A stretch of DNA of 32,514 nucleotides from Candidatus Omnitrophota bacterium (GTDB lineage Bacteria > Omnitrophota > Gorgyraeia > Gygaellales > Profunditerraquicolaceae). Location of the stretch: contig JAPLLS010000113.1 of the NCBI GenBank assembly GCA_026387435.1, forward strand, positions 1 through 32,514. Direction: 5' to 3'. How positions within the stretch are numbered: the first letter of the stretch is position 1; each line of letters opens with the position of its first letter. The notes under the pieces were generated by a model that worked only from the letters and a program-made list of their open reading frames with translations, did not search any database and had not been told where the DNA came from. Both the position numbers and the translations under genes were made by a program. Of this stretch, positions 1-32,514 are shown in pieces.

Positions 1-2
1 AT

Positions 3-1673
3 ATTCCGGCTATCGTCAAGGAAAGGAACATTGAGGAGATCATCATCGCCATCCCCTCCGCTACTTCGGACCAGAAGCGCGGGATTGTGGATTACTGCAT
101 AAAAAGCGGAGCCAAATACAGGACAGTCCCCAATATGTCAGATCTGATCGATGGCACGGTTAAGGTAAAGGAGCTGCGTGAGGTAAGGCTGGAGGATTTG
201 ATCAACAGAGATGAGACGCTTGTGGATAGGCAAAAAATAGCGGAGTATATAAAAGGCAAATCCGTGCTGATTACCGGCGCCGGCGGCTCCATCGGCTCTG
301 AGCTATGCCGGCAGGTGGCGAGGCTTAATCCCGGCAAATTGATCCTTTTTGAAAAAGCGGAAAATTCTCTCTTCTATATAGATCTGGAGCTGGGCCGGTC
401 TTTTGAAGGGCTCCGGAAGATTACTCTAGTGGGCGATATTTGCGATAAAAATAGAGTAGAGGATGTCTTCTCCGAGCATAAGCCGCATATTGTTTTTCAT
501 GCCGCGGCCCATAAGCATGTGCCGCTGATGGAGGCGAACGGGATGGAGGCGATAAAAAATAACGTATTCGGCACCAAGATATTGGCGGAAGCGGCGGCTA
601 ATTCAGGTGTAGAAAAATTTATTATGCTCTCGACCGATAAAGCGGTAGCGCCGACGAGCCTGATGGGTGTTTCCAAGAAGGTGGCGGAGCTGTATATAGC
701 CAGCCTAGCGGATAAAAGTGCGACCAAATTTATGGCGGTAAGATTTGGCAATGTTTTAGGCAGTGAGGGTAGCGTTGTGCCAGCGTTCAAAAAAATGATC
801 GAAAAGGGCGGGCCGATCACTGTTACCCATCCTGATATTACCAGGTATTTTATGACTATTCCCGAAGCAACGGGACTGGTGATGGAGGCCGGTTATCTGG
901 GGCAAGGTGGCGAGATATTCATTTTAGAGATGGGCAAACAAATAAAGATACTCGATCTTGCTCACGATATGATAAAACTTTCGGGCCTGGTGTTGGATAA
1001 GGATATAAAAATTGTTTTTACTGGCCTAAAGCCGGGTGAAAAGATGTATGAGGCTTTGGTCGCCGAAGATGAGGAGCTGTTAAAGACGCCCCATGAAAAG
1101 ATAATGGTGCTGAAATCAAATAAAGAGAACGAAATAAATATTTTAAGCTGCCTGGAGGCTTTGGAACAAATCGTTGAGCTTGAAGATATCCGCTCGCTCT
1201 CCGAGCAGCTTAAAAAAATTGTGCCGGGTTACAAACCGGCTTCGCAACTTCCAGATAAGGCAATGCTACCGGAAGAACGTAAAATATCAAATAAAAAAAT
1301 CGGTATCCTTATTGCCGATGATGATAAAATCGTGCAGGAAGTCCTTTGCAAATTTTTGGATGGCCGGGGTTATAACGCGCTTCTGGCGTCAAATGGAAAA
1401 GAGGCCTTGAATATCATTGATACCAATGAAGTGCGGCTGGCGTTTGTCGATGTAAGGATGCCTGGTTTTATAGATGGCCTGGGAACCCTCAAACGCATAA
1501 AGAAGACGAATAAAAATATCGATGTAATAATCATGACCGGCTATGGGACTGAAAATGCGCGCAGGAAAAGCAGGGATTTAGGCGCCTACGCTTACCTTGA
1601 GAAACCTTTTGATCTTTTGGACATTAGGAGTAAAGTAGAGGCAGCTTTAAGTAAAGAGGAGTGCCTGATATGA
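3..1673 (+). CDS. Polysaccharide biosynthesis protein, CapD/FlaA1-type NDP-sugar dehydratase/epimerase, fused to a C-terminal response-regulator receiver (REC) domain; 5' partial
   Basis: The reading frame is open from position 3, upstream of the GTG at 87 given in the ORF track. Rossmann motif ITGAGGSIGSELCRQ, then HAAAHKHVPLME and STDKAV typical of CapD/FlaA1. C-terminal IGILIADDDKIVQEVL...AFVDVRMPG...IIMTGYG...LEKPF is a canonical REC domain. Confidence 0.93.
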   Translation: MPAIVKERNIEEIIIAIPSATSDQKRGIVDYCIKSGAKYRTVPNMSDLIDGTVKVKELREVRLEDLINRDETLVDRQKIAEYIKGKSVLITGAGGSIGSELCRQVARLNPGKLILFEKAENSLFYIDLELGRSFEGLRKITLVGDICDKNRVEDVFSEHKPHIVFHAAAHKHVPLMEANGMEAIKNNVFGTKILAEAAANSGVEKFIMLSTDKAVAPTSLMGVSKKVAELYIASLADKSATKFMAVRFGNVLGSEGSVVPAFKKMIEKGGPITVTHPDITRYFMTIPEATGLVMEAGYLGQGGEIFILEMGKQIKILDLAHDMIKLSGLVLDKDIKIVFTGLKPGEKMYEALVAEDEELLKTPHEKIMVLKSNKENEINILSCLEALEQIVELEDIRSLSEQLKKIVPGYKPASQLPDKAMLPEERKISNKKIGILIADDDKIVQEVLCKFLDGRGYNALLASNGKEALNIIDTNEVRLAFVDVRMPGFIDGLGTLKRIKKTNKNIDVIIMTGYGTENARRKSRDLGAYAYLEKPFDLLDIRSKVEAALSKEECLI

Positions 1674-3064
1674 ACCCTATGGATATGCGGCCCGAGGGGG
1701 CCCAGAGGATGATGCTTACGGCGAAGATGCTTTTGAGCATGCATGTGCTGCAGCTTAACATTATGGACCTGAGACCTTTTTTGCAGGCGGAGTTGGAAGA
1801 GAATCCGCTTCTTGAAGAGGAAGATCCGGTATCTGAGGCTACAGATGAGGATGAAAGACGGATTGACGAGGAAATCTCAGGCCTTATTGATGATAGGGGT
1901 GATAATGAGGAGTTGGTTTCAGGGGAAGGAAACGAGCGGTCGTCCATCAGCGAAGAGAAAAAAAGTTATTTTGAGAGCTTAATTACCGAGAAGGAAAGCC
2001 TTTACGAACATCTGCACTGGCAGCTTGAGGTTTTAGCCAAGGATGAAGAGCAGAAGCGAATAGGCGAATTTTTAATCGGGAATCTTGATGATAGTGGATA
2101 TCTTAAAGTGGATCTAAAAGATGCCCCGGGGATATTAAATGCCTCCATAGAAAAAGTCAGGAACACTCTTAATCTTGTAAGAACATTTGATCCTGCAGGG
2201 GTTGCGGGGCGCGACCTGAAGGAATCACTGCTTATTCAGCTGATAAACTTCGGAAAGGGCGATACGCATCTTTACAAAATCGTTTATTGGCATTTAGAAG
2301 ATTTAGAAAAAGGTAATTTTGAAAAAATAGCTCAAGCGCTTGCGATCCCTATAAAAGAAGTAGAATCAGCGAAAAAAAGAATCGCCTATCTAAATCCCAG
2401 GCCGGGAGCTAACTTTGGAAAAGAGGTGGCGGTGCGGATAATCCCCGATGTTTTTATTTATAAAAACAACGGCAGCTACGGCATTGAGATAAACGAAAGA
2501 GATTTGCCCCGGCTCTATTTAAGCTCGGCATATAATATTGCGTTAAAAGATAAAAAAGTTGCCCCGGCTACAAAAGAGTATGTCAGAAAAAAGCTTTTTC
2601 ACGCCAGATGGGTTATTGATGCGGTCAAGCAGAGAAAAAACACCATTAATCGGGTATGCGAATATTTGGTTGACAAACAGAAAGATTTTTTGAACGAGGG
2701 TGACAGCGCGGCAAAGCCGTTAACCCTGAAAGAGGCAGCTAGCGTGCTATTGGTAAGCGAGGCAACGGTAAGCAGGGCAGTTTCCAATAAATACCTGCAG
2801 GCACCTGAGCGTTTGTTTAGCCTGAAAAGTTTTTTTGTGAAAGGAATAAAACAGGATTCGGGAACGGTTTCTACGATGAGCATAAAGCTGAAGATAAAGG
2901 AGTTTATAGAAAGCGAAGATAAGGCGAGACCTTTAAAAGATATTGAGATTCAATCAATCTTGAAGGATCAGGGCATAAACATCTCAAGAAGAACGGTTGC
3001 TAAGTACAGAGATAGCCTGAAATTACCACCCTCCAATATCCGCGAGCGCAAAACAGATAGTTAG
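1670..3064 (+). CDS. rpoN: RNA polymerase sigma-54 factor RpoN
   Basis: N-terminal Q/L-rich region I (LLSMHVLQLNIMDLRPFLQAELEENPLLEEE). C-terminal RpoN box NISRRTVAKYRDSLKLPPSNIR. The ATG at 1670 overlaps the upstream TGA (ATGA); an alternative GTG lies at 1661. Confidence 0.95.
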   Translation: MNPMDMRPEGAQRMMLTAKMLLSMHVLQLNIMDLRPFLQAELEENPLLEEEDPVSEATDEDERRIDEEISGLIDDRGDNEELVSGEGNERSSISEEKKSYFESLITEKESLYEHLHWQLEVLAKDEEQKRIGEFLIGNLDDSGYLKVDLKDAPGILNASIEKVRNTLNLVRTFDPAGVAGRDLKESLLIQLINFGKGDTHLYKIVYWHLEDLEKGNFEKIAQALAIPIKEVESAKKRIAYLNPRPGANFGKEVAVRIIPDVFIYKNNGSYGIEINERDLPRLYLSSAYNIALKDKKVAPATKEYVRKKLFHARWVIDAVKQRKNTINRVCEYLVDKQKDFLNEGDSAAKPLTLKEAASVLLVSEATVSRAVSNKYLQAPERLFSLKSFFVKGIKQDSGTVSTMSIKLKIKEFIESEDKARPLKDIEIQSILKDQGINISRRTVAKYRDSLKLPPSNIRERKTDS

Positions 3065-3277
3065 CGGCAGTGCCCACCAAAATAAGGCGGACATTTCATA
3101 TTACCCTTATTAGCAAATAGTTACGTCATTTGCAGCCAAAAATTTCCGGACAAAACGGACATGGTTCGACGCGCTCACTGTGTTCGCTGCTCACCATCGC
3201 GAGGAAAATAACCTTTCTAAACCCCGAATTTCCTCGATAAACAAACCCGGGAACTCGAGGCTGGGATCAAGGACCTA

Positions 3278-3305
3278 AAAAAATAGGAACCGTCCCCTAT
3301 TTTTT
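3278..3305. repeat. Short perfect hairpin AAAAAATAGG-AACCGTCC-CCTATTTTTT, possible REP/RAYT-type element
   Basis: 10-bp perfect inverted repeat with an 8-nt loop, directly seen. The core ATAGGAACCGTCCCCTAT resembles a short repeat I recall from other bacterial genomes; that recollection is not verified here. Confidence 0.5.
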
Positions 3306-3321
3306 ATGGTAAAATGTCCCT

Positions 3322-4575
3322 ATGAGAATGGAGTCTTTCCTTATCCCAATTTTAGCCGGATTGTTCATCTTTATCCTGATAAAACTTATTTCTATCTTCA
3401 GGGGAAGGCGTCAACCTCTGGATATAGTCTCGGATGTCGCAAATGCCGCTCAACGAAGCCTTTTGCCCAAGGAAGTTGCCGGCCTCGAAGAAAAGATGTG
3501 GTATGAGGAAGAGCTGGCTTTTTTGTTCAAGCTTAATGAGAAGATTTCCCTGGCTTTAGGCAAAAGCACGATCGCCGCGCATCTGGTGGAAGAAGTCCAG
3601 CGTTTCATGAACACTACTACCTGCGTGTTGTTCTTGGTGGACGAGAATACCGGTGATTTAAGGGTTGAAGCCGCCTCCGGAGCCAATGCGAAATCTCTTA
3701 AAGATTTTTTCCTGCTTAAAGGAGAAGGCATAACCGGCAAAGTCCTCTCCAGCAAAGAGCCGTTATTGGTCAATGACCTGAAGAAAAATTCTTACTACGA
3801 ATCGATCAACCAGGAGCAGTATTTGGGCAATGTTTTTGTCAGTGTTCCGTTATTGATCAAAGGCCTGCCTATTGGAGCTTTAAACGTCGCCGCTAAAAAA
3901 ACAGCAGCCCTTTTTACCAGCAGGGACGAGGAACTTTTGCTTAACGTTGCCAGGATGGGGGCGGTCGCTTTTCAGAATTCCCGGCTGCAAGAGCAGATCC
4001 AGGCTGATTACCTCAAGACGATGACCACCCTGGCAGTGATCCTGGACGCGCGCGACCCGTACACCAAAAGGCACTCCGAGAATGTCACCCGTTATTCCGT
4101 GGCCATCGCCAAAGAAATGGGTTTTAGTCCGGCTGAGGTGGAAATGATCAGGCGCGCCGGGCTGCTGCATGATATCGGCAAGATCGGGATCAGGGACGAT
4201 GTCCTTTTAAAGCCCGGCAAGCTTACGCCCGAAGAATTCGAACAGATCAAGGTCCATCCGGTAAAGGGCCAGGAAATAGTCAGCTCATTGCCTTTTTTAA
4301 AGGGAGTGGCGGGCCTGGTCCGGCACCATCATGAGCGCTATGACGGCAAGGGGTATCCCGACGGAAAATCCGGCGAGGATATCGAGCTGGGTTCGAGGAT
4401 CATGGCGGTCTCGGACAGTTTTGACGCCATGACTACCGACCGGCCGTATCGTAAAAGATTACTTTTTAAAGAAGCGGTCGCCGAACTTATCCGCTGTAAG
4501 GCAAGCCAATTCGATCCCAAAGTTGTAGATAATTTCATTGCCATCCTGGAAAACAATCCTAAGATCGCGGAATAA
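3322..4575 (+). CDS. GAF domain plus HD-GYP domain protein (putative cyclic-di-GMP phosphodiesterase) with N-terminal TM segment
   Basis: N-terminal hydrophobic helix, central GAF-like region (FMNTTTCVLFLVDENTGDLRVEAASG), HD-GYP motifs LLHDIGKIGI, HHHERYDGKGYPDG and DSFDAMTTDRPYR. Confidence 0.92.
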   Translation: MRMESFLIPILAGLFIFILIKLISIFRGRRQPLDIVSDVANAAQRSLLPKEVAGLEEKMWYEEELAFLFKLNEKISLALGKSTIAAHLVEEVQRFMNTTTCVLFLVDENTGDLRVEAASGANAKSLKDFFLLKGEGITGKVLSSKEPLLVNDLKKNSYYESINQEQYLGNVFVSVPLLIKGLPIGALNVAAKKTAALFTSRDEELLLNVARMGAVAFQNSRLQEQIQADYLKTMTTLAVILDARDPYTKRHSENVTRYSVAIAKEMGFSPAEVEMIRRAGLLHDIGKIGIRDDVLLKPGKLTPEEFEQIKVHPVKGQEIVSSLPFLKGVAGLVRHHHERYDGKGYPDGKSGEDIELGSRIMAVSDSFDAMTTDRPYRKRLLFKEAVAELIRCKASQFDPKVVDNFIAILENNPKIAE

Positions 4576-4615
4576 TCAAGAATCGAAAAAAATGCCGTAA
4601 AAAATGGAGGTTCAT

Positions 4616-4738
4616 ATGGCGGTTAAAAATGTCGGGGAAAAATACAGATGCAGCGTTTGCGGGAATGAAGTCACGGTGACTAAAGTCGGCGGAGGCACGT
4701 TGGTCTGCTGCGACAAAGAAATGGTAAAGCTGGAATAA
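4616..4738 (+). CDS. Desulforedoxin-like small iron-binding protein (40 aa)
   Basis: Manual translation: MAVKNVGEKYRCSVCGNEVTVTKVGGGTLVCCDKEMVKLE*. CxxC and CC spacing as in desulforedoxin; RBS GGAGG upstream at 4606-4610; directly upstream of rubrerythrin. Below the length cutoff of the ORF track. Confidence 0.85.
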   Translation: MAVKNVGEKYRCSVCGNEVTVTKVGGGTLVCCDKEMVKLE

Positions 4739-4758
4739 CCAAAGAAAGGACGATCAAA

Positions 4759-5337
4759 ATGGGAAAATCACTTAAGGGCGCTAAAACCGAACAGAATTTG
4801 CTTAAGGCTTTTGCCGGAGAATCGCAGGCCAGGAACCGCTATACTTATTTTGCCAGCGCCGCCCGTAAAGAAGGATTGGAGCAGATCGCCAATATTTTCA
4901 TGGAGACCGCGGAGAACGAGAAGGAGCATGCCAAGGTATTCTTCAAGTATCTGGAAGGCGGGGATGTGGAAATAACCGCCACTTATCCCGCGGGGATAAT
5001 CAAGGATAGCAAATCCAATCTTGAAGAAGCTGCAGCCGGCGAGAATATGGAATGGACGACCTTGTATGCCGATTTCGCCAAGATCGCCAAGAACGAGGGG
5101 TTTAGCGACGTGGCCAGGTCTTTTGAACAGATCGCCAAAGTTGAGAAGTTTCACGAGTCGCGTTACCGCAGGCTTATCAATAACATCGTTAATTCCGAAG
5201 TGTTCAAGAAGAAAGCTTCGGTCAAGTGGCACTGTATCAACTGCGGATACGTCTATGAAGGGGCGGAAGCTCCCAAAGAATGCCCGGCCTGCAGGCATCC
5301 TCAGGCGTTCTATGAGGTTTTAGCGGAGAATTTCTAA
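4759..5337 (+). CDS. Rubrerythrin
   Basis: Ferritin-like diiron domain (AFAGESQARNRYTYFA, ENEKEHAKVFF, EKFHESRYRRL) plus C-terminal rubredoxin-like CINCGYVYEG...CPACRHPQAFYEV. Confidence 0.95.
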   Translation: MGKSLKGAKTEQNLLKAFAGESQARNRYTYFASAARKEGLEQIANIFMETAENEKEHAKVFFKYLEGGDVEITATYPAGIIKDSKSNLEEAAAGENMEWTTLYADFAKIAKNEGFSDVARSFEQIAKVEKFHESRYRRLINNIVNSEVFKKKASVKWHCINCGYVYEGAEAPKECPACRHPQAFYEVLAENF

Positions 5338-5720
5338 AGATACGCGGAAATCTTGGTCAGGATTTTGCGCTCGGCTTCTTTGGTTCCGGTAGCGCCTACG
5401 CGGATTTCGATGCGGCAGGCAGCTGAAGTCGTGGATTTAATATCGATCCAGATGGTTTTGCCGTCAGTATACCGGCTCATGATCTGGGTCACTTCGCTGG
5501 TGGTGGTTTCTTTGTTGATCGGAAGCTTCAGTCCTTCTAGGGCATTGTGAGTTGCCCGGATCGCCCGGTCAGAGGGAACGTTGAATTCCTGGACTAGTTT
5601 TCCCGAAAGCCAGGCCGCGGTTCCGGCTCCGCCAACAGCTCCGGCTAAAAGAACTACACAGCCGCACAGGGATAAAGATAATCCGATCAGGGTAATGAAA
5701 ACAACGAATCTTTTATTCAT
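5334..5720 (-). CDS. DUF3568-like lipoprotein
   Basis: Lipobox-like signal (LSLSLCGCVVLLAG), VPSDRAIRATHNALEGLKLPI and short beta-rich body resembling DUF3568 proteins. Confidence 0.75.
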   Translation of the reverse strand: MNKRFVVFITLIGLSLSLCGCVVLLAGAVGGAGTAAWLSGKLVQEFNVPSDRAIRATHNALEGLKLPINKETTTSEVTQIMSRYTDGKTIWIDIKSTTSAACRIEIRVGATGTKEAERKILTKISAYL

Positions 5721-5789
5721 TTCTAGCCTCCTTGTATGAATTTATTTTACTCTAAAGCGGATAATTTGCAACAATAAAAGAGGAAAGTC

Positions 5790-6614
5790 TTGAGTTTATT
5801 TACCGTTGATAAAGCAAAATGCAGGAAGGACGGTTTCTGCGCCGCGGAGTGCCCGGTGCAGATTATCCGGATAGAGGCATCTTCTAAACTTCCGGTTTTA
5901 ATCGAGGGAGGCGAAGAGCGCTGTATCAATTGCGGCCACTGCGTGGCAGTCTGCCCGCACCAGGCGTTCCGTTTGTCGTCCATGGCTCTGGAAGATTGTC
6001 CGGAGCTGCCGCAGGGCTGGGAGCTTGCTCCGGAACAGGTCAGCCAATTGCTAAAAGCCCGCAGATCGATCCGGGTTTATAAAGAAGACCCGGTCAGCGA
6101 AGAAATTTTTTTGAAAGTCCTGGACGCCGCGCGTTACGCGCCTTCGGGGATGAACCGCCAGCCGCTGCGCTGGCTGATCATCCGCGAGCCGCAAAAAGTG
6201 CAGGAGCTGGCCAGGCTTACCATCGACTGGATGCGCGCTTTAATTAAAGATAATTCACCTTTGGCCCAGTCTTTACGGGCGGAAAACCTGGTGCTGGCCT
6301 GGGATAAGGGCCAGGATCTGATTTGCCGCAGGGCTCCGCATTTGGTCGTCCCTTACGGATTAAAAGAGGATTTTACCGCCTTGGGCGCTGCAACCATCGC
6401 TCTTACTTACCTGGAATTAGCGGCCTTGCCTTTTGAACTGGGGACTTGCTGGGCAGGATACGCCAATATGGCGCTGAACAAGTATCCTTTGGCCCGGGAA
6501 TTTACCGGGATTTCCAAACGCTGCGATTTTTTAGGGGCGATGATGATCGGATATCCCAAATTAAAATATTACCGGTTCCCGCTGCGCAATGTTCCCCAGA
6601 TCAAGTGGATCTAG
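5790..6614 (+). CDS. Nitroreductase family protein with N-terminal 2x[4Fe-4S] ferredoxin domain
   Basis: CRKDGFCAAECP and CINCGHCVAVCP cluster motifs followed by nitroreductase fold (ARRSIRVYKEDPV...ARYAPSGMNRQPLRWLII). Confidence 0.92.
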   Translation: MSLFTVDKAKCRKDGFCAAECPVQIIRIEASSKLPVLIEGGEERCINCGHCVAVCPHQAFRLSSMALEDCPELPQGWELAPEQVSQLLKARRSIRVYKEDPVSEEIFLKVLDAARYAPSGMNRQPLRWLIIREPQKVQELARLTIDWMRALIKDNSPLAQSLRAENLVLAWDKGQDLICRRAPHLVVPYGLKEDFTALGAATIALTYLELAALPFELGTCWAGYANMALNKYPLAREFTGISKRCDFLGAMMIGYPKLKYYRFPLRNVPQIKWI

Positions 6615-6626
6615 AGAAAGGATAGT

Positions 6627-6983
6627 ATGAAACGTTTTGTCCTGTATTTGTTCAGATGGCAGTTAAGCACGCCGATCTTGTGGCTGGTGGTCAAGCAGTT
6701 AGGAGCGGGGGTGTGGCCGACGGTCCTGGCTAATCTTATCGGCGGGGCGATATTTTTCTGGGTAGACAAATTCATCTTTACTTCCCAGGCCATCGAAGTC
6801 TGGCACGTCAAGGAAGGAAAATGCGATAAGTGTTTTGCCTCTTCGCATTTGTGGAGGCTGGTCAAGACCGCCGGCTATGATAAGTCGGATGCCAAACCGG
6901 TATTTTTATGTTTGAAATGCTCCAAGGAAAAGACCGATGAGTTAAGGGCTCAAGGCATCCCGGTCCGCGGCAAAAGCAGGTGA
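6627..6983 (+). CDS. Hypothetical small membrane protein with C-terminal zinc-ribbon-like CxxC pair
   Basis: Two hydrophobic N-terminal segments, then CDKC and CLKC; good RBS; a short GtrA-like topology is possible but not established. Confidence 0.65.
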   Translation: MKRFVLYLFRWQLSTPILWLVVKQLGAGVWPTVLANLIGGAIFFWVDKFIFTSQAIEVWHVKEGKCDKCFASSHLWRLVKTAGYDKSDAKPVFLCLKCSKEKTDELRAQGIPVRGKSR

Positions 6984-7071
6984 ATTTCCGGCTTTTCTAT
7001 TTCCTTGCAAAAAAAAAGTAATTAAAGTATAATCTCTTTTTAAGAGTTAGAAATAAACAGGAGGGTTTTGT

Positions 7072-9081
7072 TTGAATAATAACAAGCAACTTGAGGAATT
7101 TCTGTCTTTAGTCAAGGTCGAAAATTTCGAGGAGCGTTACAAAGAGGATATTTCCGAAGGCCTTTATTTCGGCTTGCCCCTTCAGCCGATAATCGAAGCC
7201 GAGAAGCGGCTAATATCTTCGCAAGACCGCAATATCGCCTATTTCTCCATGGAATACGGCCTGGCAACGAGTTTTTACAATCTTTTTTCTTCATCTCATC
7301 CGATAAGCGAAAGCAATAAAAGCCAGGACCACGAAGTCTGCTCCAATTATACCCTCGCCGATTATTTTTTCACCATCAATACCAACTCTATCGTCGATCT
7401 GCCGATCTACAGCGGAGGACTGGGAGTGCTCGCCGGTGACACGGTCAAGACCATGGCCGACTATAAGCTGCCCGCGGTTTGTTTCGGGGTACTCTGGAAC
7501 AGCGGTTATTTCCGGCAAAGGCTGTGGTTCAAATACGGGCAGTTCCCCGAAGCCATGCCCTGGGATTTAAAGTCTTACCCCGGGCTGATCCCGTTAAAAA
7601 ATAGAGTTAAGATTTCTTTGAAATCGGAAGATATTTATTTGCGGTTGTGGAAGTATTATGTTTACAGCTACGATAAAAGCTACGCTGTGCCTTTGATCCT
7701 CCTGGATTCCAATTTGGAAGAAAATGGCGAGAAGAACCGCCACCTCACCGACCAGCTTTACCGCAGCGAATCCGGATGGATCAAGATCATGCAGCGTTTG
7801 ATCCTGGGGATGGGCGGGGTTTCCGCTTTAAGAGAACTGGATTATAAGATCGATCTGCATCATTTGAATGAGGGGCATGCTGTTTTCGCTTACGTGGAAA
7901 AAGCCAGGGGGTTGTCTCCCGAGCAGAGGGAAGAGCTTAAGAAACATTTTGCCTATACCTGCCATACTCCGGTGGATGCCGGACATGACCGGTTCTCGGT
8001 GCAGGAGCTCTATTCTATCCTCAACCCCGAAGATTTCGAGCTGGTCGACGCTAACGGCAAGGATAAGGGGAATCTGGTCAATTTGACTTTACTGGCCATG
8101 AACGTATCCGGCCATATCAACGCGGTTTCCAAAGCTCACCAGAAGGTCATGCATCTGCAATTCCCCAAATACATGGAGCGGATCCAGTTCGTGACTAACG
8201 GCGTGCACCACCACACCTGGACTTCCGAGCGTTTTAAAGCTATAAGCGAAAAGTTCAAGCCGGTTTTCGGGGATATCAAAGCTAATCCTATGGCCCTGAT
8301 CAAGGCGCAGCAGTTGTCGACCAATCCGGAGTTCCGTCAGGCGGTGTGGAAAGCTCATCAGGAAAATAAATCGGAGTTCTGCAATTTCCTGGAAAAATGG
8401 AAATTAGATAAAGACGCATTCACGGTTTGCTGGGCCCGGAGGATCGCCGCCTACAAGCGGCCGAGCCTGATCCTGCAGGATATTGAAAGATTGGTTGATG
8501 TGGCCAAGCGCTGCGGCCCGATCCAGGTGATCTTCGCAGGCAAGGCCCATCCCAAAGACAATCTTGGATTTACCTATATTAACCAGATCCTGGAAAAAGT
8601 CGACGGGATGACCGGGGTTTATGATTATCTTAAGATTATCCTGCTGGAGAATTATGATATTACCTTGGCCAAGACTTTGGTTTCCAGCGTGGATGTCTGG
8701 TTGAATAACCCGCTCCCGCCGTTTGAGGCTTCCGGCACCAGCGGAATGAAGGCTATTTTGAACGCGGTAGTGCAGATGAGCACGGTTGACGGCTGGGTGG
8801 CCGAGGCTCAGGATATGGAGATCGGCAAATTCTTCGGTTACCGCAGCAAAGAGGATGAGCTCGGCCACGAGCTGAATTTGCGGCTGAAAGAGGATTCTGA
8901 CGAGCTTTATTCGGGTTTGGAAGAGTTGGTTACTTTGTATTATAAAACCAATAATAAGGGGACGGTGGACTTGAATTCGAAATGGATCGATATGATGATC
9001 AACTGTATTGCCTGCGGGTCCCGGTTTAATACTTACCGGATGCTTGACCAGTACAAGAGTCAGATCTGGGGGATTGCCTGA
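7072..9081 (+). CDS. Alpha-glucan (glycogen/maltodextrin) phosphorylase, GT35 family
   Basis: IAYFSMEYGL, YSGGLGVLAGDTVKTMADY, LNEGHAVFAYVE, RIAAYKRPSLI, NNPLPPFEASGTSGMKAILNAV. TTG start with an AGGAGGG RBS upstream. Confidence 0.93.
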   Translation: MNNNKQLEEFLSLVKVENFEERYKEDISEGLYFGLPLQPIIEAEKRLISSQDRNIAYFSMEYGLATSFYNLFSSSHPISESNKSQDHEVCSNYTLADYFFTINTNSIVDLPIYSGGLGVLAGDTVKTMADYKLPAVCFGVLWNSGYFRQRLWFKYGQFPEAMPWDLKSYPGLIPLKNRVKISLKSEDIYLRLWKYYVYSYDKSYAVPLILLDSNLEENGEKNRHLTDQLYRSESGWIKIMQRLILGMGGVSALRELDYKIDLHHLNEGHAVFAYVEKARGLSPEQREELKKHFAYTCHTPVDAGHDRFSVQELYSILNPEDFELVDANGKDKGNLVNLTLLAMNVSGHINAVSKAHQKVMHLQFPKYMERIQFVTNGVHHHTWTSERFKAISEKFKPVFGDIKANPMALIKAQQLSTNPEFRQAVWKAHQENKSEFCNFLEKWKLDKDAFTVCWARRIAAYKRPSLILQDIERLVDVAKRCGPIQVIFAGKAHPKDNLGFTYINQILEKVDGMTGVYDYLKIILLENYDITLAKTLVSSVDVWLNNPLPPFEASGTSGMKAILNAVVQMSTVDGWVAEAQDMEIGKFFGYRSKEDELGHELNLRLKEDSDELYSGLEELVTLYYKTNNKGTVDLNSKWIDMMINCIACGSRFNTYRMLDQYKSQIWGIA

Positions 9082-9082
9082 A

Positions 9083-9424
9083 ATGAGAAAATTCATTCTT
9101 TTATTATTGGTGTCTTTGGTTGTTTTCATAGCGACAATGGCCGTGGCTCAAGAGTTGAATTCTTCTGTTTTTGAAGCAAGCGGTGTAGTAAAATCAGTCA
9201 GCCCTGTTGAAATCAGGGTCTCCAGGAAATACGCTCCGGGCCACTACTTTCTGTATATTTTCAAAATAAACGATAAGACCAGGATCATCGGCCTCGTTCA
9301 AAAGGGGGCATTTGTCCGCGTGAAATATTCCCGGAAAAGAATAGTCAAAGGATTTATCTTTACTGCCCAAGAGATCGAGGTTTTTAATCCTGCGAACCCC
9401 TATTATTATCAAAAAACATATTAA
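9083..9424 (+). CDS. Hypothetical secreted protein
   Basis: Signal peptide MRKFILLLLVSLVVFIATMAVAQ. The ATG at 9083 is a better start than the track start at 9008, which lies inside the phosphorylase gene. Confidence 0.7.
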   Translation: MRKFILLLLVSLVVFIATMAVAQELNSSVFEASGVVKSVSPVEIRVSRKYAPGHYFLYIFKINDKTRIIGLVQKGAFVRVKYSRKRIVKGFIFTAQEIEVFNPANPYYYQKTY

Positions 9425-9453
9425 GCTTTGATTGGGATTTAAAAATTAATCAG

Positions 9454-9488
9454 CCCTCTGCGGCAGGTTGTTGCGGAGGGTTTTTATT
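9454..9488 (+). terminator. Rho-independent terminator
   Basis: CCCTCTGCgg...ttGCGGAGGG stem followed by TTTTTATTTTT, between convergent genes. Confidence 0.8.
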
Positions 9489-9502
9489 TTTGAGCGGCGA
9501 TT

Positions 9503-10813
9503 TCAGGATTTCCGGGGAGGTTTGACGCAGTAAGAGACGACGTTTCTTACCGTAAAATAAGTGAGGGTGAAGATCCCGGCCTCAATGATTACTGTGGAGA
9601 TGGCCGCTCCGACATAAGAGAAGGCCCAGATCAAAAGGAATATTAAAGGTAAGCCGACCATGGCCATCATGATGTGGATCCGGGAATAGATATGGGTTCT
9701 GCCGCAAACCAGCAAAAACTGGACCCGGAAGGCGTTTGAGCAGACGAAAAATACTCCGATCAGCAAAAGCCTCAAGGATAACACGGTCTCCGGGTAGTCC
9801 CCCGCGCAGACGAACTTGACGATTAGGTGCGCGAAGATGAATATTATAGGCAGGCCGAAGAAAGCGATGAGCGTGGAGATCTGTTGTAACCGTTGCATCA
9901 GTTTTACCGCTTTGACTTTGTTTCTCAGGTAAATCTTGCTTAAGCGCGGGAAAAGGGCCTGGGTGAATGATGCCAGGGGGAATGTCTGGAAGAGGTTGGC
10001 GATCTTTTCGGCGATGGAATAGAATCCGGTAACCGTATTATTGGTCAAAAGCCCGACGGCAAAAATTCGGGATGTGGTATAAGCGTTGATGGCTACGTTG
10101 GAAATGAAAATGTTCCAGCCCGCTTCCAGCTGCTGACGGAGATTTTTGTAACCCGGGAATTTATACGATATTCCGAATTTCCGGAAAACTATGTATTGGC
10201 CTATGATCCCGGTGCCCAAAAATACCGAAGAGTTGATCAGCGGGACCATCAGGTAGTCTTGAGGGCCTTTGACAAAGAAAAAAATGAAGGCCGCTAAGAC
10301 GATCCCGCCGGCGATATTCACGTCGGCGATATGCTTCATTTTCTCCGTGCCCTGGAAGAACCAGACCGGGAAGATTGAGTTTCCTATCACCGAGCCGAAA
10401 CTGAGCACGTAAACCATCCAGTCGTTGCGGAATTTCGGTATAAAGTATAAAATAAAGCAAAGCGCGAACATGCTTAAAGACGCCAGGCCGATCTTGACGG
10501 CCATTACCGCGGAGAAGATCCGGGAAACCTTTCCCGGCTGGTCCTGGCAGAGGGAAATTTCTTTGGTCGCCGAAATCCCGAATCCGTAGTCGGTGAGGAT
10601 CATGAAGTATTGCACGAAAGCCTGGGCAAAAGCGACCAGGCCGAATTTTTCCGGCCCCAGGACCTGGAAAAGGTAAGGCAGGATGACCACCGGAAGGATG
10701 TAAGTTATGGCCTGCAATACCGAAAGGGAAGCAAAGTTATTCAAGACCACTTTGCGTTCTTTTATTCCGGCCATCTTGTAGGTTTTTTTGATCAGTTTTA
10801 TTAAAGGTTGCAT
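9503..10813 (-). CDS. Oligosaccharide flippase / polysaccharide transporter (Wzx-like, MOP superfamily)
   Basis: Multi-TM protein with VVLNNFASLSVLQAITYILPVVILPYLFQVLGPEKFGLVAFAQAFVQYF typical of Wzx-type flippases. Confidence 0.88.
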   Translation of the reverse strand: MQPLIKLIKKTYKMAGIKERKVVLNNFASLSVLQAITYILPVVILPYLFQVLGPEKFGLVAFAQAFVQYFMILTDYGFGISATKEISLCQDQPGKVSRIFSAVMAVKIGLASLSMFALCFILYFIPKFRNDWMVYVLSFGSVIGNSIFPVWFFQGTEKMKHIADVNIAGGIVLAAFIFFFVKGPQDYLMVPLINSSVFLGTGIIGQYIVFRKFGISYKFPGYKNLRQQLEAGWNIFISNVAINAYTTSRIFAVGLLTNNTVTGFYSIAEKIANLFQTFPLASFTQALFPRLSKIYLRNKVKAVKLMQRLQQISTLIAFFGLPIIFIFAHLIVKFVCAGDYPETVLSLRLLLIGVFFVCSNAFRVQFLLVCGRTHIYSRIHIMMAMVGLPLIFLLIWAFSYVGAAISTVIIEAGIFTLTYFTVRNVVSYCVKPPRKS

Positions 10814-10925
10814 AGGTCTAATTTACACCGTTTTAGGCTTTGAGTCAAGCCCGAGTGGTGATTATCGCCGGGCTTGGAAAACATATTTATTTGGGTTTTA
10901 TCCATTGTAATGATATAATTTAGTC

Positions 10926-12140
10926 ATGATGAAATTTCCGCAAAATTTTCTTTGGGGTGCTGCGACATCTTCATATCAGGTTGAAGGTAATAATTCCAAC
11001 GCCGACTGGTGGCAATGGGAAAAGGAGACCGGCAAAGTCAATTCCGGGGCGGCCTGCCGCCATTACGAACTTTTTGAGCAGGATTTCGATTTGGCGAGGA
11101 GTTTGAATCATAATGCCCATCGTCTTTCTATTGAATGGAGCCGGATCGAGCCGGAAGAGGGCAAGTTTTCTCAGAAAGAATTACAGCATTACCTGGACGT
11201 GATTCTGGCTTTAAGAGCGCGCAATATCGAGCCAATAGTTACCTTGCACCATTTTACCAATCCAGTCTGGCTTAGTGAATGCCGGGGATGGCTGAACCCG
11301 GAGGTGAGAACTTATTTTGCCCGCTACTGTAATTTTGTCTGCCGCGGTTTGGCCGAGCATGTCCGTTATTGGATCACGATCAATGAGCCGACGATCTACT
11401 ATTCCCATAGTTATATTTTCGGATTCTGGCCTCCGCAGGTCAAGTCGCTGTTCAAAGCCAAGCTGGTTGAGGATAATTTAGTCGGCGGCCACATTCAGGC
11501 TTATCGCCTGATCCATAAGATCTACAAAGAAAAGAACCTGCCTGAGCCCAGCGTAAGTATCGCCCAGAATGTCATGGCTTTTGTTCCCTGCACCCAAAGT
11601 CTTAAGAATCGGTTGACCGCCGCTTTGCGCCATAAGTGGTATAATCTGGGATTTCTGGAAAGGATCCATAAAAATCTGGATTTTATCGGGATCAATTATT
11701 ATTCCCGGCAACTGGTAGATCTGAAAGGCTATGGGATCTCAAACTTTGCCGGGGATGTTTGCCAGGATAACCATCTTCCGGTCAAGAAAAATTCCCTGGG
11801 TTGGGATATTTATCCCCAGGGGTTAGAAGAGCTGCTGTTAAAGCTCAAAAAATTCAATCTGGAGATCATGATCACCGAGAACGGCATCTGTACCGCGGAT
11901 GACCATCTTCGCTGGGAATATTTATCCGCTCATCTAAAGAATATTTATCTGGCCATGGAAAAAGGGGTCAAGGTGAGCGGGTATCTTTATTGGTCGTTAA
12001 TGGATAATTTCGAGTGGGACAAGGGGTTTGTTCCTAGATTTGGGTTGATCGATATCGATTACAGCACTTATAAAAGGACGATCCGGGAAAGCGCGAAGAA
12101 GTTCGCGCAAGTCTGCAAGACCGGGGTTTTGGAAGTTTAG
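10926..12140 (+). CDS. Glycoside hydrolase family 1 (beta-glucosidase-like)
   Basis: FPQNFLWGAATSSYQVEG, HRLSIEWSRIEPEEG, WITINEPTIY (acid/base NEP), IMITENGI (nucleophile TENG), YWSLMDNFEWDKGFVPRFGL. Confidence 0.94.
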   Translation: MMKFPQNFLWGAATSSYQVEGNNSNADWWQWEKETGKVNSGAACRHYELFEQDFDLARSLNHNAHRLSIEWSRIEPEEGKFSQKELQHYLDVILALRARNIEPIVTLHHFTNPVWLSECRGWLNPEVRTYFARYCNFVCRGLAEHVRYWITINEPTIYYSHSYIFGFWPPQVKSLFKAKLVEDNLVGGHIQAYRLIHKIYKEKNLPEPSVSIAQNVMAFVPCTQSLKNRLTAALRHKWYNLGFLERIHKNLDFIGINYYSRQLVDLKGYGISNFAGDVCQDNHLPVKKNSLGWDIYPQGLEELLLKLKKFNLEIMITENGICTADDHLRWEYLSAHLKNIYLAMEKGVKVSGYLYWSLMDNFEWDKGFVPRFGLIDIDYSTYKRTIRESAKKFAQVCKTGVLEV

Positions 12141-12160
12141 CGAAAAATAAAGGAGAGATA

Positions 12161-13384
12161 GTGAAAATTATTTTGAGCCTTGCAGGATTGATGTTATTGC
12201 CGGTATCGATTTTATGGGCCGGCAGCCAGTGGGAAAAACAGAATGATTTCTATTATCTGAGCAAAGATACCCGGGATAATTTCAGCGCGATAGCTACGGG
12301 CGCGAATAAATTCACCGATAAATACTTGAAGTGCGACGGGGTCGATTTCCTGGTCCGGGGCGCGGATAGCTGGAGGGATTACGGCCGGCTTAATCTTGAG
12401 GGCAATAACTTGTTTTCTGTTCCCATCCGGCCGGGGATGAAAGTCGAGGAGTTGCATTTTCTTTCCGGCGGAAATGTCGGGAATAGTTATAAGAATGACG
12501 GCTTATTGCGTTTGTACGGAGATAATTATTTTTACGGGGTTCTTACCGTTATTTTCGCTTACCAGGACAATACCTATAAATCCTTATCCGTGCCGATGTT
12601 CTGGGACTGGTTCCACCTGGGTGCAGGCGAATGGTCGCGGGAGGGAGCGAAAATAAAATCTCTGGGTAATAATCCGGTGCGCAAAGATTCCAGCATGTTT
12701 CACATTAGTTTCGTCAATCCCAGGCCTTCGGAGCCAATTAAAAATATCCTGGTTACGGACAGCTGGGTCAGAGATTATCCTTTTACGGAGATCTTTGCGG
12801 TAACTCTTAAATCTGTTGATATGTTGGAAGCGACGGCTAAAGATAACCGGAAATTTGAAGCTCCGGTCAACAACGCGGTTGCCTTGCCTGCCGACAGCAG
12901 GACTCAGTGGTTCTTTGATAATGATCTTGAGGGCTGGGTCCCGGGTTGCAGCGCGAACTGGGATTCAGACAGTTTTTGGCAAGCAACGGATTTTGAAAGG
13001 TCAGGGGTGGTAATTATCCCGGCTTGCAATTGGGCGGGAGACAAATTCAGCTGGATCGAGAAAAAAGTGGTTTTGCCTGATTGGCCGCATATAGAGTTGA
13101 AATTTTCGCGCCATAGCGCAGTGTTCAGTGATGTGGATAAACAGTGGAGCGACGGGCTGTTAAAAGTGATCGTGAAAAACGGGGTTAAACAGGAGACGGT
13201 TTATGAGAAGCTTTACAGCGGAGTTTGGAGCGCTGAAACCGTTGACCTGTCCAAGTTCGCCAGGCAGATCGTGATTATCAGGTTCGAGAATCACGGCGGG
13301 GGAAAGGTCCGGCTCGGCCCGGCCACATCCAGTGCTTGTGACGCCGAAGATGCGGTCATCGATGAAGTTAGCCTGAGCCGCTGA
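12161..13384 (+). CDS. Hypothetical secreted protein with beta-sandwich / carbohydrate-binding-like regions
   Basis: GTG start, signal peptide (MKIILSLAGLMLLPVSILWAG). C-terminal FFDNDLEGWVPG...VVLPDWPHIELKFSRHS resembles CBM/jelly-roll domains. Immediately downstream of the GH1 gene. Confidence 0.65.
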   Translation: MKIILSLAGLMLLPVSILWAGSQWEKQNDFYYLSKDTRDNFSAIATGANKFTDKYLKCDGVDFLVRGADSWRDYGRLNLEGNNLFSVPIRPGMKVEELHFLSGGNVGNSYKNDGLLRLYGDNYFYGVLTVIFAYQDNTYKSLSVPMFWDWFHLGAGEWSREGAKIKSLGNNPVRKDSSMFHISFVNPRPSEPIKNILVTDSWVRDYPFTEIFAVTLKSVDMLEATAKDNRKFEAPVNNAVALPADSRTQWFFDNDLEGWVPGCSANWDSDSFWQATDFERSGVVIIPACNWAGDKFSWIEKKVVLPDWPHIELKFSRHSAVFSDVDKQWSDGLLKVIVKNGVKQETVYEKLYSGVWSAETVDLSKFARQIVIIRFENHGGGKVRLGPATSSACDAEDAVIDEVSLSR

Positions 13385-13514
13385 AAGAGAAAAAGTCAAT
13401 AAAAAGCGGGTTTTTGTCATTCCAAAAATTTCAAATCTTCTCTAGAATATAATCTTATATATTTTTCTAATTCTGCCAGTATTCTTAAGTCAATATTCTT
13501 CAAAAGGAGGGGTT

Positions 13515-14180
13515 ATGAAAGAAAAGTATTTTTTCGGGATCAAAGGCCAGAAGATCGGTCCGCTTGATGAGGAGTCGATCCGGCAGCGCCTGAGAGAAGG
13601 GACGATCACCGCAGAGACGTTATCCTGGTGCAATGGGATGGAAAAATGGCTGCCAGTAAATCAAATCCCTGAATTAAAAGAAGCCTTTGGAGAATTCCTG
13701 GCTAAACAAGTTGTTCCTCCGGATTTACCACCCAGCCAGAGTTCTGTCGGCCAGCAAACTCCTCCGCCCCTTCCCGAAGGATTAAGCCCGTTCGAAGCGT
13801 CGTGTTACCGGTTCACCAAGGTTTGTTTTCGTCCTTGTTTTGGTTTTCAGTCGCCCTTAGGCAAGATGGTTGAGAAAAATCCCAAAAGCGCGGTTGGTGT
13901 GGTTATCGGGACTGTTTGTTTGATGGTGGTTATAATATTTATGGCCATATCCGGCTCCAAGCAATCCGGGCAACAAGTAGCTGCTCCCGGCGCCGGGCAG
14001 CAGCAACAGGCAGCGCAGAGCGGACCCGGGTGGGGGGCGCAGTATCAGGCTATCCGCAGCGCCCAGCAGTTCGGTGACAATGTCATCGACGATACCTATA
14101 AATACAGGCGCGATTCGCAAGACCGGATGGATGAGACTTACAAGCGGGCAAATTATGACTGGTATAAACACGACGATTAA
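13515..14180 (+). CDS. GYF_2 (DUF4339) domain membrane protein
   Basis: KYFFGIKGQKIGPLDEESIRQRLREGTITAETLSWCNGMEKWLPVNQIPEL matches the GYF_2 pattern; one TM segment (VVIGTVCLMVVIIFMAI); low-complexity Q/A/G C-terminus. Confidence 0.8.
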   Translation: MKEKYFFGIKGQKIGPLDEESIRQRLREGTITAETLSWCNGMEKWLPVNQIPELKEAFGEFLAKQVVPPDLPPSQSSVGQQTPPPLPEGLSPFEASCYRFTKVCFRPCFGFQSPLGKMVEKNPKSAVGVVIGTVCLMVVIIFMAISGSKQSGQQVAAPGAGQQQQAAQSGPGWGAQYQAIRSAQQFGDNVIDDTYKYRRDSQDRMDETYKRANYDWYKHDD

Positions 14181-14230
14181 TGATCTAATTTAGCATCAGC
14201 CGCACAAAATTTTCTTGGTTTTCAAGATAG

Positions 14231-14266
14231 CCCTCTGCAGCAAAGAGTTGCAGAGGGTTTTTCTTT
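14231..14266 (+). terminator. Rho-independent terminator
   Basis: CCCTCTGCagcaaagagttGCAGAGGG followed by TTTTTCTTT. Confidence 0.82.
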
Positions 14267-14316
14267 GAGGTAGAATAAGATCTATTAAATAGGACTAAGA
14301 AAGGGAGGAACAAAGA

Positions 14317-14811
14317 ATGGCGAATTTTTCTTTTGATATTGTCTCGGAAGTCGACTTGCAGGAAATGGATAATGCGGTGAACCAGGCTAATAAGGAATTG
14401 GCCCAGCGTTATGATTTCAAGGACAGCAAGGCTTCTATCGCTTATGACCGGCAGGAGAAGAAGATCACTTTGATCGCCGATAACGATTTTAAGCTGCGCG
14501 CGCTGACCGATATTCTGACTACCCGGATGGCTAAAAGAGGCATATCCATTAAATCCCTTAAATTCAATCCCCCCGAAAAAGCTTTTGAAGGATATCTTCG
14601 CCAGTCGGTGGATATTTGCTGCGGTATTGATAAGGAAAAAGCCAAAGAGCTGACCGGGATCATCAAAAAACTGGGTTTAAAAGTCCAGACCCAGATCGAA
14701 GGCGAGAAGATCAAGGTCAGCTCCGCCAAGAAAGATGAGCTGCAGGCGGTTATCGCCCATGTCAAAGGTCTTAACTTTCCCATCCCGCTTAATTGCTGCA
14801 ATTACCGCTAA
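14317..14811 (+). CDS. yajQ: YajQ family nucleotide-binding protein
   Basis: FDIVSEVDLQEMDNAVNQANKELAQRYDFKDSKASI...RGISIKSLKFNPPEKAFEGYLRQSVDICCGIDKEKAKELTGIIKKLGLKVQTQIEGEKIKVSSAKKDELQAVIA. Confidence 0.95.
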   Translation: MANFSFDIVSEVDLQEMDNAVNQANKELAQRYDFKDSKASIAYDRQEKKITLIADNDFKLRALTDILTTRMAKRGISIKSLKFNPPEKAFEGYLRQSVDICCGIDKEKAKELTGIIKKLGLKVQTQIEGEKIKVSSAKKDELQAVIAHVKGLNFPIPLNCCNYR

Positions 14812-14848
14812 GCTGTAAACCAGCCTTCCAAAGGCGTCGATAAATAAC

Positions 14849-14900
14849 TTGACAAAAGTGCGTCGCGTGTTAAACTATATAGCATATAGGCTATATAGTT
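14849..14900 (+). promoter_or_regulatory. Predicted ars promoter and ArsR-type operator
   Basis: TTGACA at 14849-14854 with a possible TAAACT -10 at 14871-14876 (16-nt spacer). It overlaps a perfect 11-bp inverted repeat AACTATATAGC (14873-14883) - ATATAG - GCTATATAGTT (14890-14900) just upstream of arsR. Confidence 0.78.
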
Positions 14901-14911
14901 AGAGGAGAATA

Positions 14912-15280
14912 ATGAAACAGTTAACCAGGGTTTTAAAGGTATTGGCGGATAAGAACAGGTTGAGGATATTGAAGCTTCTGGAAAAGAGGAAATTCTGCGT
15001 CTGCGAGCTTGCCGCTGTTTTAGGGATAACTCAGCCCAGCACTTCCCGCCACTTGAAGAAGTTAAAAGCCGCGGGGCTGATCGATGATGAGCAGGAAGGG
15101 TTCTGGACCAACTATTTTATCGGCTCGGCCAAAGATAGCTATAGCAGGTTTATGTTGAAGCATATCCGGGGCTGGCTTAACGCGGATCCGTTAATCAAGA
15201 GCGATCTGGAAAAATCCGGGAAGATCAACCGCAAAAAGTTGTGCTGTAAGGCCGTTCGGCTAATTAAGGAAAGGGATTAA
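14912..15280 (+). CDS. arsR: ArsR/SmtB family HTH transcriptional regulator
   Basis: KVLADKNRLRILKLLEKRKFCVCELAAVLGITQPSTSRHLKKLKAAGLIDDEQEGFWTNYFI, with CVCEL metal-binding-type box in the HTH. Confidence 0.92.
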   Translation: MKQLTRVLKVLADKNRLRILKLLEKRKFCVCELAAVLGITQPSTSRHLKKLKAAGLIDDEQEGFWTNYFIGSAKDSYSRFMLKHIRGWLNADPLIKSDLEKSGKINRKKLCCKAVRLIKERD

Positions 15281-16452
15281 TGAAAGAGTGGAAGAAGTTT
15301 CTTTATATTTTAGCGGCTTTTCTAGCATGTTTTTATCTGCCTGTTGAGAATGCCCGTTTCAGCGGCGCGGTATTCGAGGCGCTGGCTTTAGTGAAATGGT
15401 ATGCCCGGGAGCATGTGCTTTTGTGCTTGGTTCCGGCTTTTTTCATTGCCGGCGCAATTTCTGTATTTGTGAGCCAAGCATCTGTTATGAAGTATTTCGG
15501 GGCAAAGGCGAATAAATTCCTTTCCTACAGTGTGGCTTCGGTTTCCGGGACGATATTAGCGGTTTGTTCCTGCACGGTTTTGCCTTTGTTCTCGGGGATT
15601 TATAAGCGCGGGGCCGGGCTTGGCCCTGCTTGCGCTTTTCTTTATTCCGGGCCGGCGATAAATGTTTTGGCGATCATTCTTACCGCGCGAATCCTGGGTT
15701 GGCAGCTGGGTTTGGCCCGGGCCATTGGCTCAATAGTTTTTAGTGTTGTTATCGGACTCTTGATGCATTTAATTTTTATAAAAGAAGAGTGCAGCCGCCA
15801 GGCAAATGGTAATTTTAATCTGGGAGAAGTTAAAGAAACGCGTTCTTTGAGTCAAACCATTCTTTATTTCGCTGCCATGGTTAGTGTTCTTGTTTTTGCC
15901 AATTGGGCTAAGCCGCTTGAAGGGGATCAGGGGATCTGGTCAATAATTTATCAATATAAGTGGTGGATTACGGGGGTTTCTCTTATCAGCCTAGTGGTCA
16001 TGCTTTTCAAATGGTTCAAAAAGGATGAATTAAAGGAATGGACTGGCTCGACATGGGGTTTCGCGCTGCAAATTTTGCCGCTTCTTTTAGGAGGGGTGCT
16101 GGTTTCGGGTTTCTTATTGGGAAGAGTAGGCCATGAAGGTGTGATCCCGTCGCGTTTTGTCGCGGCCTTGGTCGGGGGGAATTCTTTGTGGGCAAATTTC
16201 TTCTCATCAATTGTTGCGGCATTTATGTATTTTGCCACCCTGACTGAGGTTCCTATCTTGCAGGGGCTGATCGGCTCAGGTATGGGCAAGGGGCCGGCGT
16301 TGGCATTGCTGCTTGCCGGGCCAGCGCTGAGTTTGCCGAGCATGCTGGTCCTTCGCAGTATTATGGGGACTAAAAAGACTGCGGTCTATGTGAGCCTGGT
16401 TGTGGGTATGGCAACCATAAGCGGGATGATTTTTGGGGTGATAGTTAAGTAA
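15280..16452 (+). CDS. Permease of the UPF0718/ArsP-like family
   Basis: Multi-TM; CSCTVLPLFSGIYKRGAGLGPACAFLYSGPAINVLAI repeated-type permease motif. Start overlaps the arsR stop (TAATG); located in the ars operon. Confidence 0.82.
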   Translation: MKEWKKFLYILAAFLACFYLPVENARFSGAVFEALALVKWYAREHVLLCLVPAFFIAGAISVFVSQASVMKYFGAKANKFLSYSVASVSGTILAVCSCTVLPLFSGIYKRGAGLGPACAFLYSGPAINVLAIILTARILGWQLGLARAIGSIVFSVVIGLLMHLIFIKEECSRQANGNFNLGEVKETRSLSQTILYFAAMVSVLVFANWAKPLEGDQGIWSIIYQYKWWITGVSLISLVVMLFKWFKKDELKEWTGSTWGFALQILPLLLGGVLVSGFLLGRVGHEGVIPSRFVAALVGGNSLWANFFSSIVAAFMYFATLTEVPILQGLIGSGMGKGPALALLLAGPALSLPSMLVLRSIMGTKKTAVYVSLVVGMATISGMIFGVIVK

Positions 16453-16462
16453 ACAGGAAAAT

Positions 16463-17353
16463 ATGCATACGCATAAAGAAAATAGTAAAGAAAACCGGCT
16501 GATCATCTCCGCGGGGCTTAATTTTGCCACTACTGCGGCGCAGATCATCGGCGGAATATTCTCGGGCAGCCTATCGCTCATCTCTGACGCGCTGCATAAT
16601 TTAAGCGATACTGTGGCTTTAGTTATTAGTTTCTTTGCGGTGCGGTTGGCTAAGCGTAAAAATACCGAAGCCCAAACCTTCGGCTATAAACGCGCTGAGA
16701 TCCTGGCGGCGCTTTTTAACGCCTGCGCGCTGGTAGTAGTTTCGATATACCTGTTTAAGGAGGCATTTTTCAGATTTACTCATCCGCATCCGGTTAACAG
16801 CTTGCTGATGTTGTCTGTTGCTTCCGTCGGATTGATCGCGAACATTGTTTCTGTAGTTCTTCTTAAGGCGCATGCCCATGAAGATTTAAACGTAAGAGCC
16901 GCGTACGTGCATCTTTTTTCCGATTTTCTTTCTTCGATAGCGGTGATCATCGGAGCCTGCGCGATTTTCGTATCCAAAGCTTATTGGATCGATCCGGCTT
17001 TGACGATTCTTATCGGTATTTATGTAATGAAAGAAGGATATAAAATTATCGAAGAAAGCACCCGTATCTTGATGGAACATGTTCCCAAGGGGATAAGTTT
17101 AAGGGAAATCCAAGCCCAGATCGAAGGTGTTGACAGAGTCAAGGATATTCATCACGCCCATCTCTGGTCGGTCACTGAGCGGGACATCCATTTTGAAGCG
17201 CACATCAATGTGTCGCGCGATATGCAAGTGAGTGAAACATGCCTTTTGGTCAAACAAGTGGAAGATATGCTTAAAGAGCGGTTTGCCATTACTCATGTGA
17301 CATTGCAGGTCGAAATCAACTCGTGCAAAGGCGTGCCTTTGGTTAAGGAGTAG
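16463..17353 (+). CDS. Cation diffusion facilitator (CDF) family transporter
   Basis: SLSLISDALHNLSDTVALVISFFAVRLAKR, HLFSDFLSSIAVIIGA (HxxxD metal sites), C-terminal cytoplasmic domain VKDIHHAHLWSVTERDIHFEAHINV. Confidence 0.92.
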   Translation: MHTHKENSKENRLIISAGLNFATTAAQIIGGIFSGSLSLISDALHNLSDTVALVISFFAVRLAKRKNTEAQTFGYKRAEILAALFNACALVVVSIYLFKEAFFRFTHPHPVNSLLMLSVASVGLIANIVSVVLLKAHAHEDLNVRAAYVHLFSDFLSSIAVIIGACAIFVSKAYWIDPALTILIGIYVMKEGYKIIEESTRILMEHVPKGISLREIQAQIEGVDRVKDIHHAHLWSVTERDIHFEAHINVSRDMQVSETCLLVKQVEDMLKERFAITHVTLQVEINSCKGVPLVKE

Positions 17354-17358
17354 AAAAC

Positions 17359-17926
17359 ATGAAAAGGGAAGCGGAAGAAATTAAAAAGATCGTCCGGGAT
17401 GGTTATGCTAAAGCAATGACACAGAGCGTTTCCTGTTGTTCTAAAAGTTGTTGTTGTGGGAGCACGGACCAGGCTAGAAATATCAGTAAAGCAGTCGGCT
17501 ATAGCGATGCGGAAATGAACGGCGTCCCTGAAGGCGCGAATTTGGGTTTTGGGTGCGGCAATCCGGTTGCGCTGGTTTCGTTAAAAGAGGGCGATGTGGT
17601 TCTTGATCTGGGAAGCGGAGCGGGGTTCGACGCTTTTCTTGCCTCGCCCAGAGTCGGAAAAACCGGCAAGGTCATCGGTGTGGATATGACGCCGGAAATG
17701 CTTGAAAAAGCCCGCGCCAATGCCGCAAAAGGGAACTATACCAATTGTCGGTTGCCTTGCCGGAGCGGTCAGGAAAGGTGATTATCTGAATCTTATATCG
17801 ATGGCCGGATTCCAGGATGTTAAAGTGATGAGTGAAACAAGTTATCCTGTGGATGCTATGTTTGAGAAGCTTAAAGATGCCGAGGGGGCGATAGTCGGGA
17901 TAAAAGTTTCTGCGGTAAAGAAATAA
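17359..17926 (+). pseudogene. arsM: arsM-like arsenite S-adenosylmethyltransferase, internally deleted and frameshifted
   Basis: N-terminal part (17359-17745) EIKKIVRDGYAKAMTQSVSCCSKSCCCG...GVPEGANLGFGCGNPVALVSLKEGDVVLDLGSGAGFDAFLASPRVGKTGKVIGVDMTPEMLEKARANAAKGNYTN is ArsM-like. The C-terminal part VGCLAGAVRKGDYLNLISMAGFQDVKVMSET resumes in another frame at 17747. The intervening core of the methyltransferase domain is missing. Confidence 0.85.
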
Positions 17927-17943
17927 AATAATGGAGCCGGAAA

Positions 17944-18177
17944 ATGAAAATTGAAATTTTAGGCATGGGTTGCCCGAAATGTAAACAGCTTATGGCTAAC
18001 GCTGAAGGGGCAATCAAAGAATTGAACATTCAAGCAGAAGTCGGCAAGGTGACGGATATCGATAAGATCACCGAATACGGCGTGATGATGACTCCTGCTC
18101 TTGCTGTTGACGGCATGGTTGTTTCAGTTGGTAAGGTGTTGAGTAAGGACGAAATTAAGAAGATCATTTCTAAATAA
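17944..18177 (+). CDS. Small thioredoxin-family redox-active disulfide protein
   Basis: MKIEILGMGCPKCKQLMANAEGAIKELN...YGVMMTPALAVDGMVVSVGKVLSKDEIKKII; CPKC motif and cis-Pro loop TPALAV. Confidence 0.88.
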   Translation: MKIEILGMGCPKCKQLMANAEGAIKELNIQAEVGKVTDIDKITEYGVMMTPALAVDGMVVSVGKVLSKDEIKKIISK

Positions 18178-18189
18178 ACGGAGGCAGGT

Positions 18190-18600
18190 ATGGCAGGTAA
18201 TAATTGTATGTGCCAGCAAACAGGGGTGTTGATCTTTTCCTGTTCAGGAAGTTCAGATGTAGGTGAGTTGTCAGACCTCGCAGCCCGTAAGATGGCTAAA
18301 TGCGGACAGGCCAAGATGTTTTGTATTGCCAGTATAGGGGCGAATATTCCAGAGATGATCGAGTCTGCAAAAGCCGCCAGTAAACTTATTGCCATTGACG
18401 GCTGCCCGGTCGCTTGCTCAAAGAAAATCCTTGAGCAGGCCGGGTTTACGCCGGTCGCGTTTAATCTTAAAGATATGGGATTTATTAAAGGAAAAACCAA
18501 GGCGGATGATGAGTCTATTGAACAGGTTTTTTCGAAAATCACTGGAGGAAAAGTTGAAGAAGCTGATCGTAATACTTCTGGCGGCTGTTGCGGTAGTTAG
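18190..18600 (+). CDS. Putative zinc-binding protein (DGC domain)
   Basis: GVLIFSCSGSSDVGELSDLAARKMAK...IAIDGCPVACSKKILEQAGF (DGCPVAC), terminal GGCCGS metal-binding-like tail. Confidence 0.85.
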   Translation: MAGNNCMCQQTGVLIFSCSGSSDVGELSDLAARKMAKCGQAKMFCIASIGANIPEMIESAKAASKLIAIDGCPVACSKKILEQAGFTPVAFNLKDMGFIKGKTKADDESIEQVFSKITGGKVEEADRNTSGGCCGS

Positions 18601-18970
18601 TCCGGGTTTTTCAGCGTTTGCCGCGGAGGGTAAGCCTGATGGTAAGGTTATTGCTTATTATTTTCACGGAACAATGCGTTGCCCTACCTGCTATAAACTG
18701 GAGCAGTATTCAAAGGAAGCCATAGAAACTAATTTTAAAGATGCTCTCGCGTCCGGAAAGTTGGAGTTTAAAGTTGTAAACGTAGAAGACAGAGGCAACG
18801 AACACTATGGCGATGAGTACCAGCTTTATACCAAATCGCTTATTTTGTCTTTAGTCAGAGATGGCAAGCAAATTAAATGGAAAAATTTTGATAAGATCTG
18901 GGAGTATGTCGGCGATAAGCAGATATTTCTTGATTACGTGAAGAGCGGGGTCGTTGATTTTCTAAAGTAA
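18554..18970 (+). CDS. ArsF-like secreted thiol protein (nitrophenyl-compound reductase subunit ArsF family)
   Basis: TTG start at 18554 with GGAGGAA RBS at 18544-18550. Signal peptide KKLIVILLAAVAVVSPGFSAFA, YYFHGTMRCPTCYKLEQYSKEAI. Family assignment is from memory of ArsEFG-type loci. Confidence 0.72.
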   Translation: MKKLIVILLAAVAVVSPGFSAFAAEGKPDGKVIAYYFHGTMRCPTCYKLEQYSKEAIETNFKDALASGKLEFKVVNVEDRGNEHYGDEYQLYTKSLILSLVRDGKQIKWKNFDKIWEYVGDKQIFLDYVKSGVVDFLK

Positions 18971-18975
18971 GCTAA

Positions 18976-19665
18976 ATGACAGAGATTTTCATAGGCTTTG
19001 CGTCAGCGTTGTGGCTGGGGATTTTGACATCGATTAGCCCGTGCCCTTTGGCCAGTAACGTGGCTGCCATTTCTTTTTTGTCTAAGAAGATAGCCCATCC
19101 GGCGCTGGTGTTTATTTCAGGATTGGCGTATACGATAGGGCGGATGGTTTCGTATGCTCTTCTGGGTTGGATTGTTATCAATTCCCTGTTAAGTATTCCT
19201 CAAGTTGCCCAGTTCTTACAGAAATACATGGGCAGAGCTCTGGGCCCGCCATTAATCCTTACCGGGCTCATTCTACTTGAGGTAATTACTATTCGTCTGC
19301 CGGGAGTGTCGCTTTCACAAAAGCATCATAATAAGCTTGCGGAGTCCGGAGCTGGGGGTGCTTTTTTGCTTGGTTTTATTTTTGCTCTGGCGTTTTGCCC
19401 GATCTCGGCGGCGTTATTCTTTGGGAGCCTTATTCCTTTGGCGATCAATAGTAAAAGCGGAATTGTTCTGCCGTTTATTTACGGAATAGGAACGGGGTTG
19501 CCGGTTCTGGTATTTGCTGTGGCTATTGCTTTGGGAGTAACATCTTTGAGCCATTGGTTTCACAGGATCACCCGGCTTGAATACTACACTCGTAAAATTA
19601 CCGGAGCCGTATTTATCATTGTGGGGTTATATTACACCGGCATATATATTTTAAAGCTATTTTAA
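18976..19665 (+). CDS. CcdA/DsbD-like membrane protein, ArsG-like (putative arsenical efflux permease)
   Basis: SALWLGILTSISPCPLASNVAAISFLSKK and ALAFCPISAALFFGSLIPLAI repeats typical of the CcdA/LysE-like fold; follows the ArsF-like gene. Confidence 0.75.
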   Translation: MTEIFIGFASALWLGILTSISPCPLASNVAAISFLSKKIAHPALVFISGLAYTIGRMVSYALLGWIVINSLLSIPQVAQFLQKYMGRALGPPLILTGLILLEVITIRLPGVSLSQKHHNKLAESGAGGAFLLGFIFALAFCPISAALFFGSLIPLAINSKSGIVLPFIYGIGTGLPVLVFAVAIALGVTSLSHWFHRITRLEYYTRKITGAVFIIVGLYYTGIYILKLF

Positions 19666-19703
19666 GGTGCGTCATATCAATTCTAAGAAGGTGAGGTATA
19701 TAT

Positions 19704-20762
19704 ATGTCTGAAACGAAAAGCAGCGTAAAACTTCCGTTTTTCGAGAGATATCTTTCGTTTTGGGTTATTCTTTGTATCATTGCTGGCGTGATCATCGGGA
19801 AAATACTTCCCGGTGTAGTAAATTTCTTAAGTAGATTGGAAGTGTCGCAGGTAAATATTCCGGTTGCGGTCCTTATCTGGCTGATGATCTATCCGATGAT
19901 GGTGCAAATTGATTTCTCAAGTATAGTAAGGGCAGGGAAGAAACCCAAGGGATTAATAGTAACATTGGTTGTAAATTGGTTGATCAAACCGTTTACTATG
20001 GCAATATTTGCCGCGATATTTTTTAAATACATATTCTCCGCTTTTATTAATCCGGCTTTAGCCAAAGAGTATATCGCCGGCGCCATACTGTTAGGGGCCG
20101 CGCCTTGTACGGCCATGGTCTTTGTCTGGAGTTATTTAACTAAAGGTGATCCAGCCTATACCTTGGTCCAGGTAGCGGTGAATGACCTGGTTATATTAGT
20201 TGCCTTTGTCCCTATTGTTAAATTCCTGCTGGGTGTAAATCAAATCACTGTGCCTTATGATACTTTGATCTATTCTACTATTTTCTTTGTTGTTATCCCG
20301 CTTGTAGGCGGGTATATTTCCAGGGTGTATCTATTGAAGATGAAAGGGATAAATTGGTTTGAAAACGTATTTTTAAAAGTGCTTAAACCGATAACAATTT
20401 TAGGGTTACTGTTGACTTTGATTATTCTTTTTGCTTTTCAGGGGAATATAATACTCGGGAATCCTCTGCATATATTGTTAATAGCTGTTCCTTTGACAAT
20501 TCAGACTTATTTTATTTTTTTTATCGGTTATTTATGGTCTCGGAAATGGCGTTTAGCTCACGGAATTGCTTCTCCGGCGGGAATGATTGGCGCGAGTAAC
20601 TTTTTCGAGCTATCCGTAGCTGTGGCAATTTCTTTATTTGGATTAAGGAGTGGAGCAGCGCTTGTCACTGTAGTAGGCGTGCTTACCGAAGTGCCGATAA
20701 TGCTGAGTCTGGTTAATTTTTCCAACAAGACCCGGCATTGGTTTGAACCGAAGAAGATATGA
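19704..20762 (+). CDS. ACR3 family arsenite efflux transporter
   Basis: FWVILCIIAGVIIGKILPG, PVAVLIWLMIYPMMVQIDFSSI, GAILLGAAPCTAMVFVWSYLTKGDPAYTLVQVAVNDLVIL, SPAGMIGASNFFELSVAVAISLFGLRSGAALVTVVGVLTEVPIMLSLV: diagnostic ACR3 motifs. Confidence 0.96.
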   Translation: MSETKSSVKLPFFERYLSFWVILCIIAGVIIGKILPGVVNFLSRLEVSQVNIPVAVLIWLMIYPMMVQIDFSSIVRAGKKPKGLIVTLVVNWLIKPFTMAIFAAIFFKYIFSAFINPALAKEYIAGAILLGAAPCTAMVFVWSYLTKGDPAYTLVQVAVNDLVILVAFVPIVKFLLGVNQITVPYDTLIYSTIFFVVIPLVGGYISRVYLLKMKGINWFENVFLKVLKPITILGLLLTLIILFAFQGNIILGNPLHILLIAVPLTIQTYFIFFIGYLWSRKWRLAHGIASPAGMIGASNFFELSVAVAISLFGLRSGAALVTVVGVLTEVPIMLSLVNFSNKTRHWFEPKKI

Positions 20763-22282
20763 AAATCTTATTGTCTTCGATCGGCGTGCAAAGCGGGACG
20801 GATTTGCAGCTGGCATTATATTATCTGAAGAGCTATCTGGTGAAAGGCAAAAACGCGCTTAAACCTTTGCCGGATGTTCAAATCCGTATTTTTCACGAGG
20901 AAGATACTGTTGGTTATATCAGTAATAAAATCCTGAAAACCAAACCCCAACTTATCGGTTTTTCCTGCTACATCTGGAATATCGAGCATATCCTTCAGGT
21001 CTGCCGGAGAATAAAAAAAGCAGATCCCGCGATCTTCATTGTCTTAGGTGGCCCGGAAGTGTCTCCCCGCGCCAATGAGATCTTACAAAAAGAAAAAACT
21101 ATTGACGCCGTAGTTAGAGGAGAGGGAGAGGCTACTTTCGCCGAATTAGTGTCTTCTTTAGGCCAAGATTTGTCCAATTTAGGCCAAGATTTGTCCAAAG
21201 TTTGCGGCCTATCTTATCGGCAAGGCAAGGTCGTGGTCAATAACCCCGGCCGGGCTCAGATCGCGGACCTGGCTGCGATCCCTTCTCCGTACCTGGCCAG
21301 AGTGGTTGATCTTAAAGACAAAAATATCGTGGATCTGCCTTTAGAAACCACGCGGGGCTGTTCTTTCCGCTGCAGCTACTGTTATTACCACAAGAATTTT
21401 CCCAGGGTGCGCTATTTTTCCCTATCCCGGGTAGAAAAAGAGCTCAAGCTTATTCTTTCTTCCCGGCCTAAGGAAGTGTATTTGATGGACGCGACATTCA
21501 ATGCTTGTCTTAAAAGAGCCAAGGAAGTTCTGCGGCTGTTTATCAAATATAATAAGAACTCCAGCCTGCATGTAGAGTTAAAAGCGGAATTAGTCGATGA
21601 GGAACTGGCCCGGCTTTTACAAAAGGCCAACTGTTTAAATATCGAGATCGGCATCCAGAGCACTAATTTGAAAACTCTGAGAGCGGTTAACCGCGGTTTT
21701 AACCGGGAGAAATTCAAAAAGGGGATTCGCCTTTTGAATAAATACAATATTTTTTATGAGATCCAGCTGATCGACGCCTTGCCTTTTCAGAGTTACGCGG
21801 ATTTATTGAGGTCTTTGGATTGGCTTTATTCTTTGCATCCGGCAAGAGTGACAATTTTCCCGCTGGCAATGCTGCCTGGGACGACTTTACGCGAGCGCGC
21901 CGCTGGTTACGGAATAATCTATGATCCCCGGCCGCCGTATCATGCCCAAAAAAGCTGTGCCATGTCCGGCAGCGAGGTTTTAAAAGTCAAGAGCCTGCGT
22001 TTCGCGATGGAACGCCTTTATGACAGCCATGTTTTTCAGGAAACTTTTTTCGATCTGCAGTCTAAAGGAAAAATAAGATTTTCTGATATTTTTGAGGATT
22101 GGGTGAGATGGGAGAGCCGCTTTAAAAGGCGTTGCCAGGATTATCCGGTTTTTCTTAACCGCAAATCCCCGGAATTTTTAGAATATACCTGCCGCAAGCG
22201 CGGGAAGTTTAATATCTTCAAGCGGCTATTGCCGGTTTTAAAAAAGACCCTCGCTGATTACCAGGCCGCCTATTACAGCTAA
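20759..22282 (+). CDS. B12-binding-type radical SAM protein with DUF4080-like C-terminus
   Basis: N-terminal B12-binding-like Rossmann region (IGFSCYIWNIEHILQVCRRIKKADPAIFIVLGGPEVSPRANEIL), radical SAM motif TTRGCSFRCSYCYYHK (CX3CX2C). ATGA overlap with ACR3. Confidence 0.87.
   Translation: MKILLSSIGVQSGTDLQLALYYLKSYLVKGKNALKPLPDVQIRIFHEEDTVGYISNKILKTKPQLIGFSCYIWNIEHILQVCRRIKKADPAIFIVLGGPEVSPRANEILQKEKTIDAVVRGEGEATFAELVSSLGQDLSNLGQDLSKVCGLSYRQGKVVVNNPGRAQIADLAAIPSPYLARVVDLKDKNIVDLPLETTRGCSFRCSYCYYHKNFPRVRYFSLSRVEKELKLILSSRPKEVYLMDATFNACLKRAKEVLRLFIKYNKNSSLHVELKAELVDEELARLLQKANCLNIEIGIQSTNLKTLRAVNRGFNREKFKKGIRLLNKYNIFYEIQLIDALPFQSYADLLRSLDWLYSLHPARVTIFPLAMLPGTTLRERAAGYGIIYDPRPPYHAQKSCAMSGSEVLKVKSLRFAMERLYDSHVFQETFFDLQSKGKIRFSDIFEDWVRWESRFKRRCQDYPVFLNRKSPEFLEYTCRKRGKFNIFKRLLPVLKKTLADYQAAYYS
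21157..21198 (+). repeat. Perfect 21-bp tandem duplication inside the radical SAM gene
   Basis: TTTAGGCCAAGATTTGTCCAA at 21157-21177 and again at 21178-21198; in frame, encodes LGQDLSN/LGQDLSK. Confidence 0.97.
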
Positions 22283-22283
22283 C

Positions 22284-22643
22284 CTAACTGTTTTCTTCTT
22301 TTTTGCTTTCACTGATCGATACTGCCACGCATTTTCCGGCTTCAGGGCAATAATACTGGACCCGCACTGAATCTTCCGTCTTGATCTCATCCAACCCGAC
22401 TTTCTTAGGTCCGATCGATATCGCCGTATTGTCAGTTACCTTAAAGGTCGCGTATCCCTGATCAGAGAAGACCATGATATATCCCGCTGTGAAAGACACC
22501 TTGGCTACAGAACCGTACATCCATTTTAGTTCCGGGGTTTTTTGCTGGGGAATAGTCTGGTTTTCCTGGGAATAGCTTTTTGCAGTCAACGCTAAGAAAA
22601 TCGTTGTCAGCAGTAAAACGAGGATTTTTGAGTTTTTATTCAT
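22284..22643 (-). CDS. Hypothetical secreted protein
   Basis: Signal peptide (KILVLLLTTIFLALTAKSYSQ); beta-rich ~90-aa mature domain; convergent with the radical SAM gene. Confidence 0.65.
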   Translation of the reverse strand: MNKNSKILVLLLTTIFLALTAKSYSQENQTIPQQKTPELKWMYGSVAKVSFTAGYIMVFSDQGYATFKVTDNTAISIGPKKVGLDEIKTEDSVRVQYYCPEAGKCVAVSISESKKEENS

Positions 22644-22773
22644 TAAATCTCCCTTGATTTGTATTATATTTTACTCTAAACCAAAAACAACGCAATGTAA
22701 AAAAATTTAAATTTAAATTTAACCAATTGTTTATTCGCCAAGAATGCATTATAATTTAATTCACTGGAGAAAA

Positions 22774-23586
22774 ATGAAAAGAATAAAAATATTAATGATC
22801 CTTGGGATATTGTTGATCCTGCCAACCCCGTCTTTTGCGGTGAATTTTTATGACGGGGCCCGGGCTCAGGGGTTGTATTTTTTGACATACTCTTCTTTAT
22901 ATGACGCGGATAAAACTAACGATTCCCAGGGTCATACTAGCAAAAAAGATTATGGCTACAGGAAATTGGAAGAATTGTTCCGGTTTTGTTACTATAGGAA
23001 AAACCTGGTTTTGACCGGGCTCTTCCCTGTGGGGCATGTCAAGAACGGGTTTTATCACGAATCGAGCGCAGGGATTGGGGATATTAATCTGGGGGCCGGT
23101 TATTTTTTGCCGGTAAAGCAGGTGGATTTGCTTCCCATGCTCTTCGTCGAGTTCCCAACCGGCGATTACGATTCTCAAAGAAGTGTAAATTACGGGACTA
23201 ACCAATATGATATCAAGCCTATCCTTTTTATTTATAAGGCAATGGGCCGTTTTAGTGTTGACGCGGCGGCGAAATATTTTTTCCGGACCGAGAATCCCGG
23301 GGTCGGGGTGACTCCCGGAGATGAATTTTATTTGCAGGGTCTTTTGGGCTGGCAATTCACCAAAAAATTCAAAGCGGGACCGTCTCTGAGCTGGATGAAA
23401 AGCGGCAGCCAGAAAAATGACGGGGTTAAAGTCAATGGCAGCCAAAGGGAATCGCTTTCTGCGGGAGCGGATTTTTATTTTCGCTTTCCGGCTTTCAGCG
23501 CGACTTTTACTTATCTGCGGGAAGTCCGTGCCAAAAATAACGTTATAGGGGATTTTTTTCAGTTTAAAACCTGCTATAAATTTTAG
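22774..23586 (+). CDS. Putative outer-membrane beta-barrel / transporter-like protein
   Basis: Signal peptide MKRIKILMILGILLILPTPSFA. Alternating beta-strand pattern ending in ...FFQFKTCYKF (C-terminal aromatic). The ATG at 22774 is preferred over 22744. Confidence 0.7.
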   Translation: MKRIKILMILGILLILPTPSFAVNFYDGARAQGLYFLTYSSLYDADKTNDSQGHTSKKDYGYRKLEELFRFCYYRKNLVLTGLFPVGHVKNGFYHESSAGIGDINLGAGYFLPVKQVDLLPMLFVEFPTGDYDSQRSVNYGTNQYDIKPILFIYKAMGRFSVDAAAKYFFRTENPGVGVTPGDEFYLQGLLGWQFTKKFKAGPSLSWMKSGSQKNDGVKVNGSQRESLSAGADFYFRFPAFSATFTYLREVRAKNNVIGDFFQFKTCYKF

Positions 23587-23681
23587 TTTAAATAGTCTTG
23601 TTAATTCTTTTGTTTTTTATGGTAATTTCTTGTATAATAATATAATTGCAGTAAACAGGATTTACCAATTAGGGAGATAAA

Positions 23682-25013
23682 ATGGATAAAGAAAGAATTG
23701 AGATCGAAAACGAGATCCTGGATAAATGTGCCGGAAAAATATTCGTTTTGCAGGATATTGACAGCAAGCATGAAGTCATCCTGCAGGCGTTCCTGGAGGT
23801 TTATCATTCCCCCCGTTGCCAGAAATTCGTTCAAGAAAACAAAGGGCTGGAAATGGAAAAATTTTTCCAGGAATTTCTGGGGTACGGCCTGGTCGATCAG
23901 TTCCTGGCTGATCCTGAAGTTGAAGATATCATGATCAATTATCTTCATCCGATTCATGTCCATAAATCAAAAGTGGGAATGGTCAATACAGACGAGAAGT
24001 TTGCTTCCCGGGCAGAGCTGGATTTGTTGATCAAGAAACTTATCATATTTTCGGGGCGAAAAGATATTAAGAATATCAATAACGTCGAGCTTTCCGAAAT
24101 TAAGGGAAGGGCCAATATCGTGTATTCTCCTTTTGGCCCGCATGTGACCATAACCCGGGCTAAAGGAAAACCGTTAAGTATCATTGATTTGATCAAGGCT
24201 AAATCTTTGACTCCGGGTTTGGCGGCGGTGTTCTGGCTTTATTTGGAGGGATTGGGGGCGAAGCCCGCTAATATTCTTATCTCCGGAGGCCCGGGGACCG
24301 GAAAGAGCACGCTACTCAACGCCCTTTTTTGCTTTATCCCGGAAAATGACCGGATTGTAGTTATTGAGGATACTCTGGAGATGAATACGGAACTGGAAGA
24401 TAACTGCGCCCGCTTGGAAAGCGATGAAGAAACTTCTTTGGCTGATCTGGTCAAGAATTCGCTGCGCATGAGGCCGGACCGGGTAATCATGGGAGAGGTT
24501 AGAGGCAAGGAAGCCCAGGACCTGATGACTGCCATGAATATCGGTAAGTACTGTATGGGTACTTTACACGCCGCTACCGCCCGTGAAACGATAGTCAGGT
24601 TAACTCACGAGCCGATGAATATTCCCGATATTCTGATCAATCTTGTGGATGTATTCGTGATCATGAAACGGTATGTTTTAGAAGACCAGGTCCTGCGGGT
24701 GGTGGGAGAGATGGTAGAAACCGCCGGGATGGAAGAAAATACCGTGCTTTTGTCCACTGTATCTTCATTTAATCTTGGGGTAAAGGACTTTTTGGAATCC
24801 GGCAGCAGCGTGTACCGCGACCGGCTCGCTAAAATCAGCGGAAAGACTTCCAAGGAAATAATGGAAGAAGTGAACAGCCGGGCAATATTCCTGGCCAAGA
24901 TGTCTGAAAAAGATATCCGGGAATTCCGGGAGGTGACATTGATGTGCCGTAAATATATCAAGGACCCGGAGGCCGCCTTTAAGGAATTAGGGATAGAGAA
25001 CTACTTTTCATAA
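23682..25013 (+). CDS. CpaF/TadA-type type II/IV secretion ATPase
   Basis: DPEVEDIMIN, ILISGGPGTGKSTLLNALF (Walker A), VVIEDTLEMN, LRMRPDRVIMGEVRGKEAQDLMTAMNIGKYCMGTLHAATARETIVRL. Confidence 0.93.
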   Translation: MDKERIEIENEILDKCAGKIFVLQDIDSKHEVILQAFLEVYHSPRCQKFVQENKGLEMEKFFQEFLGYGLVDQFLADPEVEDIMINYLHPIHVHKSKVGMVNTDEKFASRAELDLLIKKLIIFSGRKDIKNINNVELSEIKGRANIVYSPFGPHVTITRAKGKPLSIIDLIKAKSLTPGLAAVFWLYLEGLGAKPANILISGGPGTGKSTLLNALFCFIPENDRIVVIEDTLEMNTELEDNCARLESDEETSLADLVKNSLRMRPDRVIMGEVRGKEAQDLMTAMNIGKYCMGTLHAATARETIVRLTHEPMNIPDILINLVDVFVIMKRYVLEDQVLRVVGEMVETAGMEENTVLLSTVSSFNLGVKDFLESGSSVYRDRLAKISGKTSKEIMEEVNSRAIFLAKMSEKDIREFREVTLMCRKYIKDPEAAFKELGIENYFS

Positions 25014-25066
25014 ATCCTCAATAAGATCGTTTTATCTTTCTTCCCCTACAAAAGGATGGACGGTTC

Positions 25067-25831
25067 ATGCTGGAAGGAAAAAAGATAATCGTAGTGATGC
25101 CCGCCTACAACGCCGAAAAAACCCTGCGCAAAACCTATAATGATATTCCCATGGGTATCGTCGATGAAGTGCTTCTTGTCGACGATTTCAGCACGGACAG
25201 GACCGTCGAGTTGGCTAAAAATATCGGACTGCCTGTTTTTACGCATGAGCGCAATCTTGGTTACGGCGCGAATCAAAAAACCTGTTACCGGGAAGCCCTG
25301 AAGAGAAATCCGGATATCGTGGTCATGCTTCACCCGGATTATCAGTATCCTCCTAAATTGATAACCGCTATGGCCGGGCTTATAACCTCGGGTATGTTCG
25401 ATATAGTTTTAGGCTCCAGGATCCTGGGGGGCAAGGCCCGTGCAGGAGGAATGCCTTTATACAAGTATTTTGCCAATCGGATCCTTACTTTTATAGAAAA
25501 TATTTTTTTGAGGCAGAAGATCTCCGAATATCATACCGGCTATCGGGCATTTTCAAAAGACACCTTGATAAATCTTCCGCTTCTGGAGAATTCCGACGAT
25601 TTTATTTTTGATAATCAAATGCTGGCCCAGGCGGTTTATTTCGGGTATAGGATCGCGGAAATAACCGCTCCGGCGCAGTATACCAAAGAATCTTCTTCGA
25701 TCAATTTCAGAAAAAGCGTCGTGTATGGGATCGGAGTCATTTTTACTTCGATGAAATTTGCAATTCAGAGCCTAGGGCTGGCCCGGTTTTCGATATTTGA
25801 TAAAGACGGCAAAAAGATCGACGTATCTTAG
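25067..25831 (+). CDS. Family 2 glycosyltransferase
   Basis: IIVVMPAYNAEKTLRKTYNDIPMGIVDEVLLVDDFSTDRTVELAK...VVMLHPDYQYPPKLI...GSRILGG. Confidence 0.92.
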   Translation: MLEGKKIIVVMPAYNAEKTLRKTYNDIPMGIVDEVLLVDDFSTDRTVELAKNIGLPVFTHERNLGYGANQKTCYREALKRNPDIVVMLHPDYQYPPKLITAMAGLITSGMFDIVLGSRILGGKARAGGMPLYKYFANRILTFIENIFLRQKISEYHTGYRAFSKDTLINLPLLENSDDFIFDNQMLAQAVYFGYRIAEITAPAQYTKESSSINFRKSVVYGIGVIFTSMKFAIQSLGLARFSIFDKDGKKIDVS

Positions 25832-25834
25832 TTT

Positions 25835-27544
25835 ATGAAAGAGAAATCGAAATGGATCTGGCTGCTTGTTCTCACGATCGTCCTGGTTGCCGTTCTATAT
25901 ACCGATCCGTTAGTTCTCAATTTATCCACTCAGTTCCCCGGCTTTAGGCAAACCGATACTTATTTATCCGTCTGGAACATCTGGCATCTGAAAAAAACTT
26001 TATTTAGCGGCCATGATTTTTTCGCCTTAACCTCGGATTACACGTTTTACCCCCAAAAACCGTCCTTAGCCCTGCACAATTATATGATCACTTCAGGCTT
26101 GATGTCTTTGCTTTTTCAGCTGGTTTTCTCTCCGATAGTCAGCATGAATCTGATATTTTTTATCCAGTTTATCCTCACTGGATTGGGAATGTATTTTCTG
26201 GTTTTTTATTTTACCCAGAGCAGAATTGCCGGATTCTGGAGCGGGATAACTTTGGCTTTTTGCCCCTACGTTATAATCAACAGTTGTTATTTTCTTCATT
26301 TTTCTACGATCTGGTTCTTCCCCTGGTTTATATATTTTCTGTGGAGGTTCCTGGATAGCGGAGCTCTTAAATACAGCTGCCTGGCAGCGCTGGTTTACGC
26401 GTTGAGTTTATTGGAGGACCAGACTTATTTCTTTTTTCTTACGATTTTAACTATTTTTCTGATTATTTTACGGGCAGTAGAAAAAACCAAACCCCGGGAA
26501 AAAAATTACATCAAAAATTCTCTGGTTGGGGCAGTGATCTTTTTTGTTATTGCTTTACCTTATCTTTGGAAAACATTCATCGACATAAAAAGCGCAACTA
26601 CTTCGTTTCCCGTATGGCCGGATCCCGTGATCGATTATTTTTCTTTGCACATAACTAATTTATTCCGGCCGTCGCCACTTTTGTCTGTTTACAAAGAGCT
26701 GCCTTATCTGAGTACACCGATGATGCACGTGAGTAATATTTTTGTCGGATATGTCCCGCTTTTTTTCGCTCTCATCGCGCTGTTAAATCTGAGGAATTTT
26801 GCTCCGGAGAAAAGACGGATAATTATTTTTTGGCTGTTAACCGGTGGATTTTTTTTCTTGATCGCTTTAGGGCCAAAACCGCTGGGGAACAACCAGTTCC
26901 TGAATAAATTCTCCTTTTACAATATTTTGTGCACGGGGGTATTAAGGCAGCTGCGCATTCCTGAAAGATTTGCTCTGGTAACCCTTTTAGCTATTTATAT
27001 TCTGGCTGCTTTCGGAATAGAAAGGTTTATGAGGTTTAACCGGAGCAAGCTGTTAAGCAATAAAAGCCTGGGCTTGTTTCTGGTCGGGCTGCAGATCATT
27101 GAGTTTATGCCCATGCCGTATCCTTTGTTATATCTTAAAGTGCCCAAAGTATATTATGATTTGGCTTCGCGCGCTAAGGGTGCGCCGATTTTGGTCTTGC
27201 CGCTTGGCTGGCAGAATAGTTACAAGACTTTAGGTGGGTACTATAAAGAAATACAGTTTTATCAGACTATCCATGAACACCCGATCTTCCAGGGGCAGAT
27301 CGCCCGGATAGAAGAGAGGTATTTCGATTTTTATCTTTCCCAACCGGGATTCAAGTTTCTTATGGATGCCGAAAAAAGAAAGCCTTTGCCCGGAGAAAAA
27401 GAAGGAGTTTTTGGAATATTGCGCAAATACAACATAAAATATGTCGTAATTCATACCCAGTATTTCGATAAAAGTCATTTAGATGGATTGAGAGAGATGT
27501 TTAAAGACTATCCCGGCGAGCTTTTTGTGGAGTATGCGGGATAG
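25835..27544 (+). CDS. Polytopic membrane protein, possible C-type glycosyltransferase
   Basis: Many TM segments with lumenal loops and a soluble C-terminal domain, 1 codon downstream of the GT2 gene; family not determined by eye. Confidence 0.72.
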   Translation: MKEKSKWIWLLVLTIVLVAVLYTDPLVLNLSTQFPGFRQTDTYLSVWNIWHLKKTLFSGHDFFALTSDYTFYPQKPSLALHNYMITSGLMSLLFQLVFSPIVSMNLIFFIQFILTGLGMYFLVFYFTQSRIAGFWSGITLAFCPYVIINSCYFLHFSTIWFFPWFIYFLWRFLDSGALKYSCLAALVYALSLLEDQTYFFFLTILTIFLIILRAVEKTKPREKNYIKNSLVGAVIFFVIALPYLWKTFIDIKSATTSFPVWPDPVIDYFSLHITNLFRPSPLLSVYKELPYLSTPMMHVSNIFVGYVPLFFALIALLNLRNFAPEKRRIIIFWLLTGGFFFLIALGPKPLGNNQFLNKFSFYNILCTGVLRQLRIPERFALVTLLAIYILAAFGIERFMRFNRSKLLSNKSLGLFLVGLQIIEFMPMPYPLLYLKVPKVYYDLASRAKGAPILVLPLGWQNSYKTLGGYYKEIQFYQTIHEHPIFQGQIARIEERYFDFYLSQPGFKFLMDAEKRKPLPGEKEGVFGILRKYNIKYVVIHTQYFDKSHLDGLREMFKDYPGELFVEYAG

Positions 27545-28676
27545 AGGGGGTGGATAGCCTTGCGCCAAGTTCGGGGTTTTCCAGTAAGCTGCCGTAGTGA
27601 AAAATCACGCAAGCCCGGCATTTCTCTTTCTCACAGGCGTTGAATTGTTTCTTGAAGTTTTCCGGAGAGCGGAGGAATTTATAGGCGCCTACCGCGATAG
27701 AAAGTTTTTTAAGATCATTAGTTTTAGCTTTAGCTTCAAGGATATCTTTGTCGAACTCAGAGTTTTGCGCGGAATAGGACATCAGGGTCACAAAATCTAC
27801 CAGCCCGCTGTTTAACCACGAAGGCCAATCCTGGAAAGCTTCATAGTAAGCGCGGACAAAGGGCGCGCAAGCTGTGGCTGATACCTGGATGTCCGGCCTG
27901 ATCTGCCGGGTTTTCTTGACCAGAAGTTCCAGCAGTTCAGTGACCTGCCGGCGTTTCCAATCCTGCCAAAGCGGATTTTTTTCCTGAAATTTTTCGCAGC
28001 CGGTAGAATCTTTAAACCGCTGGAGGTTGATTTTTGTGTAGCCGTAGAAGGGGTTTTTGTCCGGATAGCGGATATAATCGAATTGCACCCCGTCGAGTTG
28101 GGGGTATCCCTGCAATAGATCTTCGACCATGGCAAGTATTTCCTGCCTGACCCGCGGATCTCCGGGTTCCAGAAAATACTGGTTGTCGATCTTGTAATCT
28201 TCGAGTTTTTGTTTCTCCTGGGTATTCCTGGTGAGGATCTCCGGCCCGTATTTTTTCAGGAGCAATGCTTCCTGGTTATTGCTCAGGCTGAGGATGTTCA
28301 GCCAGGCGTGCACCTGGATCCCGGCGCTATGAGCCCGGCGGATAAGAAGGGCAAAGGGGTCATGGGAGAGGTTCTTCGGCCCGGCTTCATAGGGCGACTG
28401 ATCCGCATTTTGCGAGGCAAACCAGGATTGATTGGCGCGATAAACCTGGATAAAAAGAACGCCGACCCCGGTTTTTTGGGCAGTGTCGATCAGCTTGTCG
28501 ATCGCAGCGCTGCTGGAAAGTACCGGCTGGTCCTGGATCACCGTGACAAAAAGCTGCCGCTGCGGTTTTTCAGCGGCTGTTCCCCAAGCGGGATAAAACA
28601 TGATCAGCGCGCAGATAATACCCGCGGCAATGATCAGCGATAATTTATTCCTAGAAATCGACGAATAGAGTTTCAT
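27501..28676 (-). CDS. GHL10-like (glycosyl-hydrolase-like family 10) secreted/anchored protein
   Basis: Internal start MKLYSSISRNKLSLIIAAGIICALIMFYPAWGTAA (signal). VGVLFIQVYRANQSWFAS, AGIQVHAWLNILSLS, YPQLDGVQFDYIRYP, VDFVTLMSYS. The ORF-track start at 28718 is less likely. Confidence 0.85.
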   Translation of the reverse strand: MKLYSSISRNKLSLIIAAGIICALIMFYPAWGTAAEKPQRQLFVTVIQDQPVLSSSAAIDKLIDTAQKTGVGVLFIQVYRANQSWFASQNADQSPYEAGPKNLSHDPFALLIRRAHSAGIQVHAWLNILSLSNNQEALLLKKYGPEILTRNTQEKQKLEDYKIDNQYFLEPGDPRVRQEILAMVEDLLQGYPQLDGVQFDYIRYPDKNPFYGYTKINLQRFKDSTGCEKFQEKNPLWQDWKRRQVTELLELLVKKTRQIRPDIQVSATACAPFVRAYYEAFQDWPSWLNSGLVDFVTLMSYSAQNSEFDKDILEAKAKTNDLKKLSIAVGAYKFLRSPENFKKQFNACEKEKCRACVIFHYGSLLENPELGARLSTPSIPHTPQKARRDSL

Positions 28677-28778
28677 GGTTTTATGGCCTATTATATTGGG
28701 AATGAAAACCTTTTGCAATAGTTATTCTCCCCTGGGAAAAGAGCAGTTTTTTCCGTTCAGCCATTTTGGCTATTTTGC

Positions 28779-28806
28779 TTGACTTGAAAGTCATTTATTG
28801 TAAAAT
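28779..28806 (+). promoter_or_regulatory. Predicted sigma-70-type promoter for the split tRNA-Asn
   Basis: TTGACT (28779-28784), 16-nt spacer, TAAAAT (28801-28806), about 10 nt upstream of the tRNA 5' end. Confidence 0.65.
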
Positions 28807-28816
28807 AATACCCTAT

Positions 28817-29081
28817 TCCCCCTTAGCTCAGCTGGTAGAGCGAGTGGCTGTCAAAGGCAGCTCCCGCGGGAAACCGCGGCTGGAACTGCGGGCTAATTCA
28901 GGGAAGTCCCATTGGGATAATCCTGAGCTAAATTCACGATACTTTCGTGATAAATGTGCAGAGACTATATACCCGCCTCCTACAGCGAAAGCTACGGAGA
29001 AGAGATAGTCCGAACCCGGAAGCAATTTCGGGAAAATTCGTAACCACCAGGTCCTAGGTTCGAGTCCTAGAGGGGGAGCCA
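28817..29081 (+). tRNA. tRNA-Asn(GUU), interrupted by a group I intron in the anticodon; exons 28817-28851 and 29041-29081
   Basis: Joined exons: TCCCCCTTAGCTCAGCTGGTAGAGCGAGTGGCTGT + TAACCACCAGGTCCTAGGTTCGAGTCCTAGAGGGGGAGCCA = 76 nt. Perfect 7-bp acceptor, 4-bp D stem, T arm CTAGG-TTCGAGT-CCTAG, discriminator G and encoded CCA. Anticodon loop CTGTTAA; one A27-C43 mismatch at the base of the anticodon stem. Confidence 0.93.
28852..29040 (+). ncRNA. Group I self-splicing intron (189 nt, no ORF) within tRNA-Asn
   Basis: P1: exon GCTGU (28847-28851) pairs with IGS GCAGC (28857-28861), with a U.G pair at the 5' splice site. P2 CCGCGG/CCGCGG. P3 GCGGG (28888-28892)/CCCGC (28972-28976). P4 TCAGG (28898-28902)/CCTGA (28922-28926). 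P5 CCC/GGG. P6 CACGA/TCGTG. R element GTGCAGAGACTATA and S element AAGAGATAGTCC form P7 (GACTA/TAGTC). P8 CTCC..GGAG. P9 CCCG/CGGG. Terminal omega-G at 29040. Confidence 0.93.
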
Positions 29082-29089
29082 TATTTTTA

Positions 29090-29124
29090 ATAGCCTTACT
29101 CATATGAGTAAGGCTATTTTTTTT
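29090..29124 (+). terminator. Rho-independent terminator of the split tRNA
   Basis: Perfect palindrome ATAGCCTTACTCAT/ATGAGTAAGGCTAT (29090-29117) followed by a T run (to 29124). Confidence 0.88.
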
Positions 29125-29191
29125 GCAGCAGAAACTGTTGCAGATTGGTTTTGTTCGGGTTAGAATGATCTTAATGAAAAAGGGAGGGGTA

Positions 29192-29461
29192 ATGGCTCAA
29201 TATTGGTTTAAACCAAAATGCTGCGGGTGGGGGATTGGTTGGCCTGTATCCTGGCAGGGATGGATTTCCCTGTTATTTCTTTTTATCTTTGTTGGTCTTG
29301 CAGCTTTTGTAGATGGCATTTTTGAAAGGACAGCAAAAGCCGTAATGATAAAAGAGAATTTTAGATTTTTATTGGACGTTATTATTTTGGCATCCTTATT
29401 TTGTGTAGTAGTTCAGGACAAGATCGAAGGCGGACTGAAGTGGCGTTGGTCTAAGAGGTAA
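29192..29461 (+). CDS. Hypothetical small membrane protein
   Basis: RBS GGGAGGGG then ATG at 29192; two hydrophobic segments; an in-frame upstream start (29123) overlaps the terminator region and is less likely. Confidence 0.6.
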   Translation: MAQYWFKPKCCGWGIGWPVSWQGWISLLFLFIFVGLAAFVDGIFERTAKAVMIKENFRFLLDVIILASLFCVVVQDKIEGGLKWRWSKR

Positions 29462-29484
29462 TTCCCAGGAGCGGAAGGAGAGAT

Positions 29485-30627
29485 ATGAATTTATTTTTAG
29501 CCCCTATAATCGTTATTTTTTTTGTTGTTATGGTCGTGGCCGTTATTTTTGTTACGACGCGATCCCCGAATTCAATGAAAAAAAAGATAAAAGAGCTGGG
29601 GGGAGATGTCAACAAAAAAGGGGCAGGTGTTTTAATTGTTGGCGGAAAGACTTTGACCATAGAATATTTCCCGGGCTCCCGTAATAGCAGCCCGTGGTTT
29701 AAAATATCTACATCCGGGACATTTGGATCCGGCCTTTTAATCCGATGGGAAACCTCAAGGGATAAATTCTATAAAAAGATCGGATTGAATCAGGAAGTCC
29801 AGGTATCGGATAAAGCAGTCGATGAACGGTTATTTTTTGAGTGCGATACGCCCGAGTTTACAAAGCAAATATTTCTTAACCCTGATGTTAAGCCTTTGGT
29901 TTTAAAAATTCTCAGCAGTTTTAGTTCAATTGAGATTACCGAAAAAACCTGCACCTTTACAAGGTCTCCAAGCGAGCCCTTTAATGAAATAAGCAATGAA
30001 GTTATTATGGACTCAGCGCGTAAGTTATTAGCTTTTGTTGAGTCTATTCCTCGGTCTGATTTAGGCTATCATCCCGAGGTGTCCGTTTTTAAAACATGGA
30101 AAGCCGCGTTGTATTTTATCGGCTACGGTATATTGGTTTGCGGCGTAGTTTCTTTTTTCTGGGCTGATTTCTCGTTCAGGGTTGTTGATTCTCTGAAGCT
30201 CGGGTTATCGTCAATAGGCGTAAACGCCGTTATATTCTCGGCAGGGTCTTATTTTGCTTTCCGGAGGATCAAAGGTTTCTCGACATCCTCAAAGGTATTT
30301 ATTCATTTTCTTTTTACTTTCGGCATAGGAATACTGCTATTAGGCCGTTATGGTTTTGCTGTCGCAAACGGTATTTTTGATAAAACGCCGGCCCAAAAAT
30401 TCGAACAAGTCGTTATGGATAAATATACGACAACTCACAAAAGCTCGACGACATATCATGTTGTTGTGGCGCCTTGGCGGTTAGCGATCCGGCCCTGGGG
30501 GTTTACGGTAGGTCGAGCAGAGTACCTCGGGATAGTCCCCGGCAAAACTTATTATAGGATAGTTACAAAACCGGGGCAGTTTGGATATGAATGGGTTGTT
30601 TCCGAGAGTTTAATAACAACCTATTAG
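29485..30627 (+). CDS. Hypothetical membrane protein
   Basis: RBS GGAAGGAGAG; N-terminal TM and a central block of three to four TM segments; no recognised family. Confidence 0.7.
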   Translation: MNLFLAPIIVIFFVVMVVAVIFVTTRSPNSMKKKIKELGGDVNKKGAGVLIVGGKTLTIEYFPGSRNSSPWFKISTSGTFGSGLLIRWETSRDKFYKKIGLNQEVQVSDKAVDERLFFECDTPEFTKQIFLNPDVKPLVLKILSSFSSIEITEKTCTFTRSPSEPFNEISNEVIMDSARKLLAFVESIPRSDLGYHPEVSVFKTWKAALYFIGYGILVCGVVSFFWADFSFRVVDSLKLGLSSIGVNAVIFSAGSYFAFRRIKGFSTSSKVFIHFLFTFGIGILLLGRYGFAVANGIFDKTPAQKFEQVVMDKYTTTHKSSTTYHVVVAPWRLAIRPWGFTVGRAEYLGIVPGKTYYRIVTKPGQFGYEWVVSESLITTY

Positions 30628-30638
30628 AAAGAGGTTTT

Positions 30639-32514
30639 ATGACATTGATCAGTTTACAGGAGATCAGTTTAAAGTTCAGCGGCCCGCTTATTTTTGATCG
30701 CTTAAACCTGCAATTGGAGCCGGGCGAACGGGTGGCTTTGCTGGGCCGTAACGGCGCGGGAAAGTCTACCATGATGAAGGTGATGGCCAATGAGCTTGCG
30801 CCTGATGCTGGTTCAGTGGTTCTGCAAAAAGGCATCAAGATCGCGCACCTGCCTCAGGAAGTTCCGATCGAGATGAAGGGGTATGTTTATGATATTGTCC
30901 TTTCCGGACTGGGAGAGCGGGCTGATCTTTTAAGCCAGTACCATCAGCTTACCCATCGCCTGCATACCGAGCATACCAAGGAATTGCTCAGTCAGCTGGA
31001 TAGCGTTCAGGCGGAGCTGGACCGCACCGCAAGCTGGGATGTGAATAACCAGGTTGAATATGTCATTGCCCAGATGAAGCTGGATCCGGACAGTGATTTT
31101 CAGTGTCTTTCCGGCGGCCAGAAGCGCCGGGTGCTTTTAGCCAAAGAGCTGGTGTCCAAGCCGGAAGTATTATTATTGGATGAGCCGACCAATCACCTGG
31201 ATATCGATTCTATCAATTGGCTGGAAGGATTTCTGGTTAATTACCCGGGTACGGTATTTTTTGTCACTCATGACCGGATGTTTATGCAGCATCTGGCGAC
31301 TAGGATAATCGAGCTTGACCGGGGCCGGCTCTTCAGCTGGTCCTGCGATTACAAAACTTTCTTGGAGCGTAAACAGGCGGCCCTGGATGTTGAAGGAGCG
31401 GAGTGGGATCATTTTGATAAAAAGCTGGCCGAGGAAGAGGCGTGGATCCGCCAGGGGGTCAAGGCCAGGCGCTGCCGTAATGAAGGACGGGTCAAGGCCC
31501 TGGAGCGCTTAAGGGAAGAGAAGAAGACCCAGCGTAAAGAAGAAGGGCTGGTGCGTATGCGCGCGCAAAAATCAATACTTTCCGGTCACAAGGTGATCAA
31601 GGCGTTCCAGCTGTATTTCAGTTACGGTGACAAATGCCTGATCCGCGATTTTACCGCCAATATCATGCGCCAGGATAAGATCGGGGTGATCGGCCCCAAT
31701 GGCAGCGGCAAGACCACGCTTTTACGTATTCTGCTGGGTCAGCTTGCCCCTCAGAGAGGAAAAGTTACCCTCGGCACTAATCTGGAGATCGCTTATTACG
31801 ACCAGCTGCGAGAACAGTTGGATGAAGAAAAGACCGTGGCTGAGAATGTCAATGGCGCGAGCGACACTATAATCATTAACGGTAAACCCAAGAATATCCT
31901 GGGATATCTGCAGGAGTTTCTTTTTGCCCCGGACCGCAGCCGCACTCCGGTCAAGGTACTCTCCGGAGGGGAGCGTAACCGCCTGTTTCTCGCCCGGCTC
32001 TTTTCCCGGCCGTCAAATGTGCTGGTGATGGACGAGCCGACCAATGACCTGGATATCGAGACCCTGGAACTTTTGGAGGAATTGCTCCTGGAGTATCCCG
32101 GAACTTTACTTTTAGTCAGCCATGACCGGACATTCCTGAATAACGTAGTTACTTCGACCATTGCCCTGGAAGGCAACGGGGCGGTCAATGAATACGCCGG
32201 AGGGTATGATGACTGGTTAAGCCAGCGCCAACCCGCGGCAGCCGAACCGCCTAAGATCAAGATCAAAAGAACGCCGGTAAAAAAAGCCAAGCCGATCATT
32301 GTGCGCAAGCTGACTTTTAATGAGCAGCAAGAATTAGACGGGCTTCCTTTAAAGATAGAAAAACTTGAAGAGGAGCAGAACGCGCTTTATACTCTATTCG
32401 CGGATCTTAACTTTTACCAGCGCAGCCCGGAAGAGATCGCCAAAGCCAAGGCCAGGTCCGAAGAGATTTCCGGAGAGTTGGAAAAAGCCAACCAGCGCTG
32501 GGAATACCTGGAAA
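30639..32514 (+). CDS. ABC-F family ATP-binding protein (Uup-like), 3' partial
   Basis: Manual translation from ATG 30639: two ABC domains (LLGRNGAGKSTMMK, LSGGQKRRVLLAKEL, LLLDEPTNHLDIDSI; IGPNGSGKTTLLR, LSGGERNRLFLARLF, MDEPTNDLDIETLELLEELLLEYPGTLLLVSHDRTFL). Uup-like YAGGYDDWL; open at window end. Not in ORF track. Confidence 0.93.
   Translation, partial: MTLISLQEISLKFSGPLIFDRLNLQLEPGERVALLGRNGAGKSTMMKVMANELAPDAGSVVLQKGIKIAHLPQEVPIEMKGYVYDIVLSGLGERADLLSQYHQLTHRLHTEHTKELLSQLDSVQAELDRTASWDVNNQVEYVIAQMKLDPDSDFQCLSGGQKRRVLLAKELVSKPEVLLLDEPTNHLDIDSINWLEGFLVNYPGTVFFVTHDRMFMQHLATRIIELDRGRLFSWSCDYKTFLERKQAALDVEGAEWDHFDKKLAEEEAWIRQGVKARRCRNEGRVKALERLREEKKTQRKEEGLVRMRAQKSILSGHKVIKAFQLYFSYGDKCLIRDFTANIMRQDKIGVIGPNGSGKTTLLRILLGQLAPQRGKVTLGTNLEIAYYDQLREQLDEEKTVAENVNGASDTIIINGKPKNILGYLQEFLFAPDRSRTPVKVLSGGERNRLFLARLFSRPSNVLVMDEPTNDLDIETLELLEELLLEYPGTLLLVSHDRTFLNNVVTSTIALEGNGAVNEYAGGYDDWLSQRQPAAAEPPKIKIKRTPVKKAKPIIVRKLTFNEQQELDGLPLKIEKLEEEQNALYTLFADLNFYQRSPEEIAKAKARSEEISGELEKANQRWEYLE

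Follow-up and report, generated by a model that had tools for sequence, protein, structure and literature searches.

Bacterial tRNA group I introns have been described in cyanobacterial tRNA-Leu(UAA), tRNA-Ile(CAU), tRNA-Arg and tRNA-fMet (PMC4033280, PMC8450103, PMC4853749). In Patescibacteria, one paper notes group I introns in unspecified tRNAs, and a 2025 preprint by Nakagawa et al. announces in its title a novel tRNA insertion site of group I introns. The 22-49-nt "group I introns" listed for cyanobacterial tRNAs (PMC5733544) were set aside and are not counted here as precedent because a group I core would not fit into their length. A literature search, in which the Nakagawa preprint was compared by its title, found no tRNA-Asn among the bacterial hosts of group I introns.

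Here, we describe a split tRNA-Asn gene in a stretch of 32,514 nucleotides from a Candidatus Omnitrophota bacterium (contig JAPLLS010000113.1), hereafter the window. We consider it very probable that a compact, ORF-less group I ribozyme occupies the anticodon of the only tRNA-Asn gene detected in this genome, that it splices itself out to yield tRNA-Asn(GUU), and that its lineage has spread by homing.

Host gene and intron anatomy

When the two exons are joined (Table 1), they give a 76-nt tRNA that ARAGORN identifies as tRNA-Asn(gtt), with a complete cloverleaf, a GUU anticodon, U1-A72, G73 and an encoded CCA. The insert separates anticodon positions 35 and 36 (GU/U), and the splice junction in the window gene is unambiguous, since any shift of the boundary leads to a different product. 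Used as a 76-nt query in an empty-site test, the joined exons directly matched intact, uninterrupted tRNA-Asn genes in relatives (L104-L113), with 93-96% identity. The original prediction of a 189-nt insert at 35/36 of a tRNA-Asn(GUU) gene, spanning 28817-29081 and leaving a complete 76-nt tRNA with CCA once the exons are joined, is borne out in each of these respects, with the same coordinates. The split gene probably forms a transcription unit of its own. Elsewhere in the window, a gene run at 14912-20762 resembles arsenic/metal resistance genes (ArsR-like regulator, permeases, and ACR3-like pump), in which a methyltransferase-like ORF (17359-17781) appears shortened.

Table 1. Features of the split tRNA-Asn locus, in window positions
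Feature	Position	Strand	Basis
Sigma-70-like promoter TTGACT-16-TAAAAT, just 5' of the tRNA	28779..28806	+	Consensus match only; 1 found vs 0.8 expected by chance
tRNA-Asn(GUU) 5' exon, positions 1-35	28817..28851	+	Joined-exon reading, comparison with relatives
P1, GGCUGU^C (GGCUGU is the 5' anticodon arm) paired to GGCAGCU; 5' splice site marked by the wobble pair U28851.G28857	28846..28862	+	Read from sequence
Group I intron, 189 nt	28852..29040	+	RF00028 66.4 bits; model R1 163.3 bits (window intron is one R1 training row)
P2 hairpin, GAAA tetraloop	28864..28879	+	Folding, alignment of introns
P3, 28888-28892 with 28972-28976	28888..28976	+	Alignment of introns
P4-P5 with P and Q elements	28895..28932	+	RF00028, alignment of introns
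P7 from R (28956-28967) and S (29000-29011); bulge A28962	28956..29011	+	Alignment of introns
P8	28977..28999	+	Alignment of introns
P9, GCAA tetraloop	29015..29032	+	Alignment of introns
Terminal G (omega G)	29040	+	Read from sequence; G-ending in all aligned members
tRNA-Asn 3' exon, positions 36-76, CCA encoded	29041..29081	+	Joined-exon reading, comparison with relatives
Intrinsic terminator 3' of the tRNA	29089..29118	+	13-bp stem, then T-run

The insert is, as judged from its sequence, a group I catalytic intron. The RF00028 search that had been suggested as a check matched 28840-29032 with 66.4 bits (gathering score 50; E 6e-15) over the complete model (1-253), and none of 200 dinucleotide-preserving shuffles of 28840-29040 folds as well as the stretch itself (z -4.4). 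The conserved core from P3 to P9 with its P/Q/R/S elements is present, as assessed by RF00028 and covariation, so the claim of a full group I core stands; the U.G pair at the 5' splice site, the terminal G and the R and S elements were likewise found where they had been read. Small size, a tRNA host and GNRA loops in L2 and L9 suggest a candidate member of subgroup IC3.

For covariation, 19 introns were aligned, all at tRNA-Asn 35/36 and including the window intron. RNAalifold yielded P2, P3, P4, P5, P6, P8, and P9, and P7 was added by hand. Across these introns, covariation or conservation was seen for nine helices, among them those of the P3/P7 pseudoknot: 96.4% of the paired cells can pair, compared with 75.5% in shuffled alignments and at most 48.4% when the structure is slid, a percentage that is favoured because the structure came from the same alignment. 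Thirty-three pairs change on both sides, and these two-sided changes are far above both the shuffled and the slid controls despite the alignment-derived structure. In P7 (GAGACUA/UAGUCC), five of six pairs are invariant and one covaries, the helix being kept save for one cell. We take G28963-C29010 in P7 to be the guanosine-binding pair expected of a group I intron; it is kept in 19 of 19. The guide GCAGC is invariant in this alignment, and the full-length introns at tRNA-Asn 35/36 end in G and contain a GCAG guide. Model R1, built from the alignment, scores the window intron, which was in its training set, at 163 bits. As read from the sequences, P10 (guide with 3' exon) is weak in the window copy, in which only a U.G is possible, and consists of four pairs (GUUA/UAAC) in some relatives (L149, L212, and L213).

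Close relatives, splicing and competing readings

A search of related genomes for tRNA-Asn genes with inserts at 35/36, proposed together with the original prediction, was productive: the gene is split at exactly this position in 20 of 58 (loci checked by exon fit; one, in G050, ends at a contig end). In the split relatives, the joined query returned the gene as two pieces, 1-35 and 36-76, and the same search found no full-length intact tRNA-Asn in any of the 20. The flanks of the tRNA locus, compared over up to 1.5 kb, share no common neighbours with those of relatives. In G019, a lone match to the tRNA-Asn 5' exon was seen (contig 19:3167-3205), in addition to an intact tRNA-Asn at another place.

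The window genome is a draft of 1.78 Mb in 136 contigs, 94.6% complete. Its 41 intact tRNAs include those for Asp, Thr, Tyr, and Lys and none for Asn; the split copy is therefore probably its only tRNA-Asn, as far as can be inferred from a draft. Since no intact tRNA-Asn was found in a genome of this completeness, translation of Asn codons (218 AAY codons in ten ORFs of the window) probably depends on splicing.

The window intron probably splices itself out. The internal guide sequence would pair with the 5' anticodon arm (P1, U35.G), a guanosine bound in P7 would attack after U35, and the freed U35 would in turn attack after the terminal G to give ligated tRNA-Asn(GUU); the reaction may require a protein cofactor.

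The alternative that survives best, if at a very low probability, is that the locus is a dead pseudogene, with a decayed intron and the real tRNA-Asn missed in the draft. The fragmented, incomplete assembly and the weak P10 would speak for it, but the exons retain a full tRNA structure and are 93-96% identical to intact genes, conservation of the catalytic core is complete, and the search with the joined exons gave no full-length intact copy in any of the 20 split relatives.

It is hardly conceivable that the host is tRNA-Asp(GUC) or tRNA-Thr, with a junction at some other point of the loop. As had been foreseen, a tRNA finder misses or mis-calls the gene: ARAGORN returned no tRNA in the window in default mode and, with introns allowed, tRNA-Asp(gtc) with a 168-nt intron. 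This call requires a tRNA of 97 nt. In several relatives, a two-base shift produces a Thr anticodon, and ARAGORN with introns allowed reads them as tRNA-Thr introns, a reading we rejected because their exons match intact tRNA-Asn genes. Applied to the window, the Thr shift would leave an intron that does not end in G and would abolish the U.G pair at the splice site. Moreover, the tRNA agrees in its body with intact tRNA-Asn, and the genome encodes its tRNA-Asp and tRNA-Thr in other genes.

In archaea, tRNA introns are found in the anticodon loop. This location, together with two archaeal records in our pattern scan that have tRNA matches and short inserts, would be the case for a protein-spliced (bulge-helix-bulge) or other non-ribozyme intron, to which we assign almost no probability in view of the full group I core with covariation. 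In addition, 35/36 differs from the canonical 37/38 site (PMC4033280). An assembly or binning artefact, to which a fragmented draft might be prone, is just as implausible given that 20 of the 58 relatives, and named genomes too, have the same split.

With a probable self-splicing group I intron in its tRNA-Asn(GUU) gene, the genome would rely on a ribozyme for an essential tRNA of which no second copy was detected. Because a tRNA finder misses or mis-calls the gene, Omnitrophota genomes may seem to lack tRNA-Asn.

Occurrence across Omnitrophota, other phyla and virus contigs

In a sample of 386 genomes of the phylum, 206 match group I introns of one kind or another, and 37 match a strict pattern of tRNA-Asn 5' exon plus guide; a reversed-pattern control gave no match among the matches listed. 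Within the same family and order, joined exons reveal introns in tRNA-Tyr(GUA) at 35/36, tRNA-fMet at 33/34, tRNA-Lys(UUU), and tRNA-Arg(UCU), the exact position in tRNA-Lys being ambiguous because of a run of U. A tRNA-fMet gene of the window genome is likewise interrupted by a group I intron, 626 nt long (L002; contig 63, region 1065-1768), with an ORF of the PD-(D/E)XK type (PDDEXK_5, E 9e-35). On contig 76 of this genome (L003), RF00028 also matches weakly (37 bits), with a large insertion, in what appears by eye to be a 23S rRNA gene.

A pattern scan of species genomes returned many intact tRNA-Asn genes as noise. We retained a record only if it showed a tRNA-Asn 3' exon as well as an intron match, so that counts are lower bounds. 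The tRNA-Asn 35/36 split was found in records labelled as at least about seven further phyla, mostly metagenome bins, because of which the labels may err in single cases. Among the matches listed, split records (RF00028 and joined exons) are labelled Omnitrophota, Patescibacteria groups (Saccharibacteria, Kaiserbacteria, Parcubacteria, Berkelbacteria, Magasanikbacteria, and Woesebacteria), Bacteroidetes, Melainabacteria, Gemmatales, Nitrospirae, and Deltaproteobacteria. The original guess that this host and site may be rare must be abandoned, the same site being occupied in about a third of the relatives and in several other phyla. For four cross-phylum records, the top scripted join was another isotype; there too, a G-ending intron lies directly before UAACC, as read from the sequence. 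At one further locus (L207), the exons could not be joined. Two Burkholderiaceae records fall below the Rfam cut-off, yet score 97-101 bits with R1. Two records labelled thaumarchaeote (L208) and Aenigmatarchaeota (L218) gave tRNA matches of 121 and 134 nt, which are probably ordinary archaeal introns.

At least two IMG/VR contigs, L258 (69.6 kb) and L259 (256.5 kb), have a tRNA-Asn 35/36 intron. L258 also has a 224-nt group I intron at 34/35 of a tRNA-Ser(UGA) gene (3508-3680, minus strand) and ten other tRNAs. A 5.6-kb IMG/VR contig (L257; coordinates 3069-3239 and 416-591, minus strand) has a tRNA-Tyr(GUA) 35/36 intron as well as a tRNA-Asn-like 5' exon and intron followed by a 3' exon that does not fit. 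In a 735-kb uncultured phage (L437, LR756501.1), an intron of this type interrupts a tRNA-Leu(UAA) gene (81 bits with R1).

Mobility and comparison with described introns

The only open stretch in the window intron is one of 63 codons on the opposite strand, and no endonuclease is encoded. Seven longer introns at tRNA-Asn 35/36 (528-619 nt) have ORFs of 112-162 aa that, by position, sit in the P1 loop. Of two tested, one gave an HNH match below the Pfam cut-off (E 0.0037) and the other no match. The weak match, a visible Cys/His pattern and phage relatives annotated as HNH endonucleases together suggest that these ORFs are putative HNH-type endonucleases. Beside the tRNA-Asn 35/36 intron of L258 lies an ORF that shares 54% identity with one of them over 89 aa. 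In annotated phages, the sequences closest to the L258 intron at the DNA level are mostly found beside protein genes, e.g. capsid and helicase.

In a quick tree of 71 introns, sequences cluster by host tRNA, with four changes in all versus a shuffled mean of 27.8; the Asn introns need two changes, and deep branches are weak. This pattern fits homing spread at a fixed site, in either direction, plus descent. The lineage would have spread by homing at the conserved anticodon site through HNH-type endonucleases, apparently still encoded by the longer sister introns, and the window copy would have lost its endonuclease ORF or never had one. Tentatively, and with less than even confidence, we propose further that one or two group I lineages, also carried by viruses with large tRNA sets, use tRNA-Asn 35/36 across phyla as a homing site so far undescribed, and that Omnitrophota are a hot spot in which sole essential tRNAs of at least five isotypes are ribozyme-dependent. 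One anticodon site with wide, patchy occupation across phyla and virus-like contigs offers a testable case for tRNA intron movement.

Several described systems can be set beside these introns. As of Hausner 2014 (PMC3984707), phage group I introns were known in protein genes only, whereas the tRNA-Ser(UGA) intron of L258 lies in a tRNA gene. Cyanobacterial-type tRNA-fMet introns with a PD-(D/E)XK homing endonuclease (I-SspI type) resemble the fMet intron of the window genome, which in the tree forms a branch separate from the Asn introns. The new tRNA site of Nakagawa et al. (2025), going by the title, is in Patescibacteria, where we also find tRNA-Asn 35/36 introns, and its site or host may overlap with ours. 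With the classical bacterial tRNA introns, the window intron shares a small group I ribozyme in the anticodon loop, a guide that pairs with the anticodon arm and a host gene missed by tRNA finders. It is thus an addition to this known class, extending its hosts beyond those in the literature found, and it differs from the classical members in its host, tRNA-Asn(GUU), in its position at 35/36 and in its broad occurrence in Omnitrophota.
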